From NCBI RefSeq assembly GCF_002441855.2, contig NZ_CP029487.1, forward strand, positions 124,001 to 188,000: DNA of 64,000 bases, written 5' to 3'. Shown here in pieces: positions 1 through 64,000 of this stretch. The stretch's first letter is position 1; every line of letters starts with the position of its first letter. Source of the DNA: Eubacterium maltosivorans. GTDB lineage: Bacteria; Bacillota; Clostridia; Eubacteriales; Eubacteriaceae. Made by a program: the position numbers and the translations under genes. The notes under the pieces were generated by a model, which did not search any database, was not told the DNA's origin, and saw only the letters and a list, made by a program, of their open reading frames with translations.

Positions 1-2
1 GG

Positions 3-1835
3 GAAAGGCTTGTGCTGCAGGGCCAGCTGGACGGCGAGCGGGTCTACATTACCCTGCTGCCCATGTCCAACCAGGAGAGCTGGTATATCTGCGGCATTGT
101 GCCGGAATCTGCGGTTTTACAGGAGGCCAGCCTGATTTTGAAGATACTGTTCGGCGTTATGGCCGGCATGGGCGTGGTCATGCTCCTGGTTTTGGCCTAT
201 GTGGTTTACGAGAGCCGGTGCGGCGCCCGCAGAAAGCAGGAGCAGCTGCAGGAAGCTGAGCTGCAGAACGCAGTCTACGACACTGTGGGCGACGCAAGCG
301 ACACCATTCTGTGCGTGTTTAACAGAGAGCGTCAGACCTGCGACATCGTGTTTCACAACATCGTGCGGATTCTGGGCGTTGACGGAGACAGCCTGATGGC
401 GGACAGCAGCGCGCTGGGGATGCTCTTAAACAGCCTCGTCCCCGGGCTTTACGGCCGCATGCTGCGGGGCGAGATCGACGCCGAGGAGGTCATTCCCCTT
501 GTCTACGACCACCCCGTCCGGCACGAGCGGCGCAATATCCGCCTGACGGTCAAGCCGTTGAACATCGAGGGCAGGGCCTGCTACATGCTCATGATGGAGG
601 ACATCACCGAGGACATGAAAATACAGATGTCGCTGCGGACTGCTCTGGAAAACGCCAACCAGGCCAATCAGGCCAAATCCGATTTCCTGTCCCGCATGAG
701 CCACGATATCCGCACCCCCATCAACGCCATCATCGGTATGCGTGAGATCGCCGTACGCCATCTGGACGAGCCGGAGAAAATCAGTGACTGCCTGGGCAAG
801 ATCGAGGTCAGCTCCCGGCATCTGCTGGAGCTGGTGAATGATATTCTGGATTTGTCCAAGATCGAGAGCGGCAAGCTGTCCCTGCGCAACGACCCCTTTA
901 ATCTGACCGACTGTATGGCAGACGTCATGAGTATTATAAAGCCCCAGGCCCAAGCCAAGGGCCAGCGCCTTACCCTTGACGCCGAGAGAGTGGCCCACAA
1001 GCAGCTCATCGGCGACGACATGCGCCTGCAGCAGATCCTCATCAACCTGCTCAGCAATTCAGTCAAATACACCCAGGAGGGCGGGGAGATTGCCCTGACA
1101 CTGGAGGAAAGGCCCAGCACCCGGCGCGCCTACAGCACCTATGTGTTTACCGTGCGGGATAACGGCGTGGGCATGAGCGCGGAATTTATTGAAAAAATCG
1201 GGAAACCCTTTGAGCAGGAGACGAACATCTTCCACAAGAGCGAGCTGGGCAGCGGCCTCGGCCTGTCCATTGTCAAAAATCTGGTATCCCTCAAGGGCGG
1301 CACCCTGGATATTGAGAGCGAAAAAGGGCAGGGCACCACCACCCGGGTCGAGCTCACCTTTGAGATCGATGAGCAGTCCCGCCAGTCCGGAGCCAAACAG
1401 CCCGGCGCGGACGAGCAGTTCTCCACCGAGAGCCTGAAGGGCAGACGTGTGCTGGTGGTTGAGGATAACGCCCTCAACCGTGAGATTGCTGTAGAGCTGC
1501 TGCAAATGCAGGACATGGCAGTGGAAACCGCCGTGGACGGAAGGGATGCGGTCGCAAAGTTTAAGGAGAGCTCCCCGGGCCATTATGACCTGATTCTCAT
1601 GGATTTGCAGATGCCTGGCATGGATGGCTGCGAGGCCACCCGTATCATCCGCGGCCTGAGCCGGGACGACGCCAGAGCTGTGCCCATTGTGGCCATGACC
1701 GCCAACGCCTTCTCCGAGGACGTGAGCCGCTGCCGCCGCGCGGGCATGAACGCCCATCTCAGCAAGCCCATCGAGCTGGACGCCATGTACGCCTGCCTGG
1801 TGCGGCAGCTGGAAAAAAGGCCGGAAAAAAATTAG
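3..1835 (+). CDS. Hybrid sensor histidine kinase, 5' end outside window
   Basis: This is the C-terminal part of a membrane-bound hybrid histidine kinase. The frame is already open at the left edge, and the GTG at 12 is only the first start-like codon inside the window. Counting from that GTG: the end of an extracellular Cache-like sensor ('SWYICGIVP'), one membrane segment (about 38-65), a linker with PAS-like character (75-200), a HisKA domain with H-box SHDIRTP (His231), a HATPase domain with N-box 'NLLSNSVKY' and G-boxes 'DNGVGM' and 'GSGLGL', and a C-terminal receiver with acceptor Asp531 in 'LMDLQMPGM'. A solute-binding lipoprotein gene follows after 12 bp, so the two are probably cotranscribed. 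The ligand is unknown. No DNA-binding output domain is seen, so phosphotransfer to another protein is expected. Confidence 0.9.
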   Translation, partial: ERLVLQGQLDGERVYITLLPMSNQESWYICGIVPESAVLQEASLILKILFGVMAGMGVVMLLVLAYVVYESRCGARRKQEQLQEAELQNAVYDTVGDASDTILCVFNRERQTCDIVFHNIVRILGVDGDSLMADSSALGMLLNSLVPGLYGRMLRGEIDAEEVIPLVYDHPVRHERRNIRLTVKPLNIEGRACYMLMMEDITEDMKIQMSLRTALENANQANQAKSDFLSRMSHDIRTPINAIIGMREIAVRHLDEPEKISDCLGKIEVSSRHLLELVNDILDLSKIESGKLSLRNDPFNLTDCMADVMSIIKPQAQAKGQRLTLDAERVAHKQLIGDDMRLQQILINLLSNSVKYTQEGGEIALTLEERPSTRRAYSTYVFTVRDNGVGMSAEFIEKIGKPFEQETNIFHKSELGSGLGLSIVKNLVSLKGGTLDIESEKGQGTTTRVELTFEIDEQSRQSGAKQPGADEQFSTESLKGRRVLVVEDNALNREIAVELLQMQDMAVETAVDGRDAVAKFKESSPGHYDLILMDLQMPGMDGCEATRIIRGLSRDDARAVPIVAMTANAFSEDVSRCRRAGMNAHLSKPIELDAMYACLVRQLEKRPEKN

Positions 1836-1847
1836 GAAGAGGAAAAG

Positions 1848-3125
1848 ATGAAAAAGAAAAGATTAACCCTGCTGTCACTGGCGCTGGCCCTGTGCCTGAG
1901 CCTGAGCGCCTGCGCCGGAAAAGACGCCCGTGTGGTAAGCAACGCCGGCGCAGAGGAAAAAAAGACCGAAATATCTCTGTTAACCACCGCCAACAACACT
2001 ACCGCCTACAACGCCCTCAACAGCGCCATCGCGGTTTTTGAGGACAGACGGCCCGATGTGCGTGTGGTGTTTGAGGGCTACAACACCGGGGAGGGCAGCA
2101 AAAACCTGTCCCAGGTCATTGACGAGCGCATCGCCTCCGGCCAGATTAACGACATGACCACCATGGACGTGGTCAATATTTTCAGGTACGGCGGCGCGGG
2201 AAAGATCGCCGATTTAACCGACAGCGAAGCGGCCAGAGACCTCACCCCCCTGGCCCGGCAGGATTCCACCGTGGACGGGAAGGTGCTGTCCGTGCCTTTG
2301 TCCATGGTCAGCTTTGGCACCTGGGTAAACATGGACGTCATGAAGGAATGCGGCCTGGAACTCCCGGGAAACTGGGAGGAATTTGTCCACTGCTGCGCTG
2401 TGCTCAAGGAAAAAGGCTACCAGCCCATTGCGGGCACAGCAGACCTCACCAAGCTTTTTGTGGTGGCAGTCATGGGCGATATTTATATGGACGGCGACAC
2501 CGACGCCATCATCGCCAGGCTCAATACCGGTGAGGAAAAGATTTCAAAATACGCCAGAACCGGCTTCGAGCGGGTTGAGTATCTCATTAATCAGGGCTAT
2601 ATCGACGGCCCCGCCTCGGCCCTTCGCAAGCCCAAGGATATCAAAGAGCACATGGAAAAGGGGGAGGGCGTCTTTGAGATGCACGCGAGCAATTTGCTTA
2701 ATCCGGAGGAGCTGTCCTTTGAGGTGGCCTTTATCGGCGTGCCCGGCACCCACGGCATGGTGTCCCCCATGGCCTGCGACCGCCGTTTTGTAGTCATGGC
2801 AGACGGCGGGAACGTGGAGGCCTGCAAGGATTTCCTGAGCTGCCTGGGCAGCGGGGAAACTTTAGAGACCCTGTCAGGAACGTTTGGCCTTTTGCCAGCC
2901 TACCGGTCCAGCGAGAAATCAATGAAAAAGGACGACCGCATGGCCCAGGTTTACGATAACATCGAAGCAGACCGGATCATGCTCATTCAGGATTATAACC
3001 TGGTCTTTGAGCAGTGGTCCAGCCTGGCCGGCATCGTGGACCCCATGCTCACAGGCGCCAGTGCCGAGAGCCAGTGCGCCGCCTTCGACGCGCTGCAGAT
3101 GGAGGCTGTGAATGGAAGCAAATAG
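1848..3125 (+). CDS. Extracellular solute-binding lipoprotein (family 1 type)
   Basis: The 425-residue product starts with a lysine-rich n-region and hydrophobic core ending in a lipobox (LSLSAC, Cys near residue 21), so it should be a lipid-anchored surface protein. The rest has the size and character of family 1 sugar-type solute-binding proteins ('AVFEDRRPDVRVVFEGYNTG', 'LPGNWEEFVHCCAVLKEKGYQPI'). A purine-rich ribosome binding site (gaggaaaag) precedes the ATG. No ABC permease or ATPase follows. The partner is the hybrid kinase 12 bp upstream. It may therefore present a ligand to the kinase sensor rather than feed a transporter, although a permease encoded elsewhere cannot be excluded. 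The substrate cannot be told from sequence. Confidence 0.85.
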   Translation: MKKKRLTLLSLALALCLSLSACAGKDARVVSNAGAEEKKTEISLLTTANNTTAYNALNSAIAVFEDRRPDVRVVFEGYNTGEGSKNLSQVIDERIASGQINDMTTMDVVNIFRYGGAGKIADLTDSEAARDLTPLARQDSTVDGKVLSVPLSMVSFGTWVNMDVMKECGLELPGNWEEFVHCCAVLKEKGYQPIAGTADLTKLFVVAVMGDIYMDGDTDAIIARLNTGEEKISKYARTGFERVEYLINQGYIDGPASALRKPKDIKEHMEKGEGVFEMHASNLLNPEELSFEVAFIGVPGTHGMVSPMACDRRFVVMADGGNVEACKDFLSCLGSGETLETLSGTFGLLPAYRSSEKSMKKDDRMAQVYDNIEADRIMLIQDYNLVFEQWSSLAGIVDPMLTGASAESQCAAFDALQMEAVNGSK

Positions 3126-3336
3126 AGGGATGGCATAACACAGGCCACCGCAAAAACCAATATTTTAAATGGCTTACAGGAGAAACCATTGCTGAATTTT
3201 CATTTTTTTGATATACTTACAGTATGTTCGCGTATGGACAATGAGGCTTTGGCAGAGAAACCCACGTCCATCAGACAAGAGCGAAAATAAGAGACAATTA
3301 AAACAGAACCATGGTTTCCGGGACACATACCAATCA

Positions 3337-3382
3337 ACCGGCACACTGACGCTTAATCGGCGCAGTGTGCCGGTTTTTTTTT
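3337..3382 (+). terminator. Rho-independent terminator
   Basis: A 12-bp perfect stem (ACCGGCACACTG / CAGTGTGCCGGT) is followed by a run of nine T. It lies about 210 bp after the lipoprotein gene and just before the ribosome binding site of the next gene. It may end the kinase-lipoprotein transcript or attenuate the downstream gene. The gene-free stretch 3126-3336 shows nothing else recognisable. Confidence 0.8.
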
Positions 3383-3414
3383 ATGGCCCGGCGGCCAGGC
3401 ACAGGAGGAGAAAA

Positions 3415-3975
3415 ATGCTGATAACCAAAGCGCAGATTATTGTGATCGAGGATATAACAGGCGAAGACGGCCGGAAAGCGGGCGAACGCCTGAGGGTACT
3501 CTACCAGGCCATCCCCACCTGCGGAGAGTGCGGGCACCCCATGAAAATAAGGGATTTCGTGTGGCGCACCATCATCACCATGAGCGGCTGCCGCGGCCGC
3601 ATCCGGGTGCGCCGCCTGGTGTGCACCGCGGCGGACTGCTACCTGCACACCCATCCCCGCCGCAACCTGCCCAGGGGCGTGCTGCCCCACCGCCTTTACA
3701 GCGCCGAGGTTCATCAGGCCGTCGCTGAGGGCCGGGACGATGTGCCCTGCCCCCCAAACACCCTTCACCGCATCTTAAAATGGGTGCGGCAGATGGCCGC
3801 CTGCCTGATCGCCAGCGGGCTTTTTCCGCTCCTTTGTGAAAACGTTAACGATTTGCCGGACGAGACGGCAGGCCCTCTGGAACGTCTTAAAAATATAACC
3901 GGCGGCGGTGAGGACTGGTTCGCCCAGGCGGTGGAGAGGGCCGCGGGCCGGGGCGGAGGTCTGCACTGGGCATAG
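3415..3975 (+). CDS. Putative zinc-ribbon protein (DUF6431-like)
   Basis: The start at 3415 is chosen because the ATG is preceded by AGGAGG at a 5-base spacing. The frame is open further upstream, but that part runs through the terminator. The 186-residue product has an N-terminal 'CGECGHPM' pair and a second cysteine pair ('LVCTAADC'), forming a likely zinc ribbon. A basic, arginine-rich segment follows ('HTHPRRNLPRGVLPHR') and then a helical C-terminus. This resembles the DUF6431 family, which looks like the zinc-finger end of transposase-type proteins, but no catalytic domain is present. Function unknown. It opens the phage-like cassette, and association with mobile DNA is inference from that context. 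Confidence 0.6.
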   Translation: MLITKAQIIVIEDITGEDGRKAGERLRVLYQAIPTCGECGHPMKIRDFVWRTIITMSGCRGRIRVRRLVCTAADCYLHTHPRRNLPRGVLPHRLYSAEVHQAVAEGRDDVPCPPNTLHRILKWVRQMAACLIASGLFPLLCENVNDLPDETAGPLERLKNITGGGEDWFAQAVERAAGRGGGLHWA

Positions 3976-4054
3976 GATGTGTTTGACATAGGAATAGGGT
4001 AAACTCACGGTATCATCTCAAAAAGATGAAATTTCTAAACATTGAGGAGGTACA

Positions 4055-4867
4055 ATGATGAAAACCAAAAATAAAGGTCCGGAGCCATCCCGCGGCCTTG
4101 TTCATTGTGCAGAAAATTCTGAAACAGACAGAAAGATTGAGGTCACCCTGTGCCAAAACCAGCCGGTGGTATCCAGCCGGCAGGTGGCCCACGACTTTGA
4201 GCGCGCGCACAAAAGCGTGCTGAGAAGTATTACCCTGCTGAGGCGGGAGACATCGGCACAAAATTGCGCCGATCTTTTTATGAGTTCCACTTATGTTGAC
4301 CAGTACGGAAGAACACAGAAGGAATACCTCATCACCCGGGACGGCTTCGCCCTGCTGGTCATGGGCTTTACCGGCGCCCAGGCCCTTTCCTGGAAACTCC
4401 GGTACATCCAGGCCTTTAACGCGATGGAGGAACAGCTCCGCAGGCAGGCGCTTTCCATGCCCCAGGATAAGGCCCTGCTGGCCGCCGCGGTGCTGGAGGC
4501 CGAGCGGGTGATCGCCGGGCTGCAGACAGAGGCCGGCTACGCCAGGTGCGTGCTCGACAGCCAGGCCCTCATCCCCATCACCGGCATCGCCAAGGATTAC
4601 GGCATGACCGCCGAGTTCATGAACCGCCTGCTCCACAGCCTGGGCGTCCAGTATAAAAAGGGCAGGCGCTGGTATTTGTACGAGGCCTGGCAGGACGCGG
4701 GCTACGCCGCCACCAACACCGACACCATCCCCAAAAAAGACGGCAGCGTCAAGGTCGTGGAGAGCCTGCAGTGGACCCAGAAGGGCAAGCGTTTTATCCA
4801 CGACCTGCTGGCCCAAAACAGCATTTACCCCATCCTGGAGCGTGACCGCCATGAACTTTGTGACTGA
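4055..4867 (+). CDS. Rha-family phage regulatory protein with KilAC-type C-terminus
   Basis: The 270-residue product combines an N-terminal Rha domain (about 30-130; 'VSSRQVAHDFERAHKSVLRSI', 'YLITRDGFALLVMGFTG', 'KLRYIQAFNAMEEQ') with a C-terminal antirepressor KilAC-like domain (about 170-265; 'GMTAEFMNRLLHSLGVQYKKG'). Such proteins regulate phage lysogeny or host takeover and bind DNA in the cytoplasm. The start follows GAGGAGG. The end overlaps the start of the next gene by 17 bp. Codons 67-75 are made by a copy of the genome's recurrent GATCGGC terminator hairpin (4252-4280), translated as SAQNCADLF, although domain length is not altered. The protein is evidence of prophage ancestry; no integrase or structural genes are nearby. 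Confidence 0.8.
   Translation: MMKTKNKGPEPSRGLVHCAENSETDRKIEVTLCQNQPVVSSRQVAHDFERAHKSVLRSITLLRRETSAQNCADLFMSSTYVDQYGRTQKEYLITRDGFALLVMGFTGAQALSWKLRYIQAFNAMEEQLRRQALSMPQDKALLAAAVLEAERVIAGLQTEAGYARCVLDSQALIPITGIAKDYGMTAEFMNRLLHSLGVQYKKGRRWYLYEAWQDAGYAATNTDTIPKKDGSVKVVESLQWTQKGKRFIHDLLAQNSIYPILERDRHELCD
4252..4280 (+). repeat. Copy of recurrent GATCGGC hairpin inside rha coding sequence
   Basis: ATCGGCACAAAATTGCGCC continuing into GATCTTTTTA matches the terminator hairpins at 24001, 27823, 38454 and 47084. Here it is read in frame within the Rha gene as SAQNCADLF. It could form a terminator-like hairpin in the message or be a chance convergence. Confidence 0.6.
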
Positions 4868-5510
4868 GTTTTTAAACTTTATGACCTGGCTCAGGGCCCG
4901 GCCCCGCAAAACCTTAGCGCTTTTGGGCCTCTGGGTGTACCTTTTTATAAAAAACAACGCCGCCGCCGTCCAGGACGAGGATGGCAGCTGGTGCTGGCCG
5001 GTGTGGTTTGAGGTGGACAACAGCAGCCTCCGCGCTTTTATGGATGGAATGTCCTCGAAACGCCTCTGGGAACTGAGACAGGAGCTCATCCGCCATTCCC
5101 GGCTGGAATACCAGAAGGCTTCCGGCGGCCACCCTGCCAGATACGCCCTGGTGCCCTTCGACACAGGGCTCAGGCAGGCCCGCCTGTGCGCCGCCGCCCC
5201 TTCCGGGGGCGTCCTCGTCTGGAAAGCCAGCGCGGAAAGCCGAGAAAACCCGGCCAGAACACGCCCGGAGCATTCCCCGGAACAAAACCGCTTTTCTTCT
5301 GATTTAGAGATAAATCATAAAAATATAAATATAAAAGCATTACCAGGGTATGGGGGCAGCAACCCCAACGGCTTTAACATTCCGCCCCAGCTCACCGCCG
5401 AAGAAAAACAGCGCCTCGAGGTCGAATATCCCGACCCGGTTGAGCGCTTCTGGGCAGGCATGGCCTTAAGGGATCAAAAGGCAGAGGAGGAACAGACATG
5501 GGAATATTAA
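4851..5510 (+). CDS. DnaD-like phage replication protein
   Basis: The 219-residue product begins with a winged-helix-like segment resembling the N-terminus of phage replisome organisers and DnaD-type proteins ('ALLGLWVYLFIKNNAAA', 'SSKRLWELRQELIRHSRLEY', 'HPARYALVPFDTG'). The centre is low-complexity and polar, and the C-terminus is helical and acidic. ATG 4851 is preferred over GTG 4842 because a GGAG lies 10 bases upstream of it. It overlaps the Rha gene by 17 bp, so the two are translationally linked. Its neighbours (antirepressor, XRE regulator) fit a phage or plasmid replication module. No helicase-loader partner is found, so it may be a remnant. Confidence 0.55.
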   Translation: MNFVTEFLNFMTWLRARPRKTLALLGLWVYLFIKNNAAAVQDEDGSWCWPVWFEVDNSSLRAFMDGMSSKRLWELRQELIRHSRLEYQKASGGHPARYALVPFDTGLRQARLCAAAPSGGVLVWKASAESRENPARTRPEHSPEQNRFSSDLEINHKNINIKALPGYGGSNPNGFNIPPQLTAEEKQRLEVEYPDPVERFWAGMALRDQKAEEEQTWEY

Positions 5511-5719
5511 AAGACCGCTACACCGACCTTTACGGCGAGCGTTTTTACGAGGATGGGAGCTACACCGTCTACGAATGCCTGGCCGAGGGCGCCCTGCGCC
5601 TGAACCTGAGAGCCCGCACCCTGGAGGAGGCCGAGGCCCGCTTCGCCGAAGTCCTGGACGACGCCGAGGATAACCAGCCCGGCCTGGTGCTGCGGCAGCA
5701 GTGGGTGGCCGAGACATGA
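5498..5719 (+). CDS. Small hypothetical protein in phage-like cassette
   Basis: I do not recognise this 73-residue acidic protein. It has a strong ribosome binding site (GAGGAGG, 6 bases before ATG), begins 13 bp before the upstream gene ends, and its stop codon overlaps the next start as ATGA. That arrangement and GC-rich codon usage like its neighbours support real coding. The middle part 'YTVYECLAEGALRLNLRARTLEEAEARFAEVL' looks like a small alpha/beta fold with an amphipathic helix. No catalytic motif is visible. Confidence 0.6.
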   Translation: MGILKDRYTDLYGERFYEDGSYTVYECLAEGALRLNLRARTLEEAEARFAEVLDDAEDNQPGLVLRQQWVAET

Positions 5720-5955
5720 TGGACGACGCCTTTGGCCGCTGGCTGCGGGAGCGACGCCGGGAAAGAGGGCTCACCCAGCAGGCCCTGGCCGACGCGGCCG
5801 GCCTCAGCCACAAGACCGTGTTCCGGGCCGAGCGGGGCCAGGCTGTGAGTGCCTACACAAGGGAGCAGCTGACCGCCCTTCTGGGAGAGCCCCCCGCTGA
5901 CCAATTGGGCCAGAGAGGACACTTTATTCTGGCCATATACCGGGACGCGCTGTGA
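5716..5955 (+). CDS. XRE-family helix-turn-helix regulator
   Basis: The 79-residue cytoplasmic DNA-binding protein is almost entirely an HTH_3 domain: 'RWLRERRRERGLTQQALADA' followed by 'AGLSHKTVFRAERGQAVSA'. The ATG at 5716 is chosen because it overlaps the stop of the preceding gene (ATGA), which implies translational coupling; an in-frame GTG 15 bases upstream lacks a ribosome binding site. It is likely the small repressor of the cassette, acting with the Rha antirepressor, but its operator is not identified. Confidence 0.75.
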   Translation: MMDDAFGRWLRERRRERGLTQQALADAAGLSHKTVFRAERGQAVSAYTREQLTALLGEPPADQLGQRGHFILAIYRDAL

Positions 5956-5995
5956 TGGTAAACTTAAACCAAGAAAACGAAAGGAGGTACACCCC

Positions 5996-6229
5996 ATGAC
6001 CTATGAACGCATCAAAATCAAACACGAGCTCAAGATGAACCTGAACTACGGCGAAATCGACGGGAAGATCAAGAAAAAGCTGAAGACCATCGGCGGCCTC
6101 GACCTTGACGAGACTGTGGCCACCAGCGAAGCAGTCATCAAGACCGCCAAGGCCCTCGGCACCCTCATGGAGCCCATTGTCCAGGACATCACGAATGTCA
6201 TGTATTACGATAATGTGGAAACTGCCTGA
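5996..6229 (+). CDS. DUF1659-like small protein
   Basis: The 77-residue protein has a strong AAAGGAGG ribosome binding site. The composition and pattern ('KIKKKLKTIGGLDLDETVAT' then 'SEAVIKTAKALGTLME') resemble the DUF1659 family, a beta-strand plus helix protein of unknown function that in Firmicutes usually sits directly before a DUF2922 gene. That pairing is seen here, 45 bp downstream. Assignment is from remembered family pattern and context. In other genomes a YvrJ-type small membrane protein often follows this pair; none is visible here. Confidence 0.6.
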   Translation: MTYERIKIKHELKMNLNYGEIDGKIKKKLKTIGGLDLDETVATSEAVIKTAKALGTLMEPIVQDITNVMYYDNVETA

Positions 6230-6274
6230 GGCAGTGCATTGCGATCAACCCCATAAAAGAAAGGAGGAACCCCC

Positions 6275-6508
6275 ATGGAAACTGTGAGCACCAAAACACT
6301 GGATCTGGAGTTTATGATGGCCAACGGCGACACCGACACCATCAGCCTGCCCGACTATCTGCCCGACGTCACAAAAGAGCAGATCGTGGCCGCGGCCGAT
6401 ATCGTCATCGCCCAGAACATCTTTAAGCCCGACGGATTCGCCTATCAGAAGCTCAAGGGCTACGAATTCATCGACAAAACCGTGCGGAAGGAAGAACTGG
6501 AAGTTTAA
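6275..6508 (+). CDS. DUF2922-like small protein
   Basis: The 77-residue protein follows an AAAGGAGG site. It fits DUF2922 in length and layout: a beta hairpin ('KTLDLEFMMANGDTDTISLP'), then 'TKEQIVAAADIVIAQNIF', then a final strand with 'LKGYEFIDKTVRKEELEV'. The family is of unknown function. It forms a two-gene unit with the DUF1659-like gene and is closed by a terminator 5 bp after the stop codon. Confidence 0.65.
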   Translation: METVSTKTLDLEFMMANGDTDTISLPDYLPDVTKEQIVAAADIVIAQNIFKPDGFAYQKLKGYEFIDKTVRKEELEV

Positions 6509-6512
6509 GGTG

Positions 6513-6535
6513 AAAGGGAGCGAGAGCTCCCTTTT
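6513..6535 (+). terminator. Rho-independent terminator after DUF2922-like gene
   Basis: A 9-bp perfect stem AAAGGGAGC / GCTCCCTTT with a GAGA tetraloop and four T at its end lies immediately after the stop codon of the DUF2922-like gene. Confidence 0.75.
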
Positions 6536-6673
6536 AGAGTGTAGATAAATTTTAACACGAAGAGATAGAGGGTTAAAAAGAGGATTGTTTAGTTGAAAGT
6601 GGAAAGTGGATAGTTGAAAGTTCAGGTGCAAATCTGCCTGTGGCAGCTTTGATTGGATGCGGCCTGGGGCCGC
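6536..6673 (+). repeat. Copy A of a ~138-bp imperfect direct repeat
   Basis: This stretch matches 7389-7527 along its length: AGAGTGTAG, TTTAACACGAAG, GTTAAAAAGAGGA, a run of GTTGAAAGT and GGAAAGTGG micro-repeats, TTCAGGTGCAAATC, GATTGG and a GC-rich terminal hairpin (GCGGCCTGGGGCCGC). The micro-repeat part (6590-6627) is complementary to 6710-6740, so a long stem can form across 6590-6740. No coding is seen. The remaining bases to the next gene at 6777 hold only this inverted partner and a ribosome binding site. Confidence 0.8.
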
Positions 6674-6776
6674 TGCTTCAGTCGTTTTTGCGACAGCAAA
6701 AACGTTCCATAACCTTCCACCTTCCACTTTCCACCTTCATTATCAATTCTCAATTGTAATCAAAAAGGAGGTTTCT

Positions 6777-7352
6777 ATGAAAATCAAAAAATACCTTGTC
6801 CTGTTCATGCTGGTTCTGATCATCGCTGTCTCGGCTGGGTTCTTCACCTCGCAGCTGGGTCATTTTAAGAAAGTGGCGGACTGGGGGGCAGACAGGGGCC
6901 AGGCGGGACCGTCGGAGCCAGAGGAGCCGCCGCCCGGCGGCGGAGAGCTGCCTGACAGGGGAGAGGAGGCCGCTCCGGCAGAGGAACCGGAGACGCCGCC
7001 CCCGGCGGAGGACCCGGTCATGGCCACTGCCCATTTCGCCCGGGACGAGTACCGCTGCGACTGCGCGGGTAGCTGCGACGGCTGGCCCTGCGAGATGAAC
7101 CCCGTGCTCCTCGATAAAATTGAGGCGCTGCGCTGTGCCTGCGGGGCGCCAGTCATCATCACCTCCGGTGTGCGGTGCGAGGCCCGCAACGCCGAGGTGG
7201 GCGGCGTGTCCTGGTCCTTCCACAAGCGGGGCGACGCGGCGGACCTGTACTGCCCCGGCGTGGCAGTGGGCGACCTGGCACAGATGGCAAAGGCCCTGGG
7301 CATGAACGTGCTGCCCTACTATGGCAGCGGCTATATCCATGTGGAAATCTGA
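6777..7352 (+). CDS. Membrane-anchored M15-family peptidase (peptidoglycan hydrolase)
   Basis: The 191-residue product has one N-terminal membrane segment (about 7-25), a Pro/Glu-rich spacer (35-75) and a C-terminal Peptidase_M15_3 domain (80-191). The family zinc-site elements are visible: 'SGVRCEARNAEVGGV', 'SFHKRGDAADL' (His and Asp ligands) and C-terminal 'GSGYIHVEI' (His ligand). The expected role is cleavage of peptidoglycan stem peptides outside the membrane. An extra cysteine-rich patch ('CDCAGSCDGWPCEM') precedes the domain, as in phage-type members. The start at 6777 is chosen for its AAGGAGG site; upstream in-frame codons lie in repeat DNA. It is flanked by both copies of the 138-bp repeat, which suggests it moved as a unit. 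Confidence 0.8.
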   Translation: MKIKKYLVLFMLVLIIAVSAGFFTSQLGHFKKVADWGADRGQAGPSEPEEPPPGGGELPDRGEEAAPAEEPETPPPAEDPVMATAHFARDEYRCDCAGSCDGWPCEMNPVLLDKIEALRCACGAPVIITSGVRCEARNAEVGGVSWSFHKRGDAADLYCPGVAVGDLAQMAKALGMNVLPYYGSGYIHVEI

Positions 7353-7388
7353 TCCGGCTGAAATAAAAACCGGATGGGCCTTGACGTC

Positions 7389-7527
7389 AGAGTGTAGGCA
7401 AACTTTAACACGAAGCGGTAACGCGTTAAAAAGAGGACTGCTCAGTTGAAAGTTGAAAGTGGATAGTGGAAAGTTCAGGTGCAAATCCGCCACAGGCAGA
7501 TTTGATTGGCCGCGGCCTATGGCCGCG
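7389..7527 (+). repeat. Copy B of the ~138-bp imperfect direct repeat
   Basis: Second copy of the element at 6536-6673, with the same order of blocks and ending in a GC-rich hairpin (GGCCGCGGCC / GGCCGCG). It lies between the M15 peptidase gene and the acetyltransferase gene. The rest of 7353-7636 shows nothing further apart from the next ribosome binding site. Confidence 0.8.
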
Positions 7528-7636
7528 TTTTTAATCGCTTGAGCCATCGGTGAAAGTGTTTTATCTATTTTCAGGCATATCAGCCGATGGACGGCAGGTC
7601 AGGGGTGTGTTAGAATGTGAGGAGAAGGAGGAGCGC

Positions 7637-8233
7637 ATGAATAAAAATAAGATAAGCATACGCCCCGCTACCGTACAGGACGCGGCGGCGCTTTTGGATA
7701 TTTACAGGCCCTATGTGGAGGAGACGGCCGTCAGCTTCGAGTACGAGACGCCCTCGGTGCAGGACTTCGCGGGACGTGTGGCAGCTATCCGCGGGAAGTA
7801 CCCCTATCTGGCCGCCGTGCAGGACGGCAGGCTCCTGGGATACGCCTACGCCGCGGCGTTTAAGGAGCGGGCCGCCTACGACTGGGCGGTGGAGACCACC
7901 GTGTACGTCGGGCAGGAGGCCCGTGGAGCCGGCGTTGGCCGGGGGCTCTACGAAGCCCTTGAAGCCTGCCTGGCCGCCCAGAATATCCTCAACCTTAACG
8001 CCTGCATTGCTGTGCCCCAGGGGGATGACCCCTACCTGAGCCGGGACAGCGTGGCCTTCCACACCCGTCTGGGCTACCGGCCTGTGGGCGAATTTCGCCA
8101 GTGCGGCTACAAATTTGGCCGTTGGTACAATATGCTGTGGATGGAAAAGCACATCGGCGCCCACCAGAGCAACCAGCCCCGGGTAAAGGCCTTTGAGGAA
8201 GTCTGGGAAGAGCTGGAGGCGCAGTATGAGTGA
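7637..8233 (+). CDS. GNAT-family N-acetyltransferase, phosphinothricin-acetyltransferase type
   Basis: The 198-residue cytoplasmic acetyl-CoA-dependent acetyltransferase has the full GNAT fold: N-terminal 'ISIRPATVQDAAALLDIYRPYVEETAVSFEYE' typical of the Pat/MddA group, the acetyl-CoA loop 'GQEARGAGVGRGLYEAL' (about 93-109), and the 'AFHTRLGYRPVGEFRQCGYKFGRWYNMLWMEK' end, split here from a longer conserved block. The substrate is probably an amino acid analogue or a small amine, inferred from family. ATG 7637 has GGAGGAG 4 bases upstream; an earlier GTG lacks one. A C-terminal extension overlaps the next gene by 8 bp, suggesting coupling with the SAP-domain protein. Confidence 0.8.
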   Translation: MNKNKISIRPATVQDAAALLDIYRPYVEETAVSFEYETPSVQDFAGRVAAIRGKYPYLAAVQDGRLLGYAYAAAFKERAAYDWAVETTVYVGQEARGAGVGRGLYEALEACLAAQNILNLNACIAVPQGDDPYLSRDSVAFHTRLGYRPVGEFRQCGYKFGRWYNMLWMEKHIGAHQSNQPRVKAFEEVWEELEAQYE

Positions 8234-8834
8234 GCGTCCAAATCTGGATAAAAGCCTGGACAGCGCGGCGTTCCGAAGCTATTACTACCTGAAGGAGGAG
8301 CTCGTGGCCTTTTGCAGGCAGAACGGCCTGCCCGTTTCCGGCGGAAAGCTTGAGCTGACCGAGCGCATCGCCCATTTTCTGGACACCGGCAGGGCGCTGG
8401 CCCCATCTGCCAAAAGCCGGCCGGGCAAGGCCCGGGTGGGCGTGATCACAGAGGACATGGCCATCGAGCCGGATTTTGTCTGCTCCGAGAAGCACCGGGC
8501 ATTTTTTAAGGAGAAGCTCGGCAAAAGCTTTACCTTTAACGTGGCTTTCCAGAAGTGGCTGAAAGCCAATACCGGCAAAACCTACCGGGAGGCCGTCGCC
8601 GCCTACGAGAAGCTTCAGGCCGAGAAGAAAAAGGGAAAAACCACCATTGACCGGCAGTTTGAGTACAATACCTATATCCGGGATTTCTTCGCAGACAACG
8701 CGGGCAAAACCCTAAAGGAGGCCATTGCGTGCTGGAAGTATAAGAAAGGCCTGCCCGGTCACAACCGCTATGAGCGGGCAGACCTAAGGGCCCTGCCAGA
8801 CAGGCAGGAGACCGAAAACAGAGAGGAGCGTTAA
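8226..8834 (+). CDS. SAP-domain / DUF6434 protein
   Basis: The 202-residue protein begins with a SAP-like helix-extended-loop-helix (about 10-50; 'LKEELVAFCRQNGLPVSGGK' then 'LELTERIAHFL'), a fold that usually binds nucleic acid. Next comes a region matching the DUF6434 pattern (about 75-195; 'HRAFFKEKLGKSFTFNVAFQ', 'FADNAGKTLKEAIACWKYKK'). The start at 8226 lies within the end of the acetyltransferase gene and is in the frame of the SAP domain. A role on DNA or RNA is inference; no catalytic site is visible. The basic C-terminal half is consistent with nucleic-acid binding. Confidence 0.7.
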   Translation: MSERPNLDKSLDSAAFRSYYYLKEELVAFCRQNGLPVSGGKLELTERIAHFLDTGRALAPSAKSRPGKARVGVITEDMAIEPDFVCSEKHRAFFKEKLGKSFTFNVAFQKWLKANTGKTYREAVAAYEKLQAEKKKGKTTIDRQFEYNTYIRDFFADNAGKTLKEAIACWKYKKGLPGHNRYERADLRALPDRQETENREER

Positions 8835-8851
8835 CCATACGTTTAGAATAC

Positions 8852-9556
8852 ATGGAAATTGAAAACATCCCTGCCCTGCTCTGGGGCTGGCCGGCGGACA
8901 AGGTCATCATCGCTGTCCACGGCAGCCAGTCCAGCAAGGGTGACGACCCCATCCGCATCATGGCCGAACACGCCAATATGATAAACGTCGGCTATCAGAC
9001 GATCAGCTTTGACCTTCCCGGACACGGGGACCGGAAAGGCGAGGACACTCCCTGTACCGTACAGGCGTGCCTGGCGGATCTGGCCACGATCATGGACTGG
9101 GCAAGAAAGCACTGGCAGTCCGTCAGCCTGTTTGCCGTCAGCCTGGGCGCGTATCTCAGCCTTACGGCCTATTCCGGCGAGGCCCTGGACAGGGCGTGGT
9201 TCCTGTCGCCGCTTGTGGACATGCGGGGCACCATCGAGAACATGATGGACAGCTTCGGCGTTACCGGGGAACAGCTCCAGCGGGAGCAGGCTGTCGCCAC
9301 CCCCATCGGCCAGACCCTGTACTGGGACGACTATGCCTATGTGCTGGAGCACCCTGTCAGCCAATGGACAGTGCCGACCGAGATCCTGTACGGCGAAAAG
9401 GACGACACCTGTGAGCGCAGCACCGTCGAAGCCTTTGCCCGCCGTTTTTCCTGCGGCCTGGAGATCGTGCCAGAGGGTGAGCATTACTTTCATACACCGG
9501 AGCAGCTGCAGGCCTTTGTGGCCTGGATTAAGCAGACCGGGCTGTGGAAAGAATAA
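8852..9556 (+). CDS. Alpha/beta hydrolase
   Basis: The 234-residue protein shows the alpha/beta-hydrolase core: 'KVIIAVHGSQSSKGDDPI' (oxyanion-side loop), 'ISFDLPGHGDRKG', the nucleophile elbow 'FAVSLGAYLSL' (Ser97 in A-V-S-L-G, a variant of G-x-S-x-G), and a late 'GEHYFHTPEQL' with the catalytic His. No signal peptide is present, so it is cytoplasmic. The substrate is unknown; size and cap length fit small esterases or thioesterase-like lipases. The start ATG has only a weak ribosome binding site and begins 17 bp after the SAP-domain gene, so cotranscription is likely. Confidence 0.75.
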   Translation: MEIENIPALLWGWPADKVIIAVHGSQSSKGDDPIRIMAEHANMINVGYQTISFDLPGHGDRKGEDTPCTVQACLADLATIMDWARKHWQSVSLFAVSLGAYLSLTAYSGEALDRAWFLSPLVDMRGTIENMMDSFGVTGEQLQREQAVATPIGQTLYWDDYAYVLEHPVSQWTVPTEILYGEKDDTCERSTVEAFARRFSCGLEIVPEGEHYFHTPEQLQAFVAWIKQTGLWKE

Positions 9557-9572
9557 AAATTTTTTTTAAACC

Positions 9573-9595
9573 CGTTGACCCTCACGCTGCGTGAT
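9573..9595 (+). repeat. Left copy of 23-bp direct repeat; MerR-operator-like
   Basis: These 23 bases are identical to 14379-14401, where they form the TTGACC -35 box and dyad (CTCACGC-T-GCGTGAT) of a MerR-type promoter. Here the dyad is followed by a poor -10 (ATATTA) and then a terminator rather than a gene. It could be a relic left by insertion of the 9.6-14.4 kb block, or a second MerR site. Confidence 0.75.
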
Positions 9596-9604
9596 CGTCA
9601 TATT

Positions 9605-9638
9605 AAAAGCCCCCGGTGCGCGAATCCGGGGGCTTTTA
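9605..9638. terminator. Bidirectional terminator
   Basis: A 12-bp stem AAAAGCCCCCGG / CCGGGGGCTTTT lies between the rightward hydrolase gene and the leftward TetR gene. The A-tract and T-tract allow it to work in both directions. Confidence 0.8.
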
Positions 9639-9665
9639 CGTTTAAAGCGGGCCATCAAAGCAGAG

Positions 9666-10319
9666 CTACTTTAAAAGCCTCAGGTGTGAAAAATCATGTT
9701 CTTCTACAAAGGCCAGGCTCTCCTCAATGTACTGGTCAGCCAGTGCGGCGTCAATTTTAAAAAGCCGGCAGAGCAGCGTTAATATTTTAGTCACAAGGTA
9801 TAAAATATCGTAGTCTGGCTTCTCGTCAATGTAATCAATGGCGAATTCACGCCGGATGCCCAGGTCGGCCCGCGCGATGAAGACAAGCTCCTCCCCGGAG
9901 ATATCCAGACTGAATTCCTTGATAAATTGCTGGTAAATCCTCCGGACGCTCAGGTTCATATATTTATAGATGGACTCATTGTTGATGGTTTCGTAATAAT
10001 AAAGGATATTTTTGGGGTCTGAAAAAATAACGCGGTAATAGACCATCGTTGCCCGGAAATTCGCTTCCAGGCTGTTTAGAGACCGATCTTTAGTATATTG
10101 GGCCGTGTACACATAGGCCTCCATCAGCAGCTCGCTGAAAATTTCATTCGCAATATCATATTTCTGGTTAAAATAGTATTTAAAGTTTCCGGTCCGGATA
10201 TCTGCAAGCCTGCAGATATCCTTAATTTTTGTGTTTTCCAAGCCCTGCTCATAAAAGAGCTCCTTTGCGGCAACGATAATGCGGTGCTTGGTTTCATAGC
10301 CTTTGTTATTTCTGGACAT
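9666..10319 (-). CDS. TetR/AcrR-family transcriptional regulator
   Basis: The 217-residue protein has an N-terminal TetR helix-turn-helix (about 10-56; 'TKHRIIVAAKELFYEQGLEN' then 'TKIKDICRLADIRTGNFKYY') and a helical ligand-binding domain rich in aromatic residues. It is transcribed away from the methyltransferase gene across a 283-bp AT-rich gap that holds a strong promoter and an ATTCAT/ATGAAT dyad. That layout suggests it represses the methyltransferase-permease operon until its ligand appears. Base composition is lower in GC than the genes on its left. Confidence 0.85.
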   Translation of the reverse strand: MSRNNKGYETKHRIIVAAKELFYEQGLENTKIKDICRLADIRTGNFKYYFNQKYDIANEIFSELLMEAYVYTAQYTKDRSLNSLEANFRATMVYYRVIFSDPKNILYYYETINNESIYKYMNLSVRRIYQQFIKEFSLDISGEELVFIARADLGIRREFAIDYIDEKPDYDILYLVTKILTLLCRLFKIDAALADQYIEESLAFVEEHDFSHLRLLK

Positions 10320-10489
10320 TTTTTCACCATCATCATTTTTAGATTATACTTTTAGTCACGATTTTAGTTTACGGTTTTTATTATACACTCTATTCGCGGA
10401 TAAGTCAGTATTTATTTTAAAAAAACACTAATTATAATAAAATATAAAAAATAATAATTAGTGAAAAATTAAAAAAATAATAAAAATTG

Positions 10490-10518
10490 TTGACATCGCG
10501 CGTGAAAGGAAATATAAT
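10490..10518 (+). promoter_or_regulatory. Sigma-70-type promoter of methyltransferase operon
   Basis: TTGACA (10490-10495) and TATAAT (10513-10518) match consensus exactly at a 17-bp spacing, 85 bp before the methyltransferase start. A consensus promoter next to a divergent TetR gene suggests control by repression. Confidence 0.8.
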
Positions 10519-10532
10519 GTTTGTAAAATATG

Positions 10533-10546
10533 ATTCATTTATGAAT
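10533..10546. promoter_or_regulatory. Candidate TetR operator (ATTCAT-TT-ATGAAT)
   Basis: A perfect 6-bp inverted repeat with a 2-bp spacer lies at about +8 to +21 relative to the predicted start of transcription, a common place for a TetR-family repressor. No second copy was found in the gap, so the assignment is tentative. Confidence 0.4.
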
Positions 10547-10602
10547 TAATTTAAATGATATGGTTTAAATGCGCATGAAAACTGTAAAAATGAGGAGGAA
10601 TT

Positions 10603-11769
10603 ATGAACAATACAGAATCACTGTTATCAGAAAGAGAGACATTAATCGAGCAGACACTGCATAATGAGAAGGGAAGCCGCATACCGGTCGTCAGTCTTGC
10701 AACCACATGGACTTATTACCAGATGGGGAAAAAGCCAAAGGACAGCTTTGATCATCCGGAAATCAATAAGGAAGTGATGCGGAATTTCTATGAAAAGGTC
10801 TATCTCGACGGTGTGGTTTTATCGCGAAACGGTAAAACCTTTTCGGCCAGAACCCTTGATATTCTGGACGGGGGAACCTATACCTACGATAAGGATGGAA
10901 TGCAGCAGACGAAACCAGGCTCTGTCGAGATTATGTCTGAGGATGAATATGAACTGCTGATCGAGGATCCTTACAAATTTGTCTTAAATCAGGTGTTCCC
11001 GCGGCGCTATGGCCTGATGCGTAGAACTGACGGCGAAAAATACAAAGATATGGCGGTGGTTATCGAGGATCTCAAACAGTCAAACGCGCGCAGTTTGGAG
11101 GAGGATCAAATTGCGGGCAGTGAGTTTGGCATTAAAAATATGCGCCTGACCTCTTTTTTTAACCCGATCGACATTATTTTGGATTATCTCAGGGACTTTG
11201 TGCCAATTTCGAAGGATATCCGCAGGAGGCCGGAGCAGCTCAGAGATGCCGGGCTGGCGCTGCTTGACTTTACGCTGGACAATGTGCGCGGATTAAAGCC
11301 TCAGAGAGGGCAGGTCACTTTTATCCCCATGCATCTTCCCCAGTTTTTGAGACCAAAGGATTTTGAGAAAGTTTACTGGCCATCGTATAAAAAGCAGGTT
11401 GACTATCTGATTGAAAACGGATTTACGCCCATGTTTTACTTTGAGCGCAAATATGAGCATTTGTTTGATTTCTTTAAAGAATTTCCGAAAAATAAGACGG
11501 TCGGTTTGTTTGAGGACGACGAGCTGAGGGTGGTAAAGGAAAAGCTTGGCGGGCATATGGCCTTTGCCGGAGGAATGCCCACCGCCCTTTTGCAGAGCGG
11601 GACAAAACAGCAGTGTATCGACTGCGCCAAAAGCCTGATCGATGATGTGGGGGCAGACGGCGGTTATCTGTTTACAACGGATAAAATCATGCTGAGCCCA
11701 ACCGACGGAAAAATAGAGAATTACGCGGCGGTCAATGCGTTTGTGCATGAATATGGAAAATATGAATAG
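10603..11769 (+). CDS. UroD/MtaA-family methyltransferase homologue (possible corrinoid demethylase)
   Basis: The 388-residue cytoplasmic protein belongs to the uroporphyrinogen-decarboxylase fold family. In acetogens that family includes MtaA-type and O-demethylase methyltransferases acting with corrinoid proteins. The C-terminal barrel is visible ('GLFEDDELRVVKEKLGGHMAF', 'DDVGADGGYLFTTDKIMLSP'). The MtaA zinc ligands are not conserved: the H-x-C position reads His244-Leu-Pro, and the later Gly-Cys position reads Thr-Asp360. A coenzyme M-type thiol activation is therefore unlikely, and demethylation of a methoxylated compound is an inference. No corrinoid protein, second methyltransferase or reductive activator is encoded next to it. 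A good AGGAGG site sets the start. A KdgT-type permease and a sodium symporter follow. Confidence 0.65.
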   Translation: MNNTESLLSERETLIEQTLHNEKGSRIPVVSLATTWTYYQMGKKPKDSFDHPEINKEVMRNFYEKVYLDGVVLSRNGKTFSARTLDILDGGTYTYDKDGMQQTKPGSVEIMSEDEYELLIEDPYKFVLNQVFPRRYGLMRRTDGEKYKDMAVVIEDLKQSNARSLEEDQIAGSEFGIKNMRLTSFFNPIDIILDYLRDFVPISKDIRRRPEQLRDAGLALLDFTLDNVRGLKPQRGQVTFIPMHLPQFLRPKDFEKVYWPSYKKQVDYLIENGFTPMFYFERKYEHLFDFFKEFPKNKTVGLFEDDELRVVKEKLGGHMAFAGGMPTALLQSGTKQQCIDCAKSLIDDVGADGGYLFTTDKIMLSPTDGKIENYAAVNAFVHEYGKYE

Positions 11770-11778
11770 GGAGAAAAA

Positions 11779-11889
11779 ATGGATAATTTAGAGATGCTGA
11801 GAAAAATTGCCGTTGAGAAATACGGCGCTGAGACAGACGAAGCGGTCGACAGGATTGTAAAGATGCTCATCCGGCTTTTTATCGGTTGA
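11779..11889 (+). CDS. 36-residue ORF between methyltransferase and permease
   Basis: This short ORF begins 9 bp after the methyltransferase stop with GGGAG six bases before its ATG, and ends 19 bp before the permease start. It encodes an amphipathic peptide ('MLRKIAVEKYGAETDEAVDR' with a hydrophobic 'IVKMLIRLFIG' tail). I do not recognise it. Its position and ribosome binding site favour translation, but it could be a decayed gene end. Confidence 0.4.
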   Translation: MDNLEMLRKIAVEKYGAETDEAVDRIVKMLIRLFIG

Positions 11890-11908
11890 GCGCAGGGGGG
11901 AGAGGAAG

Positions 11909-12904
11909 ATGAAAATTTTAAAGACAGTCCAGAAAGTGCCGGGAGGGCTGATGGTTGTGCCTTTGGTTTTGGCAGCGCTGCTGAATACATTTTTTCCGCA
12001 GGTTCTGGCGATTGGTGGTATATCTACTGCTACTTTTTCAAAGGGAACCGCCACATTAATCGGTGTCGCCTGTATTTGCGTAGGGTCGCAGATCGATATT
12101 AAGGGGACGGTTGAAACGCTGAAGCGCGGGGGATTCCTGTTTTTTGGCAAATTTTTGGCGGGGCTGGTTCCAGCTATTCTCGTGACAAAGTTTTTTGGGA
12201 TTGACGGGATTCTGGGTATCACCCCTCTGATGCTCCTGGCAGGCGTTACCAGCGTAAACGCAGGGCTGTATCTCGGACTGATGACGGATATGGGCGACAA
12301 ATACGATGTGGGTGCCCAGGCGATTCTGAGCATCAGCGTGGGTCCGTTCCTTACGCTGCTTGGAATCGGAGCCGCAGGGATTTCCAGCTTTGACTGGGTT
12401 GCTTTGCTGGCTTCCATCGCGCCGATACTTATCGGTTTTATTCTTGGCAATCTGGACGAGGATATCCGTTCCTTTTTAAAAAGCGGCGCTCTGATCGTCC
12501 TGCCGTTGATCGGGTTTAACTTGGGGGCGTCAATTAACCTGATGAGCCTGGTGCAGGGCGGCGTTCTGGGGGTGGCGCTGGCAGTCATTATCATCGTGCT
12601 GACGCTGTTGTTTTTGCTCCCGATTGACCGGTTTATCCTGCGCCGTCCCGGCTATGCGGCAGTGGCATGCTGTACCTGCGCAGGCGCGAATGCGGCCGTC
12701 CCGGCGTTGGTGGCAGAGGTATCGCCGAATTTGGCCGGGCAGGTGGCGTCCGCTACCTCCGCGCTGGCGGCTGCCACCATTATCACCACCATTGTAGCGC
12801 CCATACTCACCTCCTTCGCGGTAAAGAAATGGGGAAAGAAGCCTGAAAACAAGGCGGCTGGGGACCATGAAATCAATGAGGAGATCGCGGCTGGCGGCGA
12901 TTGA
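11909..12904 (+). CDS. kdgT: 2-keto-3-deoxygluconate permease-type transporter
   Basis: The 331-residue membrane protein has about ten hydrophobic segments and the KdgT-family pattern: 'VPGGLMVVPLVLAALLNTFF', 'SQIDIKGTVETLKRGGFLFF', 'AGVTSVNAGLYLGLMTDMGD' and 'CTCAGANAAVPALVAEVSP'. In enterobacteria KdgT imports 2-keto-3-deoxygluconate with protons. No KDG kinase or aldolase is adjacent, so here it may carry another carboxylated substrate linked to the upstream methyltransferase; that is inference. GGGGAGAGG precedes the start. The gene is tightly spaced behind the small ORF. Confidence 0.75.
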   Translation: MKILKTVQKVPGGLMVVPLVLAALLNTFFPQVLAIGGISTATFSKGTATLIGVACICVGSQIDIKGTVETLKRGGFLFFGKFLAGLVPAILVTKFFGIDGILGITPLMLLAGVTSVNAGLYLGLMTDMGDKYDVGAQAILSISVGPFLTLLGIGAAGISSFDWVALLASIAPILIGFILGNLDEDIRSFLKSGALIVLPLIGFNLGASINLMSLVQGGVLGVALAVIIIVLTLLFLLPIDRFILRRPGYAAVACCTCAGANAAVPALVAEVSPNLAGQVASATSALAAATIITTIVAPILTSFAVKKWGKKPENKAAGDHEINEEIAAGGD

Positions 12905-12957
12905 GCGTGAAGCCAGATTACGGGCGGAGGGATTAGAATTTAGCAAAGGAGAATTTT

Positions 12958-14373
12958 ATGAATATTGCGCTGATTGTAGTGGGTGCGTATATGGCACTGA
13001 TTATTGGCATTGCTGTTTTTTCAAACAGGCGAATGGCCAATAAGGACTCTGCCGGTTACCTGCTGGCCGGCCAGAGGCTGCCGTGGTATCTGGTTGCCGT
13101 CATGGTGACTGGGCTGGCCGTTGGCGGGGCCAGCACTGTTGGCGTAGCGGAGCAGGCGTACACTGCGGGCTTATCGGCTGGCTGGTATACGCTTGCGTGG
13201 TCGTGCGCAGCGGTTGTTTTCGGGTTGCTGATTTCGAACAAAGTGCGCAGGTATAACATGATAACAGTATCCGGGCTGATCAAAAAAGTTTTTGGAAAAA
13301 CAGATGGTATGATCGCGATTTTAATGCAGGTGTTGCTGATGTTTGGGATCAATGCCACTCAAATCGTGGCTGGCGGCGCGATTTTGTCGGCCCTGATGCC
13401 AGAGGTGTTCAATATGGCTGGCGGCATGGTGGTTTCGACGCTTGTGTATATTTTGACATCCTGTTTTGGCGGGTATCTGGGCGCGAGTATTACCAATTGC
13501 ATTAATGTGGTGGTCATTTATGCCGGGTTAATTACCAGCGCTTTGTTCTCAATAAATCATTTTGGCGGATGGACGGCCATCCGCCTGGCCCTGCCCTCTG
13601 GAGCGCACTGGTTTGATTGCTTTTCGGGTGTGGGACCGGCAGTGATTGCCGGATGGATAATCACAATGGTCATGACCGCGCCGCCAAACCAGATGCTTTT
13701 TCAGGCGTCGGCCGCGGCAAAAGATGAGCGGCAGGCCAGAAAAGGGTTTCTGGCAGCGGCCCTGTTGATGGGGCCCACAGGCGTTCTGGCCGCTCTTATC
13801 GGCGTGATGACCGCCAGCCAGTTTCCGGGATTAGAAAACGCGGCTCTGGCGCTGCCAACCCTGGCGATGGCCTTTCCGCCTGTCTTAGGCGGCGTTATCC
13901 TGTCTGGTCTCTGGGCGGCGGATGTCTCAACTGCCATTGGGCTGCTTCTGGGCATCTCGACCATCGTCACGAAGGATGTAGCGGCTGCGTATCTGGTGCG
14001 GGATATGTCTGAGAAACGGCAGGTTATTTTTTCAAAAATTATATTGGTCCTTACTGCGGGCCTGGGTCTGCTGGTGGCACTGAAGGTGGAGAGCATTCTG
14101 GGATTTTTAATGCAGCTGATGACACTCTACAGTCCCTATGCGCTGCTGATCCTTGCCATACTGTACTGTCCGGGACTTATCCGGAAAAGCTCCTGCAGCG
14201 TTACTGTTTTTGCCGGAGTGGTCCTGATGGTGGCGTGGGCTGTTTTTCCAAAGATCCGTGTGGTGGAATCCGTCATTTACCTGGCGGTTCCCATGTGTTT
14301 GGCGGCAATGCTTCTGTGCCGCGTTTTTGACAGGCGGAAAATAAATATCAGAGAGATTCTGCAAGAGAAATAA
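12958..14373 (+). CDS. Sodium:solute symporter (SSS family)
   Basis: The 471-residue protein has about 13 membrane segments and SSS-family landmarks: 'SAGYLLAGQRLPWYLVAVMV' near the start, 'GLAVGGASTVGVAEQAYTAG', and 'ILSGLWAADVSTAIGLLLGI' resembling the conserved sodium-site segment of these proteins. It should import an organic solute with sodium across the inner membrane. It lies 53 bp after the permease gene with an AAAGGAG site and is the last gene of the TetR-controlled block. The right-hand 23-bp repeat starts 6 bp after its stop. The substrate is unknown. Confidence 0.8.
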   Translation: MNIALIVVGAYMALIIGIAVFSNRRMANKDSAGYLLAGQRLPWYLVAVMVTGLAVGGASTVGVAEQAYTAGLSAGWYTLAWSCAAVVFGLLISNKVRRYNMITVSGLIKKVFGKTDGMIAILMQVLLMFGINATQIVAGGAILSALMPEVFNMAGGMVVSTLVYILTSCFGGYLGASITNCINVVVIYAGLITSALFSINHFGGWTAIRLALPSGAHWFDCFSGVGPAVIAGWIITMVMTAPPNQMLFQASAAAKDERQARKGFLAAALLMGPTGVLAALIGVMTASQFPGLENAALALPTLAMAFPPVLGGVILSGLWAADVSTAIGLLLGISTIVTKDVAAAYLVRDMSEKRQVIFSKIILVLTAGLGLLVALKVESILGFLMQLMTLYSPYALLILAILYCPGLIRKSSCSVTVFAGVVLMVAWAVFPKIRVVESVIYLAVPMCLAAMLLCRVFDRRKINIREILQEK

Positions 14374-14378
14374 AAAAA

Positions 14379-14401
14379 CGTTGACCCTCACGCTGCGTGA
14401 T
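14379..14401 (+). repeat. Right copy of 23-bp direct repeat
   Basis: Identical to 9573-9595 and overlapping the MerR-type promoter. Together the two copies bound the TetR-methyltransferase-permease-symporter block. Confidence 0.75.
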
Positions 14402-14411
14402 AGTGTAAGAT
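14381..14411 (+). promoter_or_regulatory. MerR-type promoter with 19-bp spacer
   Basis: TTGACC (14381-14386) and TAAGAT (14406-14411) are 19 bp apart. The spacer carries the dyad CTCACGC-T-GCGTGAT. An over-long spacer with a central dyad is the hallmark of promoters twisted into activity by MerR-family regulators, here probably autoregulation by the next gene. Confidence 0.8.
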
Positions 14412-14447
14412 AAGGTTAAACCATTAATGAGACAGGAGTTGATTTTA

Positions 14448-15350
14448 GTGAGAACCGTAAAGCAAGTAGCAGCGCTGACTGGCGTGAGCGTGAGGACGCT
14501 GCAGTATTATGATGAGATTGGCGTGTTTAAGCCCACCGAGGTCACAGAGGCGGGGTACCGGCTCTATGACGATGAGGCCCTGAGAACCCTTCAGCAGATT
14601 CTGTTTTTTAAGGAGCTGGATTTTCCGTTAAAGGATATCCGGGAAATCATGGCTGACCCTGGCTTTGATAAGACAAGGGCCTTTAAAAAGCAGCGGGAGC
14701 TGCTGCGGGCCCGGCGAGACCGGCTCAACAAGCTCCTCGACCTTCTGGATAAGCTGGAAAAGGGCGAATCCTGCGTGAGCTTTGAAGCCTTTGACCTGAG
14801 CGAATACCTGCGGATCCTGGAGGAATTTAAAAAAGAGAACACCGCGGACATCGTCCGCCACTGGGGCAGTGTGGAGGCCTTTGAGCAGTTTATGAAAAAG
14901 GTGAAGGAGGACGAGACCCACATCGCGGAGCTCGCAATAAAGCAGTACGGCAGCGTCGCAAAATACACTGCGGCCATGAAGGACAGCATCGCTCATTTTT
15001 CCGAGAATATGGAAAAAATAGAGGCCATGAAGCAAAACGGCGCCATCGAAAAAAACGCGGCCCTCATGGAGGCGCTGTACAGCAGCAGGGAAAAGGACCC
15101 GGCGTCGCCAGAGGTGCAGGCCATTGTAGGCGAGCTCATCGCCCTGGGGGAGGAAATGAACCTGAACATTGACAAGGGCGAGCACTACTGGGATATGATG
15201 ATCGACTGGTACCTCCACAACGACGCGGTCATCAAAGCCATCGACGCACAGAAAGGCCCCGGGACTTCGGCCTTTGTGGGGCGGGCGCTTGCGTGTTATT
15301 TTGGAAAAGAGCGTGTCCGCGTTCAGATGCATGAAAAATATGGCGTATGA
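14448..15350 (+). CDS. MerR-family regulator, TipA-like, with TipAS effector domain
   Basis: The 300-residue protein has an N-terminal MerR helix-turn-helix (residues 1-70; 'RTVKQVAALTGVSVRTLQYY' then 'DEIGVFKPTEV') and, after a coiled-coil, a C-terminal TipAS-like domain that in TipAL-type proteins captures hydrophobic antibiotics. GTG 14448 is chosen over ATG 14427: it has CAGGAG 8 bases upstream, and starting at 'RTVKQV' matches the family. The promoter 40 bp upstream is a MerR-type 19-bp-spacer element, so positive autoregulation is likely. No efflux gene is adjacent. The second identical operator at 9573 may be a target. Confidence 0.85.
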   Translation: MRTVKQVAALTGVSVRTLQYYDEIGVFKPTEVTEAGYRLYDDEALRTLQQILFFKELDFPLKDIREIMADPGFDKTRAFKKQRELLRARRDRLNKLLDLLDKLEKGESCVSFEAFDLSEYLRILEEFKKENTADIVRHWGSVEAFEQFMKKVKEDETHIAELAIKQYGSVAKYTAAMKDSIAHFSENMEKIEAMKQNGAIEKNAALMEALYSSREKDPASPEVQAIVGELIALGEEMNLNIDKGEHYWDMMIDWYLHNDAVIKAIDAQKGPGTSAFVGRALACYFGKERVRVQMHEKYGV

Positions 15351-15490
15351 CGGATTATGAGATTATTTATACAGAGAAAGCTATTTCAAGCGGGCTTTTC
15401 CGTCACGAAAACCGAGTAAATCAAACAGGGGCCTGATCTGCGGTCAATCCGCCAAAGCGGACTTTTGGCCAATAAAGGGGCATCGTACTG

Positions 15491-15524
15491 AGAGCACGGC
15501 ACAATTTTGTGCCGTGCTCTTTTG
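15491..15524 (+). terminator. Hairpin terminator of the recurrent family
   Basis: A 13-bp perfect stem AGAGCACGGCACA / TGTGCCGTGCTCT with an ATTT loop is followed by TTT. The core GGCACAATTTTGTGCC is shared with the GATCGGC hairpins elsewhere in the window. The rest of 15351-15604 shows only a CAATCCGCC/GGCGGATTG inverted pair and a TAAAAT -10-like box before the next gene. Confidence 0.7.
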
Positions 15525-15604
15525 GCTTTAGGCCAGAATCCGCCCGGGAAAATAGACGGGGTGGGCGGATTGTGGTAAAATGTTGAGTAAGGAGCGGCCA
15601 CACA

Positions 15605-16087
15605 ATGAATATAATGATACGGGAAATCCGGGAGACGGAAATCCCAATGCTAAAGGATTTTTTATACGAGGCGGTCTTTATACCGCAGGGGGCCGAAGCC
15701 CCGCCGAGAGCGGTAGTGGACACGCCAGAGCTGCAGGTCTACGTGCGTGATTTTGGCAGACAGGCGGCAGATCTTGGCCTGGTGGCCGAGGTAGATGGAA
15801 AAGTCATCGGGGCGGTCTGGGCGCGGATTATGGAGGACTACGGGCATATCGATGCCCGGACGCCGTCCCTTGCCATCGCCCTTTTTAAAGCATACAGGGG
15901 CCTTGGAATCGGCACAGAGCTGATGCGGGCAATGTTTACCAGGCTCGCGGAAAAGGGCTGGGGGCAGGTCTCTCTGTCGGTCCAGAAGCTTAACGGCGCG
16001 GTCAGGCTGTACCGGCGCCTTGGCTTTGAGGTAGCAGACGAAAACAGCGAGGAGTACATCATGGTAAAGGAGCTGGGCAGACAATGA
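15605..16087 (+). CDS. GNAT-family N-acetyltransferase
   Basis: The 160-residue cytoplasmic acetyl-CoA-dependent enzyme has the GNAT core: a central strand 'LVAEVDGKVIGAVWARIM', the acetyl-CoA loop 'FKAYRGLGIGTELMRAMFTR' (motif R-G-x-G-I/G-T), and the C-terminal 'NGAVRLYRRLGFEVADENSE' helix-strand. The substrate is unknown. The start has AAGGAG about 11 bases upstream; a second ATG 9 bases later is an alternative. Its stop overlaps the DUF3781 gene by 4 bp (ATGA), so the two are translationally coupled. Confidence 0.8.
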   Translation: MNIMIREIRETEIPMLKDFLYEAVFIPQGAEAPPRAVVDTPELQVYVRDFGRQAADLGLVAEVDGKVIGAVWARIMEDYGHIDARTPSLAIALFKAYRGLGIGTELMRAMFTRLAEKGWGQVSLSVQKLNGAVRLYRRLGFEVADENSEEYIMVKELGRQ

Positions 16088-16389
16088 ATGATTTAGTGGC
16101 CAATATTGACAGGCTGCACACCACCGAAATGGGCGCGGCGCGCATAAAAAGGAACCTGTCCATCGGGGATGTGGACGCTGTGCAGTGGTGCAGGGCGAGG
16201 ATACTGGACCGGGACGCCGTAATGGAAAGAAGGGGCAAAAACTGGTATGTCCGCGTGGGGGGCTGTGAGATCACCGTCAACGCCCACAGCTATACGGTCA
16301 TCACCGCCCATAAAATAAAAGAGCAGCGGCCAGGACAAAGCAGGGTCAAAGGGAGTAAAAAAGATGGCGGTTATCTGCCAGAAGATTAG
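16084..16389 (+). CDS. DUF3781 protein
   Basis: The 101-residue protein matches DUF3781 closely ('DRLHTTEMGAARIKRNLSIG', 'AVQWCRARILDRDAVMERRG', 'KNWYVRVGGCEITVNAHSYT'). The family has no known function and is common in gut Clostridia, often beside acetyltransferases or MerR regulators. The start overlaps the end of the acetyltransferase gene. The last 20 or so residues are polar and probably disordered. Confidence 0.8.
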   Translation: MNDLVANIDRLHTTEMGAARIKRNLSIGDVDAVQWCRARILDRDAVMERRGKNWYVRVGGCEITVNAHSYTVITAHKIKEQRPGQSRVKGSKKDGGYLPED

Positions 16390-16420
16390 CGGGCTGGATT
16401 TACGCGGAGGGGAGCAGACA

Positions 16421-16681
16421 ATGTCGAAAAACCTAAAGGCAATGCTTTTTTCAGAAAATGGCATGAAAATTGTGAACACCCTGTTTTTGATCCCTGCTTT
16501 TTGCGGCGGCGGTGTGCTGACCATTTTAACCTACAGCCTCTGGCTGTTTTTTCTGGCCGGCTCGGTCAAACGCACAGAATCGAAGGCTATGAGGGCCTTT
16601 TATGTTTTGCTGGCCTTTTTTGCGGTGGCGGTGGTGGTGTGGCAGCTGGCCTGGCTGGTGATGGGGCTGTTTCTAATTTAA
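16421..16681 (+). CDS. Small two-helix membrane protein
   Basis: The 86-residue protein has two hydrophobic segments: 'IVNTLFLIPAFCGGGVLTIL' with its continuation, and 'AFYVLLAFFAVAVVVWQLAW'. A short basic loop (KRTESK) separates them. I do not recognise a family. The ATG at 16421 is preferred because GGAGGGGAG lies 7 bases upstream. The stop codon overlaps the first repeat of the response-regulator box of the next operon. Confidence 0.6.
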   Translation: MSKNLKAMLFSENGMKIVNTLFLIPAFCGGGVLTILTYSLWLFFLAGSVKRTESKAMRAFYVLLAFFAVAVVVWQLAWLVMGLFLI

Positions 16682-16705
16682 GAAAATCTTAAGAGGTCTC
16701 TAAGA
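16678..16705 (+). promoter_or_regulatory. Putative response-regulator box, three 11-bp phased repeats
   Basis: TTAAGA at 16678, TTAAGA at 16689 and CTAAGA at 16700 are phased by 11 bp, one helical turn. This is the arrangement bound by OmpR/PhoB-family regulators. A TTCAGG pair also 11 bp apart (16720, 16731) abuts a TACAAT -10 box (16737). A matching array precedes the carboxypeptidase gene at 18581. Confidence 0.6.
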
Positions 16706-16780
16706 AAAAGACAAGGACATTCAGGCAAAGTTCAGGTACAATAAAAAGAGAAACCATCACACTTAAAAAGGAAAAGAGAA

Positions 16781-17470
16781 ATGCAGACCGAAATATTAGT
16801 AGTAGACGATGAACCGGAAATCGCGGATCTGGTGGCCCTTTATCTGGGCAATGAGGGTTTTGCGGTGCGCCGGTTTTACAGCCCAAAAGAAGCCCTGGAC
16901 TCCGCCCTCGAGGCTCCGCCGGAGTTAGCGGTGCTGGATGTGATGATGCCCGGGCTCGACGGCTTTACCCTGTGCCGCAGGCTCCGGGAGAAGTACACCT
17001 TTCCCATTATCATGCTCACCGCCAAGGAGGAGGAGATCGACAAGATCACTGGCCTTGCCATCGGCGCGGACGACTATGTGACCAAGCCCTTCCGGCCGCT
17101 GGAGCTGGTGGCTCGGGTCAAGGCCCAGCTGCGGCGCTCCCTGCGCTACAACGGCGGCCAGCAGGAGGCCGAGGCCACCGCCGCCTACCGGGGGCTGTTT
17201 CTCAACCGGGAGACCCATGTGTGCACCCTGGACGAAAAGCCCGTGGAGCTCACGCCCATCGAGTTTTCCATCCTGTGGACCCTGTGCAAAAACAGGGGGC
17301 GGGTCATCAGCTCCGAGGAGCTGTTTAAAGAGGTCTGGGGCGAGAAATATTTTACGGGCAACAATACCGTCATGGTTCACATCCGCCATCTCCGGGAGAA
17401 AATGCAGGATTCGGCGGAAAACCCGCGGTATATAAAGACCGTGTGGGGCGTGGGGTATAAAATTGGATAA
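16781..17470 (+). CDS. OmpR-family response regulator (VanR-like)
   Basis: The 229-residue cytoplasmic regulator has a receiver domain (1-115) with acidic pocket 'VVDDEPEIA', acceptor Asp53 in 'LDVMMPGLDG', and 'MLTAKEEE' and 'YVTKPF' with the conserved Thr and Lys. A winged-helix output domain follows (about 135-229; 'VELTPIEFSILWTLCKNRGR', 'VHIRHLREKMQ', 'YIKTVWGVGYKIG'). It overlaps the kinase gene by 8 bp. The kinase and the downstream D,D-carboxypeptidase resemble VanRS-type cell-wall-responsive operons. The 11-bp phased repeats before this gene and before the carboxypeptidase are its likely sites. Confidence 0.9.
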   Translation: MQTEILVVDDEPEIADLVALYLGNEGFAVRRFYSPKEALDSALEAPPELAVLDVMMPGLDGFTLCRRLREKYTFPIIMLTAKEEEIDKITGLAIGADDYVTKPFRPLELVARVKAQLRRSLRYNGGQQEAEATAAYRGLFLNRETHVCTLDEKPVELTPIEFSILWTLCKNRGRVISSEELFKEVWGEKYFTGNNTVMVHIRHLREKMQDSAENPRYIKTVWGVGYKIG

Positions 17471-18584
17471 TCCGTTTAAAAGGCTGAAGCGCAAAATCCT
17501 GATCCAGGTGCTGCTGGCCGCTTTGGCCGCCCTGGCTGCGGGCTGGGTGCTCATGACCCTGTTTGTGGACGGGGTTCTCCAGGACAGCTTTGCTGACTAC
17601 GTGGTTTATGTTTTCGCCCATTTCACCAGTGGGGAGCGGGCCGAGGCACTCTACCGGGAGATTTTCCAGAGCAATAAAACGCTGTGGATGGCCGCGGGCT
17701 ATGTGCTTTTGCTCTGCGCCATTTTTTACTGGGGCATGACGCGCTTCACCCGGTATTTTGAGGAAATCAGCCAGGGGGTCGACGCGCTGGCCGACGAGAA
17801 GGCAGGGGACATCGAGCTGCCCCCGGAGCTGGATTTTATGGAGAAGAAGATGAACCAGGTGCGCCAGTCCCTGGAAAAGCGCGCCCGGGACGCGCGCGAG
17901 GCCGAGCAGCGAAAAAATGACCTGGTGGTGTACCTGGCCCACGACATTAAAACGCCGCTGACTTCGGTCATCGGCTACCTGAACATTCTGGAGGAGGCGC
18001 CCGACATGCCCCTTGAGCAGCGGGCAAAATACACGAAGATCACCCTGGACAAGGCCTGCCGCCTGGAGCAGCTCATCAATGAGTTCTTTGATATCACCCG
18101 CTTTAACCTGCAGACGGTGGTGCTGGAAAAGGAGCAGGTCCACCTCTCCTACATGCTCATGCAGCTGGTGGACGAGTTTTACCCCATTTTCGCGGCTCAG
18201 AACAAACAGGCCGAGCTTAAGACAGACGGCGGCATCGACCTGGAGGGCGACGCGGACAAGCTGGCCCGGGTGTTTAACAATATCTTAAAAAACGCTGTGG
18301 CCTACAGCGATCCGGACACAGTCATCGAGATCGAGGCGAAAAGGGCTGGGGAGGCTGCAGTTGTCACCTTTAAAAACAGGGGACGAACCATTCCGCCCCA
18401 CAAGCTCGAGAGCATTTTTGAGAAGTTCTACCGGCTCGACGCGGCCCGTTCCACCGCCTCGGGCGGCGCTGGCCTCGGGCTTGCCATCGCAAAGGAGATT
18501 GTCCTGGCCCACGGCGGCGGCATCAAGGCAGAGAGTGCCTCCGGCCTCACCACCTTCACCGTGACCCTGCCCCTGCGGGGTTAA
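17463..18584 (+). CDS. Sensor histidine kinase (VanS-like)
   Basis: The 373-residue kinase starts at a TTG preceded by a G-rich site and overlaps the response regulator. It has two membrane segments (about 15-35 and 75-95) around a short extracytoplasmic loop, a HAMP-like linker, HisKA with 'VYLAHDIKTPLTSVIGYLNI' (His near 160), and HATPase with 'NNILKNAVAYS' and 'GGAGLGLAIAKEI'. The short sensor loop is typical of VanS/CroS-like kinases that sense envelope damage or lipid-linked precursors within the membrane. It should phosphorylate the regulator encoded just upstream. Confidence 0.9.
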   Translation: MDNPFKRLKRKILIQVLLAALAALAAGWVLMTLFVDGVLQDSFADYVVYVFAHFTSGERAEALYREIFQSNKTLWMAAGYVLLLCAIFYWGMTRFTRYFEEISQGVDALADEKAGDIELPPELDFMEKKMNQVRQSLEKRARDAREAEQRKNDLVVYLAHDIKTPLTSVIGYLNILEEAPDMPLEQRAKYTKITLDKACRLEQLINEFFDITRFNLQTVVLEKEQVHLSYMLMQLVDEFYPIFAAQNKQAELKTDGGIDLEGDADKLARVFNNILKNAVAYSDPDTVIEIEAKRAGEAAVVTFKNRGRTIPPHKLESIFEKFYRLDAARSTASGGAGLGLAIAKEIVLAHGGGIKAESASGLTTFTVTLPLRG

Positions 18585-18619
18585 GAAAATCTTAATGGGA
18601 ACCTAAACAAAGGTTAAAA
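18581..18619 (+). promoter_or_regulatory. Putative response-regulator box, four 11-bp phased repeats
   Basis: TTAAGA (18581), TTAATG (18592), CTAAAC (18603) and TTAAAA (18614) are spaced exactly 11 bp apart. The first 15 bases are identical to the array at 16678. A TAATAA box follows near 18643, so the site sits where an OmpR-type activator would bind for the carboxypeptidase gene. Confidence 0.6.
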
Positions 18620-18672
18620 AACGCGGTTTCTTTCTGTGGTTTAATAAAGCCATGAGAAAGGAGCTGTTTTTT

Positions 18673-19617
18673 ATGTATGACAACCGAAGAAAAAGCAACC
18701 GGTACAAAAGAAAGCGAAAGTCCGGCGGGCGGGTGGCTCTGCTTGCGGCCATGGCGGGGTTCGGCCTTTATGCCTTTATTTTTGCCTTTAAGCTCATAAG
18801 CCCCGCGGGGTCTGCGCACCTGGTGAGCGCCATGGGCGGCGTGAGCCTTTACAGCGAGAGCGCTGTACTCATACGCCTGGACGACGGCGAGACCCTTTAT
18901 GAGAAGAACAGCGGCGAAAAAATCTACCCCGCCTCGCTGACCAAGCTCATGACCACGCTGGTGATCCTGGATCAGTTCGAGGATCTGGATCACACGGTCA
19001 CCCTGTCCGAAGCTGTTTTTGACCGCCTGAGCGGCTCCGGAGCCTCCATGGCCGGGTTTTTACCCGGTGAGCGGATTACCCTGAGAGACCTGCTCTACGG
19101 CTGCATGCTGCCTTCCGGGGCGGACGCGGCCCTGGGGCTGGCCTGCGCCACCGCGGGGTCAGAGGCGGATTTCGCGGCGCTCATGAACCGCAGGGCAGCA
19201 GAGCTGGGCATGGCCCACACGCATTTCAAAAACGCCACCGGCCTGCACGATCCCGGGCATTACACCACCGTCTCCGACATGGCGCGCCTGCTGAGGGCAG
19301 GGCTTGAGGACCCGGATTTCCGGGTGCTGTTCACCACCCTTTATTACCAGACAGCGCCCACCAACAGGCACCCCGGCGGCCTGGGCCTCAGCAGTACCCT
19401 GAACGCCCTCATGGATACGCCTTGCCCGAACGGTGTGACCCTCCTTGGCGGCAAAACCGGCTATACCGAGGAGGCTGGCCTGTGCCTGGCCTCCCTGGCT
19501 CAAAGGGGCGGGCGGGAGTATATTGCCGTCACTGCCGGGGCGCCGGGCAGCCATGAAACCTCACCCCGCCACCTTGAGGATGCCTTCCGGCTTTATGGGC
19601 TGGTGGATTGCGTTTAA
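18673..19617 (+). CDS. Membrane-anchored D-alanyl-D-alanine carboxypeptidase (S11)
   Basis: The 314-residue enzyme has a basic cytoplasmic N-terminus, one membrane anchor (about 22-42) and a peptidase S11 domain with all three active-site motifs: Ser88-x-x-Lys91 in 'PASLTKLMTT', 'LPSGADAAL' (Ser-x-x motif near 148) and Lys261-Thr-Gly in 'GGKTGYTEEAG'. It trims the terminal D-Ala from peptidoglycan stem peptides outside the membrane. The start at 18673 has AAAGGAG 9 bases upstream; the ATG at 18652 lacks one. Its position behind a VanRS-like pair and the shared repeat array suggest induction by cell-wall stress. Confidence 0.9.
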   Translation: MYDNRRKSNRYKRKRKSGGRVALLAAMAGFGLYAFIFAFKLISPAGSAHLVSAMGGVSLYSESAVLIRLDDGETLYEKNSGEKIYPASLTKLMTTLVILDQFEDLDHTVTLSEAVFDRLSGSGASMAGFLPGERITLRDLLYGCMLPSGADAALGLACATAGSEADFAALMNRRAAELGMAHTHFKNATGLHDPGHYTTVSDMARLLRAGLEDPDFRVLFTTLYYQTAPTNRHPGGLGLSSTLNALMDTPCPNGVTLLGGKTGYTEEAGLCLASLAQRGGREYIAVTAGAPGSHETSPRHLEDAFRLYGLVDCV

Positions 19618-19704
19618 GCGCCTTCTGTGGTAGAATTAAACCATTACAGCAGACTCGTGAAGGGAGTCCCCGGCGCCTTATCAAAGCCCGGGCAGGAGGG
19701 AATT

Positions 19705-22700
19705 ATGATGATGGAAGAATATTTGTCCGTGCTGGGGGCGGATCAGACCGCGTCGGTGCTGGATAATGCACCGGTCGCGATTTATGTCAGCGCACTGGAC
19801 AACTGGGAGCTGCTTTACGCGAACCGTCTGGCAAAGGCGCGTTTTTCAAAGCAGCTGTTAAAGCCGGGGCTGACCTGCTATCAGGCCGCGGGCCAGGACC
19901 GCCCGTGTCCCTTCTGCAGCGCGGAGAAAATGAGCCGGGAGACGCTTTTAGTCAGAAAGTTCAGCCACCCGCAGACCGGACGGGTCTATGAGCTCAGCGG
20001 GAAGATCATTGACTGGGCGGACCGCCCCGCGCAGATTGAGTACATCGTGGATATCACCGACAGAGAGCGGGAGGAGGCGCGGTCAAGATCGCTCAGGGCT
20101 GAGCTGGAGGAAACCTTTACCAGTATTCCCTGCGGCCTGTGCGTTTACCAGTTTGACGGCGTCCAGATTTTGCCCGTGTTCCATAATCCGGCCTTTTATG
20201 AAATCATGGGTTATTCCGAGGCGCATATAAAGGATGTGGAGCAGTCCACCGAATTCCTGGGGGTGCATCCTGAAGATGCGGAAGAACTGCGGCAGAAAAT
20301 CCAGAAAGCCATTTTGTATAACGGCACCACGCACCACACCTACCGTGTTTTTAACGACCGCAAGGGGGAGTACCGATGGATCCGGCTGGACGGCTCAGTC
20401 AAGGAAAAGGAGGACGGCGCCAAGCTTTTATACGGGGTTTACAGCGACATCAGCGAGTCGGTGCGCCTGGAAAAGGAGCTGACCGCTGCCAACGAGAAGC
20501 TTGAGCACATTGTTAACGCCATTCCCGGCGGCGTGGCCAGCTACCGGGTGGAGGGAGACCGCTTTATCCCGACCTTTTTTTCCGACGGCATCATGGCCCT
20601 CTCCGGCCATACCCGGGAGGAATACCAGGCGATGGTGCGGACCGATGTCTTTGATATTATCTACGAGGCCGACCGGGAGCGGGTGCACGCGGCTGCCTGC
20701 GCCGCGGTTAAAAGCGGCGGCGTCCTGGATGTCTCCTACCGCATGCGCCATAAGGACGGCAGCCTGGTCTGGATTCATCTCAACGGCCAGTGCATGGGGC
20801 CTTTGTCTCAGGATGCCCAGTTTTACGCAGTGTTCACCGGCATATCGGACGAAACCCGCCTTTTCCAGGGCATTGCCAACGAGATTGCCGACGGAGTCTA
20901 TGTCATCGACAAGTCAAACTATGACCTGCTCTATGTGAACGAGTCCGGCGCCCTTTTTAGGGAGGAACGGAGCTGCGCGGACCAGAAATGCTATAAGGCG
21001 CTGTTCGGAAAGGATGCGCCCTGCGCCTTCTGCACCCTGAAGACCCACGCGCCCGACGGCAAAAGCCACAGCATGGACACGGGAGAGGCGGGGCGCTTCT
21101 ACAGCACACGGTTTAAGGAGACAAACTGGAATGGCATCCCCTCCTATATTAAATATGTGCAGGATGTGACCGAGGAGGTCCGCGCCCAGAAGGAAAAGGA
21201 GCGGATGGAGGAATATTTCCAGACAGTGGTCAAAAACCTGCCCGGCGGCGTGGCGGTTATCCGCTGCCTGGAGGATGGCCGCATGAAGCCCGAGTACATT
21301 TCCGACGGTTTTGCCGAGCTGTCCGGCATGCAGCTGGACAGAGTCTGGCAGATCTGCAAAGAAGACGTCATGGCCGGCGTTCACCCCGAAGACCGCAAAA
21401 AAGTGGGTGAGCGCATGGCCGAGTACATCCGAAACGATGAGAACTACTGTGAAATGGTCTACCGCCTGAGAAGGGGCGACGACTCCTATGTATGGATCAA
21501 AAACACCCTGTCGCTCATAAGGGGCAGCAGCGGTGAAAAGCGCATCTACGCGGGCTATCACGATATTACAAAAGAGCGTGAGGAGCAGGAGCAGCTGCGC
21601 AGAAAGTACAACGATCTCATCATGCAGCACTACCGCAGGCCCGATCCAGACGCCCTGATCATCGGCCACTGCAATGTGACCAAAAATCAGATCATCGAAA
21701 TCATGGACCACACCGGCTCCGATCTCCTGGAGACCTTTGGAAATGTCCGGGAATCCTTTTTTACCGGGGTCTCCAGGCTGGTGGTGGACCCGGACGAGCA
21801 GCAGGCCTTTTTGGATAACTACCTCAACGCGCCCTCGCTGGCCGCCTTTGAGGCCGGTAAAACCGAAGTGGTCATGAAAAGCTATATCAAGCTGCCCACA
21901 GAAGCCCATGGGCGCTATGTCAAATTTAAGGTAAACCTGGTGGAGACACCGGATACTGGCGACGTGACCGGCATCCTGACAGTGACCGACATCACAAAAC
22001 AGACCATCTCGGAGCGCATGATGGGCAAGCTGGCAGTGGCCAGCTACGACCTGGTGGCCGAGGTGGATGTTCTTCAGGACCGCTACCGGGTTATCTCAAA
22101 GGACGACGCCTACAGCGACATACCCGAGCAGGAGGGCATTTATTCGGAATGGATCAGCGAGCTGGCGGATTCCAGGGTGGTGCCCAAGGACAGAGCCCAG
22201 GTCGAGCAGCTGTTAGATGTCCGCACCCTGCCGGAGCAGCTCATGAAAAAGGGAGACTACTCTTTTTCCTATTCCGTCATGGGTGAGAAGGGCGAGCTGC
22301 TCTTTAAGAACATGACTGTCTCCGCGCTCGATATGCGGCTGGGGCGTGTCTGCCTGGCCAGAACCGACATTACCGATTCCATCAGAGAGCAGCAGGGACT
22401 GCTGAACGTGATCGCCTATACCTTTGAGATGATCGGCTTTATCGACATTGACACCGGGCGCACCACCATGTACACCCGCCAGATTGTGCTTGAGAGCCTG
22501 CCGCCCTATGTGATCGAGGATTACACGAAATCCGCGGGCCGGCTCGCAGAGTTTTATGCCTCGGACGAGGGGCAGGACAATGCCCGGAAGCAGTTTAGCC
22601 TGGACACCCTGCGCGGCCGTCTGGAGAAAAAGCCAGAGGGCTATGATTTCGTGCTGCCATACCGCCTGGGCGAGGGGGAAATGCGGTACAAGCAGATTAA

Positions 22701-23988
22701 CGTGCTGTGGGGCGACCAGAACCAGAAAACCGTGTGCCTGGTGCGGGCAGACGTCACCGACATGCTGGCCTCCGAGCGCGCCACAAAGGCAGCGCTGGAA
22801 AAGGCGCTGTCACTGGCGGAAAAGGCCAACCAGGCCAAGAGCGATTTTCTCTCATCCATGAGCCATGATATCCGCACGCCCATGAACGCCGTTATGGGAA
22901 TGACCACTCTGGCCTCGGCCCATCTGGACGACCGCGACCGGGTCAGGGACTGCCTGGATAAAATCGCCGTGGCCTCAAGGCATCTGCTCAGCCTTATCAA
23001 CGATATTCTGGACATGAGCAAGATCGAGCGGTCGCAGATTACCCTGAACCACTCCGCCATCGCGGTTTCCGACCTGCTCCGCCAGGTGGACGCCATGATC
23101 GCGCCCCAGGCCGCGAACAGTGGCCTCGCCTACAGCGCCCGTTCGAAGAATCTCCGCCACCCCTATTTTTACGGCGACCCGCTGCGCATCAACCAGATTT
23201 TGATCAACCTCCTGAGCAACGCCATCAAGTTCACGCCCGAGGGCGGCAGGATCGAGCTGTTGGTGGAGGAAATACCCCCGGTTAAGGCGTCTTCCGCTGT
23301 CCGCTACCGGTTCAGCGTCAGCGACACTGGCGTGGGCATGTCCGAGGAATTCCTCATTCATGTATTTGAGCCCTTTACCAGAGGCCGAAACGTGACGCGT
23401 ATCGAGGGAACCGGCCTTGGCCTCAGCATAACCAAGGGTCTGGTAGATTTGATGGAGGGCGAGATCACCGCTGAAAGCCAGGAGCGCGCAGGCACCATTT
23501 TCCGGGTGGAGCTGGAATTTACAGCCGCCCAGAGCGCGTCTGAGATTTCCCCGCAGCCTGAGGAGGAATGCCTGGGTTTTTCCGATGAAAAGCTGCTCGC
23601 AGGGCGCTGCTTCCTCATCGCAGAGGATAATCCCATCAACTCCGAAATCCTCAGTGAGCTGCTGAAAATGCTGGGCGCCGTCTCCGAGATCCGGGTTAAC
23701 GGCGCCGAGACTGTGGAGGCTTTTAAGCGCGCTGTGCCAGGCACCTACGACGCGGTGCTCATGGATATCCAGATGCCTGTGATGAACGGCTTCGAGGCCA
23801 CAAGGGCGATCCGAAGCCTGCCTAGGCCCGACGCGCGCGCCATCCCCATTGTCGCCATGACCGCCAACGCCTTCGCCGAGGATATCCAGGCTGCCCTGGA
23901 CGCGGGCATGAACGCCCACGTGGCCAAGCCTGTGGATATGAAAATCCTGCGCGCCACACTGTGCAGGGTGCTTAAAAATAAAGCATGA
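19705..23988 (+). CDS. PAS-rich cytoplasmic hybrid sensor histidine kinase
   Basis: The 1427-residue kinase has no membrane segment. It carries at least six PAS-like units in tandem (about 1-1010), a HisKA domain with 'SSMSHDIRTPMNAVMG', HATPase ('NLLSNAIKFTPEGG', 'DTGVGM', 'GTGLGLSITKGL') and a C-terminal receiver with 'LMDIQMPVMNG'. Two PAS units hold a conserved cysteine signature: C-Y, 8 residues, then C-P-F-C near residue 60, and K-C-Y, 8 residues, then C-A-F-C near residue 435. This resembles a metal or redox site. ATG 19705 follows AGGAGGG; an earlier GTG lacks a site. No dedicated response regulator lies nearby. The signal is unknown, with redox or an intracellular metabolite plausible. 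Confidence 0.85.
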   Translation: MMMEEYLSVLGADQTASVLDNAPVAIYVSALDNWELLYANRLAKARFSKQLLKPGLTCYQAAGQDRPCPFCSAEKMSRETLLVRKFSHPQTGRVYELSGKIIDWADRPAQIEYIVDITDREREEARSRSLRAELEETFTSIPCGLCVYQFDGVQILPVFHNPAFYEIMGYSEAHIKDVEQSTEFLGVHPEDAEELRQKIQKAILYNGTTHHTYRVFNDRKGEYRWIRLDGSVKEKEDGAKLLYGVYSDISESVRLEKELTAANEKLEHIVNAIPGGVASYRVEGDRFIPTFFSDGIMALSGHTREEYQAMVRTDVFDIIYEADRERVHAAACAAVKSGGVLDVSYRMRHKDGSLVWIHLNGQCMGPLSQDAQFYAVFTGISDETRLFQGIANEIADGVYVIDKSNYDLLYVNESGALFREERSCADQKCYKALFGKDAPCAFCTLKTHAPDGKSHSMDTGEAGRFYSTRFKETNWNGIPSYIKYVQDVTEEVRAQKEKERMEEYFQTVVKNLPGGVAVIRCLEDGRMKPEYISDGFAELSGMQLDRVWQICKEDVMAGVHPEDRKKVGERMAEYIRNDENYCEMVYRLRRGDDSYVWIKNTLSLIRGSSGEKRIYAGYHDITKEREEQEQLRRKYNDLIMQHYRRPDPDALIIGHCNVTKNQIIEIMDHTGSDLLETFGNVRESFFTGVSRLVVDPDEQQAFLDNYLNAPSLAAFEAGKTEVVMKSYIKLPTEAHGRYVKFKVNLVETPDTGDVTGILTVTDITKQTISERMMGKLAVASYDLVAEVDVLQDRYRVISKDDAYSDIPEQEGIYSEWISELADSRVVPKDRAQVEQLLDVRTLPEQLMKKGDYSFSYSVMGEKGELLFKNMTVSALDMRLGRVCLARTDITDSIREQQGLLNVIAYTFEMIGFIDIDTGRTTMYTRQIVLESLPPYVIEDYTKSAGRLAEFYASDEGQDNARKQFSLDTLRGRLEKKPEGYDFVLPYRLGEGEMRYKQINVLWGDQNQKTVCLVRADVTDMLASERATKAALEKALSLAEKANQAKSDFLSSMSHDIRTPMNAVMGMTTLASAHLDDRDRVRDCLDKIAVASRHLLSLINDILDMSKIERSQITLNHSAIAVSDLLRQVDAMIAPQAANSGLAYSARSKNLRHPYFYGDPLRINQILINLLSNAIKFTPEGGRIELLVEEIPPVKASSAVRYRFSVSDTGVGMSEEFLIHVFEPFTRGRNVTRIEGTGLGLSITKGLVDLMEGEITAESQERAGTIFRVELEFTAAQSASEISPQPEEECLGFSDEKLLAGRCFLIAEDNPINSEILSELLKMLGAVSEIRVNGAETVEAFKRAVPGTYDAVLMDIQMPVMNGFEATRAIRSLPRPDARAIPIVAMTANAFAEDIQAALDAGMNAHVAKPVDMKILRATLCRVLKNKA

Positions 23989-24000
23989 GGATGAAACTAA

Positions 24001-24034
24001 AAAAGATCGGCACAATTTTGCGCCGATCTTTTTT
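24001..24034. terminator. Bidirectional GATCGGC-family terminator
   Basis: The stem GATCGGC-A-CA / TG-C-GCCGATC is flanked by A-rich and T-rich tracts. It lies between the rightward hybrid kinase and the leftward YgiT-type gene and can serve both. Confidence 0.85.
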
Positions 24035-24266
24035 AGGCTGCTGCTGTAGTGTTGTATTCGATAATCAAGAGTTCGCTTGCCAGATTTTCCGCGGTTTGCA
24101 TTAAATCCTCAAGTCGGTCAATGGTGTCGCCATCAAAGTATTCCTCGCCGCACTGGCGGCATTTTGAGCAGGGCACGTTTTTAACAATGAGAATGCAGTT
24201 TTTTAACTGTGAAAAAAAAGTTGTCTGTGCGGGTTCCATGGTTCCGCCGCAGGTAAAACACTTCAT
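24033..24266 (-). CDS. YgiT-type zinc-finger protein (MqsA-like antitoxin, no toxin seen)
   Basis: The 77-residue protein begins with two CxxC pairs ('MKCFTCGG' and 'CSKCRQCGEEYFDG') forming the YgiT/MqsA N-terminal zinc domain, then a helical segment ('LMQTAENLASELLIIEYNTT'). In typical loci it is the antitoxin of an MqsR, BrnT or DUF4258-type toxin. Neither flank contains such a toxin: the hybrid kinase lies downstream, and a 240-bp gap followed by an unrelated RHH gene lies upstream. The C-terminal HTH of full MqsA is absent. It may be an orphan antitoxin or a free-standing small regulator. Confidence 0.75.
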   Translation of the reverse strand: MKCFTCGGTMEPAQTTFFSQLKNCILIVKNVPCSKCRQCGEEYFDGDTIDRLEDLMQTAENLASELLIIEYNTTAAA

Positions 24267-24453
24267 GCTTATTTCTCCTTTCGCGTTTTAAGATCTTCTT
24301 CCCATTCTTCTGAAGGTTCCTAAGCTTTTCCAAGGAATCCACAAATTTTCGTCCGTTTTTCGATTTTTTGGGTAATATTTATTAATGAAGTCTTTTAATT
24401 CTTAAAGTGGATTAAGAAATACAATAAAATGTTATATGATTTACATAAATCAT

Positions 24454-24482
24454 TTGACAAAATATTGGTTAGGGTGTATGAT
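24454..24482 (+). promoter_or_regulatory. Sigma-70-type promoter of RHH-clpB operon
   Basis: TTGACA (24454-24459) and TATGAT (24477-24482) have a 17-bp spacing and lie 25 bp before the RHH gene. No CIRCE (TTAGCACTC dyad) or CtsR heptad was found between here and clpB. The rest of 24267-24453 is AT-rich without other features. Confidence 0.75.
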
Positions 24483-24506
24483 TAATGCATAGACGAGGTG
24501 AAAACT

Positions 24507-25148
24507 ATGAAAAAAAGTGTATATAGCCTGATGCTTTTTGATGAGATCGTTGAAAAGATCGATCAACTGGCATATGAAAATAATACCAACCGCTCTCAGC
24601 TCATCAACGATATATTAGCTGAGAAGATCGGTCTCGAGACGCCTGAACAGCAGGTGCAGAAAATACTGGAGCAGCTGGACCAAAACCTCAGCGATACCCT
24701 GTCGGTGAGCCAGATCAACAAAAACTCCAGCATCCAGTTTGGCAAAAGTCTGAAATACAAGTACCGGCCAAAGGTGCGGTACAGCTATGAGTTTGTTAAT
24801 GATAACGGGCAGAAATACGCGGTGCTTAAGGTAAGCTCCCGTACCAAGTCCGAGGATTTGAACGAGCATTTTGACCAGTTTTTCCAGAAAATCTGTAACA
24901 TTGAGCGCAAAAACAGCGAGGTGGATGAAAAGGACAGCGAATACCTGACCAACCACAAATTCATCCGTGAGTTTAAGGAAAACGGTGCGGTGCAGAACGG
25001 TGTCGGCAGCGTCACCAATTTTCTGACCGAGTACCTGCGCATGATCGATTCCGCCATGAACCTCTATTTTGAGAGCAGCGGCGATGAAAATCTGGATCAG
25101 GAGCTCGAAGCGCTGTATGAACGGTTTTTTAAAGAACCGGAGAAATAA
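24507..25148 (+). CDS. Ribbon-helix-helix (CopG-like) protein preceding clpB
   Basis: The 213-residue protein has an N-terminal ribbon-helix-helix ('KKSVYSLMLFDEIVEKIDQL' then 'NNTNRSQLINDILAEKIGL'). Next comes a region of about 150 residues that I do not recognise, with a beta-rich middle ('RYSYEFVNDNGQKYAVLKVS') and an acidic helical end. ATG 24507 has GAGGTG 6 bases upstream; a GTG 9 bases earlier lies inside that site. The clpB start is 55 bp downstream with no terminator, so they are probably one operon. It may regulate clpB or itself in place of CtsR, which is inference. Confidence 0.7.
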   Translation: MKKSVYSLMLFDEIVEKIDQLAYENNTNRSQLINDILAEKIGLETPEQQVQKILEQLDQNLSDTLSVSQINKNSSIQFGKSLKYKYRPKVRYSYEFVNDNGQKYAVLKVSSRTKSEDLNEHFDQFFQKICNIERKNSEVDEKDSEYLTNHKFIREFKENGAVQNGVGSVTNFLTEYLRMIDSAMNLYFESSGDENLDQELEALYERFFKEPEK

Positions 25149-25203
25149 AAAACGCCGCCAGACGGCTTGACATACAAAATTTAAGAGAAGTAGGTGATAT
25201 TTA

Positions 25204-27807
25204 ATGGACATGAACATGTTAACACAGAAATCAATCGAAGCGGTTAAAAACGCCGAACAGATTGCCATAGACCATGACCACATGGAGATTCAGCCGGAGC
25301 ATCTGCTCCTGGCGCTGCTGACTCAGGAAAACGGCGTGGTCGGAAGATTATTTGAACGGCTGGGTAAAAACACCTATCCGATTGTTGAAGAATTAAAGGG
25401 CGATATTGACAATATGCCCAGCGTGACCGGCCCGGGACGCGAACCCGGAAAGGTTTATATCAGCCGCGACACCGACAAGGTCATGAATGAGGCTTATAAG
25501 GAAGCCAAGAAGATGGAGGATCAGTACATCTCCGTCGAGCATTTGCTGCTGGGCTTTTACAGCCTGAGCCGGCAGAACGCGGCGCTGGAACTGCTCACTC
25601 GCCACGGCGTCACAAAGGACGAGGTCTTAAAGGTCTTAAAAGATGTGCGCGGCGGCCAGCGGGTCACCAGCGACAACCCCGAGGGTACCTATGAGGCCCT
25701 GACCCAGTATGGGCACGACCTGGTGCAGGACTGCATCGACAACAAGCTGGACCCGGTCATTGGCCGTGATTCTGAAATCCGGCATACCATCCGTATTTTG
25801 TCCAGAAAGACCAAGAACAATCCAGTGCTCATCGGGGAACCGGGCGTTGGTAAAACCGCCATTGTCGAAGGTCTGGCTGCCCGGATTGTGCAGGGCGACG
25901 TGCCCGAGGGCTTAAAGGACAAGCGCATCATCTCTTTAGATATGGGCGCGCTGGTAGCCGGCGCCAAATACCGCGGCGAGTTTGAAGAGCGGCTCAAAGC
26001 CGTCTTAAAGGAAGTGAAGGACAGCGACGGACGCATCATCCTGTTTATCGATGAGCTCCACACCATTGTAGGGGCCGGGAAAACCGAGGGTTCCATGGAT
26101 GCCGGCAACATGCTCAAGCCCATGCTGGCCCGCGGCGAGCTCCACTGTATCGGTGCCACCACACTGGACGAATACCGCCAGTATATTGAAAAGGACCCGG
26201 CACTGGAACGGCGTTTCCAGTCGGTACTGGTCGATGAACCGACGGTTGAGGACACCATTACCATCCTCAGAGGTTTAAAGGAACGCTATGAAATCTTCCA
26301 CGGTGTCAAGATTCAGGATAACGCCCTGGTCTCCGCGGCAGTGCTTTCCAACCGGTACATTACCGACCGTTTCCTCCCCGATAAGGCCATCGACCTTGTG
26401 GACGAGGCCTGCGCCATGATCCGTACCGAAATTGACTCCATGCCCGAAGAGATGGATGAGGTCAACCGTAAGATGATCCAGCTGGAAATCGAGGAAACCG
26501 CCCTCAAAAAGGAAGAAGACAAGCTCAGCCGTGAGCGTCTGGAACGGATTCAGAAAGAGCTGGCCGAATACCGCGACCGCTTCAATGAAATGAAGATCCA
26601 GTGGGATAACGAAAAGAACGCGGTGGAATCGGTTCAGAAGATCAAGGAAGAAATCGACCGGGTCAACCACCAGATCGAGCTGGCCCAGCGCGAGTCTGAC
26701 TATGACAAGGCCGCAGAGCTGACCTACGGCAAGCTGCCGGAATTACAGAAGAAGATGAAGGAAATGGAGGAAGCTGCCGAAGCCAGAGGCGAAGGCGAAT
26801 CCCTGATTCGTGAGAGCGTGACCGAGGACGAAATCGCCGAGGTGATTTCCAACTGGACCGGTATTCCTCTGAGTCGCCTGATGGCAGGCGAACGGGAAAA
26901 ACTCCTGAACCTGGAAGATACCCTCAGAAAACGCGTGGTCGGCCAGGAAGAACCCATCGAAAAGGTGGTCGACGCCATTATCCGCTCCCGCGCGGGCATC
27001 AAAAACCCCAACAGCCCCATTGGCTCTTTCCTGTTCTTAGGACCGACCGGGGTCGGTAAAACCGAGCTGGCCAAAGCCGTCGCTGCCAACCTGTTCGATT
27101 CCGAGGACAACATGATCCGGATCGACATGAGCGAGTACATGGAAAAATTCTCCGTGAGCCGCCTCATCGGTGCACCTCCGGGATATGTTGGCTATGAAGA
27201 AGGCGGCCAGCTGACAGAAGCCGTACGGCGTAAACCCTATTCGGTCATTCTCCTGGACGAAATCGAAAAAGCCCATAAGGACGTGTTCAACGTGCTGCTC
27301 CAGATTCTGGACGACGGCCGTGTGACCGACTCCCAGGGGCGGACCATCGACTTTAAAAACACCATCATCATTATGACCAGCAACATCGGCTCCGAATATC
27401 TGCTCGAGGGCATCGACGCCGAGGGCAACATTCTCATCGAAACCGAGGAAGCGGTCATGAATTCCCTGAAGAATTACTTCCGGCCCGAATTCCTCAACCG
27501 TATTGATGAGATCGTGCTGTACAAGCCACTCACCAAGCGCTCCATCGGCAGAATCGTTGATCTGATGATGGCCGAGCTCCAGAAACGCCTGGACGACAAG
27601 CGCATTGTGGTCAAGCTCAGCGAGGACGCCAAGGAAGCCGTCATCGATCAGGGTTACGACCCCAGCTACGGCGCCCGCCCGCTCAAGCGTTTCCTGCAGA
27701 AAAACATTGAAACCATGATCGGCAAGGAAATTATCCGGGGCAACCTGGATGAAGACCAGGTGGTCACCGTCGACTTTAAGGACGGCCACTTTATCATTGA
27801 AAAATAA
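25204..27807 (+). CDS. clpB: ATP-dependent disaggregase ClpB
   Basis: The 867-residue cytoplasmic Hsp100 chaperone, with DnaK, pulls proteins out of aggregates using ATP. Visible in order: an N-terminal Clp_N double repeat (1-145), AAA-1 with Walker A 'GEPGVGKTA' and Walker B '[14 protein letters not shown]', the long coiled-coil M-domain (about 405-525) that separates ClpB from ClpC, AAA-2 with Walker A 'GPTGVGKTE' and '[10 protein letters not shown]', and a C-terminal D2-small domain ('[14 protein letters not shown]'). Length is normal for ClpB and no ClpP-docking loop is expected. It is transcribed with the RHH gene. Confidence 0.97.
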
Positions 27808-27822
27808 AGAACGACACACGCA

Positions 27823-27856
27823 GAGATCGGCGCAGATTTGCGCCGATCTTTTTTTG
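27823..27856 (+). terminator. GATCGGC-family terminator after clpB
   Basis: An 11-bp stem AGATCGGCGCA / TGCGCCGATCT is followed by seven T, 15 bp after the clpB stop. The remaining bases to 28020 hold a TATAAT-like box near 27922 but no gene. Confidence 0.9.
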
Positions 27857-28020
27857 CAAATAAAACGGCAGACAAAAGCTTTATCCAGCATAAAAAGAAA
27901 TGACCAGAGGCAGAAAGCATGCTATAATCATCATATACCGCCGGGGACAGTGCGCCGGGCGGCCATATTTGCTTTCAGACACTGTGAAAAAAGAGCGTTC
28001 AATATTGTGGAGGAACAACG

Positions 28021-28584
28021 ATGCGTGAGCCGTTATATTTTAAGACCCGCGACGCGTTCAGAGGCTGGCTGGCGGATAACTGCCAGTCCAGTGACGGCGT
28101 CTGGCTGGTATTTGGAAAAACAAAAGCGTTCGTGACTGTAAAAGCCAGTGAGGCACTGGAGGAAGCCCTGTGCTTTGGATGGATTGACGGCCAGATGAAG
28201 CGGGTTGACGACCAGTCCTACATCAAATACTTTTCCGCGCGCAGAAAAAACAGCAAATGGTCCGCAAAAAACAAGGCCCTGGCAGAAAGCCTTGAAAAAC
28301 GTGGGCTGATGACAGACATCGGCAGGGAAAAGATCGAGGAGGCCAAGAAGAACGGCCAGTGGGACAGCGCAGTGAGCCCCTCTGCCATCACAGAGGAGCA
28401 GATTGAGGCAGTCGCCGGACTGCTGCGGGAAAACGAATTGGCCCACACCAATTTTCAGAACATGCCGCCTTCTGTGAAAAAGACCTATACAAGAGCCTAT
28501 CTCGACGCCAAAACAGAGGCCGGACGCGCCAAACGCCTGGCGTGGATGACTGGCCGGCTGGAGAAAAATTTAAAGCCCATGTGA
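28021..28584 (+). CDS. YdeI/OmpD-associated family protein
   Basis: The 187-residue protein matches the YdeI/OmpD-associated family: 'AFRGWLADNCQSSDGVWLVF', 'ALEEALCFGWIDGQMKRVDD' then 'QSYIKYFSARRKNSKWSAKN', and a C-terminal DUF1905-type helix pair ('KKTYTRAYLDAKTEAGRAKR'). Function is unsettled; family members are cytoplasmic and sometimes tied to envelope or antimicrobial-peptide stress. The start has GAGGAAC about 5 bases upstream. A signal-peptide-bearing gene follows 24 bp later, so they may share a transcript. Confidence 0.8.
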   Translation: MREPLYFKTRDAFRGWLADNCQSSDGVWLVFGKTKAFVTVKASEALEEALCFGWIDGQMKRVDDQSYIKYFSARRKNSKWSAKNKALAESLEKRGLMTDIGREKIEEAKKNGQWDSAVSPSAITEEQIEAVAGLLRENELAHTNFQNMPPSVKKTYTRAYLDAKTEAGRAKRLAWMTGRLEKNLKPM

Positions 28585-28608
28585 TCAGGGAAAAAAGGAG
28601 AAGCGTTT

Positions 28609-28998
28609 GTGAAATCAAAAGCCGTTTTTCGCACCGCCTGCGGCATTGCCGCCCTCTGTCTGATAGCCAGTGTGATTTTTGGCCTGCGGGGACACGCCAG
28701 CGAAACAAAGGTGGTGGTCGACAAGCCTTCACCCTATACACAGGAGCAGATAGAAGCTGCGGCGCGCGCTGTCAAATGGGATGTTAAGCGGCGGTTTGGC
28801 TGGGAGCTTCTCGAGCTGACCTACGAGGACTGCGGCGTTTTAGAAGATGGGAAAAGCGCCGTGTTTTTTAAAGCTATGATCCGTACGGGCTTTCTGACAG
28901 ATGGCAGCGCCCCGCCGCGCAGTATGCTGTACTGGGGCTTTTGGGTCGCCCAACGGCCGAACGGCGGCTGGTCTGTGGTGCGCTGTGGGTATGGGTAA
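28609..28998 (+). CDS. Hypothetical exported or membrane-anchored protein
   Basis: The 129-residue protein starts at GTG with AAAGGAG 8 bases upstream. It has a signal peptide or anchor (about 8-27) and an exported domain of about 100 residues ('AVKWDVKRRFGWELLELTYE', 'AVFFKAMIRTGFLTDGSAPP', ending 'GGWSVVRCGYG'). Two cysteines (in 'YEDCGVL' and 'VRCGYG') could form a disulfide outside the cell. I do not recognise a family. It resembles small domains that end in 'W.VV..GYG' in other Clostridia, which are of unknown function. Confidence 0.6.
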   Translation: MKSKAVFRTACGIAALCLIASVIFGLRGHASETKVVVDKPSPYTQEQIEAAARAVKWDVKRRFGWELLELTYEDCGVLEDGKSAVFFKAMIRTGFLTDGSAPPRSMLYWGFWVAQRPNGGWSVVRCGYG

Positions 28999-29028
28999 AA
29001 GACGAGGATAGGATTGGCCCTGCGCTTA

Positions 29029-29071
29029 TAAAAAACAGCAGGCCTTCTCTTAGTGGAAAGGGCCTGCTGTT
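29029..29071 (-). terminator. Terminator of the leftward lipoprotein-kinase operon
   Basis: An 11-bp stem AACAGCAGGCC / GGCCTGCTGTT is followed, reading leftward, by a T tract (29030-29035). It lies 31 bp past the stop of the leftward lipoprotein gene. Confidence 0.75.
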
Positions 29072-29102
29072 GGCGGTTCGGGCCTGGCGGCCTCAGTGTG
29101 TT

Positions 29103-30431
29103 TTAGTCATGCAGCCTGCTGTCTGCCCAGCCTTTGTCAATCGCCGCGTTACAGTCTGCGTCGATGGCTTCGGCTGTTTCTTTCGGGGTCTTTGTTCCGG
29201 TAAGCAGACTGTGGATATGGGTGTAGAATACATCGCGCACACCACGCCAGTTCGGGTTGTTGGCAGTGAAATCCACCGTGTTAGCAGTATTGGCAGTATA
29301 AGCCTCCTGCATAAAAATGTGGTCGGCTGTCCGTTCTGTTGTGGCCCTGCTCGCGGGCAGGCCGATCTGGGCGTAGTCCATCAGCTCCTCATTGGCATAA
29401 AAATAGCTTACGAAGTCCTTGGCGGCTTTCAGCTTTGCTTCATCGCCATTGTCAAAAACCTGAAAGCCGGTGACAAACGATGTGTTATAACCCTTTCCGT
29501 CCATACTGGGGAAATTGACAAGGCCAGTTGCGCTCATATCGAGGCTGTCTGTTGTGGCGCTGTTCATCATGTGAATGGCCAGCTGATTGTTCAGGAAAAG
29601 ATTCACACAGTCGTTGATCTCCAGGTTTTCACAGCTTGCGGGAAAGTATCCTTTGCTATAGGAATCCGCGATCCACTGGAGCGCAGCGATACCCTCCTCA
29701 GTGTTGAGATGGAAGCGGCCTTTTTCATCAAAAAATGAGCTGCCCTTGCTGCGCAGCAGGGTCATGATATGTGTGTCGCCCTGGTCGTTTTTGGCGTACA
29801 TCATCATGGGATAAGACATCTCTGGCAGCTTAGCCGCCAGTGTGGACAGGATGGTCTCCCATTCCTCAGGGGTCCAGCTCTGGATTTGGTGGTCCTCGCC
29901 AATGTATTGGTCCAAGCCACACTGGCGGAACAGGTTTTTGTTAAAGCACATGGTGTTTTGCAGGCTGTAATAGGGCAGCATGTAGGTTTTTCCGTTTATC
30001 TGGCTCATTTCCCAGCTTGCCCTGTCAATGTCGCTTTTCATGTCATCTGTGATCAGGTCGTCCAAAGGGACTACCCGGCCCGTATGAATATAGCCCGCCA
30101 TGTTAAAATAGCCTTCAAATAAAATGTCTGCGGCGTTTTCGGTGTCGAAGCAGTCTGTAATGTATTTATCCTCATCGAGGTAGTCGAATTTTACGACATT
30201 TACGGTAACATCAGCGCCTTTGTATTGGGCCGCGAATTCTTTGCCGGCCTGTATGAGCACGTCGTACATGTCCGTAAGGTCGGTGTTGGCGTTCGCCACG
30301 GTAAGCGGTGGAACCTTAATCGTCAGGACCGTCTGCTTTTTTTCGGGCTCTTTAGCAGTACAGCCAGACAGAACCCCCAGCAGGAGGCTCAGGATTAAGC
30401 CGCCTGCTAAAATTTGTTTCCATTTTTTCAT
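29103..30431 (-). CDS. Extracellular solute-binding lipoprotein (family 1 type)
   Basis: The 442-residue product has a signal peptide with lipobox ('LLLGVLSGCTAKEPEKK', Cys near 24) and a family-1 solute-binding body ('LIQAGKEFAAQYKGADVTVN', 'PYYSLQNTMCFNKNLFRQCG', 'AAKDFVSYFYANEELMDYAQ'). It is surface-anchored. It lies 15 bp after the hybrid kinase gene on the same strand and no permease or ATPase is near. This repeats the arrangement at 3-3125 with gene order reversed, supporting a sensory rather than transport role. The ligand is unknown; sugars or oligosaccharides are typical for the family. Confidence 0.85.
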   Translation of the reverse strand: MKKWKQILAGGLILSLLLGVLSGCTAKEPEKKQTVLTIKVPPLTVANANTDLTDMYDVLIQAGKEFAAQYKGADVTVNVVKFDYLDEDKYITDCFDTENAADILFEGYFNMAGYIHTGRVVPLDDLITDDMKSDIDRASWEMSQINGKTYMLPYYSLQNTMCFNKNLFRQCGLDQYIGEDHQIQSWTPEEWETILSTLAAKLPEMSYPMMMYAKNDQGDTHIMTLLRSKGSSFFDEKGRFHLNTEEGIAALQWIADSYSKGYFPASCENLEINDCVNLFLNNQLAIHMMNSATTDSLDMSATGLVNFPSMDGKGYNTSFVTGFQVFDNGDEAKLKAAKDFVSYFYANEELMDYAQIGLPASRATTERTADHIFMQEAYTANTANTVDFTANNPNWRGVRDVFYTHIHSLLTGTKTPKETAEAIDADCNAAIDKGWADSRLHD

Positions 30432-30446
30432 TTTTGATTTTTCTCC

Positions 30447-32552
30447 TTATTTTGTAACGCCCAGCATCTGTATGAGCTTTTTGACGTCGATGGGCTTTGC
30501 GATAAAGTCGTTCATTCCGCTTTCAAATGCTTTGTCCTGGTCTTCCTTAAAGGAATTGGCGGTACAGGCGTAGATGATTATGGATTTTGCGTCGGGACGG
30601 TTGAGCCCGCGGATTATTTTTGTCGCCTCGTAGCCGTTTCGCACGGGCATCTGCACGTCCATCAGAATAACGTCGAATTCGTAGGGGGCAGAGGCTTCAA
30701 ACCGCTCGACCACCTGGCCGCCATCGGCCGCGTGGGTGACAGTAAAGCCGGAAGCCTTCAGCATTTCCAACAGAATTTCGGCGTTCAGATCATTGTCCTC
30801 AGCCACCAGAATGTTGAGCGGCCCGCGCTCCGGCACTTCTGTCGGGACAGCTTCTGCGGCGGGCGCCGTATCGGAAACGCTGTCTGCGGTGTCGGCTTTT
30901 ATGATAAAGGTGAAACAACTGCCCTTACCGACCTCGCTTTTGACAGACAATGTGCCGCCCATCTGCTTTGCCAGCAGGGAACTGATGGACATGCCAAGCC
31001 CCGTGCCCTCAGTCCCCTGGGAGACGGTATTGCGCTCCTGGCTGAACGCGTTGAATATTTTTTTCTGGAAAGCTTCGCTTATGCCGCATCCGGTATCCTC
31101 GACGGAAAAAATTGTTGTGACCTGGCCGGACTCAACGTTTGTCTGAAGCGCCCGCAGGGTTATCTGGCCACCTTCCGGTGTAAACTTGACTGCGTTGCCA
31201 AGAATGTTCATCAGGATTTGCTCAATCCGCGTCTCGTCCCCGATGATTTCAGGATATCTGATATCTGTTTCGATCTGAAAGCAGATCTTTTTGTCCTCCA
31301 TACGGCTGCGCATAATGGTTGCGACTGTGGAGACCAGCTGTTGAAGGGAAAAAGGCTTTGCGTCAAGTGCCATCTTTCCGGCCTGCAGTTTTGACATATC
31401 CAGAACATCGTTGACAAGGGAGAGCAGGTATTTTGCGGTTGCGTCGGATTTATGGAGATACTCTGAAAGCGCCTTCGGGTTTTGGGTGTTCTGCTGCATT
31501 AACTGGTTCAGGCCGATGATGCCGTTGAGCGGCGTCCGTATCTCGTGGCTCATATTTGACAGGAAGTCCCCGCGGGATTTGGCTTCGGCCTTGGCAGTGG
31601 CGGAGATTAATAAGACCCGGATGATGATAAACATCATTGCGCACAAAACGGCCACGACAACCGCGAGCATAACACTGGTCATCGAAACAAACTGATGCGT
31701 CTGCTCGTTGAATGCTTCCTCGTCGACTGTCAGCACGATGCTCCAGTCTGTTCCGGGCATGGGGATAAACGAGGCCACCTGTTTGGTGTGATCCTTATAT
31801 TTAAAATGCTTTAAAAAGGATCCACTTTGGTTAAGCTGGGTGACAATTTCCGCGATCTCTGTTTCGGACATACCGGTGTTTTTCTGGAGCTCCTCGAAAT
31901 AGTTGTCAATTTTTCCAATGCCGGCGCTGGCGTCATAGTTTACAACATAGTTGCCCGTCTTATCGATAATACTGGTAACCCCACGGCCGTCGAAGCTGTC
32001 GATTTTCAGGCGGTCGGCAATCGTGTCGATTTTTGAGAAACCGACAATCCCGATAAATTTTATATCGTTTACTTGAAATGGGTTACACCGGACGCCGTAA
32101 ACAAGGCTTTCTCTGAGGGTTTCCAAAAAGTTAGTGTCATCGTAGCGTATCACAAATTTTTCATCGCCGGAGAGCAGGGGTCGCACATAGCTTTTATCGC
32201 TGCTGTTCTGAACAATATTCGCGCTGGAATAGGTTCGCCCCTCGGAGTCCACCAGATAGATGTCATCAAAATTATTGGTCAGATGTTCGAGATTCAGGCG
32301 GCGGCACACATCCTGTATCGTCGTGTATTTATTGTTCTCTGTTCTGTAATAAACAGCGGATAATTCATCCCATGAGTTTTCCAGCTCATTTTGGATATTC
32401 TGCCGGTCATGTTCAGATAATTCGTCCATAAAAGCAATGACAGAGGATTCTGTTGCGCGGGAAAGCTGATTGATATATACTAAGACTGCGGACAGCATAA
32501 CAATAAATGTTGCTGAGACAAGAAGTGTAATCCGAATTCTATTCCTTTTCAT
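30447..32552 (-). CDS. Hybrid sensor histidine kinase with extracellular Cache-type sensor
   Basis: The 701-residue membrane kinase has an N-terminal membrane segment (about 8-28), an extracellular region of about 240 residues with dCache character ('SSDKSYVRPLLSGDEKFVIR', 'GIVGFSKIDTIADRLKIDSF', 'TGNYVVNYD'), and a second membrane segment (about 290-315). HisKA ('SNMSHEIRTPLNGIIGLNQL'), HATPase ('NILGNAVKFTPEGG', 'DTGCGI', 'GTGLGMSIS') and a C-terminal receiver with 'LMDVQMPVRNG' follow. ATG 32552 is preferred over GTG 32564 because GGTGAG lies 7 bases before it. The linked lipoprotein gene suggests ligand delivery to the sensor. Confidence 0.88.
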   Translation of the reverse strand: MKRNRIRITLLVSATFIVMLSAVLVYINQLSRATESSVIAFMDELSEHDRQNIQNELENSWDELSAVYYRTENNKYTTIQDVCRRLNLEHLTNNFDDIYLVDSEGRTYSSANIVQNSSDKSYVRPLLSGDEKFVIRYDDTNFLETLRESLVYGVRCNPFQVNDIKFIGIVGFSKIDTIADRLKIDSFDGRGVTSIIDKTGNYVVNYDASAGIGKIDNYFEELQKNTGMSETEIAEIVTQLNQSGSFLKHFKYKDHTKQVASFIPMPGTDWSIVLTVDEEAFNEQTHQFVSMTSVMLAVVVAVLCAMMFIIIRVLLISATAKAEAKSRGDFLSNMSHEIRTPLNGIIGLNQLMQQNTQNPKALSEYLHKSDATAKYLLSLVNDVLDMSKLQAGKMALDAKPFSLQQLVSTVATIMRSRMEDKKICFQIETDIRYPEIIGDETRIEQILMNILGNAVKFTPEGGQITLRALQTNVESGQVTTIFSVEDTGCGISEAFQKKIFNAFSQERNTVSQGTEGTGLGMSISSLLAKQMGGTLSVKSEVGKGSCFTFIIKADTADSVSDTAPAAEAVPTEVPERGPLNILVAEDNDLNAEILLEMLKASGFTVTHAADGGQVVERFEASAPYEFDVILMDVQMPVRNGYEATKIIRGLNRPDAKSIIIYACTANSFKEDQDKAFESGMNDFIAKPIDVKKLIQMLGVTK

Positions 32553-32617
32553 TATAGGTCTCACCCCCGATGATAAAATATTATGGTCACTGAAAATTCA
32601 GGGTATTCTTAAGCAGC

Positions 32618-32659
32618 GAATCAGATATGATACCGTTTGATTAAAATATCATCTGATTC
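32618..32659. repeat. Inverted repeat upstream of leftward kinase gene
   Basis: GAATCAGATATGAT (32618-32631) and ATCATCTGATTC (32648-32659) form a near-perfect dyad between the leftward promoter and the kinase start. It would lie in the 5' leader and could be an operator or an RNA hairpin. The gene-free stretch 32553-32879 otherwise holds only the promoter and an unremarkable AT-rich segment. Confidence 0.45.
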
Positions 32660-32679
32660 ACATCGGCATTTACAAAGTA

Positions 32680-32708
32680 AGTATAGCAAAATAAAAGAAA
32701 AATAGCAA
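32680..32708 (-). promoter_or_regulatory. Promoter of leftward kinase-lipoprotein operon
   Basis: Reading leftward, TTGCTA (32708-32703) and TATACT (32685-32680) are separated by 17 bp. The predicted transcript would begin about 120 bases before the kinase start codon. Confidence 0.6.
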
Positions 32709-32879
32709 CTTTACAGAAAAATTCAGCATAATAAGTGACAACGGACAGGCCAGGAAAGGGGCGTCTCCCCGGGAACAAACCATGAGAGAAAATAGAACGG
32801 CCTGATATAAAAAGTCGGTATGGCGAAATAGATGTGTTCGCATTTTATAGATTAAGCCGATATATGCAAGGAGGAAAAA

Positions 32880-33536
32880 ATGAAATCAAAGGCATGGAAC
32901 TGGGAGAAAAACCAGTCGGATTACTGGCTCATCCCCTGTGTGGAGAGCCCCTATCTCGCGGAGCGGTGGCAGGCGAAGGGCTTCCTGCGCTTTCTGGACC
33001 TGGGCTGTGGCCTGGGGCGGCACGCGGTTTATATGGCGAAAAAGGGCTTTGAGGTCACCGCCGCCGACCTGTCTGCGTACGGCGTCGAGCACACCAGAAA
33101 ATGGGCCGGGGAGGAGGGGATTCCCCTCACGGCCTGCGTGGCCGATATGCTGGACCTGCCTTTTGAGGACAACACCTTTGACTGCGCCATGGCCTACAAT
33201 GTCATCTACCATACGGATATTCCGGGCTTTCAGGCCGCCCTGGCGGAAATCCGCCGGGTGTTAAAGCCTGGGGGCGAGCTGTTCCTCACGCTCATCTCCA
33301 AAAGCACCTACGGCTACCGGCAGGCAGACAGCCGCCGGCGCGTTGACGCCAACACCCTGCTCTCGGAAAAGAGCGATACGGAGACGGGCGTGCCCCACCT
33401 CTATGTGGACCTGGAAGACATCAAACATTTCTTTAAAGCCTGGCGCCTTGAGGACAGCCTGAAAGAATCCTGTGTCTATAACCCAGAGGAGCCGCAGTAT
33501 TACAGCGCGCACTGGAGCCTTATCGTCCGAAAATAA
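32880..33536 (+). CDS. Class I SAM-dependent methyltransferase
   Basis: The 218-residue cytoplasmic protein has the Rossmann-type SAM site: motif I 'FLDLGCGLGRHAVYMAKKGF' (about 38-57), motif II acidic end 'VTAADLS', motif III 'CVADMLDLPFEDNTFDCAMA', and the post-core 'EIRRVLKPGGELFLTLIS'. The family includes small-molecule methyltransferases; the substrate is not evident. An AGGAGG site precedes the start. The cobalamin riboswitch begins 65 bp after its stop and has its own promoter, so this is probably a single-gene unit. Confidence 0.85.
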   Translation: MKSKAWNWEKNQSDYWLIPCVESPYLAERWQAKGFLRFLDLGCGLGRHAVYMAKKGFEVTAADLSAYGVEHTRKWAGEEGIPLTACVADMLDLPFEDNTFDCAMAYNVIYHTDIPGFQAALAEIRRVLKPGGELFLTLISKSTYGYRQADSRRRVDANTLLSEKSDTETGVPHLYVDLEDIKHFFKAWRLEDSLKESCVYNPEEPQYYSAHWSLIVRK

Positions 33537-33553
33537 ATCGGTTCGATTGCATA

Positions 33554-33582
33554 TTGACAAGTATAATAGAAGCAGGTATAAT
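33554..33582 (+). promoter_or_regulatory. Promoter of cobalamin riboswitch and importer operon
   Basis: Consensus TTGACA (33554-33559) and TATAAT (33577-33582) with 17-bp spacing lie directly before the riboswitch aptamer. Confidence 0.85.
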
Positions 33583-33600
33583 GATAAAAACTGAATAACC

Positions 33601-33749
33601 TTTGAGGTGCTTAGCAATAAGAGAATAGGGAAACCGGTGCGAATCCGGTGCGAACCCATCACTGTAAACAGGGACAAAGCCTGAAAGCCACTGGAGCGAT
33701 CCGGGAAGGCAGGCCGCGGACGAGCTGTAAGCCAGGAGACCTGCCTTAA
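33601..33749 (+). promoter_or_regulatory. Cobalamin riboswitch aptamer
   Basis: The conserved elements are present in order: GAATAGGGAAACCGGTGCGA then ATCCGGTGCGAAC (P4/P5 and L5), CCATCACTGTAAACAG (P6 region), a P8-P9 segment, and the B12 box GCCAGGAGACCTGCC (33731-33745). The aptamer senses adenosylcobalamin-type ligands in nascent RNA. A terminator hairpin 70 bases further on is the expression platform, so bound cobalamin should shut off the importer genes. Confidence 0.95.
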
Positions 33750-33815
33750 AGAAGAAATGCGTGCAGGGGGATTATGCAGCGGCGTGTTTGAACAAACGAA
33801 ATCTCGGAAAATGGG

Positions 33816-33848
33816 ACCGATGAGCAGAGTGCTTATCGGTTTTTTTAT
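33816..33848 (+). terminator. Riboswitch-controlled terminator
   Basis: A 10-bp stem ACCGATGAGC / GCTTATCGGT with a loop AGAGT is followed by seven T. It lies between the aptamer and the importer's first gene. The rest of 33849-33936 is the leader with the ribosome binding site. Confidence 0.8.
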
Positions 33849-33936
33849 TTGTCTTAAAGTCAGGGAGCCTGTTTTATGGGAAGATGTTGATATCCGCGAG
33901 GATTTAACATAAATTTTATTTTTAATGGAGGGAAAA

Positions 33937-35007
33937 ATGAGAAAGAAAATCATTGCGCTTGTGTGCGCGCTGCTTCTGCTGGTTCCGGTATTTGCCGGCT
34001 GCAGCCAGAGCGGGGATTCAGCAAAGGCGGAGAGCATTACCGTCGTGGACGATACGGGCCGTGAGGTAACCATTCCCCAGCCCCTTGAAAAGGTGGTGGT
34101 GGCTAACCGCTACAATTCGGAGCTGATCCGTGGGATCGGCGCCATCGACAAGGTGGTGGCTGTGGATAAGAACACCGCTCAGGACCGTGTGTACTGGAGC
34201 CAGTTCGACCCGGATAATGTCATCGGCAAGGGCCAGAGCGAGCTGAACTATGAAAAGATCGCCGAGCTGGGCGCTCAGGTGCTCATCACCCCGGACAACG
34301 GAACCTGGGAGGAAGACATCAAAAAACTGGAGCCCTTCGGCATTCAGGTGGTGGTGGTATCTGGCTATAACAACGCTGAGCTGCCCAAGGAAATCGAGAT
34401 TTTAGGCAAGCTGTTCGGCAAGGAAAAGGAAGCCGAAAAGCTCACCAAATTTTACCAGGATAACATGGACATGGTGGCCGAAAAAATCAAGGATGTCAAA
34501 GGCACTAAAAAGGTGTACTGGGAATACGGCGACCCGAATACCACCTGTATACCAGGGACCAGCAATGACGGCTGGAACAGCATGCTTTTAAATGCCGGGG
34601 CTGTGAATATTTTTGGCGACCCCACCATTACCGGCAAGACCATTGACCCGGAAAAGATTCTGATGGAAGACCCGGACCTCATCATCAAAACCTCCTCTGG
34701 CCCGGCGCTCAAGAATACCGGCGTCTACACGCCGCCGACAGCGGAGGACTACAGCACCATCTCCAGCGAAATGCTGAGCCGTGCGGGCTGGTCCGATTTA
34801 AAGGCGGTCCAGAATGACAACTTCTATGTGACCACTGGCTTCTGCGCCGGCGGACTGGGCAAAATGATCGGGACGGTTTATACCGCGAAATGGTTATACC
34901 CTGAACAGATGAAGGATGTTGACCCTGACGCCATTTTTGACGAATGGATGGAAATTCAGGGGGTCGATCCGGTAGAAGGGCATGTTTTCCAGGTTAAGCA
35001 CCAATAG
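33937..35007 (+). CDS. Cobalamin-type ABC transporter substrate-binding lipoprotein
   Basis: The 356-residue product has a lipoprotein signal ('LVPVFAGCSQSG', Cys near 23) and a periplasmic-binding-protein type 2 fold for corrinoid or iron-chelate ligands ('ITVVDDTGREVTIPQPLEKV' near the start, 'KVYWEYGDPNTTC', 'DPDLIIKTSS'). ATG 33937 has GGAGGG 4 bases upstream; the earlier in-frame ATG at 33925 overlaps that site. The cobalamin riboswitch upstream points to corrinoid as ligand, while the sequence family alone would equally allow Fe(III)-siderophore. It is followed after 2 bp by the permease. Confidence 0.85.
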   Translation: MRKKIIALVCALLLLVPVFAGCSQSGDSAKAESITVVDDTGREVTIPQPLEKVVVANRYNSELIRGIGAIDKVVAVDKNTAQDRVYWSQFDPDNVIGKGQSELNYEKIAELGAQVLITPDNGTWEEDIKKLEPFGIQVVVVSGYNNAELPKEIEILGKLFGKEKEAEKLTKFYQDNMDMVAEKIKDVKGTKKVYWEYGDPNTTCIPGTSNDGWNSMLLNAGAVNIFGDPTITGKTIDPEKILMEDPDLIIKTSSGPALKNTGVYTPPTAEDYSTISSEMLSRAGWSDLKAVQNDNFYVTTGFCAGGLGKMIGTVYTAKWLYPEQMKDVDPDAIFDEWMEIQGVDPVEGHVFQVKHQ

Positions 35008-35009
35008 CG

Positions 35010-36065
35010 ATGGAAAAGCAGCAGTCATTAAAGGCCTATCATAAAAAAAGAGCGGCGCTGATGCTGGCAGCAGTGATCCTTTTGATCATTGCTGCTTTTT
35101 CCAGCTGCTTTGTCGGCGTCGCCAACGTGACTGTAGGGCGGGTATTCGCGACCCTGCTGCCCGGCGGCCATTTTATGGGTGCGGCGGCTCTGAACCAGAC
35201 CGAGCTCACAGTGCTCATGCAGCTGCGCCTGCCGCGCATTACCATGGCGCTGGTTTCCGGTATCGGCCTGGGCATCAGCGGGCTGGTCATGCAGGCCATC
35301 ACGGGCAATAAGATGGCGAGCCCCTTTACCACCGGGCTCTCGAATGCCGCGGCCTTTGGGGCTTCACTGGCCATTATTTTCGGGTTTATGCCCTTTGGCA
35401 GCAATCAGGTGGGCACTGTTGTGATGGCCTTTGTGTTCGCCTTTATCTGTGCCGCCATGGTGTACGGCATCGCCTCGGCCAAGGGCATGGGCAAGACCAC
35501 GATCATCCTGATCGGCATTGCCCTCAACTATTTCTTTTCAGCCCTGAACGCCAGCATGCAGTATGTGGCCAACGAGCAGCAGCTGTCCGCCATTGTCCAC
35601 TGGACCTTTGGCAGCCTTTCGGAGATCACCTGGGAGCAGATTATCGTGGTCTCGGTGATTCTGCTTTTGATTTTTCCGTTTATCGTCCGTTTTGCCTGGC
35701 ATTACAACCTCTTGTCCACCGGGGACGAAAGCGCGGTGGCGCTGGGCGTGAATGTCATGCGGCTGCGGCTGTTTTCGGGCATTGCGGTCACGCTCATCTC
35801 ATCGGCCATCGTCAGCTTTACAGGGGTGATCGGCTTTGTGGGGCTGGTGGCCCCGCATATCGCCAGGCTTCTGATCGGCGGCGACTACCGCGCGCTCATC
35901 CCGCTCACCGCCCTCTCCGGCGCTATTCTGCTCATCGCGGCGGATACCGTGGGCCGGGTGGTGGTTTCGCCGGTGATCATCCCAGTGGGCATTGTGGTCT
36001 CCTTTATCGGGGTACCGGTGTTTATCTACTTAATTGTAAAAGAACAGAAAGAGCGGTTGGTCTGA
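35010..36065 (+). CDS. FecCD/BtuC-type ABC transporter permease
   Basis: The 351-residue membrane protein has about ten transmembrane segments and the FecCD signature: 'QLRLPRITMALVSGIGLGIS', 'GNKMASPFTTGLSNAAAFGA', 'STGDESAVALGVNV' (the ATPase-coupling loop with Gly) and 'GVIGFVGLVAPHIARLLIGG'. It forms the membrane channel for corrinoid import. The stop codon overlaps the ATPase start by one base (TGATG), showing tight coupling. It is controlled by the riboswitch upstream of the binding protein. Confidence 0.92.
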   Translation: MEKQQSLKAYHKKRAALMLAAVILLIIAAFSSCFVGVANVTVGRVFATLLPGGHFMGAAALNQTELTVLMQLRLPRITMALVSGIGLGISGLVMQAITGNKMASPFTTGLSNAAAFGASLAIIFGFMPFGSNQVGTVVMAFVFAFICAAMVYGIASAKGMGKTTIILIGIALNYFFSALNASMQYVANEQQLSAIVHWTFGSLSEITWEQIIVVSVILLLIFPFIVRFAWHYNLLSTGDESAVALGVNVMRLRLFSGIAVTLISSAIVSFTGVIGFVGLVAPHIARLLIGGDYRALIPLTALSGAILLIAADTVGRVVVSPVIIPVGIVVSFIGVPVFIYLIVKEQKERLV

Positions 36066-36838
36066 TGAAAATCACAATCAAAAATTTAAGCTTTGGCTAT
36101 CGAAAGACCCCTATTTTAAAAGGTGTTAACATCGAGGTGGCGCCGGGAAAGCTGTGCGTGCTGCTGGGGGCGAACGGAGCGGGCAAAAGCACACTGATCA
36201 AGTGCGTCAACGGGATATTAACGCCTGAAAAGGGCGAGATTTACCTGGATACTACCGATCTTCTCGGTCTGCCGCAAAAGGAAAAATCCAGGCGCATCGG
36301 CTATGTACCCCAGAGCACTGAGGTGGAGGACAGCGGCCTAAATGTTTTTGAGATGGTGCTGTCCGGGCGTGTGCCCCATATGAAGGGCAGGATGAAAGAC
36401 GCCGATTATGAGATTGTCCGCTCGGTTCTTGAGAAGATGTCGCTCAGCGGCTACAGCACCAAGCTTTTAAACCAGCTGAGCGGCGGCGAACGGCAGCGGG
36501 TTTTTATCGCCCGCGCCCTGGCCCAGGAGCCGGTGGTCATGCTTCTGGACGAGCCCACCAGCAACCTGGACCTGCGCTACCAGCTGGAAACCATGGAGAT
36601 TGTAAGAGGGCTCTGCCAGGATAAGGGCATGACGATTATGGCGGTGATCCACGACGTCAACACCGCGGTCACCTTTGCCGACCAGGTGGTGCTCATGAAG
36701 GATGGGAACATTCACGCCGCCGGGCGCCCCGACGAAATACTGAACACAGAAAGCCTGGAGCATATTTTCGACGTCCGCGTCGAATTCGCAGCCTATCAGG
36801 ACAAACAGTATGTGATTCCCAGGCGGTGCACAGGTTAA
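36065..36838 (+). CDS. FepC/BtuD-type ABC transporter ATPase
   Basis: The 257-residue ATPase has Walker A 'GANGAGKSTLIK' (about 36-47), a Q-loop in 'RIGYVPQSTEV', signature 'LSGGERQRVFIARALA', Walker B 'VVMLLDEPTSNLDL' and the switch His in 'AVIHDVNTAV'. It powers the corrinoid importer from the cytoplasmic face. It is the last gene of the riboswitch operon and a strong terminator follows 20 bp after its stop. Confidence 0.93.
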   Translation: MKITIKNLSFGYRKTPILKGVNIEVAPGKLCVLLGANGAGKSTLIKCVNGILTPEKGEIYLDTTDLLGLPQKEKSRRIGYVPQSTEVEDSGLNVFEMVLSGRVPHMKGRMKDADYEIVRSVLEKMSLSGYSTKLLNQLSGGERQRVFIARALAQEPVVMLLDEPTSNLDLRYQLETMEIVRGLCQDKGMTIMAVIHDVNTAVTFADQVVLMKDGNIHAAGRPDEILNTESLEHIFDVRVEFAAYQDKQYVIPRRCTG

Positions 36839-36857
36839 AAAATTAAGGTAATACCAA

Positions 36858-36906
36858 TATACCCGCCGGGCGGTCAATAAAAAACAGCCCGGCGGGTATA
36901 TTTTTT
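36858..36906. terminator. Strong terminator after corrinoid importer operon
   Basis: A 14-bp stem TATACCCGCCGGGC / GCCCGGCGGGTATA is followed by six T. The rest of 36907-37101 is AT-rich with a TATAAT-like box (near 36939) and likely promoter sequence for pgi, but no clear -35 partner. Confidence 0.9.
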
Positions 36907-37101
36907 AAAGAAAGGCTTTTAAATCCGGTGAAATTTATGCTATAATAGGCATGTAAAACGATTACTATCTTGTGCTAAAATAAATAATTGTAAATTCGGT
37001 GATTTTGCTTGATCTTTTCGCCGCTTATATTACAATTATAAGGTAACGGCACAAATAGTGAAAACCAATGTTAAATTAATTATTTATCAGGAGGATAAAA
37101 T

Positions 37102-38442
37102 ATGAGTATTCGATTCGATTATTCCTATGCAGGACTGTCTCAGGAAGAATTTGACAACAAGGCGGCACAGATCAGCCTGGCGGACAAAATGCTGAAGGAA
37201 AAAACAGGCGCCGGCAGCGATTTCCTGGGCTGGTATGATTACCCGGTGGCTTATGATAAGGAAGAGTACGCCCGGATCAAGGCGGCTGCGGAAAAAATCA
37301 AGGGCTCCTGCGACGCGTTTATCGTCATCGGTATCGGCGGCTCTTACCTTGGCTCTAAGGCGGTAATCACCGCGCTTACCAGCACCTTCTTCAATGAAGA
37401 AACCGACCGAAAAGCGCCTAAAATTTATTTTGCCGGCGAAAATATCAGCGGCAAATATATGAAAGACCTCATCGACCTGGTCAAGGATCAGGACATCTGC
37501 GTCAATGTGATCTCCAAATCCGGCACGACCACCGAGCCGGCCATCGCCTTCCGCTTTTTCAAGGAAATGCTGGAAAAGAAATACGGAAAGGACGGTGCCA
37601 AGGACCGTATTTTTGCCACTACCGACAAGGAGCGGGGCGCCCTGAAGTTCTTAGCTGATCAGGAAGGCTATGAAACCTTTGTGATCCCGGACGATGTGGG
37701 CGGCCGTTACTCGGTTTACAGCGCTGTGGGCCTTTTGCCCATCGCCGTCGCAGGGATTGATATCGACGCTTTCATGGACGGGGCCAAATCCGGCTATGAG
37801 GAATACGGCGTAGACTCTGTTGCCGACAACGTCTGCTACCAGTATACCCTTTACAGAAGCTGCCTTTACAACCGCGGCAAGGCCATCGAGATTCTGGTGG
37901 ATTACGAGCCCTCTCTGCGCTACTTCTCCGAGTGGTGGAAACAGCTTTACGGCGAGAGCGACGGCAAGGACGGCAAGGGCCTGTTCCCGGCGTCGGTCCA
38001 TTTCTCAACCGACCTGCACTCTGTGGGACAGATTATCCAGGACGGCCACAAGAATATTTTTGAAACCATTCTGGCAGTGGACGAGCTGGACGGCGATATG
38101 ACGGTTAAGCATGAGGAGGCAGACCTGGACGGCCTGAACTACCTCGAAAACCGCACCATGCAGGATGTCAACGAAAAGGCGTTTTTAGGAACGCTGCTGG
38201 CGCATGTGGACGGCGATGTGCCAAACGGCGTCATCTACCTGTCCAGGCTGGACGCTTTCCACATTGGCAAGCTGGTTTACTTCTTTGAAAAGGCCTGCGG
38301 CCTCGGCGGCTACCTCCTGGGCGTTAATCCCTTTAACCAGCCAGGGGTCGAAGCCTATAAGAAAAACATGTTTGCCCTGCTCCACAAGCCAGGCTATGAA
38401 GAGCTGACCGAAGCACTGGAAAAACGCCTTCCCAACAAATAA
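37102..38442 (+). CDS. pgi: Glucose-6-phosphate isomerase
   Basis: The 446-residue cytoplasmic enzyme interconverts glucose-6-phosphate and fructose-6-phosphate in glycolysis and gluconeogenesis. It is the short Firmicutes form. Family signatures are seen: the phosphate site '[14 protein letters not shown]' and '[15 protein letters not shown]', '[20 protein letters not shown]', and the C-terminal '[20 protein letters not shown]', which contains the catalytic-side lysine. AGGAGG lies 7 bases before the start. Monocistronic, with a GATCGGC-family terminator after it. Confidence 0.96.
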
Positions 38443-38453
38443 AAGTACGAACA

Positions 38454-38486
38454 GAGATCGGCGCAAAATTGTGCCGATCTCTTTTT
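38454..38486 (+). terminator. GATCGGC-family terminator after pgi
   Basis: A stem GAGATCGGCGCAA / TTGTGCCGATCTC followed by TTTTT lies 11 bp after the pgi stop codon. Confidence 0.9.
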
Positions 38487-38563
38487 CATGTTCGTAAAAC
38501 TGACCATTGGCAGAACGGAAGGATTATGGTAAGATAAATAAATTGGAAGTTAAAGGAGGAATT

Positions 38564-39916
38564 ATGGAAAAAAACGAAAATCAGAGTCCTGAGAGCAGGC
38601 ATACCCATCAGAACGGCGGTTTTACCAACAGCCTGGGGTTTGTGCTGGCCTGCGTCGGCTCCGCAGTGGGGCTCGGCAATATCTGGATGTTTCCCTACCG
38701 GGTAGGGCAATACGGGGGCGGCGCATTTTTAGTGCCTTATATTTTGTTTATTATTATTTTCGGCCTGGTGGGCCTCTCCGCAGAGTTCGCCATCGGCCGG
38801 CGCGCCAAAACCGGAACCCTGGGAGCCTATGAGTACTGCTTTAATAAAATCGGGAAAGGAAAGCTGGGGTATATTCTGGGCTGGATTCCGCTGCTGGGCT
38901 CTCTTGGGATTGCCATTGGTTACGCCATTATCGTGGGTTGGATCATCCGCGCTCTGGCCGGATCCGTCACTGGCGCGATCCTGAATACGGACGCGGCGGC
39001 TTATTTTGGTCAGGCAACAGGCAATTTCGGCAGTGTGCCCTGGCATGTGCTGGTCATTGTCATTGCGGCGGGCATTCTTATGTTCGGCGCTACAAAGGGG
39101 ATCGAGAAGATCAACAAGGTTTTGATGCCGTCCTTTTTCATTCTCTTTGCCATTCTGGCCATCCGCGTGGCCTTTCTGCCCGGTGCGGTCGAGGGCTACA
39201 AATTTCTGTTTATGCCGGAGTGGAGCGACCTGCTGAAGGTGGACACCTGGGTCATGGCCATGGGCCAGGCGTTTTTCTCGCTGTCCATTACAGGCTCGGG
39301 CATGATCGTCTACGGTACCTACCTGAACAAATCCGAGGATATCCCCAAAGCCTCCATGCGCACGGCTATGTTCGATACTCTGGCGGCCATGCTGGCAGCC
39401 CTGGCCATTATGCCGGCTGTTTTTGCCTTTGGCATTGAGCCCAACGCGGGCCCGCCGCTGATCTTTATCACGCTGCCCAACATCTTTAAGCAGATGCCTT
39501 TCGGCCAGCTCTTTGCAGCGGTGTTCTTCCTGTCGGTGGCTTTTGCAGGCATTACCAGCCTCATCAATATGTTTGAAGCTGTGAGCGAATCGCTCCAGAC
39601 CCGTTTTAAGCTGCCGCGCAAGGCCGCAGTTACCCTGTGCGCGGGGGTGGCGCTGCTCGTGGGTATTTTCCTTGAGGCAGAGCCGAATGTCGGCTCCTGG
39701 ATGGATTTCATCACCATCATTGTCGTGCCTTTCGGCGCAGTGCTGGGCGCGGTGTCCATCTACTATATCTTGGGCTACAAGGACATTCAGAAAGAACTGG
39801 AGCTGGGGAGAGAAAAGCCCCTGGGCGCTTATTTCGGCCCCCTTGCCAAATATGTTTACGTGCCGCTGGCTGTGGTGGTATTTATCCTCGGTCTGGTCTA
39901 CGGCGGTATTGGCTGA
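38564..39916 (+). CDS. Neurotransmitter:sodium symporter family transporter
   Basis: The 450-residue membrane protein has about 11-12 helices of the LeuT fold. The sodium and substrate-site segment of TM1 is clear ('GFVLACVGSAVGLGNIWMFP' then 'YRVGQYGGGAF'), as is the TM6-region 'AMGQAFFSLSITGSGMIVYG' with 'TYLNKSEDIPKA' after it. It should import an amino acid or amine with sodium. ATG 38564 is chosen for its AAAGGAGG site; the upstream in-frame ATG has none. Single gene between two terminators. Confidence 0.92.
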   Translation: MEKNENQSPESRHTHQNGGFTNSLGFVLACVGSAVGLGNIWMFPYRVGQYGGGAFLVPYILFIIIFGLVGLSAEFAIGRRAKTGTLGAYEYCFNKIGKGKLGYILGWIPLLGSLGIAIGYAIIVGWIIRALAGSVTGAILNTDAAAYFGQATGNFGSVPWHVLVIVIAAGILMFGATKGIEKINKVLMPSFFILFAILAIRVAFLPGAVEGYKFLFMPEWSDLLKVDTWVMAMGQAFFSLSITGSGMIVYGTYLNKSEDIPKASMRTAMFDTLAAMLAALAIMPAVFAFGIEPNAGPPLIFITLPNIFKQMPFGQLFAAVFFLSVAFAGITSLINMFEAVSESLQTRFKLPRKAAVTLCAGVALLVGIFLEAEPNVGSWMDFITIIVVPFGAVLGAVSIYYILGYKDIQKELELGREKPLGAYFGPLAKYVYVPLAVVVFILGLVYGGIG

Positions 39917-39923
39917 TCCTTTT

Positions 39924-39961
39924 AAAAGCCGGAGAAAAGTGAGCTTCTCCGGCTTTTATTT
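39924..39961 (+). terminator. Terminator after sodium symporter
   Basis: A 13-bp stem AAAAGCCGGAGAA / TTCTCCGGCTTTT followed by ATTTTT lies 7 bp after the stop codon. Confidence 0.85.
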
Positions 39962-40068
39962 TTGAGAAATTATGCATAAACGTGAAAGAATATGCAAAAC
40001 TGCTTTACTTTAATCAAGTTTTCTAATAAAATAAGTACATTAATATTTTTTTAAGAAAGCGAGGAGTT

Positions 40069-41544
40069 ATGAGTACGATATTAAATCCTGAATTTATTAT
40101 TTTTGTGATCTATCTCATCATGCTGGTTGGCATAGGACTCTATTTCTACAAAAAGACCTCGAGTATTGAGGGGTTCCTTTTGGGAGACCGCGGTCTGGGC
40201 AGCTGGGTTACAGCCTTTTCTGCGCAGGCCAGCGACATGAGCGGCTGGCTGCTGATGGGATTGCCAGGCGCCATTTACCTGGGCGGTATGCCAGAGGTGT
40301 GGATCGGCATCGGCCTGTGTGTGGGAACCATTTTAAACTGGAAATTTGTGGCCGCGCGCCTGCGCACCTACACAGAAAAAACCGATTCCCTGACCCTGTC
40401 CACCTTTTTTGAAAGACGGTTTAAAGACCCAACCGGAGCGATTCGTGTGATTTCTGCACTGATCATTTTAATCTTTTTTACCATTTATTCATCCTCCGGT
40501 ATGGTGGCCTCCGGCAAGCTGTTTCAGATGATGTTCGGCATTGACTACACCACCGCGGTGCTCATCGGCGCCCTGGTCATTGTGGCTTACACCTTCCTCG
40601 GCGGGTTTTTGGCCGTATGCTGGACCGACCTGATCCAGGGGATTCTGATGATTATCGCCATTGTAGTGGTGCCCATTCTGGCCATGAGCCACCTGGGCGG
40701 CATGCAGCCTACCCTGGACGCCATGGCGGCCCAGGGACTGAGCATGAACCTGCTGGGCGGGGGCATCTCGGTCATGGCCATTATCTCAGCGGCCTCCTGG
40801 GGCCTTGGCTATTTTGGGCAGCCCCATATCCTGGTCCGCTTTATGGGGATCAAGAGCATCAAGGAGCTGCCAAAATCCATGACCATTGCCATTATCTGGG
40901 TCATCATTGCCCTGACCGGCGCGATTTTTGTGGCGCTGTTGTCCATTCCGCTGTTTCCGGGCCTCACAGACGGCGCCCAGGAAACGGTGTTTATGCTCAT
41001 GATCCGCAAGTTCTTCCCGCCGTGGATCGGGGGGATTTTCCTGGCGGCGATCATGGCGGCGATTATGTCCACCATCGATTCGCAGCTGCTGGTTTCCTCC
41101 TCAGCCCTCACCGAGGATCTGGCCCGCATTTTCTTTAAAAAGGAGCTGACGGAAAAACAGAGCGTGAATCTTGGCCGCTTGTCGGTTATCATCATCGCAG
41201 TCATTGCCCTGTTTATGGCGCTGGTGCCAAACTCCACGGTTATGGGGCTGGTCTCCTACGCCTGGGGCGGTTTTGGCGCGGCCTTTGGCCCGCTGGTGCT
41301 CTTTGGCCTGTACTCCAGAAAAACAAGCTGGAAAGCGGCCCTGTCGGGTATGATTGTCGGAACCCTCACCGTTATTATCTGGAAGCAGACCGGCCTCAGC
41401 AATACCCTGTACGAGATCGTGCCAGGATTTTTCTTAAATGTGATGACCATCCTCATCGTCAATGCTTTCTCTAAGCATGATGAAACAGCAGAAGCAGAAT
41501 TCGACGAGGTGCTGGAGGAAATGAAAGCCATCAGGGCAGAATAA
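40069..41544 (+). CDS. putP: Sodium/proline symporter
   Basis: The 491-residue SSS-family membrane protein has 13 predicted helices and PutP hallmarks: 'SSIEGFLLGDRGLGSWVTAF' then 'SAQASDMSGWLLMGLPGA' (sodium and proline site in TM2), 'GGFLAVCWTDLIQGILMIIA', and 'IMSTIDSQLLVSSSALTED' in TM8. It imports proline with sodium. Proline here would serve as compatible solute or Stickland-type substrate. A GCGAGGAG site precedes the start. A terminator follows at 41556. Confidence 0.93.
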   Translation: MSTILNPEFIIFVIYLIMLVGIGLYFYKKTSSIEGFLLGDRGLGSWVTAFSAQASDMSGWLLMGLPGAIYLGGMPEVWIGIGLCVGTILNWKFVAARLRTYTEKTDSLTLSTFFERRFKDPTGAIRVISALIILIFFTIYSSSGMVASGKLFQMMFGIDYTTAVLIGALVIVAYTFLGGFLAVCWTDLIQGILMIIAIVVVPILAMSHLGGMQPTLDAMAAQGLSMNLLGGGISVMAIISAASWGLGYFGQPHILVRFMGIKSIKELPKSMTIAIIWVIIALTGAIFVALLSIPLFPGLTDGAQETVFMLMIRKFFPPWIGGIFLAAIMAAIMSTIDSQLLVSSSALTEDLARIFFKKELTEKQSVNLGRLSVIIIAVIALFMALVPNSTVMGLVSYAWGGFGAAFGPLVLFGLYSRKTSWKAALSGMIVGTLTVIIWKQTGLSNTLYEIVPGFFLNVMTILIVNAFSKHDETAEAEFDEVLEEMKAIRAE

Positions 41545-41555
41545 GATACGCATAG

Positions 41556-41585
41556 GACGGCTGTCAAGAGCAGCCGTCTTTTTTA
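41556..41585 (+). terminator. Terminator after putP
   Basis: A stem GACGGCTG / CAGCCGTC with loop TCAAGAG followed by seven T lies 11 bp after the putP stop. Confidence 0.85.
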
Positions 41586-41601
41586 TGCCTTTAATTTATT
41601 T

Positions 41602-41671
41602 AAGGTACCTGTACAAAATCCTTGACACGTGTAACAGGTACCTGTATAATATAAAGCATAAGGTACCTGTT
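41602..41671. promoter_or_regulatory. Three AGGTACCT palindromes around the marR promoter
   Basis: AAGGTACCTGTA (41602), the perfect palindrome ACAGGTACCTGT (41634-41645) and AAGGTACCTGTT (41660) surround and overlap a promoter with TTGACA (41622-41627), 17-bp spacing and TATAAT (41645-41650). The central copy fills the spacer up to the -10 box. This layout strongly suggests autorepression by the MarR protein encoded 44 bp downstream of the -10. Confidence 0.75.
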
Positions 41672-41693
41672 ATAAATTAAAGGAGGTAACAAA

Positions 41694-42317
41694 ATGGACG
41701 AAAAAGATATGAAATTATATGAGAAGCTGTCAAGACTCCAGTGGCTTATGCAGCGCAGCCACCTGAGAAATCATGTCAAAAACGGCCCGGTAGGCGATCC
41801 GACACGGGGACAGGGCAGAGTGCTGGCCATGCTTAAGATACAGCCTGAGATCAGCAGTAAGGATCTGGCCTATCTGCTGGGCATACGGCAGCAGTCCCTC
41901 AACGAGCTTTTAAACAAGCTGGAAAAGAAGGGCTACGTGACCCGCGTGCCCTCAGAGACAGACCGCAGGGTCATGCTTGTCCGCCTGACCGAGCAGGGAA
42001 AGCAGGCCCAGGATGAAAACAGCGGAGCAGACGACGCAGGACTTTTTGACTGCCTGTCGCCTGAGGAGCGGGACCAGTTTAACGCATACCTGGACCGGAT
42101 GATCGCAGCCTTTGAGCAAAAGTGCGGAGACGGCATGGACGACGGCGCCAGAGAATGGATGCGCGGGGCCTGTGAACGCATGGGAAAGGACCAGTTTGAG
42201 CGGCTCATGAGCATGCGGATGGGCGGCCGCTCCTTTGGAAATCATTTTGGGCAGGGCGGTCCGGGCTTTGGGCCCTTTGGCGGCTTTGGCAGACCCGGTG
42301 ATCCGGAGGACGAGTGA
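41694..42317 (+). CDS. MarR-family transcriptional regulator with Gly/Phe-rich tail
   Basis: The 207-residue regulator has a MarR winged helix (about 35-115; 'RVLAMLKIQPEISSKDLAYL' then 'LGIRQQSLNELLNKLEKKGY', wing 'SETDRRVMLVRLTEQG'), a helical dimerisation end and an unusual C-terminal tail of about 30 residues rich in Gly, Phe and Pro ('GNHFGQGGPGFGPFGGFGRP'). AAAGGAGG precedes the start. The triple palindrome in its promoter implies autoregulation. MarR genes of this kind often precede multidrug ABC transporters, but none follows here. Confidence 0.88.
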   Translation: MDEKDMKLYEKLSRLQWLMQRSHLRNHVKNGPVGDPTRGQGRVLAMLKIQPEISSKDLAYLLGIRQQSLNELLNKLEKKGYVTRVPSETDRRVMLVRLTEQGKQAQDENSGADDAGLFDCLSPEERDQFNAYLDRMIAAFEQKCGDGMDDGAREWMRGACERMGKDQFERLMSMRMGGRSFGNHFGQGGPGFGPFGGFGRPGDPEDE

Positions 42318-42371
42318 TCCGGCAGCTCCGCGGGCGCAGCGGTGTTTTAAAGCCGAAAAGGAGGGATGTGT

Positions 42372-42458
42372 ATGTTTTCAGCAATAGCCCTGTGTTTTTA
42401 TGGCGTTTACCTGATCTGCGAAGCTTATAAAGCGGACAGCAGCCAGGTTCAGCAATAA
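42372..42458 (+). CDS. 28-residue hydrophobic ORF after marR
   Basis: A short ORF with AGGAGGG 6 bases before its ATG encodes a small hydrophobic peptide ('MFSAIALCFYGVYLICEAYK' plus a polar end). It lies 54 bp after the MarR gene and before a terminator, so it would share the transcript. It resembles small membrane peptides linked to drug-responsive regulators, but I do not recognise it. In the 391-bp stretch 42318-42709 the only other features are the terminator and a TATGATAGAAT -10-like region near 42620. Confidence 0.4.
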   Translation: MFSAIALCFYGVYLICEAYKADSSQVQQ

Positions 42459-42525
42459 GAATCCTGATGAAAAAGACGATATGCCAAAAGGACATGCTCC
42501 CAATAAAGCGGTATTGTCACAGCAT

Positions 42526-42558
42526 ACGGCGTAGCCAGTTTGGGCTATGCCGTTTTTC
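42526..42558 (+). terminator. Terminator of the marR transcript
   Basis: An 11-bp stem ACGGCGTAGCC / GGCTATGCCGT with one G-T pair is followed by TTTTC, 68 bp after the 28-codon ORF. Confidence 0.75.
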
Positions 42559-42709
42559 TGTTCAGCGCCTTGATTCCGGGACGATAGCGGGCGGTAACAG
42601 AATAGACGAAATCAGCGGCTTATGATAGAATGTGGGCAGGACAGTAACCTGTTCCGGGCCAGCTTGTTTTTGGTGATTGTATGAAAAATAACGATTAGGA
42701 GGTGAGAAC

Positions 42710-43072
42710 ATGATAACAGGATACTACTGCACAAATATTTTTTCTGAGCAGGCAAAAGAACTGATTGCGTTTTATACACAAATGCTGGAAATACCCTTTA
42801 TTAAAACCGATGATGACAATTCAAACGGGGTTTATCTCGGTTTTATGGAAAATGCGCCCACTCTTTGTATATGGGACTGCAAAAAATGCGGCGTAGAGCC
42901 GACCGGGCGTCAATCCTTTGTATTTCAAACAGAAACCCTTGATTTAACAATAAAAAGCTTGAAGAAAAAAGGGCTTTCACTGTCTGATGCCGTCCGATAT
43001 GATTGGGGAACCTATGAGGTTCGCTTAAGTGATATTGACGGAAACGAGATCGTGATCGCTGAGTTTGTGTGA
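42710..43072 (+). CDS. VOC-family (glyoxalase/bleomycin-resistance fold) protein
   Basis: The 120-residue protein has the paired beta-alpha-beta-beta-beta modules of the VOC fold: 'FSEQAKELIAFYTQMLEIPF' in the first half and 'GTYEVRLSDIDGNEIVIAEF' at the end, where the final Glu is a usual metal ligand. It is cytoplasmic. It may bind or modify a small molecule such as an antibiotic; no specific assignment is possible. AGGAGGTGAG precedes the start. Single gene. Confidence 0.8.
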   Translation: MITGYYCTNIFSEQAKELIAFYTQMLEIPFIKTDDDNSNGVYLGFMENAPTLCIWDCKKCGVEPTGRQSFVFQTETLDLTIKSLKKKGLSLSDAVRYDWGTYEVRLSDIDGNEIVIAEFV

Positions 43073-43127
43073 TAGACGGACGATCAGTGAAAAGCTGGTT
43101 GCCCGCCTTTTATTTTACGCTTAAATG

Positions 43128-43225
43128 TGTTCGTAAATGCTTAAATATGATTGATTATGTTCTTTTTTGTTGACAAAACCCTGTAAACACGATATTATAA
43201 ACAAAAGAAAGCATAAATGTTCGTA
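43128..43225. promoter_or_regulatory. Promoter and paired TGTTCGTA elements before DeoR operon
   Basis: TTGACA (43170-43175) and TATTAT (43193-43198) with 17-bp spacing form the promoter. TGTTCGTA occurs on both sides, at 43128-43135 (followed by AATG) and 43218-43225 (followed by TTTA). Repeats flanking a promoter suit looping by a DeoR-family repressor. Confidence 0.6.
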
Positions 43226-43273
43226 TTTAAACAGAATGACCGGTTCCAATGCGACCGGATAAAGAGGAAAATC

Positions 43274-44038
43274 ATGTTTCCAATAGAGAGAAGAGAAAAA
43301 ATAATCGAAAACCTTGAACAAAACGGCAGCATCACCGTTGAGGCGCTGGCCCAGAAGCTCGAAGTCACACCCACAACCATCCGAAGGGATCTGAAATACC
43401 TGGAGGATAACGACCGCATTACCCGCACCTTTGGCGGGGCGGTGGTAAAAGAGGGGCTGGTGGAGGAAATCGCTGTCGCCAAAAAGGCCAGCGCCTACCA
43501 GGCTGAGAAAAAGCGTATCGCCAGGGAAGCCGAAAAGCTGGTGGAGGACGGACAGACCATTGTGCTGGACGCCGGCACCACCAATATGGAGCTGGCCCTG
43601 CTGCTGGCCCGCGGCACGAAGCAGATCAGCGTGGTGACTGATGATATCCTCATTGCCGCCAGACTGCTGGAAGCGCCCCTTGTGGATGTCCACTGTACCG
43701 GCGGCCATGTCCAGAAGGATGTGGGTGTCTGTCTCGGCGGGCACGCCGAAGCCTTTTTTGAGGGTATTAACGCAGACATCGCCTTTCTGGGCGCCAGCGC
43801 TGTGGATGTGGAAAAGGGCGTGAGCTCGCCGTCCATGGAAAAGGCGGCGCTGAAGCAGCAGATTCTGGAATGTGCCAGAGAAAAGGTGCTGCTGTCCGAC
43901 AGCTCAAAGTTTGGCCGGGTCAGCTTTGCCAAAATCTGCGGGATTGACCGCTTTGACCGGATCATAACCGACGCGGGGCTGGACCCCGAGACAGAAGCGC
44001 GGCTCTTAGAGACAGAGATCGAATGGATTAAAGCATAA
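43274..44038 (+). CDS. DeoR-family transcriptional regulator
   Basis: The 254-residue regulator has an N-terminal DeoR winged helix ('PIERREKIIENLEQNGSITV' then 'EALAQKLEVTPTTIRRDLKY') and a C-terminal sugar-phosphate-sensing domain of the ISOCOT type ('IVLDAGTTNMELALLLARGT', 'DIAFLGASAVDVEKGVSSPS', 'VLLSDSSKFGRVSF'). The ATG at 43274 with AAAGAGGA upstream starts at the family-typical 'MFPIERREKI'; an earlier ATG adds unrelated residues. It begins an operon with an acid-sugar kinase and dehydrogenase, so the inducer is probably a phosphorylated acid sugar. This is inference. Confidence 0.9.
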   Translation: MFPIERREKIIENLEQNGSITVEALAQKLEVTPTTIRRDLKYLEDNDRITRTFGGAVVKEGLVEEIAVAKKASAYQAEKKRIAREAEKLVEDGQTIVLDAGTTNMELALLLARGTKQISVVTDDILIAARLLEAPLVDVHCTGGHVQKDVGVCLGGHAEAFFEGINADIAFLGASAVDVEKGVSSPSMEKAALKQQILECAREKVLLSDSSKFGRVSFAKICGIDRFDRIITDAGLDPETEARLLETEIEWIKA

Positions 44039-44050
44039 GGGGGAGAGCAG

Positions 44051-45349
44051 ATGACAAGGGCAGTAATCATCGCCGACGATTTGACTGGGGCCAATGTGAC
44101 CGGGGCTTTGCTCAGGAAAAACGGCTACCGATTCGCGACCTTTCGGCACGGCGCGGCTGTCGGGCCCGGGGTATTATCAGACTATGACGCTGTGGCGGTC
44201 AGCACAGACAGCCGGGGCATCGAGCCGGAGGCAGCCTACAGCAAGGTAAAAAGCACAGCGCAGGCCTTTTTGCTGCCCGCGGGCTGCTTTTATCAAAAGC
44301 GGATCGACAGCACTTTGAGGGGCAACATCGGTGCCGAAACCGACGGGCTGCTGGACGCCCTCGGCGGCGAAGCTGTCGCCCTTGTCTGCGCGGCTTATCC
44401 GGATGTCAAGAAGTTGGTGGCCGGGGGCTACCTTTTAATTGAGGGAAACCTGCTGGAGCGCACCGGGGTCGGCAAGGACCCCAAGTGTCCGGTAACCCTG
44501 TCATCGGTCCGGGCGATTCTGGAACAACAAACCCGCTACCCGGTCGGCACTGTTGGTATGGATGTCGTGTCCAGGGGAGCAGGAGCTATCCAGGGAGAAG
44601 CGGAAGCGCTTATCCGGCAGGGCACGCGGATCATCAGCTTTGATGCGGTGGCGGGAGAGGACATCACTGCCATTGCCCAGGCGGGCACATCCCTTGGCCG
44701 TCCCTTTATCACGGTGGACCCCGGGCCGCTGACATTGGCCTGCCTGAACGCGGGAAAAAAACAGCGCACCCGCAAACGCGTGCTCATGGTCATCGGCAGC
44801 GTGGTGCCCATTGTCAGGCAGCAGGCCGAAGCCTTTGAGGCCTTTTTCAAAACCGGGCTGGTGCAGGCCGATGTGCTGGCCCTGCTGGATGAAAACCGCA
44901 GCGCCGCCGAAAAACAGCGGATCTTCAGCGCTCTGGACGCGTGCGCGCAGCACAGCGATTTTGTGGGCGTAATGACCGCCAAAAGAAAAGAAGACGTGCT
45001 GGACTTAAGGGAAACTGCCGAGCGCTTCGGCTGTAATGTCGAGACCCTGTCCGAACGCATCGGGGCAGCCATCGCCGAGCTGGCCGCCACGTATCTCGAG
45101 GCCCACAGCCGCGAGATACAGGCCCTTTATACCAGCGGCGGGGACATTACCCTGGGCGTGTGCGAAGCCCTGGAAAGCGTGGGTATCTGCGTGCTGGATG
45201 AGATCGAGCCCTTTACCATGTACGGAGAGCTGATCGGCGGCCCTTACAGCGGCCTGCCCATTGTGACAAAAGGCGGACTGGCCGGAAGGGTGGATACCCT
45301 GCGAAACGCCATGTCCTATTTACAGATAAAACTAGCCGAAAAGGAGTAA
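44051..45349 (+). CDS. Four-carbon acid sugar kinase family protein (DUF1537)
   Basis: The 432-residue kinase belongs to the family that phosphorylates D-threonate, L-threonate or D-erythronate with ATP. N-terminal substrate domain: '[20 protein letters not shown]', '[20 protein letters not shown]'. C-terminal nucleotide domain: '[20 protein letters not shown]' and '[16 protein letters not shown]'. Substrate specificity cannot be read from sequence. The next gene encodes the PdxA-type oxidative decarboxylase that acts on the 4-phosphate product in D-threonate and erythronate catabolism, so the two likely act in sequence. GGGGGAGAG precedes the start, 12 bp after deoR. Confidence 0.88.
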
Positions 45350-45353
45350 GAGT

Positions 45354-46373
45354 ATGAAACCAATCATTGCAATACCTATGGGAGACGTGGCGGGCATCGG
45401 ACCGGAGATTACCGTCCGTGCTCTGGCCGATAAGATGATACAGGAGATTGCCCGCTGCGTGGTCGTGGGCGATAAGGACGTGCTGGAGGACGCCATCCGC
45501 GTAAGCGGTGTGGACTTAAGGATTAACTGTATCGAGGAGCCAGAGGACGGCGACTATACGCCTGGTGTCCTAAATCTCATCGACCTTGACAACATCGATA
45601 TGAACACCCTTAAAATCGGAGAAATCCAGGCCATGACCGGACAGGCGGCCTATGAGTATATCAAAAAAGCCACAGAGCTGTGCCTTGAGCATAAGGCGGA
45701 CGTGCTGTCCACCACAGCCATCAACAAGGAGTCCCTGAAGCTGGCAGGGGTGCCCTATATCGGACACACCGAGATCGTGGGCGCGCTGACAGGGACAAAG
45801 AACCCGCTGACCATGTTCCAGGTCCGGAACCTGCGGGTGTTTTTCCTCACGCGCCACGTCTCGCTGAGAAAGGCCTGTGATTTGGTGACAAAGGACAGCC
45901 TGCTCACCTTTATTGACGACTGCGTAAAGGCGCTGCAGGTGCTGGGCGTCGAGAGCCCGAAAATCGCCGTGGCGGGCTTAAATCCCCACAGCGGTGAGCA
46001 CGGCCTGTTCGGAACCGAGGAGGTAGACCATGTGATCCCCGCGGTTCGGGAGGCAAAGGCCAGGGGCATTGACATCGAGGGCCCCATCGGCGCCGATTCC
46101 GTCTTTTACCAGGCTTTAAACGGCCGCTACGACGCGGTGCTCTCCCTGTATCACGATCAGGGGCACATCGCCACAAAGATGGTGGATTTTGAGCGCACCA
46201 TCTCCATCACCAACGGGATGCCGATCCTCAGAACCTCGGTGGACCACGGCACAGCCCTGGACATCGCGGGCAAGGGCATTGCCAGCCCGGTCAGCATGAT
46301 TGAGGCCATCCGCCTGGCCGTCGAGTACGCGCCCAATTTTAAGCGCGAATCCCAGAGTTTGCAGGCAGTGTAA
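45354..46373 (+). CDS. pdxA: PdxA-family 4-phosphoacid dehydrogenase (PdxA2 type)
   Basis: The 339-residue NAD-dependent oxidative decarboxylase belongs to the PdxA family. The metal and substrate motifs are seen: '[19 protein letters not shown]'-type start, '[11 protein letters not shown]', '[16 protein letters not shown]', 'GPIGADSVF', '[17 protein letters not shown]' and '[15 protein letters not shown]'. Its neighbour is an acid-sugar kinase rather than vitamin B6 genes, so the likely substrate is D-threonate or D-erythronate 4-phosphate, giving dihydroxyacetone phosphate, CO2 and NADH. This is inference from known PdxA2 pathways. It starts 4 bp after the kinase stop. Confidence 0.88.
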
Positions 46374-46408
46374 GCATTGCAAAAATATATTTAAATACGG
46401 GGGTATTT

Positions 46409-47071
46409 ATGATGCAGAAGTTTGAAAAAGTGTTTGACATGTCACAGCCGGTATTTCACAATTGTCCGGGATGGCCCACCTATGAGCTCACAGAGGTGAC
46501 CTATGAGGCCATTAACCCCAAGGACGGCTTTACGGCGGAAGTCTTTAAGATGAACGCCCACACCGCCACCCATCTGGACGCGCCCTTCCATTTTTTCCCG
46601 GAAGGCAAAAAGATTGATGAAATGCCCATTGAAGGCTTCCAGGGCGAAGCACTGATCATTGACCTTCGGGGCATTGCGCCGGATACAGGCATTACCAGCG
46701 AGCACCTGAAACCCTACGCGGACAAAATCAAGGAGGGGGACATTGTCCTCATGAACACAGGCTGGTGCAAGAAGAGAGCCATGACAAGGGAATACTATTA
46801 CCAATGGCCTTACCTCACTGGCGAAGGCGCGGAATGGCTGCATGAAAAAGGTGTGAAGGGTGTTGGCATCGACGGTCTGAGCATTGGCGGATGGGGACCG
46901 GATAAGGGGCCGCAGCCCCATGTGGTTCTGCTCTCAAAGGAAGTATGGCTCTTGGAAGAAATCGACTTCCCGGATGAAGTGATGGATTACGAACGGGTTT
47001 ACTTCTGCTGCTTCCCGCTCAAGCTTCAGGGCTTTGGCGGCGCACCGGCAAGAGCCATTGCCATGGTGTAA
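46409..47071 (+). CDS. Cyclase-family (kynurenine formamidase-like) hydrolase
   Basis: The 220-residue protein belongs to the metal-dependent cyclase family. The signature H-T-A-T-H-L-D-A-P-F-H-F is intact ('NAHTATHLDAPFHFFPEGKK') and the late segment 'GVKGVGIDGLSIGGWGPDKG' fits the family. Members hydrolyse formamides, lactams or isatins. Here the operon context (acid-sugar kinase, PdxA type) suggests a lactone or a related sugar-acid derivative as substrate, which is inference. A GGGGG site lies about 6 bases before ATG. A GATCGGC-family terminator follows. Confidence 0.82.
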   Translation: MMQKFEKVFDMSQPVFHNCPGWPTYELTEVTYEAINPKDGFTAEVFKMNAHTATHLDAPFHFFPEGKKIDEMPIEGFQGEALIIDLRGIAPDTGITSEHLKPYADKIKEGDIVLMNTGWCKKRAMTREYYYQWPYLTGEGAEWLHEKGVKGVGIDGLSIGGWGPDKGPQPHVVLLSKEVWLLEEIDFPDEVMDYERVYFCCFPLKLQGFGGAPARAIAMV

Positions 47072-47083
47072 AACCGGAGATAC

Positions 47084-47117
47084 AAAAAGATCGGCGCAAA
47101 ATTGCGCCGATCTTTTT
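47084..47117. terminator. Bidirectional GATCGGC-family terminator
   Basis: A perfect 11-bp stem GATCGGCGCAA / TTGCGCCGATC with an AA loop is flanked by AAAAA and TTTTT. It serves the rightward cyclase gene and the leftward flavodiiron gene, which converge here. Confidence 0.92.
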
Positions 47118-47125
47118 ATAATGTC

Positions 47126-48349
47126 TTATGCTTCGGGTGTTTCCATGGATTCCAGAATCGCGTCCACAAGTCTGTCAAGCTCTTTGGTTTTTTCGGGGTG
47201 GAGGGCAGAGGCCATGGACAGGCGGTCATTGATGACAGTCATATCTTTTAATTCATTTTCGACAAATTCCTGCATCAGATCGCCGGAGCAGGGAGCCCAG
47301 GAGCCGTTTTCCACAATGGCCACGGTGCGGTTCTGCACGTTCAGGGCCTTCATATCCATGAGGAAGTTATGCATGGCCGGGTAGATGCCGAGGTTGTAGG
47401 TCGTAGAGGCCAGAACCAGGTGGCTGTACTTAAAGCTTTCGGAAATGAGCTGGGACACATGCGTGGAGGACACATCATACATGACCACATTGGTCATGCC
47501 CCTTTCACAGAGACGCACAGCCAGGGACTGGGCGGCGCTTTCCGTATTGCCGTACATCGACGCGTAGGCGATCATCACACCCTTTTCCTCCGGCACATAG
47601 CGGCTCCACAGATCGTATTTTTCGATAAAATACATCAGGTCTTCGCGCCAGACTGGCCCGTGGAGCGGACAGATGAATTTAATCTTGTCCAGAATGCCGG
47701 CGGCCTTGCCCAGCAGCAGCTGCACATGGGGGCCATATTTTCCGACGATATTGGTCAGGTAGCGGCGGGCATCGTCAAGCCAGTCGCGGTCAAAATTCAC
47801 TTCGTCAGCAAAAAGCTTGCCGTCCAGAGCGCCAAAGGTGCCAAAGGCGTCGGCGGAGAAAAGGGCGCCGTTTGTCACGTCAAAGGTAACCATGGCCTCG
47901 GGCCAGTGCACCATGGGCGCGAAAACAAAGGTGACGGTGTGCTTGCCGAAAGAGAAAGTATCGCCCTCCTCTACGACAATGCAGTCATGGTCGTCGACAT
48001 GAAAGCCGAACTGGCGCATAAACAAAAATGCTTTTTCATTGCTGATAATCTTAATTCCCGGGTAGCGGATCAGGATTTCCTCAATGCTGGCCGCGTGGTC
48101 AGGCTCAAGATGGTTGATGACAAGGTAATCCAGGGATTCGCCGTCTAAAACAAACTCAAGGTTTTCCAAGAGCTGGCGGCAGGCCGACCAGTCCACTGTG
48201 TCAAAGAGTACATTTTTTTCATCGCGCAGAACATAAGCGTTGTAGCTGACGCCGCGCGGAATGGGATAAACATTTTCAAACAGGGCCAGGCGGTGGTCAT
48301 TGGCCCCAACCCAGATCAGATCCTCGGTTACATTTCTAACTGCATACAT
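47126..48349 (-). CDS. fprA: Flavodiiron protein (FprA-type A flavoprotein)
   Basis: The 407-residue cytoplasmic protein has an N-terminal metallo-beta-lactamase-like diiron domain with 'HLEPDHAAS' (H-x-E-x-D-H), 'PMVHWPEAM', 'SADAFGTFG' and 'CPLHGPVWRE' supplying the iron ligands, and a C-terminal flavodoxin domain binding FMN ('IAYASMYGNTESAAQSLAVR', 'ASTTYNLGIYPAMHNFL', 'VENGSWAP'). Such proteins reduce O2 to water or NO to N2O, taking electrons from rubredoxin. The gene starts 3 bp after the gene for an acyl-CoA dehydrogenase-rubredoxin fusion, which is its probable electron donor. Confidence 0.95.
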   Translation of the reverse strand: MYAVRNVTEDLIWVGANDHRLALFENVYPIPRGVSYNAYVLRDEKNVLFDTVDWSACRQLLENLEFVLDGESLDYLVINHLEPDHAASIEEILIRYPGIKIISNEKAFLFMRQFGFHVDDHDCIVVEEGDTFSFGKHTVTFVFAPMVHWPEAMVTFDVTNGALFSADAFGTFGALDGKLFADEVNFDRDWLDDARRYLTNIVGKYGPHVQLLLGKAAGILDKIKFICPLHGPVWREDLMYFIEKYDLWSRYVPEEKGVMIAYASMYGNTESAAQSLAVRLCERGMTNVVMYDVSSTHVSQLISESFKYSHLVLASTTYNLGIYPAMHNFLMDMKALNVQNRTVAIVENGSWAPCSGDLMQEFVENELKDMTVINDRLSMASALHPEKTKELDRLVDAILESMETPEA

Positions 48350-48352
48350 TGA

Positions 48353-50275
48353 TTAAGCCTCCTTTTTGGCGATAATAAATTCAGATTTTTCTGCGCCGCA
48401 CAGCGGGCAGACCCAGTCTTCCGGAACATTTTCAAACAGTGTTCCAGGAGCGATGTCGTTTTCCGGATCGCCCAGATCGGGATTATATTCGTAGCCGCAG
48501 CCGCCGCAGATGTAGGTTGGGCCTACGGGCGTTGGTTTTGGAGCCTTTGGCCGTTTAATCTTGACCATTTCAGGGGCTGGTTTTTTCTCGCCGGTGCCCA
48601 GGGCTTTGGCCAAAACAGGCAGCACCTCGTTCACATCGCCCACAATGCCGTAGTCACAGTTTTTAAAGATTGGCGCATTGCCGTTACTGTTGATGGCCAC
48701 AATGGTGGAAGCGTCCTTGATCCCTTTGAGATGCTGGATGGCGCCGGAGATACCGCAGGCGATATACAGGTTGCCTGCAAACTTCTGTCCTGACATTCCC
48801 ACATAGCGGTTGAGGGGCACGTATTTTAAAGTCTCCGCTACCGGGCGGGAGGAGCCGATGGCAGCCCCCGCAGCCTTTGCCAGATCCTCGATGAGCTTCA
48901 TGTTTTCCTTGTCGCCAATGCCAACGCCGGCCGAAACCACGCGCTCAGCGTCGACAATAGGGGTGTCCATGGGAATCCCCACAGAGAAATCATAGCCGTC
49001 CTTTTCAAGGGCTACGACGAGGGCGTCGACCTTTGCCTGGATATCGCCGTCCTTCAGAATAATGTGCTTGCGAACGCCGGTGATGGGCGCGGGTTTTTTA
49101 GGCGCGCTGCCGGAGCCGCCGGCCTTTTTTGGGGGCTTTCCCAGAATGTGGGAGGCGATGACCACACGCTGAATTTCGTTGGTACCCTCATAGATGGTTG
49201 TGATCTTAGCGTCGCGGTACATCCGCTCAACCTCCATGCCCTTCAGGTAGCCGGTGCCGCCGAAAATCTGCAGGGCGTCGTTGGTGACTTCCAGAGCAAT
49301 ATCGGAGGCATACTGTTTAGCCATGGCGGATTCCATGCCGTAGGGCTCGTGGTGTTCCTTAAGCTCGGCAGCCTGGTAGACGAGCAGGCGGGCTGTCTGC
49401 AGCTTGGTGGCCATGTCCGCGATTTTAAAGGAGATGGCCTGCTGGAAGCCGATGGGCTTGCCAAACTGGACACGCTCTTTGGCGTAGGCCACTGCTTCCT
49501 CAAAAGCGCCCTGGGCGATTCCCAGCGCCTGGGAGGCAATACCGATCCGGCCGCCGTCCAGGGTTGCCATGGCAATTTTAAAGCCCTGGCCCTCCTCGCC
49601 TAAAAGGTTTTCCTTGGGAACCTTCACATCATTGAAAACCAGCTCGGCAGTGGAGGAGGAGCGGATCCCCAGCTTGTCGTAGTGATCCCCAAAGCTAAAG
49701 CCTTCCCAGCCCTTCTCTACAATAAAGGCGGAGATGCCGCGGGTCCCGATATCGGGTGTAGTGACCGCGAAAACAACGTAGGTGTCGGCTTTTGGCGCGT
49801 TGGTGATGAAAATTTTATTGCCGTTTAGCAGGTAGTGGTCGCCCTTGTCGATGGCGGTGGTTTCAGTTCCGCCGGCATCGGAGCCCGCGTTTGGTTCTGT
49901 CAGGCCAAAGGCGCCGATTTTTTCACCCTTACACAGAGGAATTAAATATTTCTGTTTCTGCGCTTCGTTTCCAAAAGCGGCGATGGGCCAGGTTCCCAGC
50001 GAGGTATGGGCCGACAGGATAACGCCGGTTCCGCCATCGACGCGGGAGAGCTCTTCAACCGCGATGGCATAGCTCAAAACATCAAGACCCTGTCCACCGT
50101 ATTCCTTTTCAAACGGGATACCCATGACGCCCATTTCGCCAAGCTGCCTGATGGCTTCGTCCGGAAACATATTTTCCTTGTCCATCATGAAAGCATGGGG
50201 CTTCACTTCTTTTTCAGCAAACTCACGAATTTTCTTGCGCAGGGCTTCATGCTGCTCGGTCGTTTTAAATAACAT
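48353..50275 (-). CDS. Acyl-CoA dehydrogenase / ETF-alpha FAD domain / rubredoxin fusion
   Basis: The 640-residue protein joins three redox modules. Residues 1-380 form a complete short-chain acyl-CoA dehydrogenase ('[20 protein letters not shown]', '[20 protein letters not shown]', catalytic Glu363 in '[10 protein letters not shown]'). A Pro/Gly/Lys linker follows. Residues 405-550 match the FAD-binding C-terminal half of ETF alpha ('[20 protein letters not shown]', '[20 protein letters not shown]', '[19 protein letters not shown]'). After a second linker, residues 590-636 are a rubredoxin ('[20 protein letters not shown]', '[13 protein letters not shown]'). ETF beta and the ETF alpha N-terminal half are missing. 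Electrons could pass from acyl-CoA through two FADs to rubredoxin and on to the adjacent flavodiiron protein. AAGGAGG precedes the start. Confidence 0.93.
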
Positions 50276-50313
50276 TATAGATCCTCCTTGAAATATAAAT
50301 GAATCAATACCTT

Positions 50314-50338
50314 ATATTGGATAATTTTTATCCAATAT
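50314..50338. promoter_or_regulatory. Candidate Rrf2 operator, 11-bp inverted repeat
   Basis: ATATTGGATAA and TTATCCAATAT form a perfect 11-bp inverted repeat with a TTT spacer, between the rrf2 stop and the fusion-protein start. A related sequence (TTTTTATCCACA, leftward) lies inside the rrf2 promoter. The matched pair suggests Rrf2 binding at both places. Confidence 0.65.
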
Positions 50339-50357
50339 TGCCGAAAAAACCATGCGG

Positions 50358-50762
50358 TCACCCGCATTTTAAAATTTCTTCTAAGCTGCTGGCCTTCAAT
50401 CGGTCGTTGAGCTCTTCCTGGATAACCATGAGGTGATTATGAAAACAACAGCTGCCATGTTTTTCACACCATTCGCAGCGATACCCCGATTCCATACAGG
50501 GGGACAGAGAACAGCTTCCATCGATGGCGCACATCAGATCATACAGGGAGATGGCGCGGGTGGGCCTGTTAAGGCTGCATCCGCCTTCGCTGCCGCGGGC
50601 AATGCTCACCAGATCAGCGCGTTCCAGTTTCTTGATGATCTTGTAGGCAAAGGCTTTCGGAATCTGCTCCTCGTCAGAAAGCTGGCTCACAGAACGGCGT
50701 TCACCGTCGGCCAGGGAACGGACAAGCCTCAATGCATAATCGGTTTCTCTCGTAATCAGCAC
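50358..50762 (-). CDS. Rrf2-family redox-sensing transcriptional regulator
   Basis: The 134-residue regulator has an Rrf2 winged helix ('MLITRETDYALRLVRSLADG', 'IPKAFAYKIIKKLERADLVS', wing 'RGSEGGCSL') and a cysteine-rich effector region with Cys84, Cys89, Cys96, Cys99, Cys105 and Cys106. This is richer than the three-Cys cluster sites of IscR and NsrR. An iron-sulfur cluster sensing NO, O2 or redox state is likely by family. It is first in the leftward operon with the dehydrogenase-rubredoxin fusion and flavodiiron protein, whose expression it probably controls through the dyad at 50314. Confidence 0.88.
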   Translation of the reverse strand: MLITRETDYALRLVRSLADGERRSVSQLSDEEQIPKAFAYKIIKKLERADLVSIARGSEGGCSLNRPTRAISLYDLMCAIDGSCSLSPCMESGYRCEWCEKHGSCCFHNHLMVIQEELNDRLKASSLEEILKCG

Positions 50763-50791
50763 TAATGTAATCCTTTCAAATTTATAAACTC

Positions 50792-50820
50792 ATTATAGCA
50801 ATGTGGATAAAAATAGTCAA
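50792..50820 (-). promoter_or_regulatory. Promoter of rrf2 operon with operator-like spacer
   Basis: Reading leftward, TTGACT (50820-50815) and TATAAT (50797-50792) have a 17-bp spacing. The spacer contains ATTTTTATCCACA, close to one half of the dyad at 50314, suggesting autoregulation. Confidence 0.75.
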
Positions 50821-50836
50821 GTATAAAAAATTGTCA

Positions 50837-50918
50837 TTTTCTTATCGAAAAGTGGGGTGGAGTAGAAGTGATATGAAGCGGCGCAGCCGAGACTGCGCCT
50901 TTTATCCAGATAAGAAAA
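50837..50918. other. Nested inverted repeats in a 400-bp gene-free stretch
   Basis: TTTTCTTATC (50837-50846) pairs perfectly with GATAAGAAAA (50909-50918), enclosing an inner hairpin GGCGCAG / CTGCGCC (50880-50899) that is followed by TTTT. Between them lies GTGGGGTGGAG. No convincing coding region exists in 50821-51160; a 74-codon frame there has no family resemblance. It could be a small structured RNA or a terminator relic. Confidence 0.4.
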
Positions 50919-51088
50919 AAGGGCCAGGCGCTTTGGGAAACGGCCGGGAATTTTGCCGCTTTAGTGGAACAGCCGGACACCAGCGAGATAAAATGCCGAC
51001 TTTAGTGAGGAAGATATCATTGTGAGTGCAGTGCCCGCAGGCCGCTTTTTTCTTCCTTAGGTAAAAGACTCCGTCTCTTGGGATAGAC

Positions 51089-51120
51089 AAATGGAGAATG
51101 GAATTCTACATTCTCCATTT
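51089..51120. terminator. Hairpin downstream of leftward LiaF-like gene
   Basis: A 12-bp perfect stem AAATGGAGAATG / CATTCTCCATTT with an 8-base loop lies 47 bp beyond the stop of the leftward gene. The T-tract is weak in both directions, so termination is only probable. Confidence 0.5.
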
Positions 51121-51166
51121 AAAAATTACTTTCTAACAATTTATATCCATTCCAGGTTTATTTCAG

Positions 51167-51688
51167 TCATGCCAGCGGTGTGCAGGGGCAGGCGGTCAGC
51201 CGCTCATCGTCTGGCTCGATGGCCTCGCTCACACTGATGGGGTTTTCAAAATGCAGGGCGCCGCCGCAGACGTCGGCATAAACGGTGAGCACGACCATGC
51301 CGTCGCCCTCGGGATGCCTGGTATCGTCGCAGATACCGCCCATACGGCAGCGATCCGTCACGTTCAGCTTAAAGTTCTCCGGTATAATCACATTCACGCC
51401 GCCATTTCTCACCTCAATGTCCAGGTCATACTGCTTTTTATCGGCCTTCACCTGGGAGAGGTCAACGCTCATGCCGCCGCAGAACACGCCGATCTTCATA
51501 TCCTGCATGGGCACGTCGCCCACAATTTTATTTTTACCGCCGCAGATCACGCACTGGTCCAGCGCGTTTCCGGTCTTATCCATGCTCTCCTCAAAATCAT
51601 GGCCTTTTTTCAGAACACAGGCAAAAAAGGCTGTGGAGGCGGCAAAGGTAAAGGCCGCGGTGCCGAGTAACAGGTCCTTAAATTTCAT
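51167..51688 (-). CDS. Membrane protein with LiaF-like C-terminal domain
   Basis: The 173-residue protein has one N-terminal membrane segment (about 5-25) and a beta-rich domain ('MKIGVFCGGMSVDLSQVKAD', 'YDLDIEVRNGGVNVIIPENF', 'CGGALHFENP') with the repeated strand-turn pattern of LiaF/DUF2154-type toast-rack domains. Related proteins respond to cell-wall-active agents or bind partner regulators; the topology suggests the domain is outside if the anchor is a signal anchor. Six or more cysteines, including a 'CVICGGK' pair, are unusual and could bind metal. ATG 51688 has AAGGAG upstream. No LiaRS genes are adjacent. Confidence 0.6.
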   Translation of the reverse strand: MKFKDLLLGTAAFTFAASTAFFACVLKKGHDFEESMDKTGNALDQCVICGGKNKIVGDVPMQDMKIGVFCGGMSVDLSQVKADKKQYDLDIEVRNGGVNVIIPENFKLNVTDRCRMGGICDDTRHPEGDGMVVLTVYADVCGGALHFENPISVSEAIEPDDERLTACPCTPLA

Positions 51689-51908
51689 GTTAAATCTCCT
51701 TGCATATGGTGTTATGATTAATGATAGCACCTTTTTCTTTAAATTAAAATAGGGGCGCGGGATTCTTAACCGATTTAAGCGAAGATGATGATGAAAACGT
51801 TGCTGTATACAATTTTTAATCTAAAATTAAAAAAGTGTGGTATAATAAGCTCAAAGCTTTATTCAGACAGAGTAAGCAAAATAATAAAGAATGTGAGATG
51901 CAAAACAT

Positions 51909-52421
51909 TTGGAATACATTTATAAAAGAAAATACAGTGAAGAATTTCTGGAAATCGTAAGCGACATCATCGATCATCCGAAATTTCAGGAGCTGAGAGA
52001 TATCGACCATCACGGCAACGGGCTTTACGCGCATTCGGTGGCGGTTGGTTACAACTCATACCTCATTGCCAAAAAGCTGGGCCTTGACTATGTCTCGGTG
52101 GCGCGGGGCGCGCTGCTGCACGACTTCTTTTTCCAGGACTGGCGCGATAATGAGAAGGACGGCAGAGGCCTTGACCGCATTCGCCAGATGCACGGCTTTA
52201 GCCACCCCAAGACGGCCCTTAAAAATGCAAGAAAATATTTTAACATCAATGATAAAGAAGCGGACATGATTGTCAAGCACATGTTCCCGCTTACCATTAC
52301 CCCGCCCATGCACCGCGAGAGCTGGGTGGTCACGGCAGTGGACAAGGGCGTCGCCATTAAAGAGATGGTTTGCGAGCATACTCCGCGCAAGCTGTACTAC
52401 AAGTTAAGATTTCAAGACTAG
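51909..52421 (+). CDS. HD-domain phosphohydrolase
   Basis: The 170-residue cytoplasmic protein has an HD superfamily metal site: His in 'LYAHSVAVGYNSYLIAKKLG', the His-Asp pair in 'ARGALLHDFFFQDW', a following His pair ('QMHGFSHPKTALKNARKYFN'), and a final Asp in 'VVTAVDKGVAIKEM'. It probably hydrolyses a phosphoester of a nucleotide or related compound. The start is a TTG with poor upstream signals, so the exact start is uncertain. A TATAAT-like box lies near 51840. Single gene. Confidence 0.75.
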   Translation: MEYIYKRKYSEEFLEIVSDIIDHPKFQELRDIDHHGNGLYAHSVAVGYNSYLIAKKLGLDYVSVARGALLHDFFFQDWRDNEKDGRGLDRIRQMHGFSHPKTALKNARKYFNINDKEADMIVKHMFPLTITPPMHRESWVVTAVDKGVAIKEMVCEHTPRKLYYKLRFQD

Positions 52422-52466
52422 CCTGGCTTAGTTTTATAAATAAAATAGAGATTCTGGAGGAAGACA

Positions 52467-53672
52467 TTGGGTTTGAAACATTTAGAAGAGATTGAAAAAG
52501 CAAAAGCACATTTTGGTAAAATTCTGGAAGAGCAGTTCGCGCGCATCGACCGCATGAAGGCCGAAAGCGAATTTGTCGACTACGCGTCTAAAGATCAGAT
52601 CGTCATCGGGATTGTGGGCGGCGACGGCATCGGCCCTTTCATTACCGCGGAAGCCGAAAAGGTTCTGGCGTTTCTGCTAAAGGATGATGTGGAAAAGGGA
52701 CGGGTTGTCTTTAAGGAAATCGACGGCCTGACCATCGAAAACCGCGCAGCCTGCGGCAAGGCCATCCCGAACGATGTCCTGGCAGAATTAAAGGAATGTG
52801 ACGTTATTTTAAAAGGACCAACCACCACCCCGAGAGAAGGGGATAAATGGCCGAACATCGAGAGCGCCAACGTGGCCATGCGCCGCGAGCTGGACCTGTT
52901 CGCCAATGTGCGCCCGGTTTCAGTTCCCGAAAAGGGTATTGACTGGACCTTCTACCGTGAAAATACCGAGGGCGGCTACGCGGTCGGCAGCAAGGGTGTC
53001 CATGTCAACGACGACCTGGCCATCGATTTTACCGTCACCACCCAGGAGGGCTCAGAGAGAATCATCCGCGCCGCCTTTGACTACGCAAAGAAATCCGGTA
53101 AGAATAAGGTGACAGTGGTCACCAAAGCCAATGTCATCAAAACAACCGACGGCAAGTTTTTAGATACCGCCAAGGCCATCGCGAAGGAGTACCCGGAAGT
53201 GGAAATGGACGACTGGTACATTGACATCATGACCGCCAAGCTGGTCGATGAAAAACGCCGTTCCCAGTTCAAGGTGATGGTACTGCCCAACCTTTACGGC
53301 GATATCCTGACCGATGAGGCGGCCGAGTTCCAGGGCGGCGTTGGCACCGCGGGCTCTGCAAACATCGGCAAGCGCTACGCCATGTTTGAAGCCATCCACG
53401 GCTCAGCGCCGAGAATGGTTGACGAGGGACGCGGCCAGTACGCAGACCCGTGCAGCATTATCCGCGCGGCCGGCATGCTGCTCGAACACATCGGCTATAT
53501 GGACGAAGCCAGAAAGCTCCAGATGGCGCTGGACATCTGCGGCAATTTTGAGAAGAAGCTGGTCATCACCGGCCGCGATACCGGCGCCACCGGTGCGGAA
53601 TATGCCGAATACCTGATGAATACCCTTTCTCAGGATAATCTGGAAGAAGTGTTTAACAGCTATCAAAAATAA
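52467..53672 (+). CDS. icd: NAD(P)-dependent isocitrate/isopropylmalate-type dehydrogenase, probable isocitrate dehydrogenase
   Basis: The 401-residue enzyme belongs to the beta-decarboxylating dehydrogenase family. Seen: 'GIVGGDGIGPFITAEAEKVL', the phosphate-binding 'ESANVAMRRELDLFANVRPV' with the Ser and Arg substrate ligands, 'FYRENTEGGYAVGSKG', 'DWYIDIMTAKLV', the metal site 'LPNLYGDILTDEAAEFQGGV' and the nucleotide loop 'EAIHGSAPRMVDEGRGQYAD'. The internal Ser and overall length favour isocitrate over isopropylmalate. In an anaerobe it would supply 2-oxoglutarate for glutamate. The TTG start has GGAGG 6 bases upstream. Confidence 0.85.
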   Translation: MGLKHLEEIEKAKAHFGKILEEQFARIDRMKAESEFVDYASKDQIVIGIVGGDGIGPFITAEAEKVLAFLLKDDVEKGRVVFKEIDGLTIENRAACGKAIPNDVLAELKECDVILKGPTTTPREGDKWPNIESANVAMRRELDLFANVRPVSVPEKGIDWTFYRENTEGGYAVGSKGVHVNDDLAIDFTVTTQEGSERIIRAAFDYAKKSGKNKVTVVTKANVIKTTDGKFLDTAKAIAKEYPEVEMDDWYIDIMTAKLVDEKRRSQFKVMVLPNLYGDILTDEAAEFQGGVGTAGSANIGKRYAMFEAIHGSAPRMVDEGRGQYADPCSIIRAAGMLLEHIGYMDEARKLQMALDICGNFEKKLVITGRDTGATGAEYAEYLMNTLSQDNLEEVFNSYQK

Positions 53673-53685
53673 ATCAGCATTTGAG

Positions 53686-53716
53686 AAAAGACTTGTTTAG
53701 ACGAACAAGTCTTTTT
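53686..53716 (+). terminator. Terminator after isocitrate dehydrogenase gene
   Basis: A stem AAAAGACTTGTT / AACAAGTCTTTT with loop TAGACG, ending in a T tract, lies 14 bp after the stop. Confidence 0.85.
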
Positions 53717-53800
53717 TAGTCGGTTTTTATATAAATTTTAGGTTGGCCGTATATAATAGAAGTGATCGTGCAATAAAATCCCGATGAAGGAGCGATGCGT

Positions 53801-55288
53801 ATGCTCGAAAAATTAAATCTTGATATGGAAATTGAAAAAGCGGTTTATAAGGAAGAAAAAGATGCCCTCTCCCTTAAGCTGGGCGCCCTGCAGCGCCGGA
53901 TAAAGGAGCTGGGCATACCGGTACTCATTATTTTTGAGGGCTGGGATGCTGCGGGCAAGGGGACGCTGATCAACGACCTGATGATCCCGCTGGACCCCAG
54001 AAGCTTTGTGGTATACAACGCCATCCGGCCCAACGATGATGAAATCAACCGGCCCCTGCTGTGGCGCTATTGGACCAAAACGCCGGAAAAGGGACGGATG
54101 GTCCTGTTTGACCGCAGCTATTACAGCGATCTGGTTCACCGGCCAAAGCTGGACAAGGGCGAGCTGAAGCGGCTTCTCCACCAGGCCAATGATTTTGAGC
54201 AGGTCCTGGCACAAAACGGGACCGTCATCATCAAGTTTTTTATCCACATCAGCCAGAAAGAACAGAAAAAGCGTTTTGAGAAGCTGGAGGAAAACCCGTC
54301 CACCAGCTGGCGTGTGACCGAGGAGGACTGGCGTGAGAATAAAAACTACGATAAGCTTTATAAAAAGCTCAACCACGCGCTGGAGGCCACCGACACCGAC
54401 TGCGGCCCGTGGACACTGGTAGAGGGACACAATAAGGATTACGCCTGCCTGAAAATTTACAATACCCTTGCGTTCCGGCTGGAAAAGGAAATCGAGAAAG
54501 TAGAGAACACGGAAAAGCCAGTGCTGCAGCCTCTTATCTCTGCCGGGGACGATCCTTACCGCACCCCGGTGCTGGAATCTGTGGACATGGACAAAAGCAT
54601 GGACCGGGAGACTTACAGGGAAGAGCTGAAAAAATGCCAGAAAAAGCTGCGGGATCTCGAGTATCAGATCTACAGCCGCCGCATACCTGTTATTATCGGC
54701 TTTGAGGGCTGGGACGCCGGAGGCAAGGGCGGGGCCATCAAGCGCCTCTGTGAAAACCTGGACCCCAGAGGCTACCGCGTTTATCCCACTGCCGCGCCCA
54801 CCAGCGAGGAGCTCTCCCACAACTGGCTCTGGCGCTTCTGGAAAACCGTGCCCAAGCGCGGGCATTTCAGTATCTATGACCGCACCTGGTACGGCCGGGT
54901 AATGGTCGAGCCCATCGAGGGTTTCTGCACAGCCGACGATTACAGAAGAGCCTTCCGGGAGATCAACGATTTTGAGCGGCAGCTCACAGACTTTGGGGCA
55001 GTGGCGCTCAAGTTCTGGATGAACATCAGCAAGGACGAGCAGGAAAAACGCTTCAAGGAAAGAGAAAACGACCCGGACAAGCAGTGGAAGATCACCGATG
55101 AGGACTGGCGCAACCGCGAAAAATGGGACGCCTATGTGGTGGCTGTGGACCGGATGCTGTTAAAAACCTCCACCGAAAACGCGCCATGGATCGTGGTGGA
55201 GGGCAATGACAAGTACTATGCCCGGATCAAGGTGCTGAAAACCGTCATCGGGGCCATCGAAAAGAAAATAGCAGAGCTGGACGCCTGA
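53801..55288 (+). CDS. pap: Polyphosphate:AMP phosphotransferase (two PPK2 domains)
   Basis: The 495-residue cytoplasmic enzyme consists of two tandem PPK2 modules (about 1-230 and 260-495). Each has a Walker A-like loop ('FEGWDAAGKGTLINDL', 'FEGWDAGGKGGAIKRL') and lid or Walker B elements ('VLFDRSYYSDLVHRP', 'SIYDRTWYGRVMVEP'). Fused PPK2 proteins of this size are class II enzymes that make ADP from AMP using polyphosphate. ATG 53801 is chosen because AAGGAG lies 8 bases upstream; the ATG at 53795 is too close. Single gene, with no polyphosphate kinase nearby. Confidence 0.9.
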   Translation: MLEKLNLDMEIEKAVYKEEKDALSLKLGALQRRIKELGIPVLIIFEGWDAAGKGTLINDLMIPLDPRSFVVYNAIRPNDDEINRPLLWRYWTKTPEKGRMVLFDRSYYSDLVHRPKLDKGELKRLLHQANDFEQVLAQNGTVIIKFFIHISQKEQKKRFEKLEENPSTSWRVTEEDWRENKNYDKLYKKLNHALEATDTDCGPWTLVEGHNKDYACLKIYNTLAFRLEKEIEKVENTEKPVLQPLISAGDDPYRTPVLESVDMDKSMDRETYREELKKCQKKLRDLEYQIYSRRIPVIIGFEGWDAGGKGGAIKRLCENLDPRGYRVYPTAAPTSEELSHNWLWRFWKTVPKRGHFSIYDRTWYGRVMVEPIEGFCTADDYRRAFREINDFERQLTDFGAVALKFWMNISKDEQEKRFKERENDPDKQWKITDEDWRNREKWDAYVVAVDRMLLKTSTENAPWIVVEGNDKYYARIKVLKTVIGAIEKKIAELDA

Positions 55289-55465
55289 AAAGTGAAAAAA
55301 AGCGCTGTTTTAAGCGCGGAGTGAAAAGAATGGCGCTGAAAACCTGTTCAAAACAATGGAGAAGCGTCAAAATTTGTCAAAAAAATACCCGAAATCAAAA
55401 TTTTACCTGTCAATTTTTTAACAGAGATTTCTGCACGAAAAACAGGACAAAAAATTATCCGAAAA

Positions 55466-55500
55466 GGTGTGTATACACCCTAATTGAATTGTGTTATAAT
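55466..55500 (+). promoter_or_regulatory. Candidate PFOR promoter with GTGTATACAC palindrome
   Basis: A TATAAT box (55495-55500) is preceded at the -35 position by the perfect 10-bp palindrome GTGTATACAC (55469-55478) instead of a TTGACA. This suggests an activator or repressor site. The gap 55289-55570 holds only this, an AGCGC/GCGC mini-dyad near 55300 and the 70-base leader with an AAGGAGG site. Confidence 0.45.
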
Positions 55501-55570
55501 CGATGAAGGTAAAAATTTGTTATACACAATTAATACATTTTTAAATGCTTAATTTCTAAGGAGGAATATC

Positions 55571-58500
55571 ATGTCCAAAACAATGATGACAATGGATGGG
55601 AACCAGGCTGCTGCTCACGTGGCATATGCCTTTACTGAAGTAGCCGGCATCTTCCCAATCACCCCGTCTTCCCCAATGGCTGAACACGTTGATGCCTGGT
55701 CTGCACAGGGAAGAAAAAACATTTTTGGAGAAACCGTCAAAGTATCTGAAATGCAGTCTGAAGGGGGCGCCGCTGGTACAGTCCACGGTTCTTTGGCTGC
55801 CGGTGCTTTAACAACAACCTTTACAGCTTCTCAGGGTCTTTTATTAATGATCCCGAATATGTATAAAATCGCCGGTGAATTATTACCAGGCGTATTCCAT
55901 GTATCTGCCCGTACTCTGGCTGCTCACGCTTTATCCATCTTCGGCGACCACGGCGACGTTATGGCTTGCCGCCAGACTGGTTTTGCCATGCTGGCCACCG
56001 GTTCTGTACAGGAAGTCATGGATTTAGGCGGCGTTGCGCATTTAGCTGCCATCAAATCAAGAATTCCGTTCTTACACTTCTTCGACGGCTTCAGAACCTC
56101 TCACGAAGTTCAGAAGGTTGAAGTCATGGATTATGAAGCTTACAAGAAAATGGTTGACTGGGATGCCATTCAGGCTTTCAGAGACCACGCTTTAAATCCG
56201 GAACACCCTGTAACAAGAGGAACCGCCCAGAACGGCGACGTCTTCTTCCAGGCGCGTGAAGCCTGCAACAAATTCTACGACGCTGTTCCAGACATCGTTG
56301 CAGAATACATGGACAAAATCTCCGCGGAAACCGGCAGAGAATACCATCCGTTCAACTACTACGGCGATCCGGATGCTGAAAACATCATTGTCGCAATGGG
56401 TTCTGTCACAGACTGTATCGAAGAAACCATTGACTACCTGGCAGCACAGGGCGAAAAGGTTGGTGTATTAAAAGTACACTTATTCAGACCTTTCTCTGAA
56501 AAATACTTCTTTGAAGCATTACCGAAAAATGTTAAACGCATCTGTGTCTTAGACAGAACAAAAGAACCTGGCGCACTCGGCGATCCTTTATACCAGGATG
56601 TCTGCACCATTTTCTACGGCAAGGAAAACGCTCCTTTAATCATCGCCGGCCGCTACGGCTTAAGCTCCAAGGATACCACTCCTGGCCAGATCAAGGCTGT
56701 TTACGACAACCTGAAATTAGACACACCGAAAGATAAATTCACCATCGGTATTGTCGATGATGTTACCTTCACAAGCCTTGAAGTAACAGATAACATCCAC
56801 ACTGTTCCAGAAGGAACCAAGGGCTGTAAATTCTGGGGTCTGGGTTCTGACGGTACCGTCGGCGCCAACAAAAACTCCATCAAAATCATCGGTGACCACA
56901 CCGACTTATACGCTCAGGGCTATTTTGACTATGACTCCAAGAAATCCGGCGGTATCACCGTTTCCCACTTAAGATTCGGTAAACAGCCGATCAAGTCACC
57001 ATACCTGATCGTTAACTCTGACTTTATCTCCTGCTCGACACAGGCCTATGTACACCAGTATGACCTGTTAAACGGGCTGAAAAAAGGCGGCACATTCTTG
57101 CTGAACACTGTTTGGTCAGTCGATGAGCTGGGCGAACGTCTGCCGGCAAGCATGAAACGCTACATGGCTGAAAATGATACACAGTTCTATATCATTAACG
57201 CAACCAAGGTTGCAGAAGAAATCGGTCTTGGCCGCAGAACCAACACCATCATGCAGGCAGCTTTCTTCAAACTGGCCGACATCATCCCAATTGACGACGC
57301 GGTTAAGTTCATGAAAGAAGGAATCATGAAATCCTACGGTAAGAAGGGTGACAAGATTGTCAATATGAACTACGAAGCTGTTGACGCTGGTATCAACCCG
57401 GATATCTTAACCAAGGTAGAAATTCCTGCTGACTGGGCAAACGCACAGGACGAAGCCGTAGAAGTTAAAGACGAACCAAAATTCGTTAAGGAAATCCTGC
57501 GCCCGGTTAACCGTTTCGAAGGCAACAGCATCCCTGTTTCCGCTTTCGTCGACAATGAAGACGGTACTTACATGGCTGGTTCTTCCGCTTATGAAAAACG
57601 TGGTATCGCTGTAAATGTACCACAGTGGATTCCGGAAAACTGTATCCAGTGTAACCAGTGCTCTTTCGTATGCCCGCACGCTGCGATCCGTCCTGTATTA
57701 ATGGACGAAGCTGAAAAAGCCGCTGCTCCAGAAGGCTTTGACAGCATTAAAGCCAATGGCAAACAGTTCGATGGCTTACAGTACAGAATCCAGGTGAGCG
57801 TATTAGACTGTACAGGCTGCGGCAACTGTGCCGACGCATGCCCGGCTAAGACAAAAGCTCTGGAAATGAAACCTCTTGAAACTCAGGAAAATCAGGTTGC
57901 CAACTGGGAATATGCAACAACGGTTCCAGTTAAAGACGACCGCATGAATAAATACACCGTTAAGGGCAGCCAGTTCTGCCAGCCGCTGCTTGAATTCTCC
58001 GGCGCCTGTGCTGGTTGTGGTGAAACACCATACATCAAGGCTGTTACCCAGTTATACGGAGACCGCATGATGATCGCCAACGCGACTGGCTGTTCCTCAA
58101 TCTGGGGTGCATCCACACCGTCCACACCATACTGCAAAAACGCTCAGGGCCAGGGTCCTGCATGGGCAAACTCCTTGTTCGAAGACAATGCAGAATATGG
58201 CTTCGGTATGTTACAGGCAAGCAACAAGATCAGAGAAACCATCGCGAACTATCTGACAGCCATCGCGGAAACTGCACCTGAAGCAGTAAAAGCAGCTGCG
58301 AACAAATGGATCGAAAACAAAGACGACGCAGAAGGCTCTAAAGCAGCAGCAGCAGAATTAAAAGCCGCTCTGGAAGGCTACTCTGTAGATGACCAGGTAC
58401 TGGCAGATAAACTGAAATTCGTTAAGGACAACGCAGATCACTATGTCAAGAAGTCCGTATGGGTATTCGGTGGTGACGGCTGGGCTTACGATATCGGATA

Positions 58501-59107
58501 CGGCGGTTTAGACCATGTATTAGCCTCCAAGGAAGACATCAACGTATTCGTTCTGGATACAGAAGTTTACTCCAACACTGGCGGCCAGGCTTCTAAATCT
58601 ACTCCGACCGGCGCCGTTGCACAGTTCGCAGCATCTGGCGAAAGAATCAAGAAAAAAGACCTTGGTATGATGGCAGCTACCTACGGCTATGTATATGTTG
58701 CCCAGGTTGCCATGGGTGCTGACAAGAACCAGTATATGAAGGTTTTACAGGAAGCGGAAGCTTATCCGGGTCCATCCCTGATCATTGCTTACGCGCCATG
58801 TATCAACCACGGCATCAAGGGTGGTATGGGCCGTACCCAGTCTCATGAAGCAGATGCTGTTGCATGCGGCTACTGGCACTTATACCGTTACAACCCAATG
58901 CTGAAAGCCGAAGGCAAAAATCCATTCACACTGGATTCAAAAGAACCAGACTTCAGCAAATTCCAAGATTTCATTAACAGCGAAGTTCGTTACACCTCAT
59001 TACGTTTAAGCTTCCCAGAAGTTGCAGACCAGTTATATGCAAAAGCTCAGGAAGAAGCCGAAGAACGCTATGCAGGTTACAAACGCATGGCTGCGCAGGA
59101 ATTCTAA
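55571..59107 (+). CDS. nifJ: Pyruvate:ferredoxin (flavodoxin) oxidoreductase
   Basis: The 1178-residue single-chain enzyme oxidises pyruvate with CoA to acetyl-CoA and CO2 and reduces ferredoxin, or runs in reverse for CO2 assimilation. Domains in order: pyrimidine-binding domain I ('MDGNQAAAHVAYAFTEVAGI', 'PITPSSPMAEH'), transketolase C-like domain, gamma domain ('RFGKQPIKSPYL'), a ferredoxin domain with two [4Fe-4S] motifs ('CIQCNQCSFVCPHA', 'CTGCGNCADACPAK'), and the TPP domain ('ACAGCGETPYIK', 'GGDGWAYDIGYGGLDH', 'DTEVYSNTGGQASKSTPTG'). Codon choice (TTA, GTA, GAA) differs from most neighbours and fits very high expression. Monocistronic with a strong terminator. Confidence 0.98.
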   Translation: MSKTMMTMDGNQAAAHVAYAFTEVAGIFPITPSSPMAEHVDAWSAQGRKNIFGETVKVSEMQSEGGAAGTVHGSLAAGALTTTFTASQGLLLMIPNMYKIAGELLPGVFHVSARTLAAHALSIFGDHGDVMACRQTGFAMLATGSVQEVMDLGGVAHLAAIKSRIPFLHFFDGFRTSHEVQKVEVMDYEAYKKMVDWDAIQAFRDHALNPEHPVTRGTAQNGDVFFQAREACNKFYDAVPDIVAEYMDKISAETGREYHPFNYYGDPDAENIIVAMGSVTDCIEETIDYLAAQGEKVGVLKVHLFRPFSEKYFFEALPKNVKRICVLDRTKEPGALGDPLYQDVCTIFYGKENAPLIIAGRYGLSSKDTTPGQIKAVYDNLKLDTPKDKFTIGIVDDVTFTSLEVTDNIHTVPEGTKGCKFWGLGSDGTVGANKNSIKIIGDHTDLYAQGYFDYDSKKSGGITVSHLRFGKQPIKSPYLIVNSDFISCSTQAYVHQYDLLNGLKKGGTFLLNTVWSVDELGERLPASMKRYMAENDTQFYIINATKVAEEIGLGRRTNTIMQAAFFKLADIIPIDDAVKFMKEGIMKSYGKKGDKIVNMNYEAVDAGINPDILTKVEIPADWANAQDEAVEVKDEPKFVKEILRPVNRFEGNSIPVSAFVDNEDGTYMAGSSAYEKRGIAVNVPQWIPENCIQCNQCSFVCPHAAIRPVLMDEAEKAAAPEGFDSIKANGKQFDGLQYRIQVSVLDCTGCGNCADACPAKTKALEMKPLETQENQVANWEYATTVPVKDDRMNKYTVKGSQFCQPLLEFSGACAGCGETPYIKAVTQLYGDRMMIANATGCSSIWGASTPSTPYCKNAQGQGPAWANSLFEDNAEYGFGMLQASNKIRETIANYLTAIAETAPEAVKAAANKWIENKDDAEGSKAAAAELKAALEGYSVDDQVLADKLKFVKDNADHYVKKSVWVFGGDGWAYDIGYGGLDHVLASKEDINVFVLDTEVYSNTGGQASKSTPTGAVAQFAASGERIKKKDLGMMAATYGYVYVAQVAMGADKNQYMKVLQEAEAYPGPSLIIAYAPCINHGIKGGMGRTQSHEADAVACGYWHLYRYNPMLKAEGKNPFTLDSKEPDFSKFQDFINSEVRYTSLRLSFPEVADQLYAKAQEEAEERYAGYKRMAAQEF

Positions 59108-59123
59108 TCCAGGCTAAAAGTAC

Positions 59124-59163
59124 AAAGCCCTCGGACTCCATATGGAATCCGGGGGCTTTTTTA
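59124..59163 (+). terminator. Terminator after PFOR gene
   Basis: A stem AAAGCCCTCGGACTCCA / TGGAATCCGGGGGCTTT with small mismatches is followed by TTTTT. Confidence 0.85.
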
Positions 59164-59253
59164 TAGTTATTGTGGGTACAGATAAGGTTTTGCGTTTGTC
59201 CATTCTCCAAAAGGGTATCTTATAGAGAGAAATACCGAAAGGAGAGAGAAAAT

Positions 59254-60735
59254 ATGTTTTTTGACAGAATTTTTGATATAAATGATAAGGATGAACGCGT
59301 CTATAAGCGCTACCTGAATGGAGAATGGACAGGCGGCAATGATGAGGGCCAGACCCTTGCCATCAAATCGCCCATCGACGGTTCTCTGGTGGGCAGGATA
59401 CCGGCCATGAGCAGAGACGAGGTGGACGAGGCCATTGCCAGCACAAAGGACAGCCTTCAGGCATGGGCCGAAATGCCCATCTATGAACGGGCCGAAATTT
59501 TCTATACCGCAGCGGACCTGTTTGAAAAGCATCTGGATGAGATGACAGAGGTGCTGGTGCGGGAAGTCGCAAAGGATCTGTCCTCAGCCCGCTCTGAAAT
59601 TGAGCGTACCGCGGACTTTTTGAGATACACTGCCGACGTGGGAAAAAGCATGGCCGGCGAGGCCATCAGCGGCGATAATTTTCCCGGCGGCACCCGCAAC
59701 AAGATTTCCTATGTAACGAGGGTGCCTCTTGGCACAGTTCTGGCCATTTCACCCTTTAACTATCCGGTAAATCTGGCCATGTCCAAAATTGCTCCGGCGC
59801 TTATCGGCGGCAACACGGTGATTTTAAAGCCCGCGACCCAGGGAGCCATCAGCTCGCTGTATCTGGTGGAAATCCTCAACCGGGCCGGCCTGCCAACCGG
59901 CGTGCTGAACACGGTAACCGGCCGTGGCAGTGAAATCGGAGATTATGTGGTCACGCACAAGGGAATTAACTTTATCAACTTTACGGGAAGCACCGAGGTG
60001 GGGCGCCATATCTCAAAAATATCCGAGATGGTGCCACTGCTTCTGGAGCTTGGCGGTAAGGACGCCGCAGTGGTTTTACCCGACGCGGATCTGGATTTTG
60101 CGGCCGATAACATTGTGTCCGGCGCCTTTTCCTATTCAGGACAGCGCTGTACGGCGGTCAAGCGGATTCTGGTACAGGAGGAAGTGGCAGACGAGCTGGC
60201 CGAAAAGCTGAAGGCGCGTGTCGAAAAGCTGAACGTCGGTGATCCCTGGAAAAACGCCGCGGTGGTTCCGCTTATTGATGATCAATCAGCGGATTTTGTC
60301 CAGGGACTGGTGGATGACGCGCTCGACAAAGGGGCAGAACTGCTGACCGGCAATAAACGTGAGAAAAACCTGTTTTACCCAACCCTTTTAGATCATGTGA
60401 CTAAAGACATGGAAATTGCCTGGGAAGAGCCCTTTGGCCCTGTTTTACCCATTATTCGGCTAAAGAGTGTGGAGGAAGCCATCGAGATCGCAAACGCCTC
60501 AGAATACGGCCTTCAGTCCTCTGTTTTTACCAATAATATCAATCAGGCCTTCTACATTGCCAACCACCTGGAGGTGGGGACCGTACAGATTAATAATAAA
60601 ACCGAGCGCGGCCCGGACCATTTCCCGTTTTTGGGTGTAAAAGCCTCAGGCATGGGCACCCAGGGTGTAAAATATTCCATCGAGGCCATGACAAGACCAA
60701 AGGCTATGGTGGTTAATATTCAGAAGATCGATTAA
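59254..60735 (+). CDS. gapN: NADP-dependent non-phosphorylating glyceraldehyde-3-phosphate dehydrogenase
   Basis: The 493-residue aldehyde dehydrogenase oxidises glyceraldehyde-3-phosphate directly to 3-phosphoglycerate, giving NADPH without ATP. GapN-type sequence: 'VYKRYLNGEWTGGNDEGQTL', 'PFNYPVNLAMSKIAPALIGG', catalytic Glu265 in 'LLELGGKDAAV' and Cys299 in 'SYSGQRCTAVKR', and the late 'NNKTERGPDHFPFLGVKASG' typical of GapN rather than of general ALDH. ATG 59254 follows AAAGGAGAG; an upstream in-frame GTG lies in the leader. It supplies biosynthetic NADPH by-passing the phosphorylating enzyme. Confidence 0.92.
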   Translation: MFFDRIFDINDKDERVYKRYLNGEWTGGNDEGQTLAIKSPIDGSLVGRIPAMSRDEVDEAIASTKDSLQAWAEMPIYERAEIFYTAADLFEKHLDEMTEVLVREVAKDLSSARSEIERTADFLRYTADVGKSMAGEAISGDNFPGGTRNKISYVTRVPLGTVLAISPFNYPVNLAMSKIAPALIGGNTVILKPATQGAISSLYLVEILNRAGLPTGVLNTVTGRGSEIGDYVVTHKGINFINFTGSTEVGRHISKISEMVPLLLELGGKDAAVVLPDADLDFAADNIVSGAFSYSGQRCTAVKRILVQEEVADELAEKLKARVEKLNVGDPWKNAAVVPLIDDQSADFVQGLVDDALDKGAELLTGNKREKNLFYPTLLDHVTKDMEIAWEEPFGPVLPIIRLKSVEEAIEIANASEYGLQSSVFTNNINQAFYIANHLEVGTVQINNKTERGPDHFPFLGVKASGMGTQGVKYSIEAMTRPKAMVVNIQKID

Positions 60736-60763
60736 GAATTAAACAAAAAAATATCATTTAATA

Positions 60764-60792
60764 TTGAAATTTTATCCGGATTTTGCTATAAT
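60764..60792 (+). promoter_or_regulatory. Promoter of compact riboswitch leader
   Basis: TTGAAA (60764-60769) and TATAAT (60787-60792) with 17-bp spacing; the predicted transcript starts at the 5' edge of the riboswitch. Confidence 0.85.
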
Positions 60793-60800
60793 AGCCTCAA

Positions 60801-60876
60801 GCAAAGCATACCAACGGAAGAATGCCCCGGGCAGACTGCTCCACCGCAACTGTGAAAGTCAGATACGTGTTTTGCC
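60801..60876 (+). promoter_or_regulatory. Compact variant cobalamin-type riboswitch
   Basis: The 3' half carries conserved cobalamin-aptamer sequence: CCGCAACTGTG (60844-60854) and a B12-box-like AGTCAGATACGTGTTTTGCC (60857-60876). GCAAAGCAT (60801-60809) can pair with GTGTTTTGC (60867-60875) as a 9-bp closing helix with two G-T pairs. The middle is reduced to GGAAGAATGCCCCGGGCAGA, where the usual L5 loop (GGTGAAAATCC type) is missing and only a small TGCC/GGCA helix remains. At about 76 nt it is far shorter than the 150-nt aptamer at 33601. A terminator at 60914 completes an OFF-type switch. The ligand may differ from adenosylcobalamin. Confidence 0.7.
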
Positions 60877-60913
60877 AGTTTCGCGTGGAAGCATCAAAGA
60901 GGTAAATTTTGAA

Positions 60914-60949
60914 GAATCTCCACCGAAAACAGGTGGAGGTTCTTTTTTT
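60914..60949 (+). terminator. Riboswitch-linked terminator
   Basis: An 11-bp stem GAATCTCCACC / GGTGGAGGTTC with one T-G pair, loop GAAAACA, and seven T lies 38 bases after the aptamer and before the small gene. Confidence 0.9.
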
Positions 60950-61009
60950 AGCCCTTCCGGCGGGCCGGAGCCGGGCTGTGAAAATATGAGATGATAGCAG
61001 GAGGTAAAC

Positions 61010-61177
61010 ATGGATTTTTACAAGGTAGTGACGGCCAATGACCGCAAGTCATTTGAAAAGCAGCTGAATGAAGCCCATGAGGAGGGCTACCATATCAATA
61101 AGGACGGCATACAGGTCAACACCAACGGGGTAGGTCTGAACCTGATCTATACGGCAGTCATGTGCCGGAAGTCCTGA
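61010..61177 (+). CDS. 55-residue protein under variant riboswitch (DUF1737-like)
   Basis: The ATG has AGGAGG 7 bases upstream and lies 60 bp past the riboswitch terminator. The 55-residue product ('MDFYKVVTANDRKSFEKQLN', 'EAHEEGYHINKDGIQVNTNG') vaguely resembles the DUF1737 strand-helix pattern, in which an aromatic-Lys-Val-Val/Ile-Thr start leads to a helix. No catalytic or metal motif is visible apart from a single Cys at the end. The riboswitch suggests a role in corrinoid biology, for example binding or trafficking, but that is inference. It is the only gene on the transcript before a terminator at 61196. Confidence 0.65.
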   Translation: MDFYKVVTANDRKSFEKQLNEAHEEGYHINKDGIQVNTNGVGLNLIYTAVMCRKS

Positions 61178-61195
61178 GCGGGGATAAAATGAAGC

Positions 61196-61226
61196 GAGCC
61201 CGGCACAGTTTTGTGCCGGGCTCTGA
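61196..61226. terminator. Bidirectional terminator of the recurrent family
   Basis: A 12-bp perfect stem GAGCCCGGCACA / TGTGCCGGGCTC with loop GTTT. The core CGGCACA(N)TGTGCCG is shared with the GATCGGC hairpins. It lies between the small rightward gene and the convergent aminotransferase homologue. Confidence 0.75.
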
Positions 61227-62423
61227 TTATGCGGGCTGGTTAAAAAAGCGTTTGAAGTTTTCGACAATCTCATCAATGTTTTTTTCAGTAATGATGAGCG
61301 GCGGGTAGATCATCACAAACTGAGGAACCGCCGCGAATTTTTTTACAAGAATTCCCTTTTCCTTCATAAACTGCACAAAGCTGTCTGCGACCGATTCCTT
61401 TTTAAAATCAATGAACAGGATCAGCCCTTTGCCTTTAATGCTGAACTTCCGGCCGCAATTGGCCTCAAGGGCCCGCAGCTTACCCTGGAATCGGGTACCC
61501 AGCGCCTGGATCTTTTTCGACAAATTTGAGGATTCCATGAAGCCGAGGACAACCTTCAGCATGATATAATTGGGCACATCCTCCAGAACCACCCGGGATT
61601 CCTGAATGGCGAAAAGCTTGTTGATCCGCTTTGTCATGGACACAAAGTGTACGGAGCGGTGATTGTACAGGCTGCCGTTATAGACGAGCACATCGGGCTG
61701 GATGTCGTAGAGCTTATAGGAAAAAATCGGCCCGGTCCGGTAAAAACCAGCGGTGGAATCATCCCAGATAATGGGAATGTTAAACTTGGCGAGCAGATCC
61801 AGGACCGGCTCCAGCAGGTCTTTTTTTGCGATGGAGGCGTCGCTTGTGATAATGGGGTTGATGATACAGCCCGCCAGCGCGCTCCGGTGCTTTTTAAGAA
61901 TAAGCTTGATGGTTTTGAGCTCCGGAAAGACCGTATTTTTGATACCGTCGATGTTGACCTTTGGGTCGTCGGCGATGAGCTCCTCGAATGAATAAATCTG
62001 TCCGGCAAACTCTTCAGGGAAAAGCCCGGGGAGTTTTTCAAGACAGAGAAATTCCGTCTTGCCGCGTTTGGAGGACAATGCCTTGAGCAGACGCGGGTAA
62101 GGATTCTCAGAGCTAAAATAGGTTACGGCCAGCTTTTTAGGCAAGTGCGGCTTAAGCTGCGCGTCCAGGTCACTCAGCAGAGACGCCAGATCCACAGGTT
62201 TATTCTCCCGTTGGTAGTCTTTAACCATGGCGTTAATATCCCGGTTAATGGTGGGGTTATTATAACCGCAGCTCCAGAGCAGACTGTCTGTGTAAAAGCT
62301 GAGGTACATATTTTCATCGGTGTCGGTCAGAGTTTGAAGGCTTCCCTTGGAAATATCAACAATCCCGTCGAAGGAATCCGTCAATTCCGCATTAAACATT
62401 TTTTTGGTTTCGTTTTTGCTCAT
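61227..62423 (-). CDS. Class III aminotransferase homologue lacking the PLP lysine
   Basis: The 398-residue protein follows the fold-type I, class III aminotransferase plan: 'MYLSFYTDSLLWSCGYNNPT', the pyridine-binding 'IPIIWDDSTAGFYRTGPIFS' (equivalent of D-E-x-x-T-G-x-G-R-T-G), then 'DIQPDVLVYNGSLYNHRSVH', where the family has D-I-L-x-x-(A/G)-K-(G/A). The position of the Schiff-base lysine is Asn249. Without it normal transamination is not expected. It may be a pseudoenzyme, a PLP-independent protein, or use another lysine. The end ('FKRFFNQPA') keeps normal length. AGGGAGG precedes the start. No partner gene lies in the operon. The substrate is unknown. Confidence 0.7.
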   Translation of the reverse strand: MSKNETKKMFNAELTDSFDGIVDISKGSLQTLTDTDENMYLSFYTDSLLWSCGYNNPTINRDINAMVKDYQRENKPVDLASLLSDLDAQLKPHLPKKLAVTYFSSENPYPRLLKALSSKRGKTEFLCLEKLPGLFPEEFAGQIYSFEELIADDPKVNIDGIKNTVFPELKTIKLILKKHRSALAGCIINPIITSDASIAKKDLLEPVLDLLAKFNIPIIWDDSTAGFYRTGPIFSYKLYDIQPDVLVYNGSLYNHRSVHFVSMTKRINKLFAIQESRVVLEDVPNYIMLKVVLGFMESSNLSKKIQALGTRFQGKLRALEANCGRKFSIKGKGLILFIDFKKESVADSFVQFMKEKGILVKKFAAVPQFVMIYPPLIITEKNIDEIVENFKRFFNQPA

Positions 62424-62515
62424 GTTTACCTCCCTCTAAATAGAACTAACCTTATTTTCCCTTAAAACTAAGAAAATGACAAGTGATTTTAATAAATTCC
62501 GGAATAACCTGAAAT

Positions 62516-62549
62516 AAAAAAGCGGCGTCCTTAAAAGAACGTCGCTTTT
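62516..62549. terminator. Terminator between convergent or consecutive leftward genes
   Basis: AAAAGCGGCGTCC / GAACGTCGCTTTT forms a stem with loop TTAAAA and T or A tracts on both sides, 14 bp beyond the stop of the leftward DUF1858 gene. It separates that gene from the aminotransferase homologue. Confidence 0.7.
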
Positions 62550-62562
62550 CTTAAGAATTAAA

Positions 62563-62778
62563 TTATTTGGTCGCATCAACAGCGTTTAACGCGTCGTTAA
62601 TGGAACGAACCATTGCTTCCGGGTCAATGCCGTGGGCAAGACATCCCTGTTCAATATTTTCAAAACGGGCAGCCATGCAGCCAAAGCAATGCATTCCGTA
62701 TGCCTGGAAAACCGGCACAGAATCAGGATATTTTTCAACGGCTTCTAAGATGCCCATATCTTTTGTTACTTTATCCAT
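62563..62778 (-). CDS. DUF1858 protein
   Basis: The 71-residue protein is a single DUF1858 domain: 'VTKDMGILEAVEKYPDSVPV', then 'FQAYGMHCFGCMAARFENIE' with the hallmark C-x-x-C pair, then 'SINDALNA'. The family resembles the N-terminal helper of hybrid-cluster and ScdA-type proteins and probably binds metal or acts in redox chemistry; function is not established. ATG 62778 has GGAGGTGA 5-6 bases upstream, and an in-frame start 15 bases earlier falls in that site. A single small gene, divergent from ptsH. Confidence 0.85.
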   Translation of the reverse strand: MDKVTKDMGILEAVEKYPDSVPVFQAYGMHCFGCMAARFENIEQGCLAHGIDPEAMVRSINDALNAVDATK

Positions 62779-62879
62779 ATTGTTCACCTCCAAATGGTTA
62801 TTATAATCATACTATACCCCTATTATATAGTTTGAAAAAGATTTTGGCAAGAGTATAAAGAAAAAAGAAAGCCAATTAC

Positions 62880-62908
62880 TTGAAAAAAATAAGAGGCCGT
62901 TGTATAAT
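62880..62908 (+). promoter_or_regulatory. Promoter of ptsH
   Basis: TTGAAA (62880-62885) and TATAAT (62903-62908) with 17-bp spacing, 40 bp before the GTG start. Confidence 0.8.
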
Positions 62909-62947
62909 AGACATGATAGGGGAATTTTCTATAAAGGGGTGTATAAT

Positions 62948-63223
62948 GTGATAACCGACAAAGTAGTGGTACAAAACCGTGCTGGACTCCACGCAAAGCC
63001 AGCATCCTTATTTGTACAAACGGCCAATAAGTTCAAGAGCGAAATTTACATCAGTAAAGGCTCAACACGTGTAAACGCTAAAAGCATTATGGGTGTAATG
63101 ATTTTAGCTGTTCAAAAGGGCGATGAGATCGTAATCGAAGCCTCGGGCGATGATGAAAAGCTCGCGGTCGAAAAGTTAATAGAACTCATTAATAATAAAT
63201 TCGGTCTGCCCGATGAATCTTAA
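62948..63223 (+). CDS. ptsH: HPr phosphocarrier protein
   Basis: The 91-residue HPr carries phosphate from enzyme I to sugar-specific PTS enzymes. His15 in 'NRAGLHAKPAS' is the phosphate carrier and Ser46 in 'NAKSIMGVM' is the HPr-kinase site, so it could also act as corepressor for catabolite control in Firmicutes. The GTG start at 62948 is preferred because 'VITDKVVVQNRAGLH' places His at 15, as is standard, and GGGGTG lies 7 bases upstream. The gene stands alone rather than beside enzyme I, with its own promoter and terminator. Confidence 0.95.
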   Translation: MITDKVVVQNRAGLHAKPASLFVQTANKFKSEIYISKGSTRVNAKSIMGVMILAVQKGDEIVIEASGDDEKLAVEKLIELINNKFGLPDES

Positions 63224-63236
63224 CAAAATGTAAACT

Positions 63237-63276
63237 AAGAAAAGTATGGATGGGTTCATTCATACTTTTCTTTTGT
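63237..63276 (+). terminator. Terminator after ptsH
   Basis: A 12-bp stem AAGAAAAGTATG / CATACTTTTCTT followed by TTG lies 13 bp after the ptsH stop. Confidence 0.85.
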
Positions 63277-63279
63277 TAA

Positions 63280-63302
63280 CGCGGCGTTACCGCGCTTTTT
63301 TA
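63280..63302 (+). terminator. Small hairpin with T-tract before cobS
   Basis: A stem CGCGG / CCGCG with loop CGTTA is followed by C and six T, 28 bp before the cobS start. It may be a second terminator or an attenuator; no cobalamin aptamer is visible before it. Confidence 0.45.
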
Positions 63303-63329
63303 CGATCTTATGACAACAAAGGAGTTTTT

Positions 63330-64000
63330 ATGCGCAAAATACTGATCGCCATTTCCTTTTTTACCCGCTTTCCCATAAAGCTGAAGGATGTGAGCGAGGA
63401 AGAATTTTATGATTCAATGATTTTTATGCCGCTCGTGGGCCTTCTGGTTGGAGCGATCCTGTTCGCGGTCTCCTGGGTGTTATCCTATATTCATGTCATC
63501 CAGCTGCAGGCCCTCTTTACCATGATCGTCTATATCTGGATTACCGGCGGTCTGCATCTCGACGGCTTTGCCGATACGGTGGACGCCCTGTTCTCAGCCA
63601 GAGACCATAAGAAAATGATGGAGATCATGAAGGACAGCCGCCTGGGTTCTTTTGGGGCCATTGGCCTGATCCTGCTATTTCTGACCATCTGGTCCTGCTA
63701 TACGGTCATTCTGCCGGAAAACCTGCTGATTCTGATCCTCATGCCTGTTATCGGGCGCTACTGCGCCATACAAACCTGCTGCTTCTCAACCTACGCTGAG
63801 GGCGGCGGCGGACTGGGGCGCCGGATTGTCGAGATGACCAAGCCCTGGCATGTGGTGCTCTATCTGGTGCTGATCCTGCCCTTTGCCTGGTTTGCCATTG
63901 GGCCGGTGGCCTTCTTTGCAGCGCTGGGAACCATGGTCATCGATTTAGGGCTCATGTTTTATTTACAGCGTAAAATCGGCGGCATCACCGGCGATACCAT
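63330..64000 (+). CDS. cobS: Adenosylcobinamide-GDP ribazoletransferase CobS, 3' end outside window
   Basis: The open frame runs from ATG 63330 (AAAGGAG 6 bases upstream) to the right edge. It encodes the first 223 or so residues of CobS, the integral membrane enzyme that joins adenosylcobinamide-GDP and alpha-ribazole in the last steps of cobalamin synthesis. The conserved block 'GGLHLDGFADTVDALFSARD' then 'KKMMEIMKDSRLGSFGAIGL' is intact, with at least five hydrophobic segments. Full length is usually near 250, so about 25-30 residues are missing. It fits the corrinoid import and sensing genes elsewhere in the window. Confidence 0.93.
   Translation, partial: MRKILIAISFFTRFPIKLKDVSEEEFYDSMIFMPLVGLLVGAILFAVSWVLSYIHVIQLQALFTMIVYIWITGGLHLDGFADTVDALFSARDHKKMMEIMKDSRLGSFGAIGLILLFLTIWSCYTVILPENLLILILMPVIGRYCAIQTCCFSTYAEGGGGLGRRIVEMTKPWHVVLYLVLILPFAWFAIGPVAFFAALGTMVIDLGLMFYLQRKIGGITGDT

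Follow-up and report, generated by a model that had tools for sequence, protein, structure and literature searches.

A compact conserved leader with a cobalamin riboswitch core upstream of a 55-residue protein gene in Eubacterium maltosivorans

Few riboswitches are as widespread as those of the cobalamin type. Within the window analysed here, a stretch of 64,000 nucleotides from Eubacterium maltosivorans, the leader at 60799–60949 is a real, conserved element. It combines a cobalamin (corrinoid) riboswitch core with a kissing-loop hairpin and an intrinsic terminator, both downstream of that core. Judged from its sequence and that of its relatives, the element very probably works like a cobalamin riboswitch and descends from one. 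It is flanked by an aldehyde dehydrogenase gene, ending at 60735, and by the gene for a 55-residue protein. The initial annotation had proposed a compact cobalamin-type riboswitch that had lost L5; core motifs in the expected order, covariation, intermediate forms and B12-related genes support the compact riboswitch well; the loss of L5 has to be withdrawn.

Architecture of the leader

The features of the locus are as follows.

60764–60792, + strand: sigma-70-type promoter, TTGAAA-17-TATAAT with extended −10, near-consensus; predicted start at about 60799, at the P1 5′ strand
60801–60807, + strand: P1 5′ strand GCAAAGC, extendable to 60809, pairing with 60869–60875; covariation GC/UA and CG/UA
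60814–60816, + strand: P3 5′ strand ACG, pairing with 60866–60868 (CGU); CUG/CAG and UUG/CAG in relatives
60817–60822, + strand: J3/4, GAAGAA, directly after the P3 5′ strand
60823–60833, + strand: P4 hairpin UGCC-CCG-GGCA; covariation between UA and GC; the canonical L4 T-loop (GUGAAAAU) is absent
60837–60848, + strand: P5 (UG/CA) with L5; covariation between UA and AU
60839–60846, + strand: L5, CUCCACCG, complementary to the downstream L13
60844–60854, + strand: motif CCGCAACTGTG, recognised by sequence
60850–60862, + strand: P6, CUG-UGAAAGU-CAG; the P6/P7–P12 extension is wholly absent
60857–60866, + strand: partial B12 box AGUCAGAUAC, made up of the P6 3′ strand, J6/3 (AUA) and the start of the P3 3′ strand
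60866–60875, + strand: P3 3′ strand (60866–60868) and P1 3′ strand (60869–60875); covariation
60883–60892, + strand: P13 (GC/GC) with L13 GUGGA (60885–60889), which can pair with UCCAC of L5 (60840–60844) as a kissing loop
60911–60949, + strand: intrinsic terminator, 14-bp stem and U run; 5′ arm 60911–60924, 3′ arm 60932–60945
61000–61004, + strand: GGAGG, the ribosome-binding site for the regulated gene, recognised by sequence
61010–61177, + strand: regulated gene, 55-residue DUF1737-like protein, found within the order in this genus only

The predicted transcript opens with the 5′ side of the closing helix and, barring readthrough, ends in the 14-bp terminator. The consensus promoter and the strong terminator of the initial annotation were both recovered, the latter by minimum free energy folding, though it is absent from the list of the pattern scanner. 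The L5 sequence CUCCACC recurs in the terminator's 5′ arm, and the 3′ arm is complementary to L5. The 9-bp closing helix proposed earlier (60801–60809/60867–60875) can form, but P1 as conserved comprises only seven of its pairs, the inner two being in competition with P3.

The P4–P5 region had been described as collapsed to a tiny helix. This describes P4, a hairpin of 3–4 bp whose loop is CCG, CUG, UCU, UUCG or 6–9 nt long in the close homologues (type A, below), but not P5, which is retained with its L5, carries a compensatory pair and presents a loop complementary to L13. P6 is also short, at 3 bp, and its cap, UGAAAGU, is identical in all nine close homologues; we take this loop to resemble the T-loop pentamer (UGAAA). 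As to the conserved motifs claimed, the CCGCNACUGU core motif is in place at 60844–60853, invariant across close homologues, whereas only the first half of the B12 box (AGUCAG, 60857–60862) is present and its second half has been replaced. The pattern CCGCNACTGT followed by AGTCAG arose in none of 200,000 first-order shuffles. The folding z-score of the leader is −4.1, with the terminator as the main contributor, and −1.1 when the terminator is left out, so that the reality of the aptamer rests on conservation and covariation, not on folding energy.

Beyond the regulated gene, a hairpin of 12 pairs (nine G–C) at 61196–61223, with a T run on the − strand, separates the 55-residue protein gene from a convergent aminotransferase gene, and is possibly their shared terminator.

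Homologues and covariation

We count nine close homologues (type A), spread over two Eubacterium genera, and five looser relatives from three genera. In a DNA search of 41 relatives, the leader precedes the same gene in each of the five genomes that represent the genus, and in another genus it is found in two copies per genome in two genomes, with different genes downstream. Named records with the leader belong to E. callanderi, a Eubacterium sp. MAG, E. aggregans and E. barkeri, and a scan of 84,980 species with a core-plus-L5 pattern yielded no organism beyond the named Eubacterium records. A covariance model (R1) returned the same nine strong matches among 40 genomes of the family, only known homologues among 391 genomes of the class, and no credible match among 398 genomes of the phylum; the viral contigs searched gave no match to the compact element. 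Because the filters of the large scans were strict and the pattern prescribes the L5 sequence, these searches may have overlooked distant relatives whose L5 differs. Matches to R1 or the pattern outside Eubacteriaceae (L087, L090–L092, L097, L108), together with L099, were rejected as chance occurrences in or beside coding sequence, a reading for which L087 alone was compared with its open reading frame list. Weak RF00174 matches elsewhere in the genome, considered as extra copies, proved to be coding or unrelated DNA. The compact form is apparently confined to Eubacteriaceae as far as these sequences go, and a literature search that covered few subscription journals found no description of it.

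We aligned the nine related sequences (alignment A2) to a structure of P1, P3, P4, P5, P6, P13 and the L5–L13 pseudoknot. Pairing was found in 97.1% of cells compared with 90.7% after shuffling (reached by 0 of 500 shuffles), and sliding the partners by 1–3 columns reduced it to 29–47%. The covariation score was 0.238 compared with 0.124 (0 of 500), to be read with the caution that the nine sequences are related and the shuffles are not independent tests. Compensatory two-sided changes occur in P1, P3, P4, P5 and P13, the P5 pair alternating between UG/CA and AG/CU. P6 is invariant within the nine homologues and changes from CUG/CAG to CCG/CGG in the type C loci L106 and L107 described below; a P3–P4–P5–P6 four-way junction is thus present, with compensatory changes in P3, P4 and P5, and in P6 across types A and C. 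The initial annotation had made its case depend on covariation across homologous leaders, and the helices have that support. L5 and L13 are complementary (UCCAC/GUGGA) in all members checked, with one change from U–A to U–G; because these motifs are nearly invariant, the kissing loop is without covariation support, and its duplex energy is unexceptional in L016 and L017, where 123 and 225 of 500 shuffles were equally good.

Relation to known cobalamin riboswitches

The searches with cobalamin family and class II models that the initial annotation had proposed came back empty at the leader: Rfam cobalamin families gave no match even at an E-value of 10, nor did the class II cobalamin and AdoCbl-variant models RF01689 and RF01482 up to the same value. 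Rfam detected in the window only the canonical cobalamin riboswitch at 33588–33762 (108.9 bits). Membership of RF00174 was defined by a covariance-model score of at least 31.5 bits, which the leader does not reach; the full B12 box, AGYCAGGAGACCUGCC, is represented by its first half only (AGUCAGAUACGUG in the window, AGUCAGGAACAGG in L016); and, judged from sequence, type A has no L4 T-loop and no P6 extension with which to form the L4–L6 T-loop interaction, a contact described as organising the junction of cobalamin riboswitches (PMC10907184). For these reasons we do not file the element as a member of RF00174 or of class II. The class IIb signature, which combines GGAA in J3/4 with UCU in J6/3 (PMC11260477), is present in its first part, J6/3 being AUA or GAA.

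Comparison with canonical switches of the same genomes locates the losses. The canonical E. aggregans element L071 reads ACAG-CCCCCG-CUACUGUGA...AAAGUCAGGA and the compact L016 reads ACAG-CUCCACCG-CUACUGUGA-AAGUCAGGA, with the 66-nt gap of L071, that is everything between CUGUGA and AAGUCAG, closed. P2, the L4 T-loop and the entire P6/P7–P12 extension are lost, whereas P5 with L5, the CNACUGURA stretch, the P6 stem, AGUCAG and L13 are kept. The compact form therefore shares with class I RF00174 switches, such as that at 33588–33762, the P3–P4–P5–P6 order, CCGCNACUGU, AGUCAG, the L5–L13 kissing loop and the terminator platform, and differs from them, besides the three losses, in escaping the model, in an L5 two bases longer (CUCCACCG compared with CCCCCG) and in the altered second half of the B12 box. 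With class II (env8; RF01689/RF01482) and the M. tuberculosis ppe2 switch (PMC11260477) it has in common a small size, a reduced P6 extension and GGAA in J3/4. However, its L6 has 7 nt and caps a stem of 3 bp, its L4 has no T-loop, its J6/3 lacks UCU and, together with the core sequence, lies nearer class I, and class II models do not match it; moreover the ppe2 switch is translational (PMC11260477), whereas the compact leader has a terminator.

Two further forms, both from Eubacteriaceae, connect the compact form stepwise to cobalamin riboswitches. Type B (L048:4103–4240 (+), L094 and L095) has the same L5 and L13, a T-loop-like L4 (UGAAAAA) and a variable P6 hairpin; its P4 helix is fully paired in L095 (UGUG/CGCA), and Rfam gave no match at gathering scores in L047 and L048, the loci scanned. 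Type C (L106 and L107, with the reference motif at locus position 1501), from a further genus of the family, has a very short P6, CCG-GAAUCGGU-CGG, and a different L4.

Other cobalamin elements were noted in passing. The canonical riboswitch of the window (33588–35007 (+) with its genes) precedes, by eye, periplasmic-binding-protein-like and BtuC/FecCD-like permease genes. The same genome (G000:C1) holds shortened elements at 1283901–1284024 (−; 42.3 bits) and 2076372–2076501 (+; 45.9 bits), in both of which P7–P11 is reduced to a small GACGAAAGUC-type hairpin, and another at 2074538–2074692 (−) that scores 19.3 bits, below the cut-off. A canonical riboswitch at L048:2323–2507 (−; 103.3 bits) lies before two genes that are ThiC/BzaA-B-like by eye, which suggests B12 control of lower-ligand synthesis.

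Regulated genes, mechanism and alternatives

The 55-residue protein of the window resembles DUF1737 at a Pfam E-value of 0.00096, below the cut-off, and a fold search with its AlphaFold model (pLDDT 84) gave no significant match (best E 1.0). Elsewhere, type A leaders precede a glycyl-radical enzyme with its activase and a PduP-like aldehyde dehydrogenase, a gene group adjoining a divergent ABC transporter with a PF01497 binding protein. The best PDB match of the enzyme is 9rco, an unspecified glycyl radical protein, followed by the B12-independent glycerol and diol dehydratases (1r8w, 983 bits; 5i2a, 935 bits). An AdoCbl-type diol dehydratase (PF02286) is encoded elsewhere in the same genomes, so B12 repression of a B12-independent enzyme would make sense. 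Other type A leaders precede large surface proteins with DUF4430, a domain that occurs in the C-terminal region of transcobalamins (PMC4350170). The gene downstream of type B encodes an LRR_5 (BspA-type) protein, and those downstream of type C encode DUF4430 surface proteins; the complete protein carries ChW repeats, and one of the two DUF4430 matches falls just below the cut-off. The B12-independent-type dehydratase and the DUF4430 proteins fit B12 control. At two loci (L022:3110–3300 (+) and L023:3840–4040 (−)), a second conserved element lies 3′ of the compact switch and its terminator, before a DUF4430 gene; it has a canonical-looking P4 (GGUGAAAAUCC / CUGGUGCGAAUCCAG) and its own terminator, its L022 copy gave no cobalamin-family match in Rfam to an E-value of 10, and it is possibly a tandem cobalamin-like switch.

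The helices, conservation, alternative complementarities and gene contexts are best explained, in our judgement with good probability, by a minimal relative of the cobalamin riboswitches that is turned OFF by a bound corrinoid through P13/L13 and a Rho-independent terminator; from them we infer ligand, direction of regulation and switching. P1 would close the four-way P3–P4–P5–P6 junction, with P4 and P6 as tiny hairpins and P13/L13 and the terminator downstream. The ligand, a corrinoid and most likely a complete cobamide (adenosylcobalamin, for example), would bind at the junction and stabilise the kissing loop between L5 (UCCAC) and L13 (GUGGA), holding L13/P13 off the 5′ arm so that the terminator could form and transcription of the 55-residue protein gene would stop. 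When no ligand is bound, L13/P13 would pair with the 5′ arm, L5 with the 3′ arm, or both, and transcription would continue. The same antiterminator logic has been demonstrated for the Priestia megaterium metE platform, a repressing switch in which the kissing loop stabilises P13, whose 3′ side is otherwise paired with the 5′ arm of the terminator (PMC10653944). The compact form differs in that L5, L13 and both arms share a repeated or complementary CUCCAC/GUGGAG motif, which makes pairing of L5 with the 3′ arm a second possible antiterminator. The order in the window is a-a′-a-a′: L5 (CUCCACC), L13 (GUGGA), 5′ arm (CUCCACC) and 3′ arm (GGUGGAG). In L014 and L015, which have a different terminator, L13/P13 pairs with the 5′ arm as GGAAGC/GCUUCC (−17.4 and −17.9 kcal/mol; 0–1 of 500 shuffles). 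For the window and L013, pairing between L5 and the 3′ arm is the stronger alternative (−14.4 kcal/mol; 0–1 of 500), the window's L13:5′ arm pairing being unremarkable (97 of 500); neither pairing is exceptional in L016 and L017.

The initial annotation had taken the loss of L5 to suggest a change of ligand, to methyl- or aquo-cobalamin for instance. With L5 in place that argument has no basis, and altered ligand choice is not supported. A descendant that senses methyl- or hydroxocobalamin, a base-off or incomplete corrinoid, or a related compound would still agree with the changes in L4, the P6 extension, J3/4 (extended) and J6/3 (AUA or GAA, not GAGA), since peripheral elements are reported to mediate AdoCbl/MeCbl selectivity (PMC10907184, PMC11260477). 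We nevertheless regard it as unlikely: the B12-independent-type dehydratase and the DUF4430 surface proteins suit ordinary B12 sensing, many cobalamin riboswitches accept several corrinoids (PMC9600662), and the diol dehydratase context fits coenzyme B12 (AdoCbl), or corrinoids generally, at least as well. Tentatively, the element might be a corrinoid riboswitch that folds without L4–L6, using the UGAAAGU P6 loop and L5–L13 instead, possibly with a shifted corrinoid preference, and so form a structural subclass found only in Eubacteriaceae.

A degraded switch that has lost ligand binding altogether, with only promoter and terminator still acting, either to attenuate constitutively or to produce a small RNA of some 150 nt, is improbable. 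The L4–L6 contact and half of the B12 box are indeed gone, and leader plus terminator would by themselves yield a short RNA, but relics would not be so tightly conserved: covariation and an identical core extend over two genera and three different regulated genes, and complementarity to the terminator has been retained despite a change in terminator sequence. An unrelated protein- or tRNA-responsive attenuator with a chance likeness to the cobalamin core would account for the missing Rfam match; this reading is nearly excluded by core motifs that have the expected order and the expected helices, as in none of the 200,000 shuffles, and by the intermediate forms that tie the element to cobalamin riboswitches.

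If the corrinoid-responsive OFF switch favoured here is correct, the leader would be a natural switch that lacks both the L4 and L6 loops and has kept its kissing loop, and would show which parts are needed for corrinoid sensing; its small size would also make the compact form convenient for structural studies and design. Because family models miss such reduced forms, B12 regulons in acetogens are under-annotated, here with respect to the 55-residue protein, the B12-independent-type dehydratase and the B12-binding-like surface proteins.
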